A DNA stretch of 64,000 nucleotides. Source: Microcoleus sp. AS-A8. Lineage in GTDB: Bacteria; Cyanobacteriota; Cyanobacteriia; Cyanobacteriales; Coleofasciculaceae. This document shows positions 1-64,000 of this stretch, one piece after another. The stretch is taken from assembly GCA_039962225.1 (NCBI GenBank), contig JAMPKV010000010.1, forward strand, positions 1-64,000, given 5' to 3'. A program made the translations under genes and the position numbers. Each line of letters opens with the position of its first letter. The stretch's first letter is position 1. Under the pieces are notes generated by a model. It was given only the letters and a program-made list of their open reading frames with translations, was not told the DNA's origin and did no database searches.

Positions 1-1
1 C

Positions 2-76
2 AGGGATGTTTCAAATCAACTAGTCCATCAAGTACAGCGATACAGACTTGAGGATGACCCAATGTTTGAGATGTAA
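2..76 (+). CDS. C-terminal tail of an unidentified protein, cut by the window edge
   Basis: One frame is open from the window edge to a TAA at 74-76. It encodes a hydrophilic tail ending in LEDDPMFEM, with a codon pattern that looks natural. Nothing in these 24 residues identifies a family. It is most likely the end of another CAST cargo gene or of a transposition gene. About 100 bp of AT-rich sequence without a gene separate it from the next coding region, which is on the other strand. Confidence 0.35.
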   Translation, partial: RDVSNQLVHQVQRYRLEDDPMFEM

Positions 77-178
77 GTAAGGAAGTCACTGCCTCTTGTT
101 AAACGATTTATATAGACGAAGATATAACTAAAGCTATTTGGCTTTATCAAGTCAATCAAATAAATTAATAAAGCTAAA

Positions 179-640
179 TCAATATCGCCTCTGCTGTCGT
201 CTCCGCTTCAAATCCTCAGCCAGTCGAATATCCACCAGTTCCCCCTCCTCCCACGCTTCACCATCCGGTTTAACCAACCGTTGTGCGAGTTTTTGGAGTT
301 CTACATCTGAAGCGCGATCGCCTTCTAGCAACTCATTAATCCGTTCCACAGGCATTTCAACATCAGCCGCAAGTTTCCCAAGCGCCCAGTCACGGTTACT
401 CAGCGTTTCCTCAATCAGAGATGCGATCGTTGGTACGCCACTCACCACATCAGTGCGGCGAGCAGTCTCCGTTTGTCGCAACTGCTCTAGCGATTCATTT
501 TCACCTAGCCACGCATCAATCAGCTCCACTGCCACATCACTCATCTTGCGCCCATGCATCGCGCAAGCCGCCTGAAAACGCCGCTTAAATTCTTGGTCTG
601 GTAAGTAAAGCCTTACAGAAACGTATTTATCTTCAGCCAA
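179..640 (-). CDS. Small putative DNA-binding protein, ribbon-helix-helix-like N-terminus
   Basis: The 153-residue product starts with a short strand (YVSVRLYLP) followed by two predicted helices, the layout of a ribbon-helix-helix DNA-binding fold. A second helical unit (about residues 70-125) resembles an HTH segment, and the C-terminus is basic (RRRQQRR). I recognise no named family. The only in-frame start is a TTG at 640 following an in-frame stop, with AAGGA directly against it, so the exact start is uncertain. It is divergent from the 779-3648 operon, and a 15-bp inverted repeat lies between them. It could be an autorepressor or an antitoxin-like regulator of the cargo; that role is inferred from position only. 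Confidence 0.6.
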   Translation of the reverse strand: MAEDKYVSVRLYLPDQEFKRRFQAACAMHGRKMSDVAVELIDAWLGENESLEQLRQTETARRTDVVSGVPTIASLIEETLSNRDWALGKLAADVEMPVERINELLEGDRASDVELQKLAQRLVKPDGEAWEEGELVDIRLAEDLKRRRQQRRY

Positions 641-704
641 TCCTTGTTAAGCACAAATAACCTTGTGCTTAATTATCTCTGGATTGTATCAGCGCTAGGC
701 AAAA

Positions 705-749
705 TAGGCACATAGTCACTCATATTGCATTTTTGTGACTATGTGCCTA
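705..749. promoter_or_regulatory. Perfect 15-bp inverted repeat between divergent cargo genes, candidate operator
   Basis: Arms taggcacatagtcac (705-719) and gtgactatgtgccta (735-749) are exact reverse complements separated by 15 nt. The site lies between the start of the 179-640 gene and the ATG at 779. No T-run follows, which argues against a terminator. A dimeric repressor, perhaps the divergent gene's own product, could bind it. Confidence 0.5.
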
Positions 750-778
750 AAATTAAGTTACTTCTAAAAAAAATCTCG

Positions 779-1363
779 ATGAAGCCAACCGAACAGCAAC
801 AGCGCTTCCCCCAAACTCAACCAGACCCAGCCTACCTGCAAGCCTTACAAGACTTTGGCGTGTTGGAATTGCGCGATGCCGTAGGCACTGCACTTGGTGC
901 AGAACGCTTAACATCTCTTAGCAAAACAAACCCACTCAGCCAAGGAGAACTCGACTCACTCACCGCCTTACTCATCCGCCAACTCACTAACAACCTGAAT
1001 CGCCAACAACTCTCCAATCTCCTGAAAGCTTTCCAGTTAGATAGTTCAATTTCTGGCTTACCCTCGCTGAGTTTCCATCCTTCAGTTTCGGGTGTTAGCC
1101 TGCCAGAGAATTTCCCGGATAGTGCAGAAACGCCCCAGTTTTTGTATGGCGATCACATCCAGTGGAAGCCGCTATCTGATACAGACGAAACCGACAGGGG
1201 CATCGTCATTGGGCGGTTTTACGCCTTTGATCCTCATCGCTACCAATGGGCGTGGAAATATCTAATTTTTCTCACTCCCGAATCTCCCAGCACTCAATTC
1301 TGTGTAGCGGATACCTGTTGGGAAGAACATCTCGAACCTTTGCCATTGGAAACAAACTCATGA
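779..1363 (+). CDS. Hypothetical protein, first gene of the cargo operon
   Basis: The 194-residue product is taken from the ATG at 779; the open frame extends further upstream but runs through the inverted repeat, so 779 is preferred. The N-terminal half is helical and Leu/Gln-rich. The C-terminal half is rich in aromatic residues, with a GDHIQWKPL segment that resembles a small beta domain. I do not recognise a family. The stop overlaps the next gene's start (ATGA at 1360-1363), so the two are probably translationally coupled. It probably acts with the HTH protein and the DUF262 nuclease that follow, but its function is unknown. Confidence 0.6.
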   Translation: MKPTEQQQRFPQTQPDPAYLQALQDFGVLELRDAVGTALGAERLTSLSKTNPLSQGELDSLTALLIRQLTNNLNRQQLSNLLKAFQLDSSISGLPSLSFHPSVSGVSLPENFPDSAETPQFLYGDHIQWKPLSDTDETDRGIVIGRFYAFDPHRYQWAWKYLIFLTPESPSTQFCVADTCWEEHLEPLPLETNS

Positions 1364-1668
1364 CATCTCCTCGTCCCCTCGGACAACAAGAACTAGAGTT
1401 AATTCGTCTCTACGCCAACTGCCAGTTAGGGATGTCTCCCCGTACCTTTGAAGCCAAGTGGAACGTTACGCGATCGCAAATGGCAGCTATCTGTCAATGC
1501 TCCCTCGCCACAGTCCAACGCTGGTTTGAGCGAGGAAGTAACTTTTCGCCACCGACTCGATACCACTTGCGCTACTTAGCACTCGCAGATTTATTTATCG
1601 AGCATTTTGAAGAAATTCCCGACAGATTAAAAGCTCTCTTATGCCCTGTGTCCAATAGTCAAGGCTAA
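1360..1668 (+). CDS. Small helix-turn-helix protein
   Basis: The 102-residue product begins at the ATG overlapping the upstream stop codon. Residues about 15-55 form a helix-turn-helix: a helix around LIRLYANC, then WNVTRSQMAAICQCS, then the recognition-like helix ATVQRWF. The rest is helical and contains no catalytic motif. It resembles small HTH proteins found on cyanobacterial plasmids and islands, but I cannot name the family. The ATGA overlap upstream and a 48-bp gap to the nuclease gene place it in one operon with both. A regulatory or DNA-targeting role is inferred from the fold. Confidence 0.65.
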   Translation: MTSPRPLGQQELELIRLYANCQLGMSPRTFEAKWNVTRSQMAAICQCSLATVQRWFERGSNFSPPTRYHLRYLALADLFIEHFEEIPDRLKALLCPVSNSQG

Positions 1669-1716
1669 TTTAAACAAAATTAACAAAAACCTATCAGATT
1701 GGGAGGAATTCAATTC

Positions 1717-3648
1717 ATGCCTAACTTGTCCACAGAAGAACGTTTTAGGGTGGTTAGAAGTATTCCGTTGCTGCTGCCGACCTCTAGTACGAACAAGGAC
1801 ATGACCTCTATTTCCACCTTCGACATCACCAAAGAACCCCTGCTCGACTTGCTACGGGACATCCAACAGGGCAAAATACAGCTCGTGGACTTTCAACGTT
1901 CTTGGTGCTGGGACGAAGAGCGCATCGAACGGGTGATTGCTAGCGTCTCCCTTGGTTTCCCAGTGGGAGCGGTAATGCTCCTTCAGCAAGGCAACCCGGA
2001 TGTCAAATTCAAGCCCCGCCTTGTCGAAAGTTTGAACCTCGCTCATCCTCCCGTGCCGACAGCTTTGATTCTTGACGGACAGCAACGCCTCACCAGTCTG
2101 TTCATGTCCCTGCTATCCGACCAACCCGTGCGGATTGACCGAGGCAAACGCTACCCACCGGAGCAACGTTGGTACTACATCGACATTGCCCAAGCTCTCG
2201 ACTACCCCCACACCGATCGCCGCGATGCCATCTGGGGCTTAACGGTTGATAAAAAGCTCTACCGACCTGGACAACCTGTAATTGACTGTTCGGCACCGAA
2301 AAAAGAATTTGAACTCGGTTTATTTCCCATTTCCCAGGTCTTTAATTTCCCCCAGTGGCGCTCTCAATACTGCAAATACTGGCATTACGACCCCCAAAGA
2401 TTAGCCTTGATTGATGAGTTTGAAGCAACCGTTATCAAAAAATTCGAGCATTATCAGATGGGATTGTTCGTCTTGAGAGCTGAACTGCCTAAAGAAGCTG
2501 TTTGTTACATTTTCGAGGAAAACAACAAACGACAATGCGAACTGACACAATTTGACTTGTTAACCTCCTCCTTTGCTGCTACTGATTTTGATTTGCGCTC
2601 AGACTGGATAGCTATAGAGAAACGCTTTAGTTCTCATCGAGTTTTGCGCCTGTTAAAGCCAACGGATTTCTTGCAGGCGATCGCGTTGATGGGCAACTAT
2701 GCGCGACGAGTGCAAGCTCAGCAGCAGGGTTGTCATCCTGAACGGCTACCGGGAGTAGCCTGTAATCGTCAGGATGTGCTGGGTTTAGAGTTGGCGCAAT
2801 ATCAGCACTGGATGGAACCGATCAGTGCTGCCTTTGAGGAAGTGGCTCGTTTTCTCCATACTCAAGCCATCTTCGATGCTAACGATCTTCCTTATCCCAT
2901 GCAGCTTGTGGTTATGGCTCCTTTATTTGCGATTTTAGGAGAGGGAATGAAACTGGACTGGGTGCGGCAACACTTACAACAATGGTTTTACTGTGGGGCA
3001 GCATCGGGGATTTATTCGCGTTCGCGGGAAGCGACTGCCGGGAAGGATTTGCTCGAAGTCCCTCAATGGCTTAATGGTGGCGAAGTGCCATCAACAGTAA
3101 AAGAAGCACATTTATCAGCAGAACGGTTGCAGAGTTTAGTGAATTCTCAAGGGGCGACTTACAGAGCGATCGCTGCTTTACTCAGACGTGATGGGGCATT
3201 AGATTTTGTCAGTGGTGAACCCATTACGGCGGCTCGTTACTTCGACGAGAAGATTGAGAACCACCACATCTTCCCTCAACAGTGGTGCAAGCAACAAGGT
3301 ATCCCTCGCTCACGTTATAACAGCATTGTCAACAAAACACCCCTAACGGCGAAGACGAATAAGTTTTTAGGGGGAAAAGCCCCATCCAAGTATCTGGCAA
3401 AGTTAGAAGAACAGGGGATGTCAAGACAGAGGATTGATGAGATTTTGCGATCGCACCTAATTGAGCCGACAACTTTGCACAGCAATGATTTTGAGGCATT
3501 TTTTGAAGCAAGAACCCAGGCGTTGGTAGCAAGAATTAATAGGGCGATGGGTAAGAGTTTAGTTAGAAAGTTGTTGCAGGAAAATGGAAATGGGAACGGG
3601 AACGGGTTCCATCTAAAGAGATTTATCCCTAATCAAGCTCTCATGTAA
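1717..3648 (+). CDS. DUF262 / HNH (DUF1524-type) nuclease, GmrSD-like
   Basis: The 643-residue product has an N-terminal DUF262 domain with the hallmark ILDGQQRLTSL motif (about residues 116-126), preceded by VDFQRSWCW. The C-terminal HNH/DUF1524 nuclease carries NHHIFP (about 514-519) and a downstream asparagine-rich segment (SIVNKTPL). In known GmrSD-type enzymes DUF262 uses nucleotides and HNH cuts DNA, often modified phage DNA. The ATG at 1717 is chosen because GGAGG lies 10 nt upstream; an alternative ATG is at 1801. It is the last gene of the three-gene cargo operon and lies 137 bp before cas12k. A phage-defence role is inferred from family and context. Confidence 0.85.
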   Translation: MPNLSTEERFRVVRSIPLLLPTSSTNKDMTSISTFDITKEPLLDLLRDIQQGKIQLVDFQRSWCWDEERIERVIASVSLGFPVGAVMLLQQGNPDVKFKPRLVESLNLAHPPVPTALILDGQQRLTSLFMSLLSDQPVRIDRGKRYPPEQRWYYIDIAQALDYPHTDRRDAIWGLTVDKKLYRPGQPVIDCSAPKKEFELGLFPISQVFNFPQWRSQYCKYWHYDPQRLALIDEFEATVIKKFEHYQMGLFVLRAELPKEAVCYIFEENNKRQCELTQFDLLTSSFAATDFDLRSDWIAIEKRFSSHRVLRLLKPTDFLQAIALMGNYARRVQAQQQGCHPERLPGVACNRQDVLGLELAQYQHWMEPISAAFEEVARFLHTQAIFDANDLPYPMQLVVMAPLFAILGEGMKLDWVRQHLQQWFYCGAASGIYSRSREATAGKDLLEVPQWLNGGEVPSTVKEAHLSAERLQSLVNSQGATYRAIAALLRRDGALDFVSGEPITAARYFDEKIENHHIFPQQWCKQQGIPRSRYNSIVNKTPLTAKTNKFLGGKAPSKYLAKLEEQGMSRQRIDEILRSHLIEPTTLHSNDFEAFFEARTQALVARINRAMGKSLVRKLLQENGNGNGNGFHLKRFIPNQALM

Positions 3649-3785
3649 AAGCGGCGATCGCCCAAAGGGCGGTGCCAGAGGCAATCGCCGGACTGTATTT
3701 AGAACAACTGTTTTTGTCTGGGGTTATGTAGTACATCTGTTTTAATTGAGATTTTCAAATTTTACTCTCTTAGTTTTCCCAAGTC

Positions 3786-5714
3786 ATGAGCATCATTACA
3801 TTTCAATGCCACCTCAAAGCGACTGAAGACTCCCTGGGTCATCTCTGGAGGCTAATGGTGGAGAAAAATACACTTTTGGTCAATGAACTGCTACAGCAGA
3901 TTAATACTCACCCTGATTTAGATAACTGGTTGCAAGAAGGAAACATCACAGCCCAAGTCATCCAAGGACTCTGCAAAAATCTCAGAGCTGAATCTCGCTT
4001 CCAGGATATGCCAGGTCGTTTCGCTAACGCTGCTGAGAACTTAGTCAAATACATTTACAAATCCTGGTTTGCTCTACAGGAAAAACGGAGGTTTCGTCTC
4101 CAGAGAAAACAACATTGGCTCTCTATGCTTAGAAGCGATTTGGAACTAGAACAAGAAAGCGGTTGTAGTTTAGAAACGCTACGTGCTCAAGCCACGAAAA
4201 TCCTCACCCAGAAAAAGGCTGAGTTAGAGCGCAATCAAGAAGAAAAACCAGACCCAGCTCCCAAGGATAATTCAAAAGCCTTATTCAACAGCCTCTTCCA
4301 AGCCTACGACAAAGCAAAAGCCCCCCAGGAACGCTGTGCGATCGCCTATTTATTGAAAAATAACTGCAACGTTAGCAAAGTAGAAGAAGACCCTGAAGCT
4401 TATCAACTGCGGCGGCGCAAGAAGGAAATTCAAATCGAACGCCTCGGCGAACAGCTCAAGAGCCGTCTTCCCAAGGGAAGAAATCTATCTGACCAAGAGT
4501 GGCTGGAAGCCCTGGAACAAGCGCAGGAACTAATCCTCGATGACGAAAAATTGAGAGAAGTGCAAGCCAGCCTTACCAGAAAACAAAGTTCAGTTCCTTT
4601 CTCGATATCCTACGAAACCAGCACCGACTTGCGATGGTCGAGAAATGAACAGGGGCGCATCTGCGTTAGCTTCAATGGCAAAGGCATTAGCCAGCATAGC
4701 TTTGAGGTCTTCTGCGACCAGCGCCAACTACATTGGTTTGAACGCCTTGCTCAAGACTACAAAATTTTTACACAGCACAAAGAACAGGTTCCTGCTGGAT
4801 TGCTGACTTTACGTTCTGCTCGACTAGTTTGGCAAGAACGTGAAGGTGAGGGCGAACCTTGGCAAGTGCATCGGCTGTTGCTTCACTGCTCTGTTAACAC
4901 TCGTTTGTGGACGGCGGAGGGAACAGAGGAGGTACGTGCCGACAAAATTGCGAAAACGCAAAAAATCATCGACAGCATGAAAGCAAAAGGCAGTCAGAGT
5001 AACAAGCTGACAGCCCATGAAACTTCTCTAAAGCTACTCAACACCTTTGAGGGCTTCTCCCGCCCCAGTCAAGCAGGCTACAAGGGCAATCCCTCAATTG
5101 TCATTGGGGTAAGCTTCGGACGAACCAAACCAGCAACGGTTGCGGTGGTCAACGTCGAGACTGGCGAAGTTCTGGTATACCGCGATGTTAAGCAATTACT
5201 GAGCAAGCCCATCAAGGAGGGGAAAACTAACAAGAAAAAGACTCAGTATGAGCAACTCAAACGTAGGCGAGAGCAGGAACGCCTCAACAGCCACGAACGC
5301 CACAACGCTCAAAAAAATGGTGCTCCTTGTAACTTTGGAGAATCGAAACAAGGGGAGTATGTAGATAGGCTGCTGGCAAAAGCGATTGTGGAAGTGGCTT
5401 CACAGTATCGAGCTAGCAGTATTGTCCTACCTGACTTGAGAAATATAGAGGAAGCGACTGAGAGTGAAGTGCGAGCCAGAGCTGAACAAAGATTTCCTGG
5501 CAATCAAAAGCTTCAAAATGGCTACGCCAAGAATTATCGTGCCAGCATTCACCGTTGGAGTTACAACAGGTTAGCCCAGTGTATTCAGGTTAAAGCCGAA
5601 AGAGCTGGAATTGCCACAGAACAAGTACACCAACCGCATGGGGACACTCCTCAAGAGAAAGCAAAGAATTTAGTCCTAGCTGCTTATAAAAACCGTAAAG
5701 TATCCGCTAGCTAG
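3786..5714 (+). CDS. cas12k: Cas12k, nuclease-inactive RNA-guided effector of a V-K CAST
   Basis: The 642-residue length fits the family (about 640). Family-typical blocks include the N-terminal segment containing LWRLM and NELL, the SAISYLLKN-like stretch here read as AIAYLLKNNC (about 188), and QLHWF (about 317). The RuvC-like core starts GVSFGRTKPATVAVV (about 440), where the usual catalytic Asp is absent, as expected for Cas12k. Later blocks are the SSIVLPDL segment (about 542) and a KAKNLVLAAY end. Cas12k binds crRNA and tracrRNA, recognises a GTN-type PAM and recruits TniQ, TnsC and TnsB to direct insertion without cutting. The tracrRNA and CRISPR array follow on the same strand. The frame is intact. 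No CvkR-type regulator gene lies directly upstream. Confidence 0.96.
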   Translation: MSIITFQCHLKATEDSLGHLWRLMVEKNTLLVNELLQQINTHPDLDNWLQEGNITAQVIQGLCKNLRAESRFQDMPGRFANAAENLVKYIYKSWFALQEKRRFRLQRKQHWLSMLRSDLELEQESGCSLETLRAQATKILTQKKAELERNQEEKPDPAPKDNSKALFNSLFQAYDKAKAPQERCAIAYLLKNNCNVSKVEEDPEAYQLRRRKKEIQIERLGEQLKSRLPKGRNLSDQEWLEALEQAQELILDDEKLREVQASLTRKQSSVPFSISYETSTDLRWSRNEQGRICVSFNGKGISQHSFEVFCDQRQLHWFERLAQDYKIFTQHKEQVPAGLLTLRSARLVWQEREGEGEPWQVHRLLLHCSVNTRLWTAEGTEEVRADKIAKTQKIIDSMKAKGSQSNKLTAHETSLKLLNTFEGFSRPSQAGYKGNPSIVIGVSFGRTKPATVAVVNVETGEVLVYRDVKQLLSKPIKEGKTNKKKTQYEQLKRRREQERLNSHERHNAQKNGAPCNFGESKQGEYVDRLLAKAIVEVASQYRASSIVLPDLRNIEEATESEVRARAEQRFPGNQKLQNGYAKNYRASIHRWSYNRLAQCIQVKAERAGIATEQVHQPHGDTPQEKAKNLVLAAYKNRKVSAS

Positions 5715-5756
5715 GCCAAGCTATTCTGAACCTTGACAATACAAATATAATGAATT

Positions 5757-6090
5757 AACAGCGCCGCTTGTACATGCTTATTGCCTCTGTACAGCGCTAA
5801 GTTAGGGTTTGTTTGACTGCTCGCAAGGCAGTCCTACTTTCTGAACCCTGGAGCTGTCCGGCCCGTGATGCTGCCCTATGAATACCTTCTTCATAGGTGG
5901 AAAAGTTCCCGTGTCTGAATACTGAAGTATTAAGTATACGGGAAAGGTGCGCTCTCAGCGAAATGTGGTCGGGCTGAGGGAGAAGGTAAATTTTCCCAAA
6001 GCCTTAGCCCTTGTTAACAAGGGTGTGGATTACCACAGTGGTGGCTCCGAACTCGTCCCCTTCGGGGGAGCCCTCCCTAATATTTTTTTG
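5757..6090 (+). ncRNA. Type V-K tracrRNA locus
   Basis: A TATAAT box (5746-5751) precedes an AACAGCGCCGC start near 5757-5760, which corresponds to the conserved GCGCCGC 5' region of V-K tracrRNAs. Further conserved landmarks follow in order: GGTTTGTTTGACTG (about 5807), TTTCTGAACCCTGG-GCTG (5839-5855), GGTGCGCTCTCAGC (about 5946-5959), GTGGCTCCGAACTC, a C/G-rich hairpin, and the anti-repeat GAGCCCTCC (6069-6077) that can pair with the repeat's GGGTGGGTT end. A T-run follows at 6083-6089. At about 330 nt it is longer than the Scytonema tracrRNA (roughly 220 nt), with additional stem-loops around 5880-5945 and 5985-6030. The ends are estimates. Confidence 0.9.
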
Positions 6091-6275
6091 ATGGCTCAAA
6101 GCGGGGTCAAAATCTCCCAGTAGCCGTCAGTCGTTCAAAACTCTTGTCCCGTCTTGATTTTAGACGTTCATATCACTAATCTTTCTCCTTGGGCAAGAGC
6201 TGAAATGACCAATTTAAAATCAGCCGACAAAAATGTATTTGTCAGCTTGTTTGGACAAGGGTTTCAGCGGGCGCG

Positions 6276-6529
6276 GTTTCATCAACCCTCCCGCCTTGGG
6301 GTGGGTTGAAAGGCAATTGAAGAACAGGAGGAAGCTCGGACTTTTTAGTTTCATCAACCCTCCCGCCTTGGGGTGGGTTGAAAGAAATATGGAAAGCCTC
6401 GGATCGAGCAAGGCTATCAGTTTCATCAACCCTCCCGCCTTGGGGTGGGTTGAAAGTCGTCTCTGTCTTTCTGAACCATTGGCTTATTCTTAGTTTCATC
6501 AACCCTCCCGCAACAGGGTAGGTTGAAAA
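6276..6529 (+). CRISPR. Short V-K CRISPR array, four repeats and three spacers
   Basis: Three identical 37-nt repeats start GTTTCATCAACCCTCCCG and end GGGTGGGTTGAAAG (6276-6312, 6348-6384, 6420-6456). A degenerate terminal repeat lies at 6493-6529, where CAACAGGGTAGG replaces CCTTGGGGTGGG. Spacers are 35, 35 and 36 nt (6313-6347, 6385-6419, 6457-6492). The repeat closely resembles known V-K repeats (GTTTCAACAACC...GGGTTGAAAG). The stretch 6091-6275 between tracrRNA and first repeat is AT-rich and probably serves as leader. No cas1 or cas2 is nearby, as is usual for V-K loci. I saw no spacer match elsewhere in the window. Confidence 0.97.
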
Positions 6530-6569
6530 GCATAGGAAACTACAATACGAAGTACCGCAATTTTAACAA

Positions 6570-6600
6570 GGGAGGGTTGAAAGGAGCGCCTGCCTTACAA
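6570..6600 (+). CRISPR. Delocalised half-repeat plus 17-nt tRNA-Val homing guide
   Basis: The 14 bases GGGAGGGTTGAAAG (6570-6583) copy the 3' end of the CRISPR repeat with one mismatch. They lie 40 nt past the terminal repeat. The next 17 bases, gagcgcctgccttacaa (6584-6600), are identical to the D-stem/anticodon-arm segment of the tRNA-Val gene (6827-6843, minus strand); base 18 onward does not match. This is the arrangement known for V-K CAST homing guides. The guide itself is flanked by AAAG rather than a GTN PAM, so it would not target itself. Confidence 0.93.
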
Positions 6601-6659
6601 CTCAAAAACCGAATATTATTTACTTTAAGTAAAAATCTGAGTTTATTCTCCACAAACAG

Positions 6660-6781
6660 CGACGTTAATTTGCGAATAGTTAATTACAGAGAACAAGCGA
6701 CATTAATTTGCGATTTTTGGCATGGATTTACTAAAAACGACACTAATTTGCGAATCGCGACATTTAATCTGCGAATGTACA
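6660..6781. mobile_element. CAST transposon end with four TnsB-type binding sites
   Basis: Four copies of a motif near CGACATTAATTTGCGAA occur in the same orientation at 6660-6676, 6698-6714, 6738-6754 and 6758-6775, with spacings of 38, 40 and 20 bp. They are followed directly by TGTACA at 6776-6781, the terminal sequence of V-K CAST ends. Motif density rises towards the terminus, as in Tn7-like ends. The five bases after the end, acata (6782-6786), would be the target-site duplication if it is 5 bp. Confidence 0.88.
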
Positions 6782-6791
6782 ACATACGACA

Positions 6792-6864
<73 letters not shown>

Positions 6865-6903
6865 GATAACATAATTAGGTTAACACAAAAATGATAATAA
6901 CAT

Positions 6904-7467
6904 ATGCCCTCCGGTCAAATACATGATCGCATAACTTTGTGGAGCTTACCCGTCGTCACCGGTTTGACCCTAGCCTCGACACAGAGTGGCAATCTGGCCT
7001 TAATCGTTTCCGGAGGGTTCCTCTTTAGTGGGCTGATGCTCAGTCCTGACTTAGACCTGAAATCCTTACCCTTCAAGCGCTGGGGGTGGCTGCGGTGGAT
7101 TTGGATACCCTACCAAAAAGCGATGCGCCATCGCTCAATCTTTTCTCATGGCCCTCTCATCGGCACTACTCTCAGGATGCTTTATCTGGCTACATGGACA
7201 GCCTTGGTGGGGATACTGATTTTGGGCGTCGTCCAGTTATTCCGAGACGTGCCTTGGAGTTGGCAGCAGTTTGGTCAAGATATCAAGCAATTGCTGATCA
7301 ATTACCAAGCCGAATGGATTGCCCTGTTTGTGGGTTTGGAACTCGGAGCGATGATTCATTCTGTCAGTGATTGGACTAGCACTGCCCTCAAGCGTTCTCA
7401 ACGGAAGCCCAAGCGCAAATCGACGACACGCAAGCGCACCCCGTCCCGGCGTACTTCCCAGAAATGA
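6904..7467 (+). CDS. DUF2227 putative metal-binding membrane protein
   Basis: The 187-residue product has conserved polar motifs typical of this cyanobacterial family: H7-D8 near the N-terminus, SPDLDLKS (about 47-54), and RHRSIFSHGPLIG (about 76-88). These His and Asp residues probably bind metal. Two or three hydrophobic stretches (about 18-45, 90-112, 135-155) suggest membrane association, and the C-terminus is a strongly basic KRK/RR tail. The biochemical role is unknown. It ends 11 bp before the convergent fibrillin-like gene. Confidence 0.75.
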   Translation: MPSGQIHDRITLWSLPVVTGLTLASTQSGNLALIVSGGFLFSGLMLSPDLDLKSLPFKRWGWLRWIWIPYQKAMRHRSIFSHGPLIGTTLRMLYLATWTALVGILILGVVQLFRDVPWSWQQFGQDIKQLLINYQAEWIALFVGLELGAMIHSVSDWTSTALKRSQRKPKRKSTTRKRTPSRRTSQK

Positions 7468-7478
7468 AGGTAAAAGAC

Positions 7479-8060
7479 TTAATTAACCCTTGTCCACAAC
7501 GCTAATCCACCGCCCCGCCCCCTCGCGGCTATGCATTGGTTCTGCACCAGGAAGTAGGTGAAAAATGCCTGCTCTTTGACACTTTGTTCATAAAAGCGGG
7601 TTTCCCGTTCTTCACCCCCACGAATATAGCCCTCATATAGCTTCAGTCCCGATAATGACACTCGCATCCGGGTAAAGTCGAACGCAAGTATATTAGTTTT
7701 TGACCAGAACTGGGTAGGGCCAGTAAGAATGAATTGCAACAGTCCGAGTTCAACGGAATTTTGCACCCGGCCTCGCTCTTGAGAGGAGTCCGATGGGGAG
7801 TAGGATAGATGAATCTTGACCCACTTGGGTAAAAACCGTCCAGCACCTAGAATAATCCCTGCTCGTTGGCGTGATTTCTTCGTCCCTGTGATAAACCCTA
7901 ATCGCCAGCTACCGAGCAATTGTGGATAGGTATAGCGCACTTTGCTGTGTTTAGCCGCTTTTTCTGCCATGAGCAGTGCTTCAACCACCGCCTCTGGTGC
8001 CGGGGCTATTGCAGATGGGGTTGTTAAAAACTCAATCGCTGGGTCTAATGCGGAGTCCAT
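7479..8060 (-). CDS. PAP/fibrillin-like protein
   Basis: The ATG at 8060 (MDSALDPAIEFL) gives 193 residues. Longer upstream reading would cross the divergent promoter region and is unlikely. The segment LLGSWRLGFITGT, the central QNSVELGLLQFILTGP stretch and the C-terminal ARGRGGGLALWTR fit plastid-lipid-associated/fibrillin proteins, which bind lipids or prenylquinones at thylakoids. The match is by motif order and is moderate. It shares a 101-bp divergent promoter region with the chorismate lyase gene, which would suit a plastoquinone-related role. Confidence 0.55.
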   Translation of the reverse strand: MDSALDPAIEFLTTPSAIAPAPEAVVEALLMAEKAAKHSKVRYTYPQLLGSWRLGFITGTKKSRQRAGIILGAGRFLPKWVKIHLSYSPSDSSQERGRVQNSVELGLLQFILTGPTQFWSKTNILAFDFTRMRVSLSGLKLYEGYIRGGEERETRFYEQSVKEQAFFTYFLVQNQCIAARGRGGGLALWTRVN

Positions 8061-8161
8061 TTTGGGAAGATACGAGGTTGGGTGAGTTGCCCAGATGAGC
8101 GGGAGCAATAGGCTAAGGGCGCTATCATTATGGATGTAGAAGTTAAGTTTTGTAAAGCACC

Positions 8162-8788
8162 TTGACTGCAACCTTGAAACCCACCAACAGCGCCAGTGTA
8201 TCAACAACCTGGCACGCTCTCGAACCCCTCTGGCAGGGAGGCGAAGAAACCGTTCAGCAAGGATTACCCCATAGTCAGCTAGCACCTGCTTGGCAGATAT
8301 TGCTGTTAGGAGATGGCTCTCCCACTCGCCATCTGCAACTCCTCACAACGGAGCCGACGGAAGTCGATGTGATTGATATGTCCCTGATTGGTATGGCAGA
8401 TGATGGGGCACCAAAGCATATTCAAGCCGTACCCGCGCCAAGATTAAGACGGCAGGTTTGGTTACGCACGGCTTCGGGTCAGCGACTAGCCTATGCTGCT
8501 TCTTGGTGGGATGCGAACCATGTCGATGAATATTTACAAAATCGCAATATACCGATTTGGGCTAGCCTTTCTCGCTTACGCAGTGAACTCTATCGGGATA
8601 TTCAGGGAATTTATTACGGTCACTCAGAGGCGTTAGAGTTAGCGTTTGGGGAGAAAGGGCCGTTCTGGGGTCGCCACTACCTATTTTGGCATCATGGGCA
8701 ACCTCTCACGCTCATTTATGAGGTGTTTTCACCTTATTTGAAAAAATACTTAGGAGAGACGCATCTTAATATAGAAGCCGAGCTTTAA
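8162..8788 (+). CDS. Chorismate lyase (4-hydroxybenzoate synthase), DUF98 type
   Basis: The 208-residue product matches the cyanobacterial chorismate pyruvate-lyase family: a tryptophan-rich start (TWHALEPLW), LRRQVWLRTASGQRLAYAASWW in the middle, and a later IWASLSRLRSELYRDI segment. The enzyme converts chorismate to 4-hydroxybenzoate and pyruvate, the first committed step of plastoquinone synthesis in cyanobacteria. Translation appears to start at TTG 8162; no upstream ATG fits. A strong hairpin follows at 8828-8862. Confidence 0.8.
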   Translation: MTATLKPTNSASVSTTWHALEPLWQGGEETVQQGLPHSQLAPAWQILLLGDGSPTRHLQLLTTEPTEVDVIDMSLIGMADDGAPKHIQAVPAPRLRRQVWLRTASGQRLAYAASWWDANHVDEYLQNRNIPIWASLSRLRSELYRDIQGIYYGHSEALELAFGEKGPFWGRHYLFWHHGQPLTLIYEVFSPYLKKYLGETHLNIEAEL

Positions 8789-8827
8789 TTGAGTCCAGCC
8801 AGCTTGGCAATTAATTTTGCTCTCAAT

Positions 8828-8862
8828 CATCCTAGAGTAGGTGTAATCCCTACTCTAGGATG
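8828..8862. terminator. Hairpin between convergent genes
   Basis: Arms catcctagagtagg (8828-8841) and cctactctaggatg (8849-8862) are 14-bp perfect complements with a 7-nt loop. The site is 40 bp past the chorismate lyase stop and in front of the convergent purF end. No long T-run follows, so it may be a bidirectional transcription end or an mRNA-stabilising stem. Confidence 0.6.
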
Positions 8863-8983
8863 GCTTTGACCGATGAGCGAGTAGAAACTTTGATATCAAG
8901 TCCGGCTAATTACCCACAAAAAATTCTCTCTTCTCTGCATCTTTGCGTCAGTCCTAATGATGGGCATCCAAGCGGACATGATA

Positions 8984-10495
8984 TTAGACAGTCACTACTT
9001 TTTCGGCTTTTTCAATTTTTTCCAAGATGAGCTTGGAACGCTTAACCATCTCTGGAATTGCAATTGGGTAATCACCTGTGAAACAGGCACTGCAAAAACT
9101 GTTGGGGTCTTCCCCTGTGGATTCCAGCATTCCCTTCCAACTCAGATAAGCCAAACTATCTACACCGATTTGCATGGCAATGTCTTCTACTGACTTTGTT
9201 GCCGCAATTAATTGGTCTTGGCTATCTGTATCAATGCCATAGAAACAGGGGTGAGTCACTGGCGGTGAAGAAATTCGCATATGAACTTCAGTCGCACCTG
9301 CATCACGCAGCGCTTTAACAATTTTGCGGCTGGTCGTTCCCCGCACAATCGAGTCATCGACAATCACGACACGTTTCCCCAATAAGACATCTTTCAGGGG
9401 GTTGAGCTTCATCCGAATGCCCGATTCCCGCATGGATTGAGTCGGTTGGATGAAGGTGCGACCCACATAGCGATTTTTAATCAATCCTTCCGCGTAGAGA
9501 ATGCCGGATTCTTGGGAAAATCCAATCGCGGCAGGAATACCGGAGTCGGGTACACCAATGACGATATCAGCATCTACTAATGACTCTTTTGCCAACTGAC
9601 GCCCTAGCTTTAAGCGATAGCTATACAGCGTTTCATCCGTCATGATGCTATCGGGTCTGGCAAAGTATATCATTTCAAAAATGCAAAGCTTGCGCTCTGG
9701 CTTGGGACTCCAGTGAAAGGATGCCATCCCTTCTTCGGTAATCCAAACCAATTCCCCTGGTTCAACGTCCCGCAGGTATTCAGCACCGATAATATCTAAA
9801 CCACAGGTTTCTGATGCCAGCACGTAGCGCTGAGGATGACTGCCTACAGTACCAATGACGAGAGGGCGGATGCCATTGGGGTCGCGCACGCCCATCAACC
9901 CAACTGGGGTGCCAATCACTAAACTATAAGCGCCTGAACAGTGACCAAAGGCACTGAGGGCTGCTTCCAACCATTCTTTGCCGCTATCGACTTCTGAGCC
10001 GATCGCGATCGCAATCATCTCAGAATCCGTTGTTGTCGTAAAATTACAATTACGCTGGAGCAAATGTTCGCGTAGCTCTCCTGTATTCACCAAGTTGCCA
10101 TTGTGGGCTAGAGCCAGTTTCCCTAAGCGAGTTTCCACCAGAGCAGGCTGAGCATTGGCAATACGACTAGAACCTGTGGTAGAGTAACGAGTATGGCCTA
10201 CAGCCATGTCCCCTGGCAGCTCGGCTAAGATTGACTCGTTAAAAACCTGGGACACTAGCCCCATATTCTTGTATAGATGCACCCGGTCTCCCTGAAACAC
10301 CGCAATCCCTGCTGATTCTTGACCCCGGTGCTGTAGCGCATAAAGACCAAAGTAAGTTAATTTAGCGACATCTTCCCCCGGTGCGTAGATGCCAAAGACT
10401 CCACAAGCTTCCTCCGGTTTATCGGGTCGCTGTGCATAGCTATCCTCAGATTGAGCCGGATGCTGCTGAGAAGAAAGGGGTTCGTGATGCATCAT
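8984..10495 (-). CDS. purF: Amidophosphoribosyltransferase
   Basis: The 503-residue enzyme transfers the glutamine amide to PRPP, the first step of purine synthesis. An N-terminal propeptide of about 30 residues precedes the Ntn-type catalytic Cys31 (EEACGVFGIY). The glutaminase half contains LQHRGQESAG and VGHTRYSTTG. The phosphoribosyltransferase half contains the PRPP loop VVIVDDSIVRGTTS (about 375). It lies 183 bp downstream of purL on the same strand, and the two probably share transcription. Length and motifs are normal. Confidence 0.97.
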   Translation of the reverse strand: MMHHEPLSSQQHPAQSEDSYAQRPDKPEEACGVFGIYAPGEDVAKLTYFGLYALQHRGQESAGIAVFQGDRVHLYKNMGLVSQVFNESILAELPGDMAVGHTRYSTTGSSRIANAQPALVETRLGKLALAHNGNLVNTGELREHLLQRNCNFTTTTDSEMIAIAIGSEVDSGKEWLEAALSAFGHCSGAYSLVIGTPVGLMGVRDPNGIRPLVIGTVGSHPQRYVLASETCGLDIIGAEYLRDVEPGELVWITEEGMASFHWSPKPERKLCIFEMIYFARPDSIMTDETLYSYRLKLGRQLAKESLVDADIVIGVPDSGIPAAIGFSQESGILYAEGLIKNRYVGRTFIQPTQSMRESGIRMKLNPLKDVLLGKRVVIVDDSIVRGTTSRKIVKALRDAGATEVHMRISSPPVTHPCFYGIDTDSQDQLIAATKSVEDIAMQIGVDSLAYLSWKGMLESTGEDPNSFCSACFTGDYPIAIPEMVKRSKLILEKIEKAEKVVTV

Positions 10496-10678
10496 ACTAA
10501 GATAGGTTCCTGATAGCGGCAGAACGTCAGTGAGACTTAGAGCGAAGCAAAAAAGCGTCGTAATTGTTAAGGTGGGTTAACAACTCTTTAACAATAGCAC
10601 CAATAACAGTCGCTGGGTGGACTGAATGTGTTGCTATTAAAGCCTTTGATCTGTTTTACACAGGCGTTTACCGCCCAG

Positions 10679-13600
10679 CTATACATTCAAACGTCGTTCA
10701 AGAGCGTTTGAAAAGCCTTCGCTCATTTCTATCATCGTAACGTCGATTATCGGCTGATTGTCATCAATTAACAGTTTTAATCCAGCATTTTGGCTCTTGA
10801 CAAAACCTAGATTTTGCCAATGTTGAGTCTGCTCGCCCCATTGATCCTTCAGGTAAGATTCCCACATAGCTTGGTGTTCAGGCTTGACCGATACGAGAAT
10901 GCGACTGGCACTCTCACCAAAAAGTACCTCATCCCAACGCCTCTCTACATCCGTTAGCCCCAAGTTAATTTGGGCACCCAATTGACCAGCAATACAAGAT
11001 TCAGCGAGGGCAACCGCAATTCCGCCTTCCGCACAATCATGGGCAGAACGCACCCAGCCTTGACGAATCCCTTCCCGTGTTGCAGCTTGGACGCGCCGTT
11101 CCAAATCAAAATCCACGACAGGCGGTTTACCCGCAACAACGCCATGAATACTGGCGAGGTATTCAGAACCCCCTAAACCGAGGTAAGGCGTAGAATCAGT
11201 CAGTGGCAATCCCAAAAGATAAATTAAATCTCCTTCAGCTTGCCAACCTTGAGTGCAAATGCGAGTCATATCAGGAATCAACCCCACCATCCCAATCACT
11301 GGCGTTGGGTAGATAGGCTGAGGTGTGCCAGTGGCATCCAATGTTTCGTTATAAAGAGAGACATTACCCCCAGTCACAGGCGTTTCCATGATTCGACAAG
11401 CCTCTGCAATCCCCTGACATGCCGACGCCAACTGCCAATATCCGATCGGCTTTTCGGGACTGCCAAAATTCAGGTTATCGGTAACCGCTAAGGGTTCCGC
11501 ACCCACACAGCTAAGGTTCCGCGCCGCTTCGGCAACAACGGCTTTAGCCCCTTCATAGGGGTCAAGATAGACATAACGAGAATTGCAATCTACCGTTGCT
11601 GCAACGGCTGATTTTGGATTGAGAATGCCTTCTTCCACTGGACGCAACCTGACAACAGCCGCATCAGCACCACCGGGCAACATCACAGTATTGTTTTGCA
11701 CTTGATGGTCGTACTGGCGATAAACCCAGCGTTTAGAAGCAATCGTGGGAGTATCCAGAAGTTGCAGGAGGAGATCACTCCAAGTTTTACGGTTCCCTTG
11801 GATGTCAATTCCCTCAGTGGTGCAAGCAGGGAGAGAGTTGGCTGTCCACTCCCAAGCTTGACGGGCATATTCCGGCGGTTCAGCTAAAAGTTCTCGGTGA
11901 TAAATGGGCGTATTATCGGCTAATGCTGTGGCTGGGATTTCCGCTGCCACTCCGCCTTGGAACAAAATTCGCACAATTGGCTCTTCAATAACCGTACCTG
12001 CTACTACAGCCTGTAGCCCCCAGCGATGGAAAATATCAATTAACTCTTGTTCCCGTCCTTTGTGAGCAACAAATAACATCCGTTCCTGGGATTCGGAAAG
12101 GAGATATTCATAGGGAACCATACCGCTTTCCCGCACTGGAATCAGGTCTAAATCCAGCTCAATTCCTACACCGCCTTTTGCTGCCATCTCTGAGGTAGAA
12201 CAGGTAATTCCAGCTGCACCCATATCTTGGGCGGCAACGACAGCCCCGGTTTTAAAGGCTTCTAGACACGCTTCAATTAAAGATTTTTCCAGAAATGGGT
12301 CACCCACTTGCACCGCAGGGCGGTCATCCATGGATTGTTCGCTGAGTTCCGCACTGGCAAAACTCGCCCCACCCATGCCATCTCTACCCGTGGTAGAACC
12401 GACGTATAAGACTGGATTACCGATACCCGCCGCCCCGGATTTGACGATTTCTGGGGTTTCCATCAATCCCAGTGCCATGACATTCACGAGGGGATTATCG
12501 CTATAAGCGGGGTCAAAGTAGACTTCGCCGCCGACGGTGGGAACCCCGACGCAATTATGCGTCACGATGCCAGAAGTGGTGGCAAAAAGATGGGTATTGT
12601 CTACCTCAACATCGTAGACATCGCATTCATCAACACTATTGACTGCTAAACTTTTAATCTTTACAAAGGCTATTTCATTGGAAACTTGATAACGGGGAAA
12701 TGAATGTTGTGTCCCGTTATAGCGTTCTAAGGCTGTCGCTAACTGCTCATTGCGTTCTTCGCCAAACACATTGGCTAATGCTGTTAATCCACTAACATTG
12801 CCAACTTCCAAACTCCATAATGGCTTACGCACATGCATACGACCTTGGATTTGTCCCTCACAGGCTGGTCGCTGATAGATATAAGGGATTGCTCCCTGAC
12901 TCTGAAGCAGTATCACAGCTTGCTCAAATAGTTTGCGGCTTGTTGTTCCAAATGCGATTTTGGCATGATTACCATGAGTTTTCGTGGTTAACGAGCCATC
13001 ACCTCGCAACAAACCTTTAAGGGCTTCACGCTGTAAATAGCGAGGCCATTGGAACACAAAAGCGGGAAAAGCTTTATCGATTGCTCCGGTACCGCACTTC
13101 CAAACCTCTTTCAAAAGGTAGCCAAACAGCCATGAAGTTGCATAAACAGCAATAGTGGAATCACGTTTTTCGATGCAGGGTCGCAGCCCAAGATTTTTCA
13201 GTCCAAATACCACGTCATTGACGTACTCGTCCTCATGAAGAGCAAACGTGAAAATGATTTTATAGGTATTGCTATTTTGAGAAACACATCCTTCGGAGAG
13301 ATAGTAACCAAGTAAGCGTGCAAATACCTCATCGGGCTGGATAACGGCGAACATGTGGTTGGCTTTGCCACGTCGGAAGAGACAGATATCGCTTCGCGAC
13401 ACATTCAGCAATGGCTCTAGGCTGAGAAAATGTGAGAGAGGTAATGTCCCTTTTTTCAGGTATCTGTGGCGATTACAGGCAGAAGGTTCGAGTTTCTGTA
13501 AAGCTGCGCGTAGTTCCTCTGTAGGTTCCCAGCTTGGTGGTAGGTTTACATAAACATTTTTATCGCCCTTATGCTGTTCACCTAGAGTAGTCAGCAAATC

Positions 13601-14485
13601 CAGAGATGGAGCATCACTCTGTTGTTGCTCTACCTGCGGGTAGGGCATATTGATGAGTATGGGAATCTGGTCGCCAACTAGAAGGGATTGCGATTCGCGG
13701 GTGCGCCATTCCCCATCTTCCAGGAGCAACATGGGATGGTCGGGTGTGACGGTGAGAGTTCGACCAAGGGCTGTACGAATGGTTATCAGGGTTGTGGCGC
13801 GTCGTTTGAACAGACGGCGCACAGGTTGCCAACAACTTTGCTGTGTGTCGGCATCCAAGGAAAGTGTTTCAACTGAGGCAGAAGGCTCTAATTCGACTGT
13901 AGTCTGAGTTGAGGGCAAACGCGATTCAACAAAATTGCCGATTGTATCGAAATGTACGCCTTTGTCGTCCCGCCAGATAAAGGTTTCACTGGGGATTAAG
14001 CAGTTGCCATAGTGGGAGATTCCTTCTACGACACCACTGAATAGCCTTCGCGTCCTGGCATCGTCCAGGGAACCGAAGCGCAGGGAGTTGAGTACGGCAA
14101 TGGGACGCGCCCCCATGGTAAAAATATCCCGTAGGATGCCGCCTACTCCCGTTGCTGCACCTTGAAAGGGTTCAACGGCGGAGGGGTGATTGTGGGATTC
14201 GATTTTAAACGCCAGTCTTAACCCGTCTCCTAAGTCTACGACTCCGGCGTTTTCTCCGGGGCCGACTAAAATGCGATCGCCTTCTGTGGGAAACTGCTTG
14301 AGTAAGGGACGCGAGTTCTTGTAACAGCAATGCTCTGACCACATCACGCCAAACATTCCCAGTTCAGCCTTGTTGGGATGACGCCCTAACCGCTGGACGA
14401 TGTCTTGGTATTCTTCAGGCTTCAAGCCTTCAGCGGCAATTTCTTCGGGAGAGAAGGGAGCAGAGGAGATGCTGGACATGAACAC
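10679..14485 (-). CDS. purL: Phosphoribosylformylglycinamidine synthase II (PurL) with intein
   Basis: The 1268-residue precursor is a 785-residue PurL interrupted by a 483-residue intein. PurL makes FGAM from FGAR, ATP and glutamine-derived ammonia, working with PurQ and PurS. Host motifs include [13 protein letters not shown] (about 48-60), [20 protein letters not shown] (about 94-113) and, after splicing, SHYGN joined to [10 protein letters not shown]. Internal AIR-synthase-like repeats include QDMGAAG and a later GGNVSLYNE. The insertion is between Asn161 and the cysteine of the conserved GNCVGVP loop, so activity requires splicing. purF lies downstream. Confidence 0.97.
12554..14002 (-). 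other. Intein with LAGLIDADG-type homing endonuclease, inside PurL
   Basis: Residues 162-644 of the precursor form the intein. Block A is [10 protein letters not shown] with nucleophile Cys1; block B is [10 protein letters not shown] with its His. The endonuclease shows two DOD-type motifs, [10 protein letters not shown] and LLRGDGSL, about 130 residues apart. Block F is [16 protein letters not shown] and block G is VTHN followed by extein Cys. All splicing residues are present, so it should be active. An intact endonuclease region suggests recent mobility. Confidence 0.95.
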
Positions 14486-14625
14486 TTTGCAATGGGCGAC
14501 AGTGCCATATTTTATCGGTATTTAGGATACTTGCGATGAGAAAACCTTTTAGATTTTAGATTTTGCAGGGTTTGGAGTTGTTTTTTCCAGCGTTGGTAAC
14601 GGTATCATCGCTCTTGGCATTGGGA

Positions 14626-15699
14626 TCACATTCCCCAGCGCAAGGCAGGGGTTTTGACGGGTGCATCCCAAAGTTTAATCATCTCCTCATCCATCTTCAG
14701 CAGGGTGATGGAGCATCCTTGCATTTCCAGGGAAGTGATGTAAGGGCCGATTAAATTTCGCACAATCTGAAGGTTATGCTTTTGGCAGACTTCTGCTAAT
14801 TTGCGATAAACGATGTACAACTCAGACAGGGGAGTGCCACCCATACTGTTGACAAAGGCGAGGACGGAATCACCGCTTTGCAAGGGTGAGTCAGTTAGTT
14901 CAACCTCTATCCATTGTGATTTGTCCGCATCCCATTCACGCACGGTGCGGGAGTAGTTCATGTCTTCGATGATAGAAACTGCCAGCATCTCGGTGATTTC
15001 ATCGACTGACTTGAGAGGCATTCGTTGGCGTCCCGGTTCCCCGTGAATACCGATACCCGCTTCCATTTCATCTTCCCCCAGTTCAAAAGTGGGGCTACCT
15101 TTGGCAGGTACGGTGCAGGAAGTGAGTGCTATCCCCATGCTGCGTCCGTTGAGGTTAACCTTATGGCAAAGGTTGGTAAGTTGCTTCAAGTCATATCCCT
15201 GTTCAGCCGCAGCACCACAGATTTTTTCAGCCAGGACGGTTGTGCCAACACCTCGACGCCCTTGGGTGTAGAGGCTATCTTTAACCGCGATATCATCATC
15301 AATCAGAATATTGGATATTTCGATGCCTTCGGAGTGAGCTAGTTCGGCTGCCATCTCGAAGTTCATCACGTCGCCACTATAGTTTTTAACGATATTGAGG
15401 ACACCAGCATTCCCATTAACCATCTTGGCAGCTTCTAGCATTTGGTCAGGAGTGGGAGAGGTGAAGACTTCACCGGGACAGGCAGCATCTAACATGCCGA
15501 AGCCAACAAAACCGCCGTGCATGGGTTCGTGTCCACTACCGCCACCGGAGATAAGGGCGACTTTGTTTTGAATGGGTGCGTCGGCGCGATAGATGAAGTG
15601 AGGGTCAAGGTGGACTTTGATTAGGTTAGAATGGGCGGCTGCCATGCCTTGTAGGCTTTCGCGTACTACATCGTCGGGGTTGTTGATGAGTTTTTTCAT
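14626..15699 (-). CDS. dhaK: Dihydroxyacetone kinase subunit DhaK
   Basis: The 357-residue product has the glycine loop GGGSGHEP (52-59) and the substrate-binding histidine in GIGIHGEPG (H219), which forms a hemiaminal with dihydroxyacetone. [14 protein letters not shown] (about 128-141) is also typical. DhaK binds the substrate, while the phosphate comes from the DhaL subunit with ATP or a PTS-type donor. No dhaL or dhaM gene lies on either side: purL is downstream and a restriction-modification gene upstream. DhaL would therefore have to come from elsewhere in the genome. Confidence 0.93.
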
Positions 15700-15740
15700 A
15701 GTTTCTCCATTGCCTTCTGTGTCGGTACTCCAAGTCTTAG

Positions 15741-17783
15741 TCAGTATGGCCCCAAGAACCGCTCTCCATTAAAGTGGATCATGTGAGTTGGAGACTGGGC
15801 TATCCAAACTTCGGTCTCCCAAGAGATGTTGGTCAAATATTTCGCCAGGTCGATTCGATTAAGGAAGGCGCTGACAAATACAAGACCCGCTGTTGAATCC
15901 TTGAATACTATCTCAAGCTCATTCCGGCGTTTTGGGTCTACGGAGCCATGACTGGTAACAGCCTCAATCAGCACGAGCCAATTCTTCTCAACATAGTGAA
16001 CCACAACGTCGGGCATCTTTCCGTGGGTATCGACAGCAACACCTAATGCCTCAAGTGATTCTCTGTCAAAGTAGCCCCACTTATTAGCTGCATCGCCTAC
16101 ATAAATTAGCTTTCCACCTGGAGTGAAACGAGGGCAAAACTCGTTGATAATCTGCTCAATCAGTATGTTCTGCCCACCTGGTGATAATGAGATGGTCTTA
16201 CCTGAAGCTACCGTTACAGGAATCCATGCCATCTCCCGTTCTAAGGCGTACCGCCCTTGTAGTGTCTCGACAGACGTTAGGTAGATTTTTAGTTTCTCAG
16301 TCCAGGTATCTGTCTCGTAAGCACGGAGTAACTCCAGCGTGTTTTCCTCGACTTGATAAACAGTTTTGGGGCTGTTCGGCGGTCTTGAAGGCTTGTCCGG
16401 GTTGGCGACAAGAATACCAGCTTCTAAGAACTGATGAACAGTCTGACGACGGATAGTTTCGCGAGTGTTGGGTGCGTACTGTTTCCCGTAGTACTTAGCG
16501 ATGAATTCCATGATGGGAGTGATTCCCCGTAAAGGGTTACTTGCATCAGACCAAGGGTTATCCGGTTTTAGATGAAGTAGAGCCAGCAACGTCAGGGCAG
16601 ACCTCTCATTTTGCTGTGCAGGTGGTAGACCTAGATCTCTGAGAACAGCCTTGGCTTCCTCAGTTCTCCTAGTCATTTTAAGAGCGAGAGAATTGGTGTT
16701 GTCAGGCATGTAGGATGAATCCTTTTTGAAGAATTCAAGAGATAGTTGTATGGGTTGACTTAATAGATAAGGTTCTTTAAGTGATATCGACTCATGAGCT
16801 TGTAAACATGCTTTGACAGAACAAGCTACAGCATGAGCCAAGATGGGAGGAACTGCATTGCCAATCTGGTTATACTGGCTGTCTTCAGAACCCTGGAATT
16901 CAAACCAATCGGGAAAACTCTGTAAACGAGCACCTTCACGAACCGTAAGCCTACGCCTGCGTCCATCGGGCAAACGAATCCGCAGCATATCGCCAGTAGG
17001 AGCACTCAGGTTGCGGCAAGTCACGGTTCTAGAGGGAGCATCAAGGTGCAAATCTCTGGGTCTGATACATTTGGAGGCTATCTCATATTTCTTGACATAT
17101 TCATCCATGCTGGAAGTGAGAAACTTTGAGTTAGGAGGTGCAACAAATGCGAATTCTCCGAGTGCTTCACCAGCGGTGTAAGGTGAGTTTAAATGGGTTT
17201 TTTCTGGCCATTGCCAGCCCCCTTGATGAGCAACGCAAAACAGACGCTCTCTACGCTGAGGTACGCCATAATGGGCAGCGTTAAGAATATTCCACTCAAC
17301 GATATAGCCTAGTTCTTTTAGAGCTATAACAATCTCTTCAAAGTAGGCTTTGTTGCGAAATAGCATTCCGCGCACATTCTCAAATAAGGCTATTTTTGGA
17401 TGATAGCGGTCAATGGCGTCGAGAAAAATTGGGAACCCATCGCGACTATCTTGGAGTCCCAACTGGTGTCCATTGACGCTAAAAGGCTGACATGGGGGGC
17501 CTCCAACGATCACATCTGCTTCAGCCATCAAATTGGGGTTGCGTGTCAAAGTTAACTGATAACATGTACCCTGCAAGTTTTGCTGATAAGTAGCGCAGGC
17601 ATCCTCTAGCATTTCATAACCAACTGTTTTAAAGCCAGCTACTTCAAAACCCAGCGCTAGCCCTCCACAACCGGCAAACAGATCGATGACTAAAGGTTCC
17701 GTTGGCTCTCTTAGAGGGAGTTGGAGTTCTTGTTCCAAAAAATCAAAGTAGAGAGGTCTGTGGTTGAAGATAGCCGTTTTCAT
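15741..17783 (-). CDS. Fused cytosine-5 DNA methyltransferase and PstI/BsuBI-type restriction endonuclease
   Basis: Residues 1-340 are a C5-cytosine methyltransferase: motif I FAGCGG (36-41), motif IV PPCQPFS with catalytic Cys98, ENVRG (135-139), QRRERLF (176-182) and GNAVPP (308-313). Residues 359-680 match BsuBI/PstI endonucleases: [12 protein letters not shown] (about 562-573), MPDVVV (590-595), LIEAVTSHG (605-613), ETEVWIAQ and [10 protein letters not shown] at the end. This half begins with Met359, and 322 residues equals a free-standing enzyme of the family. PstI relatives are normally paired with adenine methyltransferases. Recognition sequence is unknown. The AAAAGGA about 14 nt before codon 359 could allow separate nuclease synthesis. 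Confidence 0.92.
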
Positions 17784-17940
17784 CGAAGTCTATATTTTGT
17801 GCGTTCCTCACTATAAGTCAGCACCCATCGGACTAACGATGAACAATAAAATATAAGCCTGCGCTGAATAAAACTGAATCACTTTGCACAGGCGATCGCA
17901 TCACGTTGCATTTTACTGGTTTCAACTCAATTGCCCAGAA

Positions 17941-18309
17941 TTACATTGACTCGGACTCAATCCACACTGTAACCGCAGCAACAGCAATCAGCATCTCGTC
18001 ATTTTTATCATTAAGGGAGGGAATGGCTCGACCCTGAACCACCATCCCACCAAACTCAACCGTGAGCGTTTTGCGCCCAAAAGGGAGCACAGCCAATACC
18101 TCGGCTTCCCGTACTTGTTCCGGATAAGGGACGGCTATTTGGACTTCAACAATCATTTGATCGGGATCGCTTAAACCCGCAACTTCCCAAACACCGGGCA
18201 AGGCATTGTGCGCGATCGCATTGCGTACAGCCCTTGCAGCAGCGACAGTCGCTTCCTGTCCGTGCTGATCGACTCCCATACCCATTTCGATAATCAAGCG
18301 TTTACGCAC
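17941..18309 (-). CDS. Lin0512 family protein
   Basis: The product matches the small Lin0512 family: RLIIEMGMGVDQHGQ at the N-terminus, then AAARAVRNAIAHNALPG, and a C-terminal hydrophobic AVAAVTVWI strand. The family occurs in bacteria and cyanobacteria and has no firmly established activity. I chose the GTG at 18309 (M-RKRLIIEMG) because GAGGGG lies just upstream and family members start there. A GTG at 18345 would add 12 residues. The gene stands alone, divergent from the four-helix protein. Confidence 0.7.
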   Translation of the reverse strand: MRKRLIIEMGMGVDQHGQEATVAAARAVRNAIAHNALPGVWEVAGLSDPDQMIVEVQIAVPYPEQVREAEVLAVLPFGRKTLTVEFGGMVVQGRAIPSLNDKNDEMLIAVAAVTVWIESESM

Positions 18310-18622
18310 CACAACCCCCTCTTTTGTTTTCACTTTCTCTTCCACAGGTTAATACAACAGAGCGCTGCCTGTTCATTTCAGTCGCTAGCTAGGTGACTCG
18401 ACCCCCAGCACGATTGTGTCCCAATTCTCGGATAATTTGATCGGCGTAGTTGAAAAAATCGGGAAAGCTGCTCATGCTAATTTCTTCCCCCTGTCAGGGA
18501 TTATGTCATTTTGGATTTTGGATTTTAGATTTCGGATTTTGCAAGCATTGCCAATAGGTAGTTTCAGAACTTCAAACAGAACAACTCTCAACCTACTTGA
18601 TATCCGTTGTTAGTAGAAGGAC

Positions 18623-18985
18623 ATGGCGAAATCAAATTTTGAAAACTTGCAAATTTACAAACTGTCGGAGAGCATCGCTGACGAAATTTGGAATATCGTC
18701 GGAAATTGGGAGCAATTCGCTAAAGATACCATCGGCAAGCAGATAGTGCGTTCTGTAGATAGCATTGGTGCCAATATCGCACAAGGTACTGATCGACATA
18801 ATTTTTCAGAGCATCAACATTACCTTAGGCTCGCCCTCAGCTCTTTGAATGAAACAAGATACTGGTTGCGACGAGCTTACACTCGACATCTCTTAACACC
18901 AAAACAAATCCATAAACTCAAACCCATCGTTGATGAACTCTCCCTTAAACTAAACGCATACCTAAAATCCATAAGATCTGATTGA
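18623..18985 (+). CDS. Four-helix bundle protein (23S rRNA intervening-sequence family)
   Basis: The 120-residue product shows the family signature: an N-terminal FENLQIYKLSESIADEIW, the central QIVRSVDSIGANIAQGTDR, and SSLNETRYWLRRA. Members form a pentamer of four-helix bundles; some sit in rRNA intervening sequences, but most, like this one, are free-standing and of unknown role. A GAAGGA ribosome-binding site directly precedes the ATG. In 18346-18622 there is only AT-rich DNA with repeated TTTTGGATTTT-like words. Confidence 0.85.
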   Translation: MAKSNFENLQIYKLSESIADEIWNIVGNWEQFAKDTIGKQIVRSVDSIGANIAQGTDRHNFSEHQHYLRLALSSLNETRYWLRRAYTRHLLTPKQIHKLKPIVDELSLKLNAYLKSIRSD

Positions 18986-19118
18986 TGGCTGAATTCGGTG
19001 TGACTTAGAACAGAGATATTGAGTTAAATTGAGTTTATTTGGGTTTTATGGAGCCGTTTAATAAGAGATAAATAGCTAGCCGTTAAGAGTTATCAATTAG
19101 TTCTTATTTGTTCTTATA

Positions 19119-19490
19119 TTAATTGATATGGGGGTTACAATTTTCGTTTCCTTCGCGTTTTTCTAAGCTCACATCTTGAGGAAGATGACGGCTAACCCAG
19201 TCGGCATTTTCTCGAAGTACATGATAAATACTGCCACGAATCAAAGTTTCTAGACGCACTCGACTCTCTAAGGAATGATGGATAGACCCCAGGGTAGTGT
19301 CGGAAGATTTTTTTTCCTCGATAACGCTATCGCGATTGGGCAGATTCTTGAGGACTTGAGCAATCAGCTTTATACGTAATTCCTGCATCGAAAATGCTAC
19401 TTGATAGGGATATTGAGGATACTCTTCCAAAATAGATTCAATTTTGTTAATCACAAATCGCAAGGTTGATTGGCTGATTTCCTGAGACAT
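19119..19490 (-). CDS. Hypothetical protein
   Basis: The 123-residue product is predicted to be mostly helical and soluble. Its N-terminal half contains RFVINKIESILEEYPQYP and LIAQVLKNLPNRD, with a faint resemblance to ComFB-like cyanobacterial proteins that I cannot confirm. The C-terminal part contains SRVRLETLIRGSIYHVLRENADWV. I chose the ATG at 19490 because GAGGT lies 5 nt upstream; a TTG at 19502 is less likely. The gene stands alone and nothing nearby suggests its function. Confidence 0.55.
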   Translation of the reverse strand: MSQEISQSTLRFVINKIESILEEYPQYPYQVAFSMQELRIKLIAQVLKNLPNRDSVIEEKKSSDTTLGSIHHSLESRVRLETLIRGSIYHVLRENADWVSRHLPQDVSLEKREGNENCNPHIN

Positions 19491-20563
19491 TATGCACCTC
19501 AATATAATTGAAATCGTTTTTGATATCAGGATGTCTAAGACTTCTTCTGTTTAAATAGTTTAATCCCAACAAACCACTGACAAAAGGAAGATTTCTGGAA
19601 AAATATGGGAGACTAGCCCTTTAGAGGGCAATGACTTCTTCGTACGCTTCGGAAAATATACCCTTGAGTGCATGTCAAAAAGCCCATAGGAGTATAGTCG
19701 CGTCTCACCCGCTCAAGAGCAGCGACGAGAGAGCGTCTAAAATTTTGCAGAATAATGTTCTTGTGGAAGCTCTGTGGCGGCTCGTGTCGAGAACCCTTCG
19801 GCTGGGAGCAAGAACCCAAGATAGCGCTACGCTTGATGCCATCGCCTGGACTGAACGAACAATAATCAATCGAATGCCTGTAGCAGCTTGTTGAATTGAA
19901 TGATCTAATCCTAACTAAAATCTCTACAGATGGATGTTCATAGGCATCAATATTTTGGATTAAAAATTGGCTACTAAGATTACATTTGTTAACGGTATCT
20001 CATCTTATTGGATTGTAGGAAATAATCTAAGTTTGCCAAAATTTTGCACTATATTTAATTGTTTAATCGGGTGCTGTAAACATCTAGATTTTGGAGAAGG
20101 CAGGGCATTGCTGAAGAGGGATGTCTAGTCAAGGAGAATTTTTTGCACAAAACTAAAAATGTGGATAACATAGGCTCATTATGAATCGCTTTAAGAGTTG
20201 CTCAAGTGGGCCTTTGAAGCCTTAAGCAAGTGAGCAAAGCGCTGGAGCGACTTGCCAGAGCGCGATCCCCATCCGTCAAAACAGTTATTTGATTACCGCT
20301 GTATGCCTCAACTCCAAAGACATCGACTCCGTAAAAAATCAGTTTTTTATCCTTGGTTTAATAGCTGCGCTACCACCCCAGCCCCTCTCACCAATTATTG
20401 ATTTGAAGCATTTTTTTGTCTTCCAACCCCAGTCAATCAGGGCATCCTCGGATTTATGTATGTCCTGGGATCACACTAGCGACGGATCTTTTGATCCCGC
20501 TTGTCTGTATACTGTATGACGGTTGATTAGTCTGAGTATACTTATCTCAAGATATTACAGCTC
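19491..20563. other. 1.07-kb spacer without a recognisable gene
   Basis: Open frames here are short, have unnatural compositions and lack ribosome-binding sites. The middle (about 19620-19860) is GC-richer with several imperfect hairpins, and the rest is AT-rich. I see no tRNA, repeat array or transposase remnant. It could hold the long upstream region of the RlpA-like gene or a small RNA, but nothing supports either directly. Confidence 0.6.
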
Positions 20564-21892
20564 ATGCAGTTTTTCGGACTTGTTTGGGTGACTTCCTGGG
20601 TCAGCTATATCCTTACCTCCAGCCAAGGTTTATTCAAAGTACCTGATTACCTTGTCAGTGCTTTTCCAGCCAACCTTTTGTCAGTGGTCAACAGTCCAAC
20701 TGAACTACCAACTCCTCTAGTTTCGACACCCCTTTACTCAAAAATCTGGTCTTCTAAATCTCCGGTTGCCACTTTCCCTAATCTAGCCTTTCAGACGGGT
20801 GCAGGCAGTTTTCAGTTTCGACCCCAGCCCACCCAAACGTCCGTTCGTCCTCCAGTCCAACTCGATTTGCCACAAAACACATTCTGCCAGCCCAAGTCAG
20901 AGCCAGAAAACGACTTCTTGCGAGTGACACCCCTGTCATCTGTATCAGCATCCTGGGAGGAAACGTCTCCTCGTGAGGGTTCAAAAGCAACATTTCCTCA
21001 GCAGATTTTTCAGGTTATACAGAATTTGTTGCCTTGGCGTCAGCGGCGTGAACCCGTCAAAACGTTCGCGTCATCGGTTGTGGTTATGAGTACTCACTCG
21101 TCGGAACCGATTGCGGACAAACACCAGGGTGAGGGACAGCGTGTCAAGCGAGGCTTTTGGCGGTACTCACAACTTCTAACCCATCGAGCGTTTGCAGCGC
21201 CTTCTAAGCCGGAGCCAGAGAAGTTTCAAGTTTGGGTGAAGGAGCGCTTAATTGCGGAATTTCCCAGCCAGAAGCCAGCAGAACTGATGGCTGAGCGCCT
21301 GAAGCAATTTTTGTCTAACTCCTCTGATCCTTATTTGAATGCTTCACCTGTTCTACCCACCGTCTGGGAAGGGCAACCCGCTCTCAAGGTCGGCGATCGC
21401 CTATTGTTTAAAATTGATGATGCCCTAGCAACCGATTTAAACCACAATGCACAACTGTTGGTAATTGAATGGGCGAACAATCTCCGCATGGCTTTGGGAA
21501 AAGTGTCTTTGAAGCTAGCAGATGCCCAGAAGCACATGTACAACTTGGTAGAAACGCCCAGGACGTTTAAGGGTAACGCTTCTTGGTACGGTGCTTATTT
21601 TCATGGACGGCTGACGGCTACGGGAGAAACCTATAATCAACATGAACTGACAGCCGCTCATCCCTCTCTGCCGTTTGATACCTATCTGAGGGTGAAAAAC
21701 CTAAACAATGGCGCGTCTGTCATTGTCCGGATTAATGATCGTGGCCCCTATATCTCTAACAGACATCTGGATTTATCACGGGAGGCGGCTCGTTGCATTG
21801 ATAGTGAAAAGGTGGGGGTCATACCTTTTGAAGCCGTAATTATGCAACCGTCCTCAGTCCCAGCTCATGAGTACCTGACTAAGAATAAATAG
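20564..21892 (+). CDS. RlpA-like septal/cell-wall protein
   Basis: The C-terminal part of the 442-residue product is a double-psi beta-barrel RlpA domain (about 335-435): GNASWYGAYFHGRLTATGE with its typical Trp-Tyr-Gly, then ELTAAHPSLPFDTYLRV and VRINDRGPY. RlpA proteins are lytic transglycosylases or peptidoglycan-associated proteins. The catalytic Asp expected in the RINDRGP segment is present. The N-terminus is hydrophobic for about 15 residues and may act as a signal anchor. Residues 50-220 are a proline/serine-rich linker. The first ATG is used but lacks a clear ribosome-binding site, so the start may differ. Confidence 0.8.
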   Translation: MQFFGLVWVTSWVSYILTSSQGLFKVPDYLVSAFPANLLSVVNSPTELPTPLVSTPLYSKIWSSKSPVATFPNLAFQTGAGSFQFRPQPTQTSVRPPVQLDLPQNTFCQPKSEPENDFLRVTPLSSVSASWEETSPREGSKATFPQQIFQVIQNLLPWRQRREPVKTFASSVVVMSTHSSEPIADKHQGEGQRVKRGFWRYSQLLTHRAFAAPSKPEPEKFQVWVKERLIAEFPSQKPAELMAERLKQFLSNSSDPYLNASPVLPTVWEGQPALKVGDRLLFKIDDALATDLNHNAQLLVIEWANNLRMALGKVSLKLADAQKHMYNLVETPRTFKGNASWYGAYFHGRLTATGETYNQHELTAAHPSLPFDTYLRVKNLNNGASVIVRINDRGPYISNRHLDLSREAARCIDSEKVGVIPFEAVIMQPSSVPAHEYLTKNK

Positions 21893-22158
21893 AGCGTGGG
21901 GGCTAGAAGTTAAAATTTCCTAATTCGTAATTAGGTTTTGCATACAGATTTAGACCCTTTCGCTTTTGCGGTGTTATATCATGTCCGTCACAGAACCACA
22001 CGATACGGGAGTTTGGAGCGAGGAATGCGAGTTCTCTGGGAATGGGCGCTCTAAAGCACTCACGACAAACAGGCTTTGATTAAGGTTAATCAGCCGGACA
22101 CCATATCATCGGTTGTTTTTTGCTACTGTGCGAGTGTGGCAGATTTTGGAGGAATTTG

Positions 22159-22872
22159 ATGTCCACTCACCAACAGGCGCATCCGCTCACGCCAAACCGC
22201 CTGCTTGCCTGCTTACCCGGTGAGGAACTAACAGCATTGCAGCCTCATCTGGAGCAGGTATCACTCTCACATGGGCAGTCCATCATATTGCCAAATGAGC
22301 CGATCCCGTTTATCTATTTCCCGATTAACTCATTGCTTTCTTTAGTGACGGTGATGGAGGATGGCTCAACGGTCGAAGCTGGCGCGATCGGGTGTGAGGG
22401 CATGGCTGGTTTGCCAATTCTTTTGGATGCGGGCACGACGCCCATGGAAACGCTGACGCAAATTCCGGGTCAAGCCGTGCGTATTAAAGCGGAGATTATC
22501 AAAAAGGCGTTCGCTCAAGGTGGAGCGCTGCAAAAAATTCTCCACCGTTACATACATACAACCATTATTACTGGTTCACAAACGGCGGCCTGCAACCGTA
22601 TTCATCCTATAAGATCAAGACTCTGCCGCTGGTTGCTCATGAGCAGTGACGGTGTGAGTTCAGAGGAACTTGCCCTCACGCAGGAGTTCCTGGCGACGAT
22701 GCTGGGCGTCAGGCGTGCCGGAGTCAGCGAAGCGGCTAGTCAACTTCAGGATAAGGGTTTGATTCGTTACCAGCGTGGACGCATCCAGATTGTGGATAGG
22801 AAGAGCTTGGAAGCATCTGCTTGCGAATGTTACAAGGTGGTCAAAGCAGAATATGAACGCTTGTTTGGCTGA
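22159..22872 (+). CDS. Crp/Fnr family transcriptional regulator
   Basis: The 237-residue product starts at an ATG with GGAGGA 5 nt upstream. An N-terminal cyclic-nucleotide-binding-like barrel (IPFIYFPINSLLSLVTVMEDGSTVEAGAIG) is followed by a C-terminal winged helix (ALTQEFLATMLGVRRAGVSEAA, about 175-196). The effector pocket lacks a clear cAMP-binding RxS signature, so it probably senses something else or works without cAMP. The sulfide:quinone reductase-like gene starts 257 bp downstream on the same strand and is a possible target; that link is inference from position. Confidence 0.85.
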   Translation: MSTHQQAHPLTPNRLLACLPGEELTALQPHLEQVSLSHGQSIILPNEPIPFIYFPINSLLSLVTVMEDGSTVEAGAIGCEGMAGLPILLDAGTTPMETLTQIPGQAVRIKAEIIKKAFAQGGALQKILHRYIHTTIITGSQTAACNRIHPIRSRLCRWLLMSSDGVSSEELALTQEFLATMLGVRRAGVSEAASQLQDKGLIRYQRGRIQIVDRKSLEASACECYKVVKAEYERLFG

Positions 22873-23129
22873 AGCTTGTGGTGTGCCATCTCACAACAAA
22901 CTGCTTGACAGTATCGGCTTTTAGGGAACCCTAGAAGCACTTTATGCGAATGTAATCTATGAATAAGAATCCGCAAAGTTTTCAGTGCGAACTCCCGCCA
23001 TCAGATGTGTGATAGCGCTGGCGGGTTTATGAATGTAACTGGGTATCAATACACATTATGCTTTTGTCTGCAACTTGCTATAAGTAGAACAATCCGTTTG
23101 TTCTCTGTACGAAGTCGTGCCAGAAAACT

Positions 23130-24425
23130 ATGTCATCCTCTACTCAACCTAAAGCCGTCAAATCAACCACCGATAGCCCTCATCACCAAATTGTGATGGT
23201 GGGCGGAGGTGCCGCAGGCATTACCGTCGCCTCCCAGTTACTCGCCAAAAATAGCAAACTTGACATTGCTATCATCGAACCGTCCGACAAGCACTACTAC
23301 CAGCCCGCCTGGACATTGGTTGGAGGAGGTCGGTTTAAGGCAGAAGATACCGTTAAGCCAGAAGCCTCCTGTATTCCCAGTGGTGTTACCTGGATTAAAG
23401 ACTATGCCACCGAATTCGACCCTGATAACAATCTTGTAAAAACCCGTGAGGGAAAACAGGTTTATTATGACTACTTAATTGTGTGTCCTGGTATTCAGAT
23501 TGATTGGAATGCGATCGCAGGATTAAAAGAAGCGCTCGGAAAAAATGGTGTATGTAGTAACTACAGCTTTGAAGGCGCTCCCTACACCTGGGAAACCATC
23601 CGCAATTTTAAGGGAGGAAATGCCCTATTTACCTACCCGGCAACTCCAATTAAATGCGGCGGTGCTCCCCAAAAAATCATGTACCTCGCCGACGACAGCT
23701 TCCGCCAGAATGGGGTTCGCAACCAGACAAACGTGCTGTTTTGCAGTGCCGTGGGTGCAATTTTCCCTGTTCCCGGCTACGCTGAGCCACTGATGCAGGT
23801 GGTTAAGCGTCGGGACATTCAGCTAAACTTCAAACACAATCTCAAGGCCATCCGGCCTGAATTTAAGGAAGCCGTGTTTGATGTCACCACGGATAACGGG
23901 GTGCAAGAGGTCGCCATTCCCTACGACATGATTCACGTCACCCCACCCATGAGTGCCCCAGACTTTATCAAAAACAGCAAACTGGCTGGGACAGAGGGGC
24001 CGAGTAAAGGTTGGGTCAATGTCAATAAAGATACCTTACAGCACAACGTATATCCTAATATTTTTAGTTTAGGAGATGCCTCTTCTCTTCCCATCTCCAA
24101 AACAGCAGCGGCTATCCGAGGACAGGCACCTGTACTCGTAGAAAACTTGCTGGCTGTAATGCAGACTCACTCCCTGACCGGCAAATACACAGGTTACACA
24201 TGCTGTCCGCTGATTACAGGTTACGGCACAGTGATCATGGCAGAATTTGACTACACCAACCAACCTCTGTCCACTTTCCCCATGGACCCTAGGGAGGAGC
24301 GTTATAGTATGTGGTTGGTGAAGCGTCATGTTTTACCCTGGCTTTACTGGAATCGAATGCTCAAAGGTAAACAATTTGAGGGAAAAGCCCTGAAGCTTAA
24401 GGGATGGAGACCAACAACGACTTGA
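23130..24425 (+). CDS. Sulfide:quinone oxidoreductase-like flavoprotein
   Basis: The 431-residue product has an N-terminal FAD-binding GGGAAG (25-30), IIEPSDKHYYQPAWTLVGGG characteristic of SQR, and a second FAD-contact segment FSLGDASSLP (about 313). Candidate redox cysteines are in IKCGGAPQK (about 175) and YTCCPLITGYG (about 353), as in type II SQRs that oxidise sulfide and pass electrons to plastoquinone. The C-terminal WLYWNRMLKG helix could dip into the membrane. Other members detoxify sulfide rather than grow on it. A Crp/Fnr gene precedes it. Confidence 0.85.
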   Translation: MSSSTQPKAVKSTTDSPHHQIVMVGGGAAGITVASQLLAKNSKLDIAIIEPSDKHYYQPAWTLVGGGRFKAEDTVKPEASCIPSGVTWIKDYATEFDPDNNLVKTREGKQVYYDYLIVCPGIQIDWNAIAGLKEALGKNGVCSNYSFEGAPYTWETIRNFKGGNALFTYPATPIKCGGAPQKIMYLADDSFRQNGVRNQTNVLFCSAVGAIFPVPGYAEPLMQVVKRRDIQLNFKHNLKAIRPEFKEAVFDVTTDNGVQEVAIPYDMIHVTPPMSAPDFIKNSKLAGTEGPSKGWVNVNKDTLQHNVYPNIFSLGDASSLPISKTAAAIRGQAPVLVENLLAVMQTHSLTGKYTGYTCCPLITGYGTVIMAEFDYTNQPLSTFPMDPREERYSMWLVKRHVLPWLYWNRMLKGKQFEGKALKLKGWRPTTT

Positions 24426-24561
24426 GAATAGAGTCGGTCTGCTCACATCCTGCCTGATTCGGCGTCAATCGTGCTTACCTGCGGGGAGTTCAAAGATGGT
24501 GCTGGCGAATCCAGGCAGCGTAAGACCCCTTTTAAGTATCCAGCATCTTTTAGCTGTCTAA

Positions 24562-24580
24562 CCCCCCGAAATTCGGGGGG
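24562..24580. repeat. GC hairpin between convergent genes
   Basis: Arms ccccccgaa (24562-24570) and ttcgggggg (24572-24580) are perfect complements around one base. The site lies between the SQR-like and DUF1499 stops. The CCCCCCGAAATTCGGGGGG core followed by CTGAAGCTCC recurs in many cyanobacterial genomes as a dispersed element, from general knowledge. It could serve as a bidirectional terminator. Confidence 0.55.
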
Positions 24581-24589
24581 CTGAAGCTC

Positions 24590-25114
24590 CTATACCTTGC
24601 TTTTGAGTTCGCTCAGTGCGGCTCGAATTGTTTCAATTCGTTTACGGTTCACACCTAAGTCCGACTGTCCTAGACGCGAGGCGGAGCGAACATGGATGAC
24701 TTTAGCACTGGAATCGAGTAAGAATTCCACATCATCGACATACCCCATCAGCTTACTCTTGAATTCTGCGTAGAGGTAATTCTCGGTTTCTGTGATAATT
24801 GTTGTTCTCTCCTGGTTCTGAATGACTCTCTTGAGGTCAGCCATGGCCTGTGTGGGTGTTGAGTCAAAAGTTAAAGGCTCAATTTTATGCACAGCATCTT
24901 GGCTTTGGCTATTGACGCAGTTGGGGCTGCTAGGGCAGGCTGCTAGTTGCCCAGATGCCTGAATACCGATATTTGTAGGTCGTGTTCCGGCAAACATTGT
25001 TCCTCCTGAAAAAGCTAGTGTTACTCCCAACCAACAAATAGCAATGAGAACTAAGGATATCGTGATGATCAGGGCTGACCGAAAAGGCGATGATTTTTGG
25101 GTCTCTATGCTCAT
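24590..25114 (-). CDS. DUF1499 membrane-anchored protein
   Basis: The 174-residue product starts at ATG 25114 (MSIETQ). A single membrane segment (about 12-35) is followed by the DUF1499 domain: CPSSPNCVNSQ, then YLYAEFKSKLMGYVDDVEFL, and SASRLGQSDLGVNRKRIE at the end. The family is conserved in cyanobacteria and plant chloroplasts but its activity is not established. A TTG at 25159 could add 15 residues, while the ATG fits the membrane segment better. It lies 60 bp downstream of the HEAT-repeat gene on the same strand, probably in one transcript. Confidence 0.8.
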   Translation of the reverse strand: MSIETQKSSPFRSALIITISLVLIAICWLGVTLAFSGGTMFAGTRPTNIGIQASGQLAACPSSPNCVNSQSQDAVHKIEPLTFDSTPTQAMADLKRVIQNQERTTIITETENYLYAEFKSKLMGYVDDVEFLLDSSAKVIHVRSASRLGQSDLGVNRKRIETIRAALSELKSKV

Positions 25115-25174
25115 TGGGCGGGTAAGTTGTTTGTAAACTTTCTTTAAAAACCTTACCAAATAGCCGGGAGAGTA

Positions 25175-25933
25175 CTAAATTAATCCTTCGATCTCGATCG
25201 CCTCAATCAGCTGAAGACCACGAGGGTCACCCACTCTCAAGAGTGCAGCTTTAGCGTCTTCCTGAACCCCCAAGTCTTCATCTTCGGCAAAGGCTTCAAG
25301 CAAGCCATCAATCGCCCCCCCGTAGATGGCATTCGAGGGAAGTTCCCGGCATAACTGTCCGATTGACCAGGCACAATTACTCCGCACGGCTGCCACCGGG
25401 TCTTGTTTCAGGGCTGTAATTAGGGGTGGAATACAGGCCACAATGTCTCCATACTGCAACTGAGCCATTTGCGCTAAAGCACTAGCCGCCCACAACCGCA
25501 CGGCTGAAATCTCATTTTTCAGAGCATCAGTCAGAGAAGGCAAAGCGCGGCGATCGCGGCAGTTGCCCAATGCCCAAACCGCACCTTTACGCACATAACC
25601 ATTCCAATCGCGATTCAACTGTTCAATTAATGGCTCTACTGCTGTTGAACTCGGATTGCGTCCGAGGGCATAGGCCGCACTCACTCGTACCAAGGGGCAC
25701 ACATCTTTCAAAAGGTTAATGAGATGAGGAATTGCCCTCTCATCTTGAATTTCACAAAATGCCCGCGCTGCCAGCATCCGTTGTGGCGTTTCCCGTGCCG
25801 TTAACAGTGGCAACATTGCTTCTGGGTCAGGCTTGTGAGCTTCTGACTCGCTATCGATCGGCTCTATTGCATCTAGAGGGTCTTCTAGATCAGCCGCATC
25901 GAGTACGCTCAGATCGTCATCATCATTGTACAT
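25175..25933 (-). CDS. HEAT-repeat protein (PBS-lyase-like repeats)
   Basis: The 252-residue product begins with an acidic 40-residue head. About five HEAT-like repeats of about 30 residues follow, for example RAIPHLINLLKDVCPLVRVSAAYALG and RRALPSLTDALKNEISAVRLWAASAL. Such repeats form curved scaffolds for protein binding. In cyanobacteria they occur in phycobilin lyases (CpcE/F-like) and in many uncharacterised proteins. No phycobilisome gene lies nearby, so lyase activity is not supported. It probably shares a transcript with the downstream DUF1499 gene. Confidence 0.85.
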   Translation of the reverse strand: MYNDDDDLSVLDAADLEDPLDAIEPIDSESEAHKPDPEAMLPLLTARETPQRMLAARAFCEIQDERAIPHLINLLKDVCPLVRVSAAYALGRNPSSTAVEPLIEQLNRDWNGYVRKGAVWALGNCRDRRALPSLTDALKNEISAVRLWAASALAQMAQLQYGDIVACIPPLITALKQDPVAAVRSNCAWSIGQLCRELPSNAIYGGAIDGLLEAFAEDEDLGVQEDAKAALLRVGDPRGLQLIEAIEIEGLI

Positions 25934-26174
25934 AGTTGATAAAGTATCCTATCCCGCCCGATTTCACCAGTCTCTTCTTGCGACTTTTTACAACTAAAGA
26001 TAGCCAAAGATTACATGATGTTAATTAAAATTAGATTGAATCGGCTGATATTTCTAATTTAATCACGGGGGGCGAGGTGACTGACCACCTAGACCTGGCT
26101 GGCCGGAGTTTTTAATGACCTGCGAGAAGAGTGAGGCCGGAGTTCAGACGACGATGGAGGAGTGGGGTGGAGGA

Positions 26175-26672
26175 TTAAGGAGAGAGGGACTTGACCATCC
26201 ACAGGGATTGAGTTTGGTAGCCCAATTGATGGTAGAGTGCCAGCGCAGGTTGGTTGGATTGAAAGACTTGGAGGCCAATCTGGCGATCGCCCCTTGCCCT
26301 CGCCCAGTCTTCGGCGAGACGCATTAACTTTGAACCCATGCCCCGACGTCGATGTTCGGGCATCACGTAAAGTAAAAAAATATGAGCATGGCGATCGCCC
26401 CGCACCTGATCGATCGCATTCCCTAGCCAGATACAACCTACTGGGTGACGCCCAACGGATGAGTTTCCAGGCACCTCTACTGGATCGGTATCAACCCACC
26501 ACAGAGGCGTTTCCCTAGACAAGTACTGATTCACCGTTTGGACGAGATGGGAAAAATCTTCCTGCTGTGGGAAAAGCTCTCGATAAGCCAGTTGGATGAA
26601 CTTCATTAACATTGAGCGTTCATATCCTGACCCAACGCGCAGCCAGTAGCCCGGTAGTAGTTGCTCAGACAC
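26175..26672 (-). CDS. GNAT family N-acetyltransferase
   Basis: The 165-residue product has the GNAT acetyl-CoA-binding motif in YVMPEHRRRGMGSKLMRLAE (about 102-121, with the R-R-x-G-x-G/A signature). The C-terminal part shows LQVFQSNQPALALYHQLGY, the usual last strand-helix unit. The substrate is unknown. It lies 14 bp downstream of a small membrane-protein gene on the same strand, with the 27012-28765 genes further upstream, suggesting one transcript. In 25934-26174 no gene is apparent. Confidence 0.85.
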   Translation of the reverse strand: MSEQLLPGYWLRVGSGYERSMLMKFIQLAYRELFPQQEDFSHLVQTVNQYLSRETPLWWVDTDPVEVPGNSSVGRHPVGCIWLGNAIDQVRGDRHAHIFLLYVMPEHRRRGMGSKLMRLAEDWARARGDRQIGLQVFQSNQPALALYHQLGYQTQSLWMVKSLSP

Positions 26673-26686
26673 TCGTGCGCGGGAGT

Positions 26687-26908
26687 CTAGTTGAGTGACC
26701 CAGCGGATGTCGGTAAAATTGGGGCATCTAGGGTTTCCAAATGGCCTGTTGTATCGGGTGTGCGGTTGCTCATAGACTCAACATCCTCAATGGGTGCCGG
26801 TCCTGCCATATCTGATGGCAAAAAGATGCGAGCGCTTACGGATAGGAGCGCCACTAAAAACACTAGCACGATCAGGAACGGAGCAATGTACTGACGAAAA
26901 ATAGCCAT
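26687..26908 (-). CDS. Small single-span membrane protein
   Basis: The ATG at 26908 (MAIFRQYIAPFL) gives 73 residues: a strongly hydrophobic helix (about 8-30) followed by a proline- and serine-containing soluble tail. Reading further upstream would overlap the next gene, so the short form is preferred. No family is recognised; it looks like one of the small cyanobacterial membrane proteins. It is set between the GNAT gene and a second membrane-protein gene on the same strand. Confidence 0.6.
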   Translation of the reverse strand: MAIFRQYIAPFLIVLVFLVALLSVSARIFLPSDMAGPAPIEDVESMSNRTPDTTGHLETLDAPILPTSAGSLN

Positions 26909-27011
26909 ATTTAAAATTGTAAGAGCACAAGCATGTGTGAGAAATGAGCGAAGATTTGTAAATCCCTCGCTGTTTAGTTTAACGATTTGCCAGCAGATTT
27001 GAGGATAGAAG

Positions 27012-27485
27012 CTATAAGCGATCGCGCTTTGTATCCTCAATCGCTCTCTGCCAATACCAATTTTCTGGCATCCCAGGATGATTCTGCCTGATCCGATTGA
27101 CTAACCGTTCGGCGGCAGCCTCATCACCTGCCAACAGATTGATCAGTCTGCGTTGAAGCGCACTATCAACTGTACTCTGGTTGAGTGGAGATTTTGTTCT
27201 GCGTCGGCGGATAAAGGGTGCCTCAACTGGAAGCTCAAGGGGTTCGGAGGGTAAGTTTTGTGACGATGACGACGGTTGTCTCCGTTGTTTTTTGATTAAC
27301 AGGAACAGACCGTAAATCAGTAAGCCAATCGCCACAACAAGGAAGAGAGTAATTAAAAAAGTGAAGGCGTCAACGGGCAAAAATCCTCGGAGGAACTGGG
27401 GCAGAAGGTAACCCAGTAAGCCCGCAGCGACAATAGCGACAAACAGGATCAGTGTTCCGATCAAGATGAGTCGATTAAAGCTCAT
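27012..27485 (-). CDS. Hypothetical protein with two membrane segments
   Basis: The 157-residue product has two hydrophobic helices (about 7-30 and 40-65), a basic linker (KKQRRQ) and a soluble C-terminal domain whose end, NHPGMPENWYWQRAIEDTKRDR, is conserved in cyanobacterial proteins of unknown function. The C-terminal helix region STVDSALQRRLINLLAGDEAAAERLVNRI may bind a partner. It starts 11 bp after the AmpG-like gene on the same strand and is probably cotranscribed with it. No enzymatic motif is visible. Confidence 0.65.
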   Translation of the reverse strand: MSFNRLILIGTLILFVAIVAAGLLGYLLPQFLRGFLPVDAFTFLITLFLVVAIGLLIYGLFLLIKKQRRQPSSSSQNLPSEPLELPVEAPFIRRRRTKSPLNQSTVDSALQRRLINLLAGDEAAAERLVNRIRQNHPGMPENWYWQRAIEDTKRDRL

Positions 27486-27496
27486 AATTTTTCTTC

Positions 27497-28765
27497 CTAA
27501 TCATCTAGTCCAGGTCGGGGGATGGGGGCAAGTCGGGAGTTCCAGGGGGCAAATACGGGTAGTAGTAGCAATCCGGGTATAGCCGCAACGATACTCAGCA
27601 GGAAAAATAAAGACCACCCTGTGGCTTCTGCCAACCCTCCTGCCGGTGCCACCAAAATATCTCGGCTAACTGCCATCAAACTAGAGAGTAAAGCATACTG
27701 AGTTGCCGAGAATCGCTGGTTACAAAGACTCATCAAGAAGGCAACAAAGGCGGCTGTTCCTAGCCCAGCACAAAAATTTTCAATGTTGATGGTCAACACT
27801 AGAAAAGGATAACTTTTGCCGACTTGTGCCAGAACCAAGTAGGCTAAATTACTCACCGCTTGCAGGGCACCGAAGACCCACAGTGAGCGATTGATCCCAA
27901 TTTTGCTCAGAATTGCTCCACCCGCAAGGGTACCGATAATGGTGGCTACTAACCCCATACCGCCTTGAATCCATCCAATATCTGTTTGGGTAAAGCCCGT
28001 CTTGAGCAAAAAGGGTATGGACATGTTGTTAACTAAAGCATCACCCAGTTTGTAGAGGACGATGAACACCAAAATGAACACAGCCCGGATGAAACCGGAA
28101 CGCTGAAAAAATTCTGCAAAGGGGAGAACGACTGCATCAGAGAAGGATTCAGGAGGGCGTTCCTGTTCGCTTGGTTCGGGTGCCCAAAATGAACTGAGCA
28201 ATCCTACTGCCATGAGCAAGGACATCAAGAGGTAAACGGTTGGCCAGGGAATTTGGCCAGCCAGAATCAGCGCCCAAGCACCGGTCGCAAGCAATGCGAC
28301 GCGATAACCTAACACAAAAACCGCTGCACCGGCTCCCATTTCCCGTTCTTCCAGTACGTCGGTGCGGTAGGCATCGGCTGCAATGTCTTGAGTCGCACTG
28401 AAGAAGGCAATGAATAAGGCATTAATCGCAAGGAATTGTAAGGCTTGACGAGGCTGTTGTAAAGCCATGGCTGCGATCGCCAACAGTAACGCCCCTTGTG
28501 TTAAGACAAGCCAACCCCGCCGACGCCCCAAAAACGGCGGCACAAATCGATCCAGCAGGGGTGACCAGATAAATTTTAAAGAGTAGGGTAAACCGACTAG
28601 GCTAAACAACCCTATGGAACGTAAGTTTACGCCTTCTACGGTCATCCAGGCTTGCAGTGTCTTACTCGTTAAGAATAAGGGTAACCCAGAAGAAAAGCCC
28701 AATAATAGTAGCGCCCCCATCTTGCGACTTTGAAAAACTTGTAGGAAAGATTTCGTGGCTTTCAC
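27497..28765 (-). CDS. AmpG-family MFS transporter
   Basis: The 422-residue product is predicted to have about 12 membrane helices. The N-terminal LLLGFSSGLPLFLTSKTLQAWM and the loop PLLDRFVPPFLGRRRGWLVLTQ are characteristic of AmpG muropeptide permeases, as is SATQDIAADAYRTDVL (about 123-138). AmpG proteins import anhydro-muropeptides during cell-wall recycling; the cyanobacterial substrate is unproven. It is the first gene of a same-strand run down to 26175. Confidence 0.85.
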   Translation of the reverse strand: MKATKSFLQVFQSRKMGALLLLGFSSGLPLFLTSKTLQAWMTVEGVNLRSIGLFSLVGLPYSLKFIWSPLLDRFVPPFLGRRRGWLVLTQGALLLAIAAMALQQPRQALQFLAINALFIAFFSATQDIAADAYRTDVLEEREMGAGAAVFVLGYRVALLATGAWALILAGQIPWPTVYLLMSLLMAVGLLSSFWAPEPSEQERPPESFSDAVVLPFAEFFQRSGFIRAVFILVFIVLYKLGDALVNNMSIPFLLKTGFTQTDIGWIQGGMGLVATIIGTLAGGAILSKIGINRSLWVFGALQAVSNLAYLVLAQVGKSYPFLVLTINIENFCAGLGTAAFVAFLMSLCNQRFSATQYALLSSLMAVSRDILVAPAGGLAEATGWSLFFLLSIVAAIPGLLLLPVFAPWNSRLAPIPRPGLDD

Positions 28766-29048
28766 AGAAAATTGGAAGGATAACTATAAATTAGATTGGA
28801 GTTATCATCCCATAGTAAGGTTTCTTGATTGTTGCGAACCTCGTACCGTTTTAGGGTTGCCTGCAAGGTCTGTGAACCTAGCTGCTTAGTGAGGAGGGAC
28901 TTCCCGCACGGAAGAGTTAAATGATGATTAGCTTAACTAGCATTTGTGGTGGATAACTTGAGAATTGGGATGATGGCCTCAGAGTCGATTTCCCTTTGAG
29001 TCATCATCCCCAAAAATTATTCCTTAGATTGCCGCAAACGGGCTGCCG

Positions 29049-29669
29049 CTATCCCTTAGCTCCTCCTTCATAATCGCGCCAGACGCCGACTAAGACACCT
29101 TGAACTTGCACGCTTTTTGCCATCACTTCAATAGGCTCATACTTAGGATTTGCCGGTTTGAGGGTGACATACTCTCCCAGACGGTAAAAGCGTTTTAAGG
29201 TGGTGCCATGTCCTTCCACTCGTGCTGCAACAATTAGACCATTTTTGAGTTGCTCTGGGTCGGAGACAGGTCGCATAATCACGAAATCCCCTTCAGCAAT
29301 TAGGTCTTCAATCATGCTGTCTCCAATTACCCGCAGGGCAAAATTACCCGGTTGGCACCATAGGGGAGACACATCAAGTTGTTCGTCAGTGTCGGTAAAG
29401 GGTTCTACCAATCCACCCGCCGCGATCGCACCTAAGACAGGTACGCCCGTGTTAGCATTAGCCAGAATCCTAATGGTGCGAGCTTTTCCTTCTGTCCAGT
29501 CAATGTAGCCTTTCGCTCGTAAATGCTCCAGGCGACTCTGAACGGGTGCTGGCGATCGCAAATTCATCGCTCTCATCATCTGCCGAATTGAAGGCGCATG
29601 TTGTGATGTGCGAATATACTCGATCAACCAATTGTAAAGTTGTTGTTGAGCTTCAGTCAGGGGTTCCAT
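29049..29669 (-). CDS. lexA: LexA repressor with intact self-cleavage residues
   Basis: The 206-residue product has an N-terminal winged helix (APSIRQMMRAMNLRSPAPVQSRLEHL). The cleavage site is Ala84-Gly85 in AIAAGG. The catalytic dyad is Ser118 (IGDSM) and Lys159 (TTLKRFY). Some cyanobacterial LexA proteins have lost the dyad, but here all three elements are present, so RecA-stimulated cleavage is plausible. A matching operator lies upstream at 29838-29851. Nearby genes (AmpG-like downstream, argF upstream) show no DNA-repair link. Confidence 0.93.
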   Translation of the reverse strand: MEPLTEAQQQLYNWLIEYIRTSQHAPSIRQMMRAMNLRSPAPVQSRLEHLRAKGYIDWTEGKARTIRILANANTGVPVLGAIAAGGLVEPFTDTDEQLDVSPLWCQPGNFALRVIGDSMIEDLIAEGDFVIMRPVSDPEQLKNGLIVAARVEGHGTTLKRFYRLGEYVTLKPANPKYEPIEVMAKSVQVQGVLVGVWRDYEGGAKG

Positions 29670-29837
29670 AAAGCGACAAGGGGGTAAGGAATCGTTGTGA
29701 GGGATGGGGGCAAAGTCTTTGTGTGGAAAACTTGGAGTTGAAACCTAGTTTTGACACGAATACTTCGCCCAAACTTGAGCTTTGAATGACCATGATTCAT
29801 CACTCATCACTTTCATGTGATGATTGTTACCATCTAT

Positions 29838-29851
29838 AGAACATTCGTACT
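29838..29851 (-). promoter_or_regulatory. Candidate cyanobacterial LexA box
   Basis: On the minus strand the site reads agtacgaatgttct, an exact fit to the cyanobacterial LexA consensus RGTACNNNDGTWCB. It lies 169 bp upstream of the lexA start, also within range of the 3' side of argF. Autoregulation of lexA is the natural reading, based on sequence fit and position. Confidence 0.65.
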
Positions 29852-29908
29852 ACCAAAACCCCTATTCTGTCCAGTAGGGCAGATTTATTCTCTGCCCAAC
29901 TCCGTATT

Positions 29909-30829
29909 TTAATCCGCTCCTAGAAGGCTAACGAGTAAGGCTTTTTGAGCGTGCATCCGGTTTTCTGCCTGATCCCAAATGCGCGATTGCGCGCCTTCCA
30001 TCACCTCATCCGTAATTTCTTCTCCCCGATGTGCGGGTAAGCAATGCAGCACAATCGCCTCTGAATCAGCACTCGTTAGTAGTTGCTCATTCACCTGATA
30101 AGGCTGAAAAACAGGAATTCTGGTATCCGCTGATGCTTCCTGGCCCATACTCGCCCATACATCAGTGTAAATAACGTGAGCGCCCTTAACCGCTATCAAG
30201 GGATCATCCGTGAGTAGAACTTCCGTTTTACCACTAGCAATCTGCTGTGCCTTCCCTACGATATCCTGGTTAGGTTGATAGGCCCGAGGAGTCGCCACTC
30301 TGACATTCATCCCCACTAAAGCACATCCCAACATCAGAGAATGCGCTACATTATTGCCATCTCCCAAATAAGTCAACGTTATCCCAGCCAGCGAACCAAA
30401 GCACTCCTCAATGGTTAACAAATCGGCTAAAACCTGACAAGGGTGTTCTAAGTCCGTTAAAGCATTAATAATTGGAATCTGGGCATATTGAGCAAAGGTT
30501 TCCAGTTCCTTCTGGTCAAAGGTACGAATGGCCAAGATATCTAAATACCGATCCAGAACTCGTGCGGTATCAACGATCGGTTCCCCCCGACCCACCTGGG
30601 TAACATTCGGATTCAAGTCTATGACTTGACCCCCTAGTTGGTACATAGCCACCGAAAAACTGACTCGCGTTCGGGTTGAAGCCTTGGAAAATAACAGCCC
30701 CAATACCTTATTACACCGCAAGTTTAGCCGTCCCGCTTTCAACTGAGCCGCAATTTGCAACAGCTCCTGTATTTCATGGGTACTGAGATCTGCTAAGCCC
30801 AGTAAATCTCGTCCTTTTAATGCCTCCAT
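29909..30829 (-). CDS. argF: Ornithine carbamoyltransferase
   Basis: The product from ATG 30829 has 306 residues, the normal OTC length; GGGGGA lies 5 nt upstream. The carbamoyl-phosphate motif STRTR is in SKASTRTRVSF, the ornithine/structural motif HPCQVLADL follows, and HCLPAHRGEEI carries the catalytic Cys. It makes citrulline from ornithine and carbamoyl phosphate for arginine synthesis. It is monocistronic as far as visible. Confidence 0.95.
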   Translation of the reverse strand: MEALKGRDLLGLADLSTHEIQELLQIAAQLKAGRLNLRCNKVLGLLFSKASTRTRVSFSVAMYQLGGQVIDLNPNVTQVGRGEPIVDTARVLDRYLDILAIRTFDQKELETFAQYAQIPIINALTDLEHPCQVLADLLTIEECFGSLAGITLTYLGDGNNVAHSLMLGCALVGMNVRVATPRAYQPNQDIVGKAQQIASGKTEVLLTDDPLIAVKGAHVIYTDVWASMGQEASADTRIPVFQPYQVNEQLLTSADSEAIVLHCLPAHRGEEITDEVMEGAQSRIWDQAENRMHAQKALLVSLLGAD

Positions 30830-31546
30830 ATTTTTCCCCCGATGAGTTAAATTAATCGGCTTTCGCCAGAACACTATAGGATGTAGGCAAGACAACAAAG
30901 TGCGTTTAGAGCAGGTTTTAGCCTTCTCATTTGCACTGTCTTAAGAACCTATCAGATTTTTATCAAATTAAACCAATTTTTTGGAAGTACATTAAAGACA
31001 AATTTTTCAGTATCGGTTAAAACAGATCTATGATTTTTGTTGTGTTGTTCTGTTGCTTCATTTTCTAAAACAAATTTTTTGAAATTTTTAATTTTACAGA
31101 TAGAATTAACTTAAAAATTATTCCTTCTATAAGGCAGTACTTAACTGGAATGAATCCAGACTCCATATTTTCTTATTAAATTAGTGAAAATCCATAAAAT
31201 ATAAGTCTATCATTCAATTCATCGACTGAAGGATAAAATACGTTTTATTAAATTTAGGGAATTTCTCGGAGATTCGACAAATAGTATAGAACTAAATTCA
31301 ATAAATTGCATTAAATTTAAAGTAGTCATTGCTCTAGGGTAGTCGATAAAATTGACGGAAGGGTATTAGATTTTTCGAGGCGTCTTATACAAAAATCCCA
31401 ATGATAAAATTGCTCGTTTGACCCATAAGTGCTTGCAAAAAGTTTATGAACAGGAAGGGCAAGAGAATGGGATGATTTTTCAACCTTTGGGAAGGTAGAG
31501 ACGTTGTTGCGTTTTTGGTGATGAGTGAGGAAGGACAACTAGCTAG
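30830..31546. other. AT-rich 0.7-kb spacer
   Basis: This stretch is very AT-rich with many A- and T-runs (especially 30950-31330) and no frame that looks coding. I see no tRNA, repeat or clear hairpin. It separates the divergent argF and DUF1400 hydrolase genes and may include long promoters or an unrecognised small RNA. Confidence 0.6.
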
Positions 31547-33589
31547 ATGAACATTAATATCGAAGTACGTCAGCGCAATCCGAACCCAACGCTTCGTAAC
31601 TCAGAGGGGGATTGGATCAGAGTTTCAGGCTATGGGAGTGGACTGGCTCGATTAGCTAAGAAATTGATATCTTGGCGAGTCTTGCGGCTAACCGAGAAGG
31701 ATGCACGCCCCCCCAGGATCTGGCGCTCTCAACAAAGGATGAAAATCTCTCTCCCCCATTACCCATTAGCCATTACCCATTTTCAAGACAGATGTGAATT
31801 CCCCAATATTAGTCAAGCCACCCTCTTATCGGGTGTGTCTCCAGTTCCGAGATTGGGCAAACTATCGACTGGACTGGGAATCGTTCTTGTAAATCTGGGA
31901 TTATTGATGGCTCCAGTAGTGGTGTCCACTCCAGCACTGGGAGCTGAGCGAATTTATCTATCTTATGGCCCTTTAGAAGTGTCTTTGTCGATCAAATCTC
32001 TCGCTACTTATGCAAGAGAAGGCAAAATTGATCGGGAATTAGCCGCTTATACAGACCGTCTTAATCCGCAGCAACTTGAGCAGTTGCGGACAATATTACA
32101 GACTCGAATCGATATAAAACCGCTAGCGATCGCGCAATTTCTCTATTCCTCCCAAGGAAAAGTTATCTTAGATCGAGTCGGTCAAATTATCCAAACCAAG
32201 GCGGGTCAACCCGGTTTCTACGCCATTCGAGCCGCGCTGATCCAGGCGGCAGGTGCACCAGACGGATTGACACTGTTGAATGTGCTGGAGAAGTTTCCTA
32301 CTTATGGCATCCGGATTAACTCGGTGCGTGGCTTTCAGGTCATTGAAGAGCTATCAAGCCTGATCCAGCAAACGCAATTAGCGATCGCAGCCGTTGAACA
32401 ACAGGCTCTTAGAGAAACGTCAGCACAGGCATCGGAACGGCAATCAGCACCACCGTCTACACTCTCATCAGGACACACATTACCGAAAGGATTAGGCCGG
32501 GAATCGAATTATTTCTCCACGTTACCCGACCTGCGGCAACCCGGAGAAACTCAATTTTCCAAGGAAAGCCTTACCCTCTACGACCCTAGTCGTCAAAGAC
32601 AGTTTCCCGTCGATGTTTACCTCCCTCAACCCAGTCAACGTCCAGCACCTTTAGTTGTTATTTCTCACGGTTTAGGATCAGACCGCACGACGTTTGCCTA
32701 TTTAGCCACCCATTTAGCTTCTTACGGCTTCGCGGTGGCTGTACCTGAACATCCAGGAAGTAACGCGGATCAATTGCAGGCTTTAATCAATGGACTTGCC
32801 AGTGAGGTCACTCCCCCATCGGAGTTAATCGACCGACCGTTAGACATTAAGTTTCTGCTCAATGAACTCAATCGCTCTTTTGGAGGACGCATCAATCTGC
32901 AACAAGTAGGCGTCTTAGGTCAATCGTTCGGAGGCTACACGGTTTTAGCACTTTCGGATGCCAAGATTGATTTTGAGGTATTGGGCAAAGAGTGCGACCC
33001 CTCATATGACTCTTTGAATTTATCCCTCCTTCTCCAGTGTCGCGCCCTAGAGTTGCTATCTAGAGACTATCAACTCTCCGATGAGCGAGTTAAAGCCGGG
33101 ATTGCCATCAATCCTGTGGGGAGTACGATTTTTGGAAAATCCGAATACAGCCAGATTCAAGTCCCACTGATGTTAGTGGCAAGTAGTGACGATAATGTAG
33201 CTCCAGCTTTGCCCGAACAAATTCGACCCTTTACCTGGCTGACAACCCCAAACAAATACCTGGTTTTGCTCAGAGGAGGAACGCACTTTTCTACTCTAGG
33301 GCAATCAGAAAGAGCAATACCCCTACCCCCTCAAGTGATTGGTTCCGATCCCACGGTGGCACAGAACTATATGAAAGCCTTGAGTTTGGCATTCTTTCAA
33401 ACTTACATTGCCAATAATCCAGATTACCGAGTTTACTTGAGTGCTTCTTACGCTCAATTTCTGAGCCGATATCCTCTTCCCTTGAGCCTGGTGGAGTCTT
33501 TGACCGAGGAGCAGATTAAGCAGGCAAAACAGGCTGAAAGTTCCAGCCCATCCCCATCACCAACACCAGTACCTGTGCCTACACCCTAG
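31547..33589 (+). CDS. DUF1400 / alpha-beta hydrolase, putative secreted esterase
   Basis: A DUF1400 domain (about 145-260, beginning AERIYLSYGPLEVSLSIKSLATYA) precedes an alpha/beta hydrolase with the oxyanion HGLGSDRTTFAYLA stretch (about 375) and the nucleophile elbow GQSFGGYT (about 457). A late histidine in GGTHFSTLG may complete the triad. The family includes cyanobacterial secreted lipase/esterase-like proteins. A hydrophobic stretch ending in PALGA looks like a signal peptide, but it begins near residue 100. The first 95 residues include the low-complexity sequence at 31750-31790, so the true start may be GTG 31835. Confidence 0.8.
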   Translation: MNINIEVRQRNPNPTLRNSEGDWIRVSGYGSGLARLAKKLISWRVLRLTEKDARPPRIWRSQQRMKISLPHYPLAITHFQDRCEFPNISQATLLSGVSPVPRLGKLSTGLGIVLVNLGLLMAPVVVSTPALGAERIYLSYGPLEVSLSIKSLATYAREGKIDRELAAYTDRLNPQQLEQLRTILQTRIDIKPLAIAQFLYSSQGKVILDRVGQIIQTKAGQPGFYAIRAALIQAAGAPDGLTLLNVLEKFPTYGIRINSVRGFQVIEELSSLIQQTQLAIAAVEQQALRETSAQASERQSAPPSTLSSGHTLPKGLGRESNYFSTLPDLRQPGETQFSKESLTLYDPSRQRQFPVDVYLPQPSQRPAPLVVISHGLGSDRTTFAYLATHLASYGFAVAVPEHPGSNADQLQALINGLASEVTPPSELIDRPLDIKFLLNELNRSFGGRINLQQVGVLGQSFGGYTVLALSDAKIDFEVLGKECDPSYDSLNLSLLLQCRALELLSRDYQLSDERVKAGIAINPVGSTIFGKSEYSQIQVPLMLVASSDDNVAPALPEQIRPFTWLTTPNKYLVLLRGGTHFSTLGQSERAIPLPPQVIGSDPTVAQNYMKALSLAFFQTYIANNPDYRVYLSASYAQFLSRYPLPLSLVESLTEEQIKQAKQAESSSPSPSPTPVPVPTP

Positions 33590-33615
33590 AAACATGGGGT
33601 TGCTGGTAGTAATTA

Positions 33616-33679
33616 TGTAGGGGCTGCCCTTGTGGTAGCCCTCTCACATTGCAGGGTACCCACAAGGGGTACCTCTACA
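33616..33679. repeat. Imperfect long hairpin, dispersed TAGGGGC-type repeat
   Basis: The left arm tgtaggggctgcccttgtgg (33616-33635) pairs imperfectly with ccacaaggggtacctctaca (about 33660-33679). It follows the DUF1400 gene. Similar words (TAGGGGC or GGGCACGAC plus their complements) recur at 37307, 41424 and 61362, suggesting a dispersed element family. It may also terminate transcription. Confidence 0.6.
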
Positions 33680-33859
33680 GGTTTATTTTTGGCTTCAGCA
33701 ACCCGGAAGCGATCGCTCACCGACTTTAATATCTGTAGTCTCAGCCCTGAGAGCTTGCATCCAAGACGTTGCTATCTGAGCGTCAGCCTTTGCCTTTCAT
33801 TAAAGGTGGTATGGCAGCTGATTACAATGGTGCAAGCGCTCAGCAAATAGGATTGAATA

Positions 33860-34762
33860 GTGCAAGGTTTTTTAAATCTCAATAAGTCAGCCGGTTGGAC
33901 ATCCCATGATTGCGTTGCCAAAGTGCGACGGCTTTTGCGGCTCAAGCGGGTGGGACATGGGGGAACGTTAGATCCGGCGGCTATGGGTGTCTTACCAATC
34001 GCACTGGGTAAAGCCACTCGATTGTTGCAGTATATGCTGCCAGATAAGGCATACCGAGCCACAATCCAACTGGGAATACAGACCACAACGGATGACTTGG
34101 AAGGAGAGGTAATCGCCACTCAGTCTGCACAGGGGTTGACGCTGGACGAGATTTTATCTATTTTGCCGCAGTTTGAGGGCACGATTCAGCAAGTCCCGCC
34201 GATGTACAGTGCGATTCAGGTGCAGGGAAGACGCCTGTATGATTTGGCAAGAGCCGGTGAAACCGCTGAGGTGCCCGTGCGAACGGTGGAAGTTTATAAC
34301 ATTCAGGTTTTGGATTGGCGTCCGGGGGAGTTGGCTCAATTGGATGTGGCGATCGCCTGTGGTTCAGGGACGTATATTCGTGCGATCGCGCGAGATTTAG
34401 GGGAATTACTCCATACCGGTGGCACCCTAGCCTCCCTCACCCGTACCCAAAGCTGTGGCTTTCATCTGGAAGATAGCCTGACTTTAGAAGAATTAGAAGC
34501 ACAATTGCAACAAGGTACATTTCAGCCCATACCACCCGTCACGGCGTTGCAACATCTAGCGGTTGCCACCTTACCCGCACCCGAAGCTCATCGTTGGTGT
34601 TTGGGGCAGCGTATCTTTTGGAATAATACCTCTACAGATGTCCCGACAAATGCCTTACGGGTTCAGCGAGAAGAGGGGGAATTTTTAGGAATTGGTCAGG
34701 TGATTCCTTCAGAAAATGGGCTGTTGCTTGCGCCTCAGATGGTTTTTGCTTCTGCTGATTAA
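33860..34762 (+). CDS. truB: tRNA pseudouridine-55 synthase
   Basis: The 300-residue product starts at a GTG. The catalytic Asp38 is in [35 protein letters not shown] and the [16 protein letters not shown] segment are further family hallmarks, and [12 protein letters not shown] carries another conserved arginine region. TruB makes pseudouridine 55 in the T-loop of tRNAs. The C-terminal part (about 235-300) corresponds to a PUA-like extension. It stands alone downstream of the DUF1400 gene and its hairpin. Confidence 0.95.
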
Positions 34763-34968
34763 TCTTCATTAATTAAATCTTGAGTTTTATCACTCTTTTA
34801 GCTGAGGTCTTTACTATGTCTTCGGGCAGAAGTTAGTCGCCTAGGAATTAGAGATGATCTGTAAAGATAGTAACCAAACATCTTCAAAATTGTTACTCAG
34901 TTTTGAAAGCAAGCTGATCAAACATAACAACACAAGTTCAGTAAATGTAGTTTTTGTAGGAGGCCCAA

Positions 34969-35409
34969 GTGAATCTATTTCAGTATTGTCGAAAAATTTT
35001 GACGTCTCTCGTCTTAATTTTAGTTCTGACGACAACGGCTGCTTGTAGCGGTACGGCTCAAGCCAAACAGCCCACGAATAGTTTACCAACAACCATAAAT
35101 TCCAACGGCAACTATGCCCAACTTGAACGGGGAAATAGCGCTGTGGGACAGGATTTTGGCAATTGGGTTGTCGAGACGGCTAAGGGCGTGGTTCAAGATG
35201 CCTACGTGCGTGACAACAATAAGCTAGGTGTTGTGATTACGCGTGACGTTCGTCCGAATGAAGTGAAGCCCTTAGCTAAATCTTTGGCTCAAGGATTCCA
35301 TAAGAATTTTCCAAATCAAGATTTAAAAGTTTTGGTTTACGCACCTGACAAAAAATTGATTTTGACAGCTCAGTATGATGAGCAATCCAAGCAGATTGAA
35401 TACAAATAG
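34969..35409 (+). CDS. Putative lipoprotein of unknown function
   Basis: The 146-residue product starts at GTG 34969 with AGGAGG 5 nt upstream. A signal peptide with a hydrophobic core (ILTSLVLILVL) ends in a lipobox-like TTAAC with Cys26, so it is probably lipid-anchored. The mature part contains FGNWVVETAKGVVQDAYVRDNNKLGVVITRDVRPNEV, a small conserved cyanobacterial module that I cannot name. It is possibly periplasmic or outer-membrane facing. The upstream spacer 34763-34968 shows no other gene. Confidence 0.7.
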   Translation: MNLFQYCRKILTSLVLILVLTTTAACSGTAQAKQPTNSLPTTINSNGNYAQLERGNSAVGQDFGNWVVETAKGVVQDAYVRDNNKLGVVITRDVRPNEVKPLAKSLAQGFHKNFPNQDLKVLVYAPDKKLILTAQYDEQSKQIEYK

Positions 35410-35528
35410 ATCTTCGCTCATGAAGCGGTGATATTGGCTCAAGGCTGAGTCAGTAGAGTTAGCAAACTTTGAAAGAGCTTTAGCGTAATTTTACGGCTGA
35501 AGCTGGGATAAAAAAGGAGAATTTTAAA

Positions 35529-36053
35529 ATGACAAGTAGCGAACAATACAAGCATCAAATCATGAATGATTTGGCTCAGGGGAATGTGGAATCTCTCGAT
35601 GATGCCTCGACCAATACGGCGCAGGATTACGAAAATTTTGATGATTTTGCCCAGCGTTCCTCGGCGTCTGAACGTCGCCAGTTGTTTGGTCGGTCTTTAC
35701 ATCCCGACAAAATTCCTCCTAGCCAGATGGAGCCAGAACTGCAAAAGGCGATCGCACAAATTAAGCCCAATGAACGGGATGATGTGGCTCGTGCCTTTTT
35801 CAAGCACTTAAAGCAACGAGGACTAAGCGATCACGCCCTTGAGCAACAGTTGGGTCTTTCTACCCACCATCCCAGTCGCATGAGTCCTGAGGATGTCAGT
35901 AAACTCGCGTCCTTCGCGTATCATTCCCACCCCGATATCTTCCAAGAAGTACTCACCGAGCAACCGGGAATTATGAAGTTTCTCAGTAATCCCGTTGTGG
36001 CGGCGGTTTTAGGAGTGGCAGCGGCTAAGTGGCTGGGTAATCACCACAAGTAA
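35529..36053 (+). CDS. Hypothetical cyanobacterial protein
   Basis: The 174-residue product has a clear AAAGGAG ribosome-binding site. The N-terminal half is acidic and polar. The middle, EPELQKAIAQIKPNERDDVARAFFKHLKQRGLSDHALEQQLGL, is a predicted helical module seen in several cyanobacterial proteins of unknown role. The C-terminus is a hydrophobic helix (NPVVAAVLGVAAAKWLG) that could anchor it or pack in a core. A good terminator follows at 36120-36140. Function is unknown. Confidence 0.65.
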   Translation: MTSSEQYKHQIMNDLAQGNVESLDDASTNTAQDYENFDDFAQRSSASERRQLFGRSLHPDKIPPSQMEPELQKAIAQIKPNERDDVARAFFKHLKQRGLSDHALEQQLGLSTHHPSRMSPEDVSKLASFAYHSHPDIFQEVLTEQPGIMKFLSNPVVAAVLGVAAAKWLGNHHK

Positions 36054-36119
36054 GGGTAGGGCACGGCAACTTTAATATCATGTCTGGTTGATTACTCATC
36101 ATCAAATCCTCTTCGTAGT

Positions 36120-36140
36120 GGGCGCTTTAGCGCCCTTTTT
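36120..36140 (+). terminator. Rho-independent terminator
   Basis: A GC stem (gggcgct/agcgccc, 36120-36126 and 36129-36135) is followed directly by five Ts. It lies 66 bp after the stop of the 35529-36053 gene and upstream of por. This is the clearest intrinsic terminator in the window. Confidence 0.8.
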
Positions 36141-36319
36141 ACTTGGAAGGATGGGGAAGCTGATAGATGTGAGCTTCGGCTCACAAAGAGCAAAACCATT
36201 GCACTTGGATCAAAACAGCCGCAAAGCTTATCCCTCAGCTCACCGCCAAACCGCTCAAAACATCAGATCGAGTAGCTCACTCCTGTGAGATCATGAATAC
36301 GGTCAACGGCGATTCATGA

Positions 36320-37294
<975 letters not shown>

Positions 37295-37306
37295 CAGTAG
37301 TTGTAG

Positions 37307-37325
37307 GGGCGCAAGGCTTGCGCCC
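37307..37325. terminator. Hairpin after por
   Basis: Arms gggcgcaag (37307-37315) and cttgcgccc (37317-37325) are perfect complements, 13 bp after the por stop. The left flank gtagg resembles the dispersed TAGGGGC elements elsewhere in the window. No T-run follows, so termination is uncertain. Confidence 0.55.
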
Positions 37326-37518
37326 TCTGGAGTTCGGATTCCAGGATAGGCATCTGCTTACCTTCAGACCGCACATAAAAATTTTCGCAATTATTTTAGA
37401 AAATCTGACAGGACTTACGCCAAATACCTCTCAAACTCTTATTCCTCCGTGCTCTCTGTGCCTGGAGTGGTTCGATTTTCCGTTACCTGTGCGTAAGTCC
37501 TATCTGAGTCCGTCGTGA

Positions 37519-38289
37519 CTATTCGGAAGCTGAAAATTTCTCTCTCAACTGTCGCAAAATAGGAATTTTTGTATATTGTTCAGAGCGTATGGTATCCCAA
37601 TCTAATCCAGTTGGGCGTGGGTAGGTTGTATGGGTTTCAATCACTGCCTCTGGGGTGATAATCCAGTTGAGTGCCCAATCGTGAGCCTGCATCGGCAAAC
37701 GCCCCTGTTTAACAATCTGCAAGGGATGCACCGTTGTCACAATCGGGGTATGGGGCTGCACCAACCCAAACTCTTGGAGCATGGCAAGTTCCAAGTCGGC
37801 AAATCCTGCCCCTTTGCCCGTTCGTCCTCCATTGTGCGTTACCGCCACACAACCCACCATCACTAAATCAATGGGTTGCATCTCCTCAAAACTGACCAAT
37901 CGACCATAATTCAGTGCCTTGCGGGCGATCGCCGCGTCTTCCAGCGAGATATGGCGCTGCTGCAAATCCTCCCTCGTCAATTCCACAAAGCAGCGAGTAT
38001 CAGTCAAACGGGGTACCGCCATGTAGAGACGTTTGCCATCTTGCAGAGCACGCAACCGGACGGGAATTTGCGGTGAATCTGGATTGCACTTAATGGCACA
38101 AGCATCCTGCCAAATGGGTAAAGCGGCTAGTCGTTCAGCCGCCTGCTGTACACCGATAAAATTGGGAATGTGACCACAGGGGTCACCAACCGCTACCCCC
38201 TGTTGTTGGAGTAGCGCCCAAATCTCAGCCCTCAATTCATCCTTATCGGGATGATAACCACTCCAATTGGTTTTAACCTGGTTAGACAT
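37519..38289 (-). CDS. 5-formyltetrahydrofolate cyclo-ligase family protein
   Basis: The 256-residue product carries the family motif GRTGKGAGFADLELAMLQEFG (about 150-170) and IVTTVHPLQIV. The N-terminal region, HPDKDELRAEIWALLQQQG, resembles the larger methenyl-THF-synthetase-domain proteins rather than the short bacterial enzyme (about 190 residues). The activity is either 5-formyl-THF to 5,10-methenyl-THF conversion or an uncharacterised relative. It is divergent from gcvP, which feeds the same one-carbon folate pool. Confidence 0.75.
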   Translation of the reverse strand: MSNQVKTNWSGYHPDKDELRAEIWALLQQQGVAVGDPCGHIPNFIGVQQAAERLAALPIWQDACAIKCNPDSPQIPVRLRALQDGKRLYMAVPRLTDTRCFVELTREDLQQRHISLEDAAIARKALNYGRLVSFEEMQPIDLVMVGCVAVTHNGGRTGKGAGFADLELAMLQEFGLVQPHTPIVTTVHPLQIVKQGRLPMQAHDWALNWIITPEAVIETHTTYPRPTGLDWDTIRSEQYTKIPILRQLREKFSASE

Positions 38290-38408
38290 TGATCACATCC
38301 ATGGTTTGACTTGGCAATTTCTACTCAGCGCTATTTTCCTGGGTTTGTTACAAAATAATAAAGTGGTAGCGCCAGCTCTTGACATTTGTAACGCGCCACA
38401 GTCCCTCA

Positions 38409-41390
38409 ATGAGTCGGTTCCCTATGCCTAACTTGGATGTCACCGTTAATCCTGAAGCGAAAAACCCTCAAAGCGTGCTTGACTCTCAGCAGAATTTATC
38501 ATCATCAGCAGTCCTTACGCCTACCGATTCCTTTGTGTGGCGGCACATCGGCCCCAGTGCCGCTGAAATTGAACAAATGCTCAACCTTTTGGGGTTCTCC
38601 AATTTTGACGCTTTAATTGACCAAGCTGTCCCTGCCGCCATCCGTCTCAATCGACCCCTACAATTATCCGCCGCTCAAAGTGAGGATGCAGCATTAGCTC
38701 AGATTAAAGAAATTGCCTCTAAAAATCAAGTGTTTCGGTCGTTTATGGGCATGGGCTACCACGACTGCATCACCCCGCCTGTCATCCAGCGCAACATTCT
38801 GGAAAACCCAGGCTGGTACACGGCTTACACCCCTTATCAAGCTGAAATTGCACAAGGACGTCTAGAGGCACTCCTGAATTTTCAAACCATGATCATTGAC
38901 TTGACGGGTTTGGAAATTGCCAATGCTTCCTTACTGGATGAAGGCACGGCCGCCGCCGAAGCGATGAGCATGAGTTATGGCTTGTGTAAAACCAAAGCCA
39001 ATGCCTTTTTTGTCTCCAGTGCCTGCCATCCTCAGACGATTGAAGTGGTGCAAACCCGTGCTCAACCCCTGGGAATTGAGGTGATTGTCGGCAACCATCA
39101 AAGCTTCAAGTTTGAACAACCGATTTTTGGCGCACTCCTCCAGTATCCAGCCACAGATGGCACGATTTACGACTATCGGGTGTTTATCGAAAAGGCTCAT
39201 GAAGTGGGTGCATTAGTCACGGTTGCTGCCGACCCCTTAAGCCTTACCCTCCTCACACCCCCTGGAGAATTTGGCGCGGATATCGCGGTAGGAAGCACGC
39301 AGCGCTTTGGTGTGCCTCTGGGATACGGGGGGCCTCATGCCGCCTACTTTGCCACGCGAGAAGCCTACAAACGGCAAGTTCCAGGGCGGATTGTGGGTGT
39401 CTCCAAAGATGCTCAAGGTAAGCCTGCATTGCGTTTAGCCCTGCAAACTCGTGAGCAACATATCCGCCGTGACAAAGCCACGAGTAATATCTGTACGGCG
39501 CAGGTACTACTGGCGGTGATGGCTTCAATGTATGCGGTTTATCACGGTTGTGAGGGAATTAAACGCATTGCCCAGAGGGTACATGGCTTAACGGCGATGC
39601 TGGCGGCAGGGTTGAAGCGACTGGGCTACAGACTTGGGTCAGAATTATTCTTTGATACGCTGCGGGTGGAATTGGGCATCCACAAGTTGGAAGAGATTTT
39701 AGCGGCGTCCCAGGCGCGTGGCATTAATCTGCGAGTTTTTGACACGACTGCGGTTGGCATTACTTTAAACGAAACCACCACAATTGAAGACTTACTCGAT
39801 TTGTGGAAGATTTTCGCCGGTGTCGGGGTGCAAGGTCTTGCAGAACTGCCTTTTGGGGTGGAAGATGTCGCGAAGGGGGTCAATGTTGCGTTTGCAGAAC
39901 CTTTTGCCCGTAAGAGCAGTTATTTAACCAACCCTGTCTTTAACCGCTATCACTCAGAAACGGAATTGTTGCGTTATCTGCATCGACTGCAAGCGAAGGA
40001 TTTGTCGCTGACAACATCGATGATTCCCTTGGGTTCCTGCACGATGAAGCTGAACGCAACGGCTGAGATGATACCTGTAACTTGGTCGGAGTTTGGTAAG
40101 ATTCACCCCTTTGCTCCCTTGTCGCAAACGGCTGGGTATCAGGTGTTATTCCAGCAGTTGGAGGCATGGTTGGCGGAAATTACCGGCTTTGCAGGCATTT
40201 CTCTCCAGCCGAATGCGGGTTCTCAGGGGGAGTATGCGGGACTTCAGGTGATTCGTCAGTACCATCAACAGCGAGGGGAAGGGCATCGTAAGATTTGTCT
40301 GATTCCAGAGTCGGCGCATGGTACCAATCCCGCGAGTGCCGTAATGTGTGGGATGAAGGTGGTACCTGTTAAATGTGATATCCAGGGAAATGTTGACCTG
40401 GATGACTTGAAGCGTCAAGCGGAAAAGTACAGTAAAGAACTTGCCGCCTTGATGGTCACTTATCCCTCGACTCACGGTGTGTTTGAGGAGTCGATTCGGG
40501 ATATCTGCGAGATGGTTCATGCCCACGGGGGACAGGTTTACATGGATGGGGCGAATATGAACGCCCAAGTGGGTTTGTGCCGTCCGGGCGACATTGGGGC
40601 GGATGTCTGCCACTTGAATTTGCACAAAACCTTCTGTATTCCTCATGGAGGCGGGGGGCCAGGAATGGGGCCAATTGGGGTAATGGCGCATTTGGTGCCG
40701 TTCCTACCTGGGCATTCTGTTGTGGAGATAGGGGGGAAACAACGGATTGGGGCAATTTCTGCGGCACCTTGGGGAAGTGCAAGTATTCTGCCAATTTCTT
40801 GGATGTATATTGCCATGATGGGGGCAGAAGGATTGACGGCAGCGACGAAGGTGGCGATTTTGAATGCTAACTATATTGCCCGTCGGTTAGAAGCTTACTA
40901 TCCGGTTTTGTATCAGGGGAAATCGGGGTTAGTGGCGCATGAATGTATCTTGGATTTGCGACAGTTGAAAAAGTCGGCTGGCATTGAAGTGGAGGATATT
41001 GCTAAGCGTTTGATGGATTATGGTTTCCATGCCCCAACCGTTTCATGGCCTGTGGCGGGGACGATGATGGTGGAACCGACTGAAAGCGAGTCGAAGGAAG
41101 AATTAGACCGTTTTTGTGAGGCGATGATTGCGATTCGTAAGGAAATTGAAGAGATTGAAGCGGGTAAGGTGGACGCTCAGGATAATGTGTTGAAGAATGC
41201 ACCCCATACGGCAGAATTTTTGATGAGTTCGGAATGGAATCATCCTTATTCTCGCGAACAGGCGGCATATCCTGCACCTTGGACAAGGGAACACAAATTC
41301 TGGCCTACTGTGGGCAGGATTGATAATGCATTTGGCGATCGCAATTTAGTCTGTTCTTGTGTGGGAATGGAGGCGTATACGCAGGGGTAA
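38409..41390 (+). CDS. gcvP: Glycine dehydrogenase (decarboxylating), glycine cleavage P-protein
   Basis: The product has 993 residues from ATG 38409 (an ATG at 38424 is also possible; a TTG at 38379 is less likely). The N-terminal half contains [17 protein letters not shown] and [12 protein letters not shown]. The C-terminal half contains [12 protein letters not shown] and the PLP-lysine region [20 protein letters not shown]. It releases CO2 from glycine and loads aminomethyl onto the H-protein, a key photorespiratory step. Length fits fused single-chain GcvP. A hairpin at 41424-41452 follows. Confidence 0.96.
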
Positions 41391-41423
41391 TTCACTCTGT
41401 CTCTGTAATGGCATAGGAATTCT

Positions 41424-41452
41424 GTAAGGGCACGACATTGTCGTGCCCTTAC
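41424..41452. terminator. Long hairpin after gcvP
   Basis: Arms gtaagggcacgaca (41424-41437) and tgtcgtgcccttac (41439-41452) are perfect complements. It lies 34 bp after the gcvP stop, between convergent genes. A related GGGCACGA/TCGTGCCC hairpin occurs at 61362-61382, so this is likely a dispersed repeat also serving as terminator. Confidence 0.65.
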
Positions 41453-41468
41453 TTCAGTTAGGTATTGC

Positions 41469-41690
41469 TCAATCCTCATCCATCATCTGACGTAGTTCCT
41501 CTTTTGCTTCCTTCGCCAACTGGACACTATGAAGGCTTGCCAGTACTCCTCCTGCTGTTGTTAGGCTGGCTTCTGGTACTTTGTCTAAATAAAGAAGTCC
41601 AACACCGGATAAAGTCATGAGGGCAGATGCTGTGGTGATGGCAAGAGCGAGGTTATAGCTTTGACGAACTTGGCGCAATAATTCTCGCAT
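41469..41690 (-). CDS. Small two-helix membrane protein, CyanoTRADDas_TM-like
   Basis: The 73-residue product has two hydrophobic segments (about 13-35 and 42-58) preceded by a charged helix (LLRQVRQSYNLALA) and followed by a charged LAKEAKEELRQMM tail. Order and wording resemble the cyanobacterial TRADD-N-associated two-transmembrane domain, a module linked to predicted conflict and signalling systems. The assignment is from memory and moderate. It starts 14 bp from a divergent transposase fragment, with a STAND-NTPase fragment beyond. Confidence 0.6.
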   Translation of the reverse strand: MRELLRQVRQSYNLALAITTASALMTLSGVGLLYLDKVPEASLTTAGGVLASLHSVQLAKEAKEELRQMMDED

Positions 41691-41703
41691 AATTTCTTCT
41701 TTG

Positions 41704-42093
41704 ATGTTGCTAGAGTCATTAATGCCTAGTCGATATCAACACAATAGTTTGAGAGCAGTACTGGGATTATTTCTAGAAGCGACGGGAAAATCCTTGCCAG
41801 AATACAGCAAGAGCGTATCAGCCAGTGCGATTTCGCGATTTCTCAATCAGTACAATTGGTCAACTCGTGCTGTGATTAAAGCTGTACGTAAATCAGTATT
41901 GGAACAAATCAACGCACACACAGGAGTTGGTCGCCGTCCAACTTTACAAGTCATACTTGATATGACAACTCTAGAGAAGACAGGCCAGTTTAAGGGACTA
42001 GGCAATCTGATTAGAGTTTACAACGGCAAACGAGGACTTCACCTAGTTGTACTTTACATTTCCCTTGGTCCCTGGCGATTACCTTATTGCTAA
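41704..42093 (+). pseudogene. N-terminal transposase fragment, IS4/IS701-like
   Basis: About 130 codons match the start of a DDE transposase: LPEYSKSVSASAISRFLNQYNWST, then the first-Asp region VILDMTTLEKTGQFKGLGN. The reading ends at a stop just after LVVLYISLGPWRLP, where full-length relatives continue for over 200 residues with the remaining D and E. No terminal inverted repeat or second part is visible. It is a dead remnant, probably cut by a deletion that also brought the STAND fragment next to it. Confidence 0.75.
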
Positions 42094-42138
42094 GGTTTTA
42101 AATATGAAACCAACGGATATCGTTGACCCTAAAGTAGC

Positions 42139-42519
42139 GGCAAAACTGCCATCCTCGCCAAATACGTTACCGAAAATCCCCACGTTATCTATTACAGCGC
42201 CCAAATTGAAGGCAAAAATCGTGCTGACCAATTTCTCTGGGATATCTGCACTCAATTAATCAACTATTACCCAGATGTAGGGACGGAATATAGTGTGCCC
42301 CTACCCGATAACGCTACGGAGGGGAGTTGGTTTCTGTCGCTGTTACTTCAGAAAATTAGCGATTCCCTAGAACCCAACCAACCGCTGATCATTGCCATTG
42401 ATGCCCCAGATGCGATCGCTCCTAACAGCCAAGCCGCTAGCTCAAATTTGTTCTATCTTCCCCGATATTTGCCCCATTCCGTTATCGTCTCTATCATTCC
42501 CATTTTCGCGATTGGCTAA
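42139..42519 (+). pseudogene. Fragment of a STAND-type P-loop NTPase
   Basis: One frame from 42139 to a stop at 42519 reads GKTAILAKYVTENP, the end of a Walker A motif with its helix. Then come a FLWDICTQLINYYPD segment and LIIAIDAPDAI, which matches the Walker B position with D. After LPHSVIVSI the sequence diverges. An in-frame TAA lies just before the SSGKT start, so the N-terminus and everything after the NTPase core's first half are missing. Full-length relatives carry WD40, TPR or effector domains. It is clearly non-functional. Confidence 0.65.
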
Positions 42520-42530
42520 ATCAGAGAATA

Positions 42531-43406
42531 TCAAATCTGACCCCGTAACGCCTCCAATTCCTCCCGCAACGATAACGGCGCATATCCTAAATTAAACGCC
42601 TTTGCACTATCCAAAGAAACATCGGGAGGTCTTGACGCCGCCATTTTTACATCCGCTTGCCTGCAACCTTTCAACCCTTCACTCGGCAGTTCAAACACCT
42701 TTACTAATAAACGACCAAACTCATAACGCGACATCCGTTCTTTCCCACCTAAATGAATGCGTCCATTCACCTTCTCCAATGCCAATAAAAGACCCTTCGC
42801 TGCTGTGGTTCCACTAGCAGGAGTACGAAACTCATCGGTGAATAAACTTAGTTCTTTCCTCTCTCTCAACGTTTGAATAAATGGCTGCATGAAACTTTGA
42901 GCTGGAGGTGCAGCTACACCAAACATTAACGGCATCCGGCAAATAGCCGTCATCGGATAACGCTCTAACATCCCTTCCTCTGCCATGACTTTTTGTTCCC
43001 CATATAAGTTGACAGGAGACACGGAGTCCGTCTCTTTATAGGGAGGATTTAATCCATTAAAAACTAAGTCCGTTGAAGTAAAAGCACAAGGTATAGAATA
43101 ATCCGCACAAAGCCCTGCAAGATTACACGATGCCGTTACATTAATCGCATGGGACTCCTCAGGATTACTTTGACAAACATTCGGGCTGGATTGCGCGGCT
43201 GTATGGATAACGGCATCTGGCTGAATTTCCTGAAAAATGCGCTTGAGTTCCTCAAAATCTATTAAGTCAACTTTCAGAAGAGTGATATCTGAAATCTCTA
43301 CAGTGTGTGAAAAAGACGTGCCATAAATATCCCATTCTTGTTTGGCTAGCTGGCAAAGGTTCCATCCCAAAAAACCACTGGCACCTGTAACTAAGAGCTT
43401 TTTCAT
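42531..43406 (-). CDS. SDR-family sugar-nucleotide reductase, RmlD-like
   Basis: The 291-residue product has the glycine-rich Rossmann loop TGASGFLG (8-15), DAVIHTAAQSSPNVCQ, FTSTDLVFNG and the active-site NLYGEQKVMAE (YxxxK). It resembles dTDP-4-dehydrorhamnose reductase and related NAD(P)-dependent epimerase/reductases. The usual rhamnose genes rfbA, rfbB and rfbC are not nearby, so the substrate is uncertain. It is an intact gene next to the two pseudogene fragments. Confidence 0.85.
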   Translation of the reverse strand: MKKLLVTGASGFLGWNLCQLAKQEWDIYGTSFSHTVEISDITLLKVDLIDFEELKRIFQEIQPDAVIHTAAQSSPNVCQSNPEESHAINVTASCNLAGLCADYSIPCAFTSTDLVFNGLNPPYKETDSVSPVNLYGEQKVMAEEGMLERYPMTAICRMPLMFGVAAPPAQSFMQPFIQTLRERKELSLFTDEFRTPASGTTAAKGLLLALEKVNGRIHLGGKERMSRYEFGRLLVKVFELPSEGLKGCRQADVKMAASRPPDVSLDSAKAFNLGYAPLSLREELEALRGQI

Positions 43407-43629
43407 GGGTGAGTGCTACACAAATCAAGGTTACGATTAAACCACACAGGGTATTTGCACTTTATCAATAAAAATTAAAATACTATTATTGACTAGAAGC
43501 TAAAAAAATGCCTAGAGCCGAGCCTGAGAAATTGATTGTCGGGCACTGTGCTAAATTCTGACTTCGTTAAAATTTTCTAAGTATATCTATGGCGCTGTAT
43601 TCCACACCGCCTATTTGTCTGGGAACACG

Positions 43630-44928
43630 ATGACCAATCAGCCCAATCCTCCTCAGTCCAGTCCGCCGACCGATTATCCGAATGGTTCCAGTGACTATGG
43701 TACCGCCTTAAATCCTGTTGCTCTTGACTCCTCTTTGGCAGAAGTGACGCCACCTCAAGAGGCAAGTCCGTTGTCTATCCTGCCGCTATCGAATCGCAGC
43801 AACCAACCGAGTGTGACTCAAAATATGACCCCATCGCTGCTTCCGTTGATTACCTTCGTGGCGATCGCAATTCTGATTCTGGGGTTATCGATCAATAACT
43901 TCTGGATTGGCCTGTCGGGAGCGATTGTCACGTTGTTGCTGTCGCTACCCGTGATTTGGCCTCCTTTGAAGCGATCGCTCATTCAAACGCTATCTCCGGA
44001 AGAGCGATCGCAATTCGTGGCTGTCTTTGGAGTTATCGCTGCGATCGTGGGTTTAGCCTCCCTGACGGGTGTCACAAAACGTTTTGATCAAGTCCTCAAG
44101 AGCATTGACTCTGACTCCATTGGTTCGCTGGCTGAATGGATTGGAGCCTTAGGTCAAATCATGATTGCCGTCCTTGCCGTTTATATTGCATGGCGACAAT
44201 ATGTCATTTCTAAAGACCTAACCATTCAGCAAAACGTTATTACCCAACAGCAAACCATTGATGCTTACTTTCAGGGTGTCTGTGACTTAGCTTTAGATGA
44301 CGAAGGCTTGCTAGAAGATTGGCCTCAAGAACGGGCATTTTCCGAAGGACGTACGGCTGCGATCTTGGGTAGTGTCGATCCCTTAGGTAAAGCAAAAGTT
44401 CTGCGGTTTTTGTCTCAATCTCGATTGTTAACGCCCCTGAAACGGGATACCCACTTAGGACGCCCGATCCTCGATGGAAACGGAGGTTACCAGGAAGATC
44501 GCGAAAAAGGGGTGCGCGTGATTGAGCTGAATATTATGTTAGCTGGAGCCGATTTGTCTGGGACAGACTTGCGCTGGACGGAATTGAGCGAGGCAAATAT
44601 GGTAAGAGCCAATCTCAGCGGTTGTGATTTGGTCAAAGCAAACCTGTCACGAACGATTTTGTACGAAGCCAAGCTTTCGGGTGCGGATCTCAAGGGAGTT
44701 CGTCTGTTCTATGGCTCCCTGGAAACCGCCAGTCCGCGCAGCCGCAGTAAACGCCCCGACTACCACACGGGGGCACACACTGGCACGGTGGTGGAAAATG
44801 CTGATTTTACAGACGTGCAGCGGCTGGACGAACAAGAGCGCAAATACTGCTGTTACTGGTGTGGTGAGCGTTCTCGTAGGACGATTCCCGGTGGCTGTGA
44901 CGGACTTCCTAATAAATTGGGTCGCTAG
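43630..44928 (+). CDS. Membrane protein with C-terminal pentapeptide repeats
   Basis: The product from ATG 43630 has 432 residues. It has a proline/serine-rich head, two adjacent hydrophobic helices (about 70-115), a third (about 135-155) and another near 185. A run of pentapeptide repeats (ADLSGTDLRWTELSEANMVRANL) spans about 300-350. The end is cysteine-rich (KYCCYWCGERS... GGCDG). Pentapeptide repeats form a right-handed beta-helix for protein contact. The Cys cluster might bind metal. Function is unknown. Confidence 0.75.
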   Translation: MTNQPNPPQSSPPTDYPNGSSDYGTALNPVALDSSLAEVTPPQEASPLSILPLSNRSNQPSVTQNMTPSLLPLITFVAIAILILGLSINNFWIGLSGAIVTLLLSLPVIWPPLKRSLIQTLSPEERSQFVAVFGVIAAIVGLASLTGVTKRFDQVLKSIDSDSIGSLAEWIGALGQIMIAVLAVYIAWRQYVISKDLTIQQNVITQQQTIDAYFQGVCDLALDDEGLLEDWPQERAFSEGRTAAILGSVDPLGKAKVLRFLSQSRLLTPLKRDTHLGRPILDGNGGYQEDREKGVRVIELNIMLAGADLSGTDLRWTELSEANMVRANLSGCDLVKANLSRTILYEAKLSGADLKGVRLFYGSLETASPRSRSKRPDYHTGAHTGTVVENADFTDVQRLDEQERKYCCYWCGERSRRTIPGGCDGLPNKLGR

Positions 44929-45028
44929 AGATTTTAAGGATTCGATACATCTATCTTTAGTATTATCGGCTTAAAATTTTCACAGGGCTTGCCGCTGAGC
45001 CTGTGATCACAAATCCCAATTCTTTACT

Positions 45029-46189
45029 ATGAAAACCATAGAGCCGGGGGAAACAGAGGGTTTCAAAGTCAGGCTCAAGACCCAAACATGGGCGGAGGGG
45101 TTGATTTTCGTCATTGCCATGTGGCTGCTGAGCCGACTCGTCATCATCGTTGCGATGCAACTGCTTGCTCCCGTCAGTCACATTCCACCAGTCACTCATA
45201 GCGGCACCCTGCCCCTGGATTATACTCCCGGCTTCGTTCCCCAAAGTAGCTGGAACCTATTCGCTCACTGGGATGGAGCTTGGTATCGAAAAATTGCCAC
45301 CCTAGGGTACGACTATGCCCCGGATGGAAAATACCACTCGATCGCCTTTTTTCCCCTGTTTCCCTTAGCCATCCGGGCGGTGATGAGCCTCAGCTTACCG
45401 TCTCAAGTCGCAGGCACATTGGTGAATAATCTAGCTTTGTTGGGTGCGCTGTGGCTGTTGTACCGTTGGGCGGAAGATCGCTATAGCGTTAGTGTGGCAA
45501 GGTGGGCAACAGCCGTGCTGGCTTGGTGTCCATTTTCCTTATATGGAACGGTTGTTTACTCGGAAGGATTATTTCTATTGGTCACAACCGCCGCTTTGCG
45601 ATCGTTCGATCAGGGTCAGTATGCCAAGGCGGCTTTGTGGGGAGCACTGGCAACGGCCACTCGCTCAACAGGGGTGGCGCTGATTCCGGCCTTTGTGATC
45701 GCGGCCTGGAAGGAAAAAAGACCGACTATTGCCTACATTGCTGGTTTTGCGGCTATAGGTGGACTGCTCTTATTCAGTTTGTATTGTGCGATTGATTTTG
45801 CAGATCCATTAGCATTCGTACATGTACAGCAAGCCTGGAAATGGCAGCATCCGAATTGGTTGAGGGTATTGATCAAAGCTTTAAAGTTGGACGAGGAAAA
45901 TTTACTGAGAGTCGTCACGTTTTGGGGTGGAGGTTATTTGTTATGGCACTTACGCACCAAACTTCCTCCTGTTGCTGTGGCCTATGGTTTTTGTTCTTTA
46001 GGGATCGTTTTAGCGACTGGCTCTCTCAGTTCCGTCAGCCGCTACGTTTACGGAATCGTATCGATCGCCTTAGGACTTGGCTGGTTGTTCGCCAGTCATC
46101 CCCGTTGGGGATACCTGACTCTAGGCTTATTCGCTGTTATGCTTGTACGCTTTGCTATTCTGTTTGCTTGGTGGTATTGGGTAGCCTAA
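45029..46189 (+). CDS. PIG-V-like mannosyltransferase, GT-C fold
   Basis: The 386-residue product is predicted to have about 8-10 membrane helices. The luminal-type loop FAHWDGAWYRKIATLGYD (about 79-96) holds the WD and YxxIA signature of PIG-V/GT-C enzymes, and YHSIAFFPLFPLAIR plus YSEGLFLL follow. Such enzymes use polyprenyl-phosphate-linked sugars. The gene 105 bp downstream encodes a GT2 enzyme of the type that makes polyprenyl-phosphate sugars, so the pair is probably donor synthase and transferase; this is inferred from order and family. Confidence 0.75.
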   Translation: MKTIEPGETEGFKVRLKTQTWAEGLIFVIAMWLLSRLVIIVAMQLLAPVSHIPPVTHSGTLPLDYTPGFVPQSSWNLFAHWDGAWYRKIATLGYDYAPDGKYHSIAFFPLFPLAIRAVMSLSLPSQVAGTLVNNLALLGALWLLYRWAEDRYSVSVARWATAVLAWCPFSLYGTVVYSEGLFLLVTTAALRSFDQGQYAKAALWGALATATRSTGVALIPAFVIAAWKEKRPTIAYIAGFAAIGGLLLFSLYCAIDFADPLAFVHVQQAWKWQHPNWLRVLIKALKLDEENLLRVVTFWGGGYLLWHLRTKLPPVAVAYGFCSLGIVLATGSLSSVSRYVYGIVSIALGLGWLFASHPRWGYLTLGLFAVMLVRFAILFAWWYWVA

Positions 46190-46293
46190 TGGCGCTCGCG
46201 CCTGAATTCATCCCAGCACGAGAAGCAGTGGGCGTTCTTGCTTGATATTCTGTAACTCAATACTGATTACCCGACTCCAAGGATAGATGAACT

Positions 46294-47253
46294 GTGCGCC
46301 CCAAGTATTCCCTAGTGATTCCCGTCTATAACGAGGAAAAGAGTATTGCGGAACTATACCGACGGTTAAGTGCGGTGATCGATCAACTAGGGGAACCGGT
46401 GGAAGTCATTTTAGTGAATGATGGTAGCCGCGATCGCACGCTTTCCCTGTTGCGAGAACTGCATGAGAAAGACCCGCGAATTTGCTACATTAGTCTCGCT
46501 CGTAACTTTGGTCATCAAATTGCTGTTACCGCCGGTCTCAATTTTGTGCGCGGTGATGCGATCGTGGTGATGGATGCCGACTTACAAGACCCACCCGAAT
46601 TAATCCCGGTTCTTGTGGAAAAGTGGCAACAAGGTTACGAAGTTGTCTATGCCCAACGCACTCAGCGCAAAAAAGAAAGCTGGCTCAAGCGCCTCCCCGC
46701 CTATTTGTTTTATCGTATCCTGCGGCGTTTGGCAGATATCGAAATTCCCCTGGATACGGGGGATTTTTGTTTGATGGATCGCAAAGTGGTGGATGTCCTC
46801 AATTCCATGCCAGAACGCAACCGCTTCATTCGGGGACTGCGTTCCTGGGTGGGATTGCAGCAGACTTGCGTTTGCTTTGAACGTGACCCCCGCTTTGCGG
46901 GTGAAGTGCAGTACACGTTTCGCAAGTCCCTCTCCTTAGCGGCAATTGGTTTGATTTCCTTTTCTAGAGTGCCGTTACGTCTCTCAACTTACCTCGGCTT
47001 ACTCGCGGCAGCGGCGGCAGTTCTGATGGCGATACTCGTGTTTTATTGGCGCATTGTTGCCCCATCTTCCCCCTTGACAGGATTGGCAACCATTATGATT
47101 GCCATGTTCTTTCTGGGTGCGGTGCAGTTGGTGAGTATTGGTATTTTGGGTGAGTATGTGGGGCGTATTTATGAAGAGGTAAAGGGCAGACCCCTGTATG
47201 TGTTATCGGAGGTGGGAGGGTTTGCTGAACCCCATTCTGCTTACAAAAATTGA
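46294..47253 (+). CDS. Polyprenyl-phosphate glycosyltransferase (GT2, DPM1/GtrB-like)
   Basis: The 319-residue product starts at GTG. The GT2 core contains [12 protein letters not shown] (6-17), [12 protein letters not shown] with its DGS, and the DxD-type DADLQDPPE (about 93-101). Two C-terminal membrane helices (about 228-252 and 262-288) and the end [15 protein letters not shown] are typical of GtrB/Dpm1-type enzymes that move a hexose from a nucleotide sugar to a lipid phosphate. It follows the PIG-V-like gene and probably supplies its donor. Confidence 0.9.
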
Positions 47254-47481
47254 CCCAGTCTATCCCCTACCAATCCTGATAATTTGATGGGCTGAGGTAG
47301 GGGCACGGCATCTTTAAGTATTATGCTTTAACCGAGATGTGATATCGCTTGTTGGAGTTGCCAAACGGCTTGCTCAATTGGGTTCTCCCAACTGGTAATT
47401 CGCTCGTGTCTCAAGGGTAATCCCCCAGTGCAAGTCGCTTCAGCTAGCCAAGCTAGGCTTTTGCTTGGAGCATTACAACAT

Positions 47482-47574
47482 TTACTTGGGAGTCAATACG
47501 CGCCATGCAATGAACATAGCAAAGGCTAAATACCCGAACACCGTTACCCAATCTTGCCAATGCTCGGAAAACAT
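47482..47574 (-). CDS. Possible 30-residue single-span membrane peptide
   Basis: The minus strand encodes MFSEHWQDWVTVFG followed by a hydrophobic helix YLAFAMFIAWRVL and a basic end (TPK). The size and layout match cyanobacterial small membrane proteins. The frame is open for about 15 more codons upstream, including GTG starts, and no clear ribosome-binding site precedes the ATG. Apart from this the spacer 47254-47700 shows nothing recognisable. Conservation would be needed to accept it. Confidence 0.35.
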   Translation of the reverse strand: MFSEHWQDWVTVFGYLAFAMFIAWRVLTPK

Positions 47575-47700
47575 CAAAACGTTGTCACCCACAGGCACCC
47601 TCACGTTAGCGATTTCAATACCGCTATTCTAATTGCCAACTCAACTTTAGCTTTGGCTCATTTTAGGCAATTGGGTTCATAGCTTGTAGTCAATTGAACA

Positions 47701-47991
47701 CTACCTTTGCAGGAAACTACAAATCAGCTCACCTGCACCATGAGCATCGAACCACACAAAGGTTCCATCTGGACGAACCCTAATGCGATCGCGACAATTG
47801 TATATCTCTACGGGCCTTTTAACCCCGTCAATACTCACGGCTGCCCTATACTCCCAATAATTCTTAGCACTGCGCTTAATACTCAGGATGCAAATGGAGT
47901 GGTTATGAGAATGGCGGCAAAAGGAAGCAAACGCCGGAAGTGGCGCTGCCAACCATAACGTCAGGAACAACACTAGGGCAATCAATTTCAC
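47701..47991 (-). CDS. Small secreted cysteine-containing protein
   Basis: From GTG 47991 the product reads MKLIALVLFLTLWLAAPLPAFAS, a good signal peptide with AFA before the cleavage site. The remaining approximately 73 residues contain four cysteines (at CRHSHNHSIC, YNCRD and ELICS), likely as two disulfides, and a small beta-rich stretch RIRVRPDGTFVWFD. I know no family name. A TTG at 48000 could be an alternative start. A palindrome at 48028-48057 lies just upstream. Confidence 0.6.
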   Translation of the reverse strand: MKLIALVLFLTLWLAAPLPAFASFCRHSHNHSICILSIKRSAKNYWEYRAAVSIDGVKRPVEIYNCRDRIRVRPDGTFVWFDAHGAGELICSFLQR

Positions 47992-48027
47992 GATGTCCAA
48001 AATTTGTCACCACTTTAAAAGATTACA

Positions 48028-48057
48028 CGGCTGAAGCTGCGATCGCAGCTTCAGCCG
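48028..48057. repeat. Perfect 30-bp palindrome centred on HIP1
   Basis: cggctgaagct (48028-48038), GCGATCGC (48039-48046) and agcttcagccg (48047-48057) form an uninterrupted palindrome whose centre is the cyanobacterial HIP1 octamer. It lies between the divergent 47991 start and mazG, so it may fold as a cruciform or act as a binding site. No T-run follows. Confidence 0.7.
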
Positions 48058-48183
48058 CCTTCGGTGGTTGATTGAACCCTAGACTCCCAAGCCATCTGAA
48101 CAACTCCTGATCCGATCACACCTTGTGATTGGCAAGGCCGAGAATCTCGTGAAGAATAGTTAAATGGTTGTTGGTTTTCCTTT

Positions 48184-49026
48184 ATGTCCGGTTCCCACGA
48201 GCAAACTCAGCTCATGACTGAAGCGTCGGTATTACAAGCCCTGCAACAGTTGATTGAAGTCGTTGCCCAGTTGCGATCGCCTGAGGGGGGTTGTCCCTGG
48301 GATTTGGAGCAAACGCCCCAAACGCTGATACCTTACGTGATTGAGGAAGCCTATGAAGTTGTTGATGCGATTCGCAGTGAGGATAAAGACGCGATCGCAG
48401 AAGAACTAGGAGACTTACTATTGCAAGTCGTCCTCCAAGCCCAAATTGCCAGTGAAACCGATCAATTTACCCTCAAAGAAGTCGCTCAAGGCATTACCCA
48501 AAAGCTGATCCGGCGTCATCCCCATGTGTTCGCAGATGTGAAAGTCCGAAATGCTGAAGAAGTCAATCAAAACTGGGAGCAAATCAAAGCAGCAGAAAAA
48601 GGAGAAACAACAGGGGATGCTCATCTCCTCAGTCGCAAACTGACTCGCTATGCCCGAACCCTACCTCCCTTAATGGGAGGGATGAAAATCTCGCAAAAAG
48701 CAGCAGCGGCTGGCTTTGAGTGGGAGAACGTTGAGGGCGTGTGGGACAAGTTTAACGAAGAATTAGCGGAATTCAAAGAGGCACTTGAGCACAAAGATCA
48801 AGCTGAACAGGAGGCAGAACTCGGAGATTTACTCTTTACCCTGATTAATATTGCGCGTTGGTACGACCTCGACCCTTCAGAAGCGTTGCACGGAACTAAT
48901 GATCGCTTTATTCAACGCTTATCGAAAATGGAATCTGTTGCAGACCGACCTCTTTCGGATTATACCTTGGATGAGTTGGAAACTCTCTGGCAGCAGGCTA
49001 AAGCCAGACTTGCTAAGGAGCGTTAA
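48184..49026 (+). CDS. mazG: Nucleoside triphosphate pyrophosphohydrolase MazG
   Basis: The 280-residue product shows two MazG domains. The first has CPWDLEQTPQTLIPYVIEEAYEVVDAI (about 38-64) with the EExYE metal-binding motif and EELGDLLLQVVLQ. The second has FEWENVEGVWDKFNEELAEFKEAL and EAELGDLLFTLINIARW. It hydrolyses NTPs to NMPs and pyrophosphate, cleaning abnormal nucleotides or tuning (p)ppGpp levels. Length fits the two-domain enzyme. A terminator at 49062-49095 follows. Confidence 0.95.
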   Translation: MSGSHEQTQLMTEASVLQALQQLIEVVAQLRSPEGGCPWDLEQTPQTLIPYVIEEAYEVVDAIRSEDKDAIAEELGDLLLQVVLQAQIASETDQFTLKEVAQGITQKLIRRHPHVFADVKVRNAEEVNQNWEQIKAAEKGETTGDAHLLSRKLTRYARTLPPLMGGMKISQKAAAAGFEWENVEGVWDKFNEELAEFKEALEHKDQAEQEAELGDLLFTLINIARWYDLDPSEALHGTNDRFIQRLSKMESVADRPLSDYTLDELETLWQQAKARLAKER

Positions 49027-49061
49027 TTGCACTCAACGTTAGTGAGAAAGTTCGCAAAAAA

Positions 49062-49095
49062 ACTCCCGTTAAACCCTATAGATTCTAACGGGAGT
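49062..49095. terminator. Hairpin after mazG
   Basis: Arms actcccgtta (49062-49071) and taacgggagt (49086-49095) are perfect 10-bp complements with a 14-nt loop, 36 bp after the mazG stop. It is placed between convergent genes; a run of six As precedes the left arm, which would give a U-run on the opposite strand. Confidence 0.65.
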
Positions 49096-49189
49096 ATCTA
49101 TCTATTTGTCCCCTACCTATTTAATAAATCACCTATCAAGATTAAATAAATCCTATTTCTGATTCACTATGATTCGAGCTTATTCTCAT

Positions 49190-49858
49190 TTAATCAGAAA
49201 TTAAACTGGGAGAAGTCAGAACAAAAACATCCCTTGTCCCTTGCTGCTCTACTTGGGGCTTAACAGGAGTCGTAAAATGTAGGAATTCATGGTCATTGAC
49301 TAAGAGCAATTCCCCTGGATTCAGCACTTTTTTAAACACAGGCTTTGCCTTTCTCTGTAGATAGAGATGGGTTTCTCCACCCTGAATATTGTCTCTATCT
49401 ACTGAGAATATACCGATAAAATCCGTCCCATCCCGATGAATTCCTTCAGGTGCTGGATTGCCAAAATTCGTTGGCAAACAGGTTATCCTGATTTGATGAA
49501 CTCCAATTTCAGCTTCTGGATGAAGTTTACAAGAATCAGTGAAGGCTAAAACCAGTTTCTGAAATTCCTCTAGCTTAATCAGAGCATCTTCGAGTTCTTC
49601 AAACTCTCTCTTCAGATTGCCCATTAATGGGTTATATTCCTTACTTTGCAAAAAGTAGCCATGAGGAAGCTTGACTAACTCATTCCCCGATACAGTAAAT
49701 CGAGAAAATCTTCTGAAGCGATACTGACCTTTGATATAGGGGTCAACCGGAAGATTGGTAAAAAATTGCTTAATCCTATCCAGTTTTATAGAGTTTACCT
49801 TTTTCAGCGTAAACAAAAAGGCATACTCTAATTTTGTCAATCCTGATATGGTTTGCAT
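49190..49858 (-). CDS. 2OG-Fe(II) dioxygenase family protein
   Basis: The ATG at 49858 gives 222 residues. The iron site is HRDGTDF (HxD; about 146-152) with the distal His in NDHEFLHFTTPV (about 192-203), plus IGVHQIRITCLPTNFGNPAPEG before it. This resembles the family of free-amino-acid hydroxylases that includes isoleucine dioxygenase. The substrate is unknown. The upstream extension to 49933 would lie in AT-rich DNA and is not adopted. It stands alone between mazG and an aldolase gene. Confidence 0.85.
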   Translation of the reverse strand: MQTISGLTKLEYAFLFTLKKVNSIKLDRIKQFFTNLPVDPYIKGQYRFRRFSRFTVSGNELVKLPHGYFLQSKEYNPLMGNLKREFEELEDALIKLEEFQKLVLAFTDSCKLHPEAEIGVHQIRITCLPTNFGNPAPEGIHRDGTDFIGIFSVDRDNIQGGETHLYLQRKAKPVFKKVLNPGELLLVNDHEFLHFTTPVKPQVEQQGTRDVFVLTSPSLISD

Positions 49859-50063
49859 GGTTTTTTCACCCTTATACCCCGATCCCCGTATGGGTTTCTC
49901 CTTAAAGGGGTTTATATCCTCAGTATAGAACAAAAAAATTATAGTGTTGCCTAATAGACTACAGAAATTCCTGGAATATGGTATATTGCTTTCTTTTAGC
50001 AGGCGAAATGGAAGTAGACGAAGCTTCCACCCAAAAAGAACTCTTCCAGGACTGAAACTAGAG

Positions 50064-50834
50064 CTAAGCTTCAGTCCGTATCGCTTTTACCAATCCCTGA
50101 CAAGCTCGAAGGAAGATACCAACGTCTACGCCTAGGGCAATATACTGAATGCCAGCATCAATCCACTGCTTGGCTGCTTCCGGATTGTCGGCAAAGGTGC
50201 CAACGACTTTTCCCGCGCTGCGAATGGTATCAATACATTGGTGCATCAGGTCAATCACACGGGAATCACGCACCTGACCGGGAATACCTAGGGATTGCGA
50301 CAAATCGTAGGGGCCGAGAAAAATCACATCAATGTGAGGGACACTGACAATCTCTGCCAGATTCTCTACCCCCCGTATGCCTTCAACGTGAATGATTACC
50401 AGGGATTCTGCGTTGAGTTTGTCTGTAATTTGCGCCCCTGCTGCCGTGTAAACGCCAGCGCGAGTGTAAAAAGAAAGACCTCGCGAACCGAGGGGATTGA
50501 ACTTGGCACTCTTGACGCAAGATACGGCATCTGTGTGGGTTTCAATTTGTGGTACTTGCACGCCTGCACTCCCGATATCGAGCGCACGCTGAATTTGCCA
50601 AGAGTCATTCTTCCCGACACGCACGACGGGGGAAATGCCCACGCTATCGGCGGCACGGCAGAGGTCTTCCGCAACCAAGGGGTGAAGGGGGCCATGTTCC
50701 AGATCGATAACCACAAAGTCAAAACCTGCATGTCCACAGATTTCCACAAATCCCGGATAAGAACAGTTAACAAACAGACCGAGTACAACTTCACCTTGCT
50801 GGAGTTTGCGTTTCAGTTGGTTTTCGCGAATCAT
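50064..50834 (-). CDS. HpcH/HpaI family aldolase
   Basis: The 256-residue product has the family's metal and base residues: DFVVIDLEHGPL with the Glu, GSAGVQVPQIET with the metal-binding Glu region, and IFLGPYDLSQSLG. These class II aldolases cleave 2-keto-3-deoxy acids to pyruvate and an aldehyde, for example 2-keto-3-deoxy-L-rhamnonate or 4-hydroxy-2-oxoheptanedioate. The substrate cannot be told from sequence. It is divergent from the YihY gene and not obviously in an operon. Confidence 0.9.
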   Translation of the reverse strand: MIRENQLKRKLQQGEVVLGLFVNCSYPGFVEICGHAGFDFVVIDLEHGPLHPLVAEDLCRAADSVGISPVVRVGKNDSWQIQRALDIGSAGVQVPQIETHTDAVSCVKSAKFNPLGSRGLSFYTRAGVYTAAGAQITDKLNAESLVIIHVEGIRGVENLAEIVSVPHIDVIFLGPYDLSQSLGIPGQVRDSRVIDLMHQCIDTIRSAGKVVGTFADNPEAAKQWIDAGIQYIALGVDVGIFLRACQGLVKAIRTEA

Positions 50835-50959
50835 TGATGTCGTTGCTTTAGGGGGTGCAATTCAAAGTATCTCTCGTGGGGCTGGTCTGAGAACTTCTGA
50901 TTGCGAAACAATGACGTTAGGGTAGTCAACGGTGACCTTAGGAGTAAGAGCCTGTATTG

Positions 50960-51865
50960 ATGAGCATCAGAAGAATTTGGCTGCTGTTGAAAATAACATT
51001 TTCTCAGTGGAGACAAGATCAAGCCTCCGTGATGGCAGCCGCGCTAGCCTATTACACGGTGTTTTCTCTAGCACCACTATTGATTATTGTGATTGCAATT
51101 GCAGGAGCCGTATTTGGTGAACAAGCGGCAAAAGGTGAGCTCGTGATGCAAATGCAAGGACTGATTGGCAAAGATGGTGCTCAACTCATCCAGACGGCGA
51201 TTGAAAATGCCAGTCAGCTCGATCCCAGTCAAGGCCCTATCCCCACCCTGATCAATATCATCCTCCTGCTTTCCGGCGCAAGTGTGATTTTTGGTCAACT
51301 TCAACAGTCACTGAACCGAATTTGGAAGGTGGAACCGAAACCAGGAAATGGCATCATCGACTTCGTTCGCCAACGCTTGTTATCGTTCTCGATGGTTCTG
51401 GTGATTGCGTTTTTACTGCTCGTGTCGTTAGTGATCAGTACAATCCTGGTGATTTCAGGTAATTATTTGAGGGACTTAGTACCCGGTTTTACCTACTTAT
51501 GGCACTTGCTCAACTTTTTCGTCTCATTGGGCATTGTCACACTGCTGTTTGCAATGATGTTTAAAATTTTGCCCGATGCCAAAATTGCCTGGAAGGATGT
51601 TTGGATGGGTGCTGCGCTCACCGCCCTGCTATTTGATATCGGTAAGTTTCTGCTGGGGTTATATTTGGGTAAAACAAGTTTGGCTTCCGCTTATGGTGCG
51701 GCTGGCTCTTTAGTGATTATCCTGACCTGGGTTTTTTATTCCGCTCAGATTTTGTTTTTGGGTGCCGAATTTACCCAGGTTTATGTTAGAAGTGGCGGAC
51801 AAGAAATTGCTCCGGCTGAGTATGCCATGCGTGTCCCTCAGACTTCTTGTGAGGAAGCCGATTAG
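50960..51865 (+). CDS. YihY/BrkB family inner-membrane protein
   Basis: The product has 301 residues and six predicted membrane helices. The family opening is ASVMAAALAYYTVFSLAPLLIIVIAI (about 23-48), and the C-terminal helices include AYGAAGSLVIILTWVFYSAQILFLGAEFTQVYV, another hallmark. The role is uncertain; the older ribonuclease BN label for this family is not supported. The 3' end overlaps the convergent hydrolase gene by 4 bp. Confidence 0.9.
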   Translation: MSIRRIWLLLKITFSQWRQDQASVMAAALAYYTVFSLAPLLIIVIAIAGAVFGEQAAKGELVMQMQGLIGKDGAQLIQTAIENASQLDPSQGPIPTLINIILLLSGASVIFGQLQQSLNRIWKVEPKPGNGIIDFVRQRLLSFSMVLVIAFLLLVSLVISTILVISGNYLRDLVPGFTYLWHLLNFFVSLGIVTLLFAMMFKILPDAKIAWKDVWMGAALTALLFDIGKFLLGLYLGKTSLASAYGAAGSLVIILTWVFYSAQILFLGAEFTQVYVRSGGQEIAPAEYAMRVPQTSCEEAD

Positions 51866-52746
51866 CTTAATAATCCTTTTTTCTGTATCTCAGTCCAGGT
51901 TAACTCGCTTTCTATATAAGTTTTAGCCAGGGTGAGGAGCTGATCAAGGTATTTATTTCCTTCAAGTTCGGTCATCATGGTGTGGGGGATATCTAGCTTT
52001 TTATCAAAGCAGTAATACCAGGATTTAGGTTGATAAGTCAGTACGGATTCAAATAACTCCTGGTGTTCGTGCAGGTTAGTGGCTTGGTCGCTGGCACTGG
52101 AAACAATTAACATCGGTGTGGCAGGAGTAGTTTTAGCGCGATCAAGAATCTCTTGTCCCATATCTAAAAAAATCCTCGCGGCAGGGATAGGAAAACCCTC
52201 ATAACCAAAATTTCCTGGGTTGTCTTTGTTCAGCCACTCATAGTAAAACGGAAGAGTTTCTACCAGCCAATCCACAAGTTTGTTCATACCGCTCAAGTAG
52301 GGAGCAAAGAGCAGGGTTTTTTCAATATGCTGAGGATATTCTTGAGCCAACCAAGCCGCCAAGGTACCGCCAGTGGAATATCCTCCAACTATCAATTGTT
52401 TCCCTAGAGATTTAGCTTGATGTAACCACTCCAGCACAAATTGTTTATAGACTTGGGCGTCTTCTGCTAAGGGAGGGGGATTATCTCCCTTCCAATCTCC
52501 TGCAATTCCATGACCGGGTTGCAATGGAACGATGACATTGTAGCCGGATTGGAATAAGGCTTCTCCTAGTGGCTCAAACTGGTAGGGGCCAGCGGTAAAA
52601 CCGTGAAAAAAAAGGAAAACTTTTGCAGGCATATGGGGTTGCAAAAAGAATTTTGAACGGCAATTTTCATTACGAAGTGGCAAAGCGTCTTCGCGAGTTT
52701 TAGCTTGTTCAATCATCAGGGCTGTTGTGCTGGAGTAGTCAAACAT
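51862..52746 (-). CDS. Alpha/beta hydrolase, carboxylesterase-like
   Basis: The 294-residue product contains the HGFTAGPYQFEPLGEALFQSGYNVIVP opening (oxyanion HGF), the nucleophile elbow GGYSTGGTLAAWLAQ (Ser about 146), and late Asp and His positions (SSASDQATN; DIPHTMMTEL). It resembles monoacylglycerol lipase- or carboxylesterase-type enzymes. The substrate is unknown. It is convergent with YihY with a 4-bp overlap. No signal peptide is visible, so it is probably cytoplasmic. Confidence 0.85.
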   Translation of the reverse strand: MFDYSSTTALMIEQAKTREDALPLRNENCRSKFFLQPHMPAKVFLFFHGFTAGPYQFEPLGEALFQSGYNVIVPLQPGHGIAGDWKGDNPPPLAEDAQVYKQFVLEWLHQAKSLGKQLIVGGYSTGGTLAAWLAQEYPQHIEKTLLFAPYLSGMNKLVDWLVETLPFYYEWLNKDNPGNFGYEGFPIPAARIFLDMGQEILDRAKTTPATPMLIVSSASDQATNLHEHQELFESVLTYQPKSWYYCFDKKLDIPHTMMTELEGNKYLDQLLTLAKTYIESELTWTEIQKKGLLS

Positions 52747-53584
52747 ATAGGGATTAGTTTTGAATTACTCCTTAACTATTGGCTTATTTGGGATGACGAA
52801 TAAAACTATCTTTTGTGGTATAATTTTTACCCTTGTCCGTGATAGGCAGACTTTTTCAGGCTGATGGTGTTGGGCGATCGCATGACTTTTCTCACAGACT
52901 CGCTGAACCTAAGTACACCCCGAAAACCTGAAGGCTGATTTACCCACTCTCTCCCCCTCATTTTTCAGAGCCGTCTAAGCTCTAAATATAGAGATTTGTT
53001 ACCTCCACTCTCTGAAGGCATGATGCAGATTTTGATTTGGCGCATGGACTTGCCCTGACTGATAAATCCAGGGACTTGTGACCAATTGAACAAGGGATCA
53101 AAGATTTCCCTGCATCCTCTTGAGTTAAGGTCAAACGCCTTCAAGAGTCTACAAATAGGCACTTGACGCGATCGCCAAGGTCTTTTTTGCAAATTCTCCC
53201 TGCAACTTAGCCTTGTACTATACCTTTGTTTTGTACGATAAGTTGATAGAGCAGATACGAGAATCTGCCTAACCAGGGGCAATGCCCTAGGGGATAGCTA
53301 TGGTCAAAAATGCACGAGGCGGGGCAAACACTTTTCCCACTCTTTCAAAAAACAAGGGTGGGAGATTGGGGAACCGAGCTTTAGTGAAGGGGAGGGGGAG
53401 AAATTCTAATCATGTTTCTTTCATCAATAACGGGTGCGTAAACGGGTGCGTAAGCGCTCCTGAACCACTCTCAAGAGAATCCGATTAACGATAGGTGAGC
53501 CGGTCATTAGAGAAAATCCGGCGACCCCAATCATCGGTGCCGTACAAACTCGATAATGCCTGGATACAGCCTAAAAACCTATTA
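52747..53584. other. 0.84-kb spacer without a recognisable gene
   Basis: The stretch upstream of the histidine kinase gene has only short, implausible frames. It includes pyrimidine-rich and G/A-rich runs (52935-52965, 53335-53400). No tRNA or repeat is seen. It probably contains the kinase gene's promoter, and possibly an unrecognised RNA. Confidence 0.55.
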
Positions 53585-55660
53585 ATGAATATTACGACTT
53601 CCGTACTGGCTAGCTTACTACAAGCCATGCCCCAACTGCGGCAACAAGTATATTTCAAGACTTCTCTGACCGCCCTCTCCCATGCCATGGAAGATCAAGT
53701 TTTGGCAGGCTCAGATCAGCCTTTAGTAATTGCTAACTTTCAAAGAGAGCGATTTTACCGTCAGGAAGCACACCGATATCGACGAATTGCCGAACGGACT
53801 TCTCAATTGTATGTACTAGCGGCACCGGAGACGGACTTTAAAAATAGCTCGGATGTATACGAAACTGTAGCCTTCGACCCAGAAGATGGCCTGAGTCAAG
53901 AATGGCATTTAGTGGTGATTGGGCAGCATTATGCCAATTGCCTGATTTGTCGGGAACGACTCGCGCAGGTTGCTGAGAGTCCGAACTCGGAGATGGACAC
54001 CTCCCGACGCTTTGAGGGAATCTGGACATTTGACCGAATGGTCAGCCAGAAAGCGGCTGAGTTACTCTTGAATCGCATTGAAGTATACCGACCTGAACTG
54101 GCGGCAAAACTAGCAGAGGCCAATTTCAGGTACTTAGGGGATTTTTCCCGGCGTGACTCGGCGGCACAATCTTTCTCAGAATCTCTCAATCCTGACCCCT
54201 TTGTCCAGCGCTTGGTCACTTACTTGCAGGCAGGTCAGTACAAATTGCTCAAAGCCTATCGTTCCATCTCGGCTCAAGAACAGAAAGAACGACTGGTCAA
54301 TTCAATTACGGCAGCCATTCGGCGCAGTCTGAATCCCACGGAAATTCTGGAAGTTGCTGTGCAGGAGTTGGGACAAGCTTTGGGGTCTTGTCGGTGTGTG
54401 ATTTACTGCTGCAAGGCAACGGATGGGACTACCACCATTAGCCATGAGTTCTTAAAGCCGAGGCAGGGTGAGGTACAGCTTGCTCCCACACGAGGACAGA
54501 GTTGGCCCTTACAAGATAATGGCCTATTTCAGGAGGTTGTACAGCATCAGGAACCGGTTTATGTCGAAAATACTCAAGACGATCCTCGCTTAAATCAGGC
54601 TAAACCCTCACGCTCAACGCTGCCTGAACGAAGAACGGTGAAGTCCAAAGGAAATAAGCGCCCTTTGCCAAGCATCTCTTTAAAAGATCTGATGCAGCAG
54701 TTTTCGATTCGCTCTGTGCTGATGGTGCCGATGCTGTATCAGGGTCAGTTGTTGGGCATGGTGGAGTTGCACCATTGTGGAGAACAGCCTTATCGATGGC
54801 AAGAGGATGAATTGGCACTGGTGGAAGCAATCGCCACTCAAGTGGGTGTTGCTCTGATTCAAGCCCAAGCCTACGCCAACCTTGAAGATTTGAATCAACA
54901 ACTCGAAGCGCTTGACCGTACTCGCAGCAACTTAGTGGCGATCACCGGTCACGAACTACGCACCCCCCTTTCTACCATCCAGGTCTGCCTAGAAAGTCTC
55001 GCCAGCGAGCCGGATATGCCATCAGAGTTGCGTCAGATTATGCTTAACACCGCTTTGACCGATGCTGAACGGATGCGGAAACTGATTCAAGATTTCCTCA
55101 CCCTCTCGCGTTTAGAAAGTGGTCGCGTGCAATGGCACCCAGAACCTCTCTCGTTGCAAGAATGTGTGGAACTAGCTCTGAGTAATATCCGTGCTCGTCG
55201 GTCGGTGAGTGAACTCCCCCAAATCACCGTCCAAGTGCCAGAAGACCTGCCTCTGGTTCGTGCTGATGGCGAGTGGCTGGTAGAAGCCTTAGCCAAACTG
55301 CTAGACAATGCCTGCAAATTTACCAGTCCGCAAGGGGAAGTGATCATTGGCACCCAGACTAACGGGGGTGCCATGCTAGAGGTCACTGTAGCCGATACGG
55401 GGCGAGGGATTGAACCCAACCGTCTAGAAGATGTCTTCGATCGCTTCTATCAGGAAGAAGGTGCCCTGCGACGCACGGCTGGCGGCACAGGTTTGGGATT
55501 AGCAATTTGTCGTCAAATTGTCAAGGGATGGGGCGGTAAAATTTGGGCAGACTCAGCAGGTAAAGATCAGGGAAGTCAGTTTCACTTCACCGTGCCGATT
55601 AGCAGTCGTCCCCCAGAACCTCAGTCAAAAACAGAAAGAGGATTATGGTCGAAAAGTTAG
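53585..55660 (+). CDS. Hybrid sensor: DICT-GAF-histidine kinase
   Basis: The product from ATG 53585 has 691 residues. An N-terminal DICT domain (about 1-140; TSLTALSHAMEDQVLAGSDQPLVIANFQRERFYRQEA) is followed by a GAF domain (about 240-430), HisKA with phospho-His in ITGHELRTPLS (about 455), and the HATPase with LDNACKF, DTGRGIEP and GGTGLGLAI. There is no membrane helix, so it is cytoplasmic. DICT domains occur with light-, oxygen- or redox-sensing modules in cyanobacteria. The partner response regulator is not adjacent. A GTG at 53495 would add 30 residues. Confidence 0.9.
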   Translation: MNITTSVLASLLQAMPQLRQQVYFKTSLTALSHAMEDQVLAGSDQPLVIANFQRERFYRQEAHRYRRIAERTSQLYVLAAPETDFKNSSDVYETVAFDPEDGLSQEWHLVVIGQHYANCLICRERLAQVAESPNSEMDTSRRFEGIWTFDRMVSQKAAELLLNRIEVYRPELAAKLAEANFRYLGDFSRRDSAAQSFSESLNPDPFVQRLVTYLQAGQYKLLKAYRSISAQEQKERLVNSITAAIRRSLNPTEILEVAVQELGQALGSCRCVIYCCKATDGTTTISHEFLKPRQGEVQLAPTRGQSWPLQDNGLFQEVVQHQEPVYVENTQDDPRLNQAKPSRSTLPERRTVKSKGNKRPLPSISLKDLMQQFSIRSVLMVPMLYQGQLLGMVELHHCGEQPYRWQEDELALVEAIATQVGVALIQAQAYANLEDLNQQLEALDRTRSNLVAITGHELRTPLSTIQVCLESLASEPDMPSELRQIMLNTALTDAERMRKLIQDFLTLSRLESGRVQWHPEPLSLQECVELALSNIRARRSVSELPQITVQVPEDLPLVRADGEWLVEALAKLLDNACKFTSPQGEVIIGTQTNGGAMLEVTVADTGRGIEPNRLEDVFDRFYQEEGALRRTAGGTGLGLAICRQIVKGWGGKIWADSAGKDQGSQFHFTVPISSRPPEPQSKTERGLWSKS

Positions 55661-55812
55661 TCATAGGGATTGGGTAATGGGGAACCGATGACCCCTGACT
55701 CAAGAACTCCGTAGATGAGCGAACTGTTACAGTTCTTGACAGAGTCGCTAGCCTTGCACAACCTCGGTGATAGCATTCCCTAGATGCTCTATGTAACGTT
55801 GAGAAAATAACT

Positions 55813-56238
55813 ATGGCAGAAGAACTTACTGGACAACCTCCCATATTTGGCGGCAGCACCGGCGGCTTGCTGACCAAGGCTCAAGTAGAAGAAAAATATG
55901 CCATTACCTGGACTAGCCCCAAAAAGCAAGTCTTTGAAATGCCGACAGGTGGGGCAGCCATCATGAACGAAGGCGACAACTTGCTGTACCTTGCTCGCAA
56001 GGAATACTGCATTGCTTTAGGCGGTCAGCAACTGCGGGCAAAATTCAAAATCAACAACTATAAGATTTACCGAATTTTCCCCAATGGTGAAATCCAGTAT
56101 ATCCATCCGGCAGATGGCGTCTTCCCCGAAAAGGTCAACCAAGGACGTCCCTATGTCGGTACAAATGATCGCAATATTGGTCGCAATCCAGAACCCGCTA
56201 CCCTCAAATTCAGTGGCAAAAAGCCCTTTGAGGTCTAG
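55813..56238 (+). CDS. psaD: Photosystem I reaction centre subunit II
   Basis: The 141-residue product is a textbook Psa[21 protein letters not shown] at the start, [13 protein letters not shown]-type [17 protein letters not shown], then [21 protein letters not shown] and [24 protein letters not shown]. It binds the stromal face of PSI and docks ferredoxin. The trpE gene is downstream, a neighbourhood seen in other cyanobacteria. A 22-bp-period repeat lies in the intergenic region. Confidence 0.98.
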
Positions 56239-56305
56239 ATGAATCGGTTGTTTGGCGTAGCCATTGCCGTTTGCGTAGCTTTGTTCTTGTAACGCGTAGC
56301 CTCGA

Positions 56306-56393
56306 TAGAAGGTTGCAAGTTACAGGTTAGAAGGTTGCAGGTTGAAGCGTAGAAGGTTGTAACTTCTAAGTTAGAAGGTTATAGGTGAGAGCT
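56306..56393 (+). repeat. Degenerate 22-bp tandem repeat, four copies, upstream of trpE
   Basis: Copies starting tagaaggtt occur at 56306, 56328, 56350 and 56372, an exact 22-bp period, with diverging second halves. The words AACCTTC/CTTCAAC later in the same spacer (56467-56497) are reverse complements of the unit's core. The whole region could fold as an extended stem. The rest of 56239-56511 shows no gene. Confidence 0.7.
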
Positions 56394-56511
56394 TATAACC
56401 TTTAACATTTGACCGTTCAACCGTCAAGATTCAACCTGGCAACTTTTCATCCTTCAACACCTAAAAACCTTCAACCTGTTTCCTAGGCGAACCTTCAACT
56501 CTATAAAAAGC

Positions 56512-58068
56512 ATGATTTTCCCGGATTTCTCGCAGTTTTGTGCACTGGCAAAGCAGGGTAATTTTGTGCCGGTTTACCAGGAGTGGGTAGCGGACTTAGA
56601 AACGCCAGTGTCAGCTTGGTATAAGGTCTGTGCGGGTCAGCCTTACAGCTTTCTGCTGGAATCGGTAGAAGGCGGGGAGAATATAGGACGATACAGTTTC
56701 TTAGGGTGTGACCCTTTGTGGGTATTGGAAGCCAGAGGTGATGAGTCCGAAGCCGATGCGCCTATGGCGTACCGCACAACTCAGACGCATCGCGATGCTT
56801 CGGTTCAGGTGTTTGATGGTGACCCATTCGAGACTTTAGCCAATTGCCTAAAACCTTATAAGCCCGTTAAGTTACCTCAACTCCCGCCGGGGATTGGCGG
56901 ATTGTTCGGGTTTTGGGGTTACGAACTGATTCGTGCTTGTGAATCGCGTGTCCCCGTTTATCCATCCCAGGAAGACGACTTGCCCGATGGACTGTGGATG
57001 CAGGTGGATAACCTGATTATTTTCGATCAAGTTAAGCGCAAGATTTGGGCGATCGCCTATGCAGATTTGCGGGATGCAAATGTTGATTTATCAGCCGCGT
57101 ATCAACAAGCTGGCGATCGCGTGCGTGCCTTGGTCAGCAAACTTCAGCTACCTCTGAATGCAGCAGACACGATTTTAGAATGGACACCCCCAGATAGCGC
57201 GACCCAGAAACTATCCTATACAAGCAACACAGAACCCTCGCACTTCTGCGCGAATGTCCAAAAAGCCAAAGATTACATCAAAGCAGGAGATATCTTTCAG
57301 GTCGTCCTCTCCCAACGCCTCTCGGCAGAATACAGCGGCGACCCCTTTGCACTGTACCGCTCTCTGCGGCTGATTAATCCTTCGCCTTACATGGCCTATT
57401 TCAACTTTAGGGATTGGCAAATCATTGGCTCTAGCCCAGAAGTGATGGTTAAGGCCACCAAGTCACCCCAAGGGAGAAGCATTGCCACCCTGCGACCCAT
57501 TGCCGGAACTCGACGCCGGGGTCAGACACATCAAGAAGATGAAGCCCTAGCACAAGATTTGCTGCAAGACCCCAAAGAAATTGCCGAGCACGTCATGTTG
57601 GTTGACCTCGGTCGTAATGATTTGGGTCGCGCCTGTAAGAAGGGTACGGTAAAAGTTGATGAATTAATGCTGATCGAGCGCTACTCCCACGTTATGCACA
57701 TTGTCAGCAACGTGGTGGGCGAACTCGATGAGGATAAAACCGCTTGGGATTTGCTCAAAGCCTGTTTCCCGGCAGGGACTGTCAGCGGAGCTCCGAAGAT
57801 TCGGGCGATGGAAATTATTCACGAACTCGAACCCGAACGGCGTGGCCCTTATTCGGGTGCCTATGGCTATTACGATTTTGAGGGACAACTCAATAGTGCG
57901 ATCGCAATTCGCACCATGGTAGTTCGCCCTCAAGAGTCGGGTAAGCATATCGTGTCTGTTCAAGCCGGTGCCGGTTTGGTGGCTGACTCCGAGCCAGAGA
58001 AGGAATACGAAGAAACCCTCAACAAAGCCAGAGGGCTATTAGAGGCCATTCGTTGTCTGCCAAGGTAA
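56512..58068 (+). CDS. trpE: Anthranilate synthase component I
   Basis: The 518-residue product has the N-terminal feedback-type LLESVEGGENIGRYSFLG (about 48-65) and the chorismate-binding core: GDIFQVVLSQRLS (about 258), GSSPEVMVK (about 305), RPIAGTRRRGQT, FPAGTVSGAPKIRAMEIIHELE and QAGAGLVADSEPEKEYEET. It makes anthranilate from chorismate and ammonia with the TrpG subunit, which is not fused or adjacent. The first ATG is used. A hairpin at 58208-58235 follows. Confidence 0.96.
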   Translation: MIFPDFSQFCALAKQGNFVPVYQEWVADLETPVSAWYKVCAGQPYSFLLESVEGGENIGRYSFLGCDPLWVLEARGDESEADAPMAYRTTQTHRDASVQVFDGDPFETLANCLKPYKPVKLPQLPPGIGGLFGFWGYELIRACESRVPVYPSQEDDLPDGLWMQVDNLIIFDQVKRKIWAIAYADLRDANVDLSAAYQQAGDRVRALVSKLQLPLNAADTILEWTPPDSATQKLSYTSNTEPSHFCANVQKAKDYIKAGDIFQVVLSQRLSAEYSGDPFALYRSLRLINPSPYMAYFNFRDWQIIGSSPEVMVKATKSPQGRSIATLRPIAGTRRRGQTHQEDEALAQDLLQDPKEIAEHVMLVDLGRNDLGRACKKGTVKVDELMLIERYSHVMHIVSNVVGELDEDKTAWDLLKACFPAGTVSGAPKIRAMEIIHELEPERRGPYSGAYGYYDFEGQLNSAIAIRTMVVRPQESGKHIVSVQAGAGLVADSEPEKEYEETLNKARGLLEAIRCLPR

Positions 58069-58207
58069 GATATCCAACTTATGGGTTAGGTCATGCGCTA
58101 GTTTCCCAAACCCGTCACGTCTTTGATTCCTGACATCCTCATGCTGGCGTACTTAAGGTTTTCTGGTTCTTTCTCTGGGGGCTGAACCTTTCCTTTTCTC
58201 AAAGTTA

Positions 58208-58235
58208 GGGTGCATTAACGAAGTGTAATGCACCC
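58208..58235. terminator. Hairpin between convergent trpE and minE
   Basis: Arms gggtgcatta (58208-58217) and taatgcaccc (58226-58235) are perfect complements with an 8-nt loop acgaagtg. Such TGCATTACACTTCG-type hairpins are dispersed in cyanobacterial genomes. Its place between two converging genes suits a bidirectional terminator. Confidence 0.65.
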
Positions 58236-58261
58236 ATCAAAAGAAGTAATTGTGCAAATCG

Positions 58262-58579
58262 CTATCCTATCAGGTCAATTCCTGGTTCTACTCCACCAGA
58301 AGCAACTTGCGGTTCTTCCTTAACCCGCCGAATTGGAAGATTAGCAATTAACGCCGTTACCCTTTGATTGCTCTCTAAGGCAATTTCCAATCCCTCGGTT
58401 TCAATTTCAACGTAACGAGAGACAACTTCCAAAATTTCATTCCGCATCTTTTCTATCATCTGCGGAGTAAGGTCAGCGCGATCATGGGCAATAACCAGTT
58501 GCAGGCGGCGTTTAACTTCCGCCCGACTGTTGCTGGCACTCGTCCAGGGAAAGAGTCGTTCTAGAAGGTCGCTAATCAT
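58262..58579 (-). CDS. minE: Cell division topological specificity factor MinE
   Basis: The ATG at 58579 ([12 protein letters not shown]) gives 105 residues. MinE features are the N-terminal amphipathic [22 protein letters not shown], the anti-MinCD [30 protein letters not shown], and EGLEIALES. MinE drives MinD off the membrane and so places the division site. It is the last gene of the minC-minD-minE operon, 133 bp after minD. Confidence 0.95.
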
Positions 58580-58712
58580 GGGGCTTGTCGGGGGGGGTGA
58601 ATCTGCATTATAGAGGTGATAAATAGACGCGGTCACCGATCAGGGGTTGTATATTGAGTTGTTTAAATTTCCGAACTCAGGGCGGGTGATGGTAACGCCG
58701 CCCCTACAACGC

Positions 58713-59513
58713 TCAAGCTCCGCGAAATAAGCGGCGAATCCGGCTGAGCAGATTATCGTGTTCTGCCATCAGGTCAAGGAAGGGAATCTTCTCTCCTTCT
58801 AAGCGTCTGGCAATATTATTCATGGCTATTCCAGGCAGGGAAACCTGTTCGGCTAACACTAAGGGTTCACCCCGGTTGCTGGAAATGATCACCCGTTCAT
58901 CGTCGGGGATGACGCCGATTATGGGGATAGCCAGAATTTCTTGCACATCCTGCACCGACATCATCTGATCGGCTTGCACCATTGTGGGTTTTAGGCGATT
59001 GACAATCAGGTGAATTTTCTTAATGCCTTGGGCTTCTAGTAAGCCGACAACGCGGTCAGCATCCCGCACAGCGGCAATTTCTGGTGTTGTGACAATCAAG
59101 GCTTCTGAGGCAGCCGCGATCGCATTTTGAAAACCTGATTCAATCCCTGCCGGACAGTCTACCAAAATGTACTCAAACTTCTGGGCTAAAACGCTCAAAA
59201 GCTTTTTCATTTGAGCAGGAGTTACGGATTCCTGCATCCGGCTTTGAGCTGCCGGTAGCAGAACCACGCCATCCTGCCGTTTGTCCTTGACCAACGCTTG
59301 TTCTAAGCGGCATTGACCGGCTAGAACGTCAATGGCGGTATAAACGACCCGATTTTCCAGCCCTAAGAGCAAATCTAAATTTCGTAGTCCAAAATCCGCA
59401 TCGACCAAGGCCACTTGACGACCGCAACGTGCGAGCGCCATCCCTAAGTTAGCAGTAACAGTAGTTTTACCCACCCCTCCTTTGCCGGAGGTGATGACAA
59501 TAATACGACTCAT
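58713..59513 (-). CDS. minD: Septum site-determining ATPase MinD
   Basis: The 266-residue ParA-type ATPase has the deviant Walker A SGKGGVGKTTVTANLG (9-24), DADFGLRNLDLLLG, VDCPAGIESGF (Walker B) and a C-terminal membrane-targeting amphipathic helix (LLSRIRRLFRG). With MinC and MinE it oscillates and blocks polar division. Its start overlaps the minC stop by 4 bp (59510-59513), so the two are translationally coupled. Confidence 0.97.
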   Translation of the reverse strand: MSRIIVITSGKGGVGKTTVTANLGMALARCGRQVALVDADFGLRNLDLLLGLENRVVYTAIDVLAGQCRLEQALVKDKRQDGVVLLPAAQSRMQESVTPAQMKKLLSVLAQKFEYILVDCPAGIESGFQNAIAAASEALIVTTPEIAAVRDADRVVGLLEAQGIKKIHLIVNRLKPTMVQADQMMSVQDVQEILAIPIIGVIPDDERVIISSNRGEPLVLAEQVSLPGIAMNNIARRLEGEKIPFLDLMAEHDNLLSRIRRLFRGA

Positions 59514-60391
59514 GAATTCAACAACAAGTGGGTCTTAGCAAAATCAGTCGCTCTGGCTATGCGAATTCCTTCTGAGGTCACATAAGCGACTTCCGGATAA
59601 AACTGTTCCGGTAGCGTCCCTGGTGCCCTTGCGACAGCATCCGCAATTCGTAGTTGGGTGGGTTCCATCTGGAGTGCCATGATCCGGCACGCTCGATTGC
59701 CATTGGCACCAGCATGAGCCACTCCTCGAAGACGCCCCCAAATAAAGATATCTCCTGCTGCAATTACTGCGCCGCCCGGATTGAGGTCTCCTAATATAAC
59801 AATAGTGCCTGGATGACGAATCTCAACACCCGATCGCACGGTTAGTTGCAAGTATAGGGGTTCTGTAAGGAACTCGGTTGGTTCTGAGGGCTGTGTCTGA
59901 AGAGAATAAGTGGGCGGCTGTTGCTCCACTGAGTAACCAGCGGTAGCCGCCGCTACAGCGGTTTGTCGTCGCGTTGTGTATACTCGCTGAAGCTGGAGCT
60001 GAATTTCACTCAAGGCATCGGCGATCTCTTGGAGTTTCATGGCATCCAACAACTGGTCTTGAGCCATTAGATGCACTGGAGTATTGGCCTGCCAAAAGCG
60101 TTCACCGCCATTCAGACGCTGCTTGAGTTGCTGCCATAACTCAGACCAACCGGCAGAGCTGGGCATGTCTGTTTCCGGGGGCAAGATTAACTGGAGTTGT
60201 TCCCCCTCCCGTTTCAATCGGACTTGGGAATCGCAATCCACGACGGGGTTGCTTTCAGAAACTACGGATATCACTGAGTCGCTTTCAGAAACTACGGATA
60301 TCACGGAATCGCTTTCGGAAACTACGGATATCACGGAATCGCTTTCGGAAACTGTTGATAGAGAGGATTGTTGAGCCGAATCAGAAGTCAT
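59510..60391 (-). CDS. minC: Septum site-determining protein MinC with N-terminal repeat insertion
   Basis: The 293-residue product has a C-terminal beta-helix MinC domain (about 190-290; VRSGVEIRHPGTIVILGDLNPGGAVIAAGDIFIWGRLRGVAHAG). The family's GxVxxGAxVxAxGDI-like pattern is clear. The N-terminal domain (about 55-160) is the FtsZ-inhibiting part. The first approximately 47 residues are a low-complexity stretch made of three 10-residue units (SVISVVSESD) encoded by a 30-bp tandem repeat. It is first in the min operon, overlapping minD. Confidence 0.95.
   Translation of the reverse strand: MTSDSAQQSSLSTVSESDSVISVVSESDSVISVVSESDSVISVVSESNPVVDCDSQVRLKREGEQLQLILPPETDMPSSAGWSELWQQLKQRLNGGERFWQANTPVHLMAQDQLLDAMKLQEIADALSEIQLQLQRVYTTRRQTAVAAATAGYSVEQQPPTYSLQTQPSEPTEFLTEPLYLQLTVRSGVEIRHPGTIVILGDLNPGGAVIAAGDIFIWGRLRGVAHAGANGNRACRIMALQMEPTQLRIADAVARAPGTLPEQFYPEVAYVTSEGIRIARATDFAKTHLLLNS
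60251..60352 (-). repeat. 30-bp in-frame tandem repeat within minC
   Basis: Three 30-bp units (60251-60280, 60281-60310, 60311-60340) and a partial fourth (to about 60352) are near-identical, differing at a few bases. Being a multiple of 3, copy-number change would not shift the frame. It encodes repeats of SVISVVSESD, absent from typical MinC. Confidence 0.9.
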
Positions 60392-60505
60392 GCAACAACA
60401 GGGTCTTACGTCGGATGAGTCCGACTAAACTAAACGACATCGTACCTTAAGTGCAGGCTGCGGTCGAGAACCTATTCAGTTTAAGGTGAGCGAGTAGGGA
60501 ATCGC

Positions 60506-61009
60506 TTACGATTGTGCCCGTGCGTAGGGAGAAATCACGCGATTGGAAGGTTGACTCGTTAACAAAATCGAACCATCCGGCAAGATTGCCCCACCTAAGT
60601 CAGCGCCAGTCAAATCCGCTCCTCTCAAATCTGCCCCACTTAAATCTGCTCCCCGTAGGTTCGCCTCTCGCAGGTTCGCCTTCATTAGGTTAGCCTCAAT
60701 CAACTCGGCTCCTCGCAAATTGGCTCTGGTTAAGTCGGCTCTCGATAGATTTGTTCGGGTTAGGTTAGCGCCTTCTAACACGGTTTTATGCAGCGTTGCC
60801 TCACTCAAGTCGGCTCGGCTTAAGTCTACATCTATCAAGATTTGTTCGCTCAGGATGACACCCCGAAAATCGCGTTCTCCTGCGGCATACTGCTTCAGCA
60901 ATTCATCGAGAGGGATTTTAATCGACTTGAGTTTCTCTAAAAGTTGCCTCTTAGCATCACAGGTGAGCGTTTGGGGTTTGTAATGAGTAATGCCTTCAGA
61001 GAATTTCAT
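60506..61009 (-). CDS. Pentapeptide-repeat protein
   Basis: The ATG at 61009 gives 167 residues. After a helical head (LTCDAKRQLLEKLKSIKIPLDELLKQYAAGERDF), about 18 pentapeptide units follow (ADLSEATLHKTVLEGANLTRTNLSRADL and onwards), forming a right-handed beta-helix. A short unstructured tail ends it. Such proteins are abundant in cyanobacteria; functions are mostly unknown, and some mimic DNA. No neighbour points to a role. A TTG at 61024 could extend it by five residues. Confidence 0.85.
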   Translation of the reverse strand: MKFSEGITHYKPQTLTCDAKRQLLEKLKSIKIPLDELLKQYAAGERDFRGVILSEQILIDVDLSRADLSEATLHKTVLEGANLTRTNLSRADLTRANLRGAELIEANLMKANLREANLRGADLSGADLRGADLTGADLGGAILPDGSILLTSQPSNRVISPYARAQS

Positions 61010-61459
61010 ATCTTTTACACCCAATAATTTTATAGATTTAATGCTCAGACTTTTCTTTTCATCCTATGTTGAGGGAAATCATCAACAGAGATTGAACTAT
61101 ATCCGCTTAAAACGTGATATAGTATTCAAGAATTTGTGATTGAATTAATTTTTAAAGGTGATGCATATCACAGTTTAGAACTGCTCCCTACAGTCCGCTA
61201 ACCCAAATCAATTCAAGCGTCCAAATTCACATAAACCCTTCCCGACAGTCTGGATATCGGTAACCGAAGGGGGCTAGGAGGTTGGTGTTGGAGACTGAGA
61301 ACCAATGTGCAATAGGCAATCTCTGAGTGGAAAAAAGTAAGTATAGCACAATTACTTTTTGGGGCACGATTTGCTCGTGCCCTTACCTTCTAGTATAGAT
61401 AAATCTCGAATCCTAGAATCTCTGTCTTTTTGCAGGAAACGATTGACGATTGTATACCG
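61010..61459. other. Spacer with one dispersed hairpin
   Basis: No gene is visible. At 61362-61369 and 61375-61382 gggcacga and tcgtgccc form an 8-bp stem related to the hairpin after gcvP. The remainder is AT-rich with A-runs and no clear RNA signature. Confidence 0.6.
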
Positions 61460-62797
61460 TTAGGGTGAATTTGTTTCTACCTGACTCAACCGTTGGTAAG
61501 TCGTCGCTAAGGCGTTAGCATCTCCTACATTTCCGGGGAATAGTACCACGGGTAAGTTGGGAAATTGAGGATGGTCAATGGGTGTGCGTACAACTGAACA
61601 TCCTGGGATAATTTGACCCAATAGTCGTGCTGACCTTAAAGCCAAACCTGTACTCAAGACATCATTGGAGGTAATGCCTCCCTTACTAATTAAAAAGCCA
61701 ATATCTGTCGGCAATCCACGCACAATATCCATTAATAAGGCTGAAACCGCTACTCCAAACTCTAGCCGGGTTTGCACATCCTTAAAGGTGAGTTCTTGGC
61801 GACTGGTGTAAACCACCGGCGTCTTTCCTGCTGAGTGAATCCCTTGAATGCGATCGCCAATTCGTGATAACAGTTCATCCCGTTGCGTTTGGGACTCATC
61901 CAATAAATCCGACACATCCACCTCTACACCCACAACTCCCGGCGCTTGCAGGAGTTGCTCTAACTGTTGGGTTGTCTTTTTGACGTGAGAACCCACAATC
62001 ACAGCACCGGGTTTTCCCTGGCGCACATATTGAGCCATATCAGCTGCGGCGACTGGCTGTGGTTGAAGACTTGCCAGCGAGGTTAAGATGCTGGCAGCAC
62101 TGCGAAATAGGAAGCGTTTACCCTGTGCAGCAGCGGTTAAAATATCGGCTGCAAACTGGTCCAAATCGGTTTGAGTCTCCCCATCGACAACACAACATTG
62201 ATTAGAAGTGAGATTCTGGAGGCGCTCTAAGCTCCCCTTGCGGATATCTTCTAGCAAAAATCGCTCAACAGCCACAGCCTTAATAAGACCTTTAGTTTTC
62301 TCTTCTACATAATCCGGTAAATAGCTGTGGTGATAGCCAAAAACGGAGTCTTTGGCAAACTCGGTTTCATGCACGGGGGTGGGGACGCCATCAATGATCA
62401 GGTAATGGATGCTTTCACGGGTGACTCGCCCTCCTTCAAAGAAGGCAGGGACTAAGAAATGAGCGTCAAACGGCCCGACTTGTTCGGCAATCACATCGGT
62501 TTCTACGGGATAATGCCCCCGCAGTGTAGAGTCTGAGCGACTGACAACCAGGAAATCTCCTATTTTTTCCGCATCTAAGGCAATTTTCAGGTTCTGGCAG
62601 ACTTCTCTCGTCACATCTGCGGCTTGCTCTGGGGTGAGTGCTCTGGTGTTGGTGAGGACAAATAAGATAGGTGAGTCATCCCTAAGTCCCAGTTGTAACG
62701 TTTCGACATCCCAGCGCATCAGCAGCAGGCAACTGTGGACGGTTTGGGAACCGGTGGGGTCATCATCCAGAACAATAATTTTAGGGTTTGTGGTCAT
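61460..62797 (-). CDS. Four-carbon acid sugar kinase family protein (DUF1537)
   Basis: The 445-residue product opens with IIVLDDDPTGSQTVHSC, the substrate-binding motif of the DUF1537 kinases, and has SRSDSTLRGHYPVETD (about 88-103). The C-terminal nucleotide domain contains SKGGITSNDVLSTGLAL and VLFPGNVGD. Characterised relatives phosphorylate four-carbon sugar acids such as D-threonate, D-erythronate or 3-oxo-tetronate. No isomerase, dehydrogenase or aldolase partner is adjacent, so the substrate is undetermined. It stands alone. Confidence 0.9.
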   Translation of the reverse strand: MTTNPKIIVLDDDPTGSQTVHSCLLLMRWDVETLQLGLRDDSPILFVLTNTRALTPEQAADVTREVCQNLKIALDAEKIGDFLVVSRSDSTLRGHYPVETDVIAEQVGPFDAHFLVPAFFEGGRVTRESIHYLIIDGVPTPVHETEFAKDSVFGYHHSYLPDYVEEKTKGLIKAVAVERFLLEDIRKGSLERLQNLTSNQCCVVDGETQTDLDQFAADILTAAAQGKRFLFRSAASILTSLASLQPQPVAAADMAQYVRQGKPGAVIVGSHVKKTTQQLEQLLQAPGVVGVEVDVSDLLDESQTQRDELLSRIGDRIQGIHSAGKTPVVYTSRQELTFKDVQTRLEFGVAVSALLMDIVRGLPTDIGFLISKGGITSNDVLSTGLALRSARLLGQIIPGCSVVRTPIDHPQFPNLPVVLFPGNVGDANALATTYQRLSQVETNSP

Positions 62798-63534
62798 TTT
62801 TTATAGAAGAGTGAGTAAGAATTTCAATCCCTTGACTTGGATTTGGGCGATGTAAGGATACTGTAGGCGAATGGGTAAGGGGTTGACCCCTCCCCCAACC
62901 CCTCCCCGCAACGGGGAGGGGAGTTAGATTTATTTCCCCGTTAACGGGGGGTAAAAGATACTGGTGAATTGGGAGGGATTAAGCCCTGATTGATTCCCCT
63001 GTCGGTTGACAGTTTATCAGTTCACTGACGCGCTAGGAGAAAATCGAAACAAGTAGTAAAAAATACTTACCTACAATTAATTTATTTAGTAAATGGACTT
63101 CTTCCTGGTACAAAACTTCCTGGGCGAGAGTACTGAAGCCGAAGCAGGGTTAATTGACCACATGGGCGACCCCAGATTTCGGGGGGTTTATACTAAATCT
63201 GGGTTGGCTATCCCCTTTTTTAAACGAACCACAGAGGCGCAGAGTTCCCAGAGGAGAGAATAAAGAGAGAAATGGGTTATGGATGCGGATTTGGTATTAG
63301 TTTTTGTTCGCTATCTTCAGTCGCTCGCAAATTTTCCGGCACGAGTGCGATCGCTCTAAATCATGTATCTTCTTCAGTCAACGTTGCGGGTGGTTTACAC
63401 CGATGAAGCGAAATTTAATTTGTATGCGGACATATTTTTCCACAGTAAAAAATATTACCAAAAAAAGACGAAAAAGTCAAACGATCGCCCTCTCATGACA
63501 CAGCGGATTAATGAGAAACAATAAAATAAAAGCT
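62798..63534. other. 0.74-kb spacer with two GC hairpins
   Basis: A hairpin of cccctcccc (62899-62907) with ggggagggg (62913-62921) is followed by the palindrome ccccgttaacgggg (62936-62949). Further on, short frames lack support. The pair resembles a terminator/dispersed-repeat cluster, yet it lies upstream of both flanking genes' starts or ends, so its function is unclear. Confidence 0.6.
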
Positions 63535-64000
63535 TCAACGTTTATTCTGTAATTTCGCCATCTCTTCTTGAACACCAGTCGCAATCTGCAACGCTTCATT
63601 AAGCAGACGCCCATACTCACTGGCTCGGTCATTCACTTGCAGAGTTTGCACCGTTCTTAAATTCGTTGCCAACAGTTCAGGGTTACTAATCAGAAATGTC
63701 CGATTTTCTCGCAGAATCTTCTCTGCTCTCAAAGCTGTCACCAAATCTTCTTTCACTAGCGTCAGGGCTTCAATGACTTTGTGGCGTTCACTTAAAATTT
63801 TGGTGGTTCCAGCCGCCTCTAACTGATCGTTAATATGTATGGCTTTAATCACAGCATTGTATCGATCTACTTCATCCAACAAGGAGCATAGAGTCATCGG
63901 ACTGTTGCGTTTTAACCAGAACCACCGCACCGCTACAATCACAATCGGCACAACAATCAAAGTAATCAGGGTGGCAATAAGTGAAGAACCGATGAAAGGC
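63535..64000 (-). CDS. Hypothetical membrane protein, cut by the window edge
   Basis: The frame runs from the stop at 63535 to the right edge without a start that must be accepted. The upstream part reads IATLITLIVVPIVIVAVRWFW, a membrane helix. The soluble remainder is a long helical region (LLDEVDRYNAVIKAIHINDQLEAAG, then ALRAEKILRENRTFLISN), probably coiled-coil. I recognise no family, though a helix plus coiled-coil layout is common among cyanobacterial proteins. The true start lies outside the window or at a TTG near 63960. Confidence 0.6.
   Translation of the reverse strand, partial: PFIGSSLIATLITLIVVPIVIVAVRWFWLKRNSPMTLCSLLDEVDRYNAVIKAIHINDQLEAAGTTKILSERHKVIEALTLVKEDLVTALRAEKILRENRTFLISNPELLATNLRTVQTLQVNDRASEYGRLLNEALQIATGVQEEMAKLQNKR

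Follow-up and report, generated by a model that had tools for sequence, protein, structure and literature searches.

Type IIC restriction-modification (RM) systems are defined as those that place restriction and modification in one polypeptide, and the survey that gives this definition, which examined whether fusion of two-gene systems is how one-chain systems arise, reports a two-gene Type II relative of more than 50% similarity for 0.9% of them, calling such fusions rare (PMC4176335). Type IIG systems, as characterized in PMC4081073, comprise a gamma-class methylase with a shared specificity module. A joined pair has also been engineered: the finished Eco29kI fusion, in which the start codon was removed as well, is reported to have retained methylase activity at 80% and nuclease activity at one third, its protection against phage being weaker by about a hundredfold (PMC3039593). 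In the titles and abstract openings of the papers that our searches found (REBASE lay outside their scope), we came across no natural fusion of a C5-cytosine methylase with a PstI-family nuclease, searching the literature for SdaI, or for a C5 fusion involving BsuBI, returned no paper, and a search for AvaIII gave two papers and led no further.

Here we describe such a fusion from the cyanobacterium Microcoleus sp. AS-A8, found in a stretch of 64,000 nucleotides from contig JAMPKV010000010.1 (hereafter the window). At the sequence level it belongs to Type IIC in the broad sense, both domain sets being complete in one chain; it departs from Type IIG in that its methylase is of the C5-cytosine type and not of the gamma (amino) class. 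Relatives have stand-alone enzymes that are homologous to each half, which argues for two putative recognition modules. We consider it likely that the locus encodes a bifunctional Type II RM protein, with CTGCAG as the most likely site, that arose from a methylase-nuclease (M-R) pair by loss of a stop codon.

Domain architecture and genomic context

The preliminary description of this DNA read the open reading frame (ORF) as a single chain in which a C5 methylase with all its motifs is followed by a PstI-family nuclease, and this reading is upheld by the uninterrupted 680 codons and by domain matches (Table 1) that all lie far above the Pfam cut-off, which is 27 bits for both PF17728 and PF06616. 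The methylase half also matches the TIGR00675 (dcm) model at 190 bits (cut-off, 100.65), and QIGNAVPP and other stretches that we take to be C5-methylase motifs are readable in its translation. For the nuclease half, the closest solved structure is that of SdaI (PDB 2ixs), which is matched over residues 7-322 of 322 (E 1e-74). The invariant nuclease columns of an alignment of 16 sequences, the window protein included, are kept in the latter; among them are P591-D592 and E607, which align to the PD and EAV of SdaI and are presumably the catalytic residues. An AlphaFold model made with 27 related sequences (mean pLDDT, 83.4; pTM, 0.53) has two folded halves and a low-confidence join at residues 334-363; this pTM and such a join are what is expected of two domains without fixed packing. 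By the NG86 method, dN and dS of the methylase are 0.025 and 0.124 against the sister species (G001) and 0.108 and 1.00 against the nearest relative with separate genes (G004), and those of the first 102 nuclease codons are 0.130 and 0.80 against G004 (dN/dS of about 0.16). Both halves look constrained, as far as a comparison with G004 that spans time before the fusion can tell.

Table 1. Features of the fused restriction-modification locus (window coordinates)
Feature	Coordinates	Strand	Basis
Single-chain RM ORF, 680 aa	15741..17783	minus	ATG start, no internal stop
C5-cytosine DNA methyltransferase domain, residues 32-323	16815..17690	minus	Pfam PF00145 (DNA_methylase), E 1.4e-63, 216 bits
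Stretch of about 15 nt absent from split relative G004; holds the Shine-Dalgarno-like AAAAAGGA (16720-16727)	16717..16731	minus	Junction alignment; gap placeable a few nt to either side
Codon 358, TAC (Tyr); methylase stop TAA in G004	16710..16712	minus	Junction alignment
Codon 359, ATG; homologue of the codon at which the unfused nuclease starts	16707..16709	minus	Junction alignment
Linker, residues 334-363, pLDDT under 50	16695..16784	minus	AlphaFold model
BsuBI/PstI N-terminal helix-turn-helix domain, residues 373-508	16260..16667	minus	Pfam PF17728 (BsuBI_PstI_RE_N), E 1.7e-50, 171 bits
BsuBI/PstI nuclease domain, residues 521-674, with invariant P591-D592 and E607	15762..16223	minus	Pfam PF06616 (BsuBI_PstI_RE), E 3e-62, 209 bits

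The ORF is flanked by a Dak1-domain gene (14626-15699) and a Lin0512-family gene (17941-18345). Near the system stands a free-standing gene for a 23S rRNA intervening-sequence family protein (window 18623-18985, plus strand), for which G001 also has matching DNA. A PurL-like gene (window 10679-14485, minus strand) is interrupted between HYGN and CVGVPTVGG by an intein that has LAGLIDADG and splicing domains and is about 483 residues long; in G001 this site is empty. A literature search on this intein turned up one paper, on green-algal chloroplast genomes. The genome as a whole holds nine C5-methylase matches, one of which (G000:C11:70791-71771) lies within a 697-residue open frame that is long enough for a second fused protein.

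The joint between the two halves

The nearest split relative, G004, whose contig is identical to a sequence of Coleofasciculus sp. S288, has a methylase 82% identical to that of the window. There, the methylase stop is followed directly, and in the same frame, by the nuclease start (TTT TAA ATG CCT GAA AAC), where the window has TCC TAC ATG CCT GAC AAC. Since the ATG of codon 359 is homologous to the start of the unfused nuclease, Met359 is the ancestral nuclease start, in keeping with the earlier proposal that a full-length nuclease begins at this residue. Other split relatives of the same clade have overlapping genes, by 1 nt (L050), 11 nt (L012, L013, and L067), or 17-26 nt (L052). As the unfused state is the commoner one (58 versus 10 in the best 80 of 587 methylase loci), loss of the stop codon, TAA to TAC, is the simplest account. 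This loss, together with the remodelling of about 15 nt, would make the fusion; TACATG would likewise result if a single base were inserted into an overlapping TAATG. The locus looks like a case of two genes becoming one, with a joint that can be read codon by codon. In the fusions L044 and L072 (one gene), L068, L011, and L091, a Tyr likewise directly precedes the nuclease Met, a pattern spotted post hoc, the background being 33 Tyr before 1,464 internal Met. The junctions of L085, L092, L099, and L119 lack this Tyr, and in L045, L109, L124, and L132 the joint shows no Met that could clearly be taken as the nuclease start.

The fused status of the window hangs on one codon in one assembly, and a single substitution decides between fused and split; were codon 358 a misread stop, the genes would be separate in life, as they are in G004. 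The sister species G001 provides no check on this codon because the region is gone there. However, the junction differs from that of G004 by about 15 nt as well, ten other fusions occur in the best 80 of the 587 loci, some with Tyr at the same place, and the assembly is listed as 100% complete in 54 contigs; we hold a base-call error to be very improbable. An alternative of another kind, compatible with a bifunctional chain, is that a free nuclease is also, or even mainly, made from Met359, so that the doses of methylase and nuclease differ. Such an internal start, raised in the preliminary description, is plausible: a separate nuclease is possible because Met359 is the old start and the AAGGA of AAAAAGGA ends 10 nt before its ATG, and in 464 kb of this genome such a motif, with spacing limits picked with the Met359 site in view, precedes 25 of 1,228 internal ATGs versus 17 of 182 first ATGs. 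Further, an unpublished observation mentioned for Eco29kI is that replacing the stop and leaving the next Met gave the downstream protein and not the fusion (PMC3039593), which shows that a joint of this sort can leak or reinitiate. On the other hand, with these motifs rare even at first ATGs (9%), one motif predicts little, and the ATG of G004, which has no such motif, may use stop-start coupling, which the fusion removes. Cutting might also be delayed by another route, described in a review (PMC12707154), in which monomers methylate first and dimers cut later; the window protein might act as a monomeric methylase and begin to cut only when its concentration allows it to dimerize. We see internal initiation as a serious possibility, its odds, which the Eco29kI observation raised slightly, being somewhat below even, that would modify the account of a bifunctional chain.

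Loss of the nuclease in the sister species

Among the genomes searched, G001 represents the one other species of the genus, and it has the same flanking DNA. Its methylase is 95.6% identical in DNA sequence to that of the window and ends soon after the position of residue 343, and a permissive tblastn search found no nuclease trace (best E, 0.22). Hence, one chromosomal site holds the full chain in one species and an orphan methylase in its sister. In the methylase clade to which both belong (13 of the 57 genomes searched), the nuclease of G003 is truncated, those of G022 and G046 are damaged, and the whole genomes of G001, G014, G017, and G027 have no PF06616 match.

Pairing and lineage of the nuclease

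The preliminary description also held that PstI-family enzymes are usually paired with adenine methylases and that a cytosine partner is unusual. We scanned one genome per species with the methylase half and analyzed the best 80 of 587 relatives, which include Bacteroidota, Planctomycetota, Verrucomicrobiota, Acidobacteriota, Bacillota, Pseudomonadota, and a Methanoculleus archaeon. In 58 of these 80 loci a PstI-family ORF lies on a separate frame (at least 300 aa in 45 and shorter, broken, or cut in 13), another 10 are C5-PstI fusions, and 12 show none (two of them, L094 and L103, end at a contig edge). With 58 separate and 10 fused, near relatives of this methylase as a rule have a PstI-family partner, and the claim that a cytosine partner is unusual must be given up. 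The association with adenine methylases stands for one nuclease lineage, class I, which has an Eco57I/N6-type partner in all three long proteins scanned and, by the annotation of the neighbouring gene, in all three plasmid records opened; it fails for class II, whose members are the usual partners of C5 methylases in many bacterial phyla and in one archaeal record. What is unusual, as judged from its tree position, is the lineage of the nuclease itself, which nests among nucleases of adenine-methylase systems and outside the clade that usually serves this methylase. The pairing of a class I nuclease with a C5 methylase is seen in one cyanobacterial clade and in one uncertain long-branch row, and it is fused in the window alone.

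The nuclease tree (85 rows, kept after removal of identical copies and of hits with a span below about 270 residues) places the window in a clade of 30, which includes 18 long proteins along with plasmid nucleases. The 54 other rows, all C5 linked, group in a clade of their own (branch length, 1.18; support, 100/100), and one row falls outside both. That row, L104, from another cyanobacterium, has its class I nuclease beside a C5 methylase outside the window's methylase clade; it has the longest branch of the tree, and its class is uncertain (280 versus 186 bits). In the methylase tree (95 rows, drawn from non-identical hits of at least 350 bits and 290 residues), the window falls within a cyanobacterial clade of 21 (support, 100/99), of which nine rows have a class I nuclease, four have class II, and eight have none, broken or contig-cut nucleases being counted in these labels; the window is the sole class I fusion of this clade. 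A single clade of all C5-linked nucleases, with L104 left out, is rejected with moderate strength (P = 0.011). Fused homologues, which the preliminary description had taken as a sign against its reading if common and well characterized, do recur, in 10 of the best 80 of 587 loci, and a single clade of all nine C5 fusions in the tree is rejected (P = 4e-56), so that this sign is present in part. We read these trees as pointing to an exchange of the nuclease within the methylase clade, which may have run in either direction and have happened once or more. One scenario, to which we give odds somewhat below even, is that the C5 system swapped its own class II nuclease for a class I nuclease from adenine-methylating PstI systems, keeping the CTGCAG target, and was then fused by the loss of a single stop codon. 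If this were true, m6A and m5C in one and the same site would each be able to block a class I nuclease, and nucleases would be tradable between systems of different methylation chemistry.

As to mobile elements, none of the 865 matching plasmid records and none of the 1,359 matching phage records covers 80% of the fused protein in one place, and a scan of viral contigs yielded three remote methylases; these searches lend no support to the idea that the fusion came from a plasmid or phage. Two of the other fusions have reduced architectures. In L045:3126-4646 (G011) the methylase runs directly into the catalytic PstI domain, without a helix-turn-helix domain between them, and the same genome also has a split pair of full-length frames (L048). 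In L011:1495-3057 (G022) the methylase is followed by the PstI helix-turn-helix domain alone; this is perhaps a remnant or a methylase with a second DNA-binding domain.

Target site

Avoidance of the PstI site, which the preliminary description had suggested looking for, is pronounced: CTGCAG occurs 0 times in 464 kb of this genome versus 100 expected from shorter words (z = -10.0, the lowest of the 64 six-base palindromes) and 19 times in the whole genome of 7.75 Mb (2.5 per Mb). In the same 464 kb, ATGCAT, TTGCAA, and GTGCAC stand at 0.87, 0.76, and 0.44 of expectation. GGATCC, GGCGCC, GTCGAC, and TGCGCA are likewise at 0 there, and GGCC is at 0.31 of expectation; with four more palindromes at zero, this genome avoids many palindromes, which suggests that it has met many restriction systems.

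Across related genomes, the median is 5.7 CTGCAG per Mb in 12 carriers versus 47.2 in 37 genomes without (P = 0.0005), the carriers being genomes with a class I or same-clade nuclease and the groups having been set by hand after the counts were known. Carrier G004 is represented by its first 102 nuclease codons, at which the contig ends, and carrier G010 by a fused gene in two contig ends; the 37 include G003, whose truncated nuclease has a Pfam match. Eight of the 57 genomes were left out of this test: G022 and G046 (both damaged), G001, the class II genomes outside the clade (G011, G012, G018, and G021), and G049. The same test gives P values of 0.013 for GGATCC, 0.020 for TGCGCA, 0.12 for GACGTC, and 0.62 for ACGCGT, and a mechanical split by Pfam match (18 with versus 39 without) gives P = 0.011 for CTGCAG. 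Within the methylase clade, the six carriers have 1.0-9.6 CTGCAG per Mb, the two genomes with damaged nucleases 2.5 and 4.3, G001 1.9, and the nuclease losers G003, G014, G017, and G027 47-178. There are exceptions: G051, with a class I nuclease in a long fused frame, has 120 per Mb, and the group of 37 genomes without includes 6 that have fewer than 10. On this depletion, which tracks the system across genomes with these exceptions, CTGCAG is probably the target and is the best-supported site. TGCGCA separates carriers from losers slightly better in sampled stretches; we rejected it as the target, it being frequent in the carriers G004 and G010 (71 and 132 per Mb).

Two further alternatives bear on these counts. 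The system might work as described on another site, such as GGATCC, the depletion of which also follows the system within the methylase clade, or the longer CCTGCAGG, which is cut by SdaI, the nearest solved relative. However, in the 464-kb sample CTGCAG as a whole is at zero, and not CCTGCAGG alone; GGATCC is weakened by G034 and G055, which have the same nuclease lineage and 199 and 161 GGATCC but 21 and 4 CTGCAG per Mb. We regard a different site as unlikely. The nuclease half might also be dead or dying, leaving in effect a solitary methylase on its way to the state of G001, which has the same methylase in the same place and no trace of a nuclease. The losses elsewhere in the clade lend this some weight, and the depletion need not mean an active nuclease because CTGCAG is just as scarce in the methylase-only G001, where the loss must be recent if the genus inherited the fusion or the pair from its ancestor. 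Yet the nuclease half is of full length with its invariant positions kept, the dN/dS of its first 102 codons is low over a span that includes time before the fusion, and the losers other than G001 are far richer in CTGCAG than this genome. A decaying nuclease is in our view quite improbable, and we retain the reading of a bifunctional enzyme.

Proposed function and origin

In that reading, the N-terminal half would place m5C on the target, most likely CTGCAG, in the host chromosome, and the C-terminal half, a predicted PstI/SdaI-like nuclease, would, probably as a dimer, cut that site in unmethylated DNA entering the cell, the two being tethered by a flexible linker of about 30 residues. The origin would be a head-to-tail M-R pair with the methylase stop abutting the nuclease ATG in frame; the stop would then have been lost, TAA to TAC, and the methylase tail slightly remodelled. 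In this cyanobacterial clade the nuclease belongs to a lineage that elsewhere is paired with adenine methylases. Compared with the earlier account, the nuclease lineage and the one-codon joint are the better surprise. The locus offers a before-and-after comparison within one bacterial family, with the joint resolved to the codon, and adds to it the loss of the nuclease in a sister species and a nuclease with relatives that pair with adenine methylases. It makes two questions testable: by what means a fused pair escapes suicide when its two activities are not dosed separately, and whether the methylation chemistry that protects against a nuclease can change while the site stays the same.

Comparison with known systems

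The engineered RM.Eco29kI (Mokrishcheva et al. 2011, PMC3039593) resembles the window protein in combining a type II nuclease and a cytosine methylase in one chain and is reported to derive from a head-to-tail pair with overlapping stop and start codons. It differs in being laboratory made, with the nuclease first, of the GIY-YIG type, and with the site CCGCGG, whereas the window protein is natural, has the methylase first, and belongs to the PstI family. SdaI (PDB 2ixs) is homologous over the nuclease half and differs in being a 323-residue chain of the nuclease alone.

Among natural systems, the cyanobacterial C5-class I pairs (G004, G236, G050, and G023) share the gene order, with methylases 72-82% and nucleases about 70-78% identical (102 nuclease codons for G004), but they consist of two genes that adjoin or overlap by 1 to 26 nt. 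The adenine-type methylase-PstI single chains (frames of 826-895 aa) have a C-terminal nuclease of the same lineage, 46-61% identical, but the front half is of the Eco57I/N6 type, not C5, in the three of three that were scanned; the PADLOC model PDLC03359 (840 positions), the last two fifths of which match the nuclease half, fits these chains. The C5-class II single chains (G005, Pelagicoccus, Desulfocapsa, Spartobacteria, and others) have the same architecture as the window protein, and the methylase of G005 even belongs to the window's clade; they differ in a nuclease of the other lineage (33% identical in G005), and the nine fused rows, as given above, do not share a common origin.
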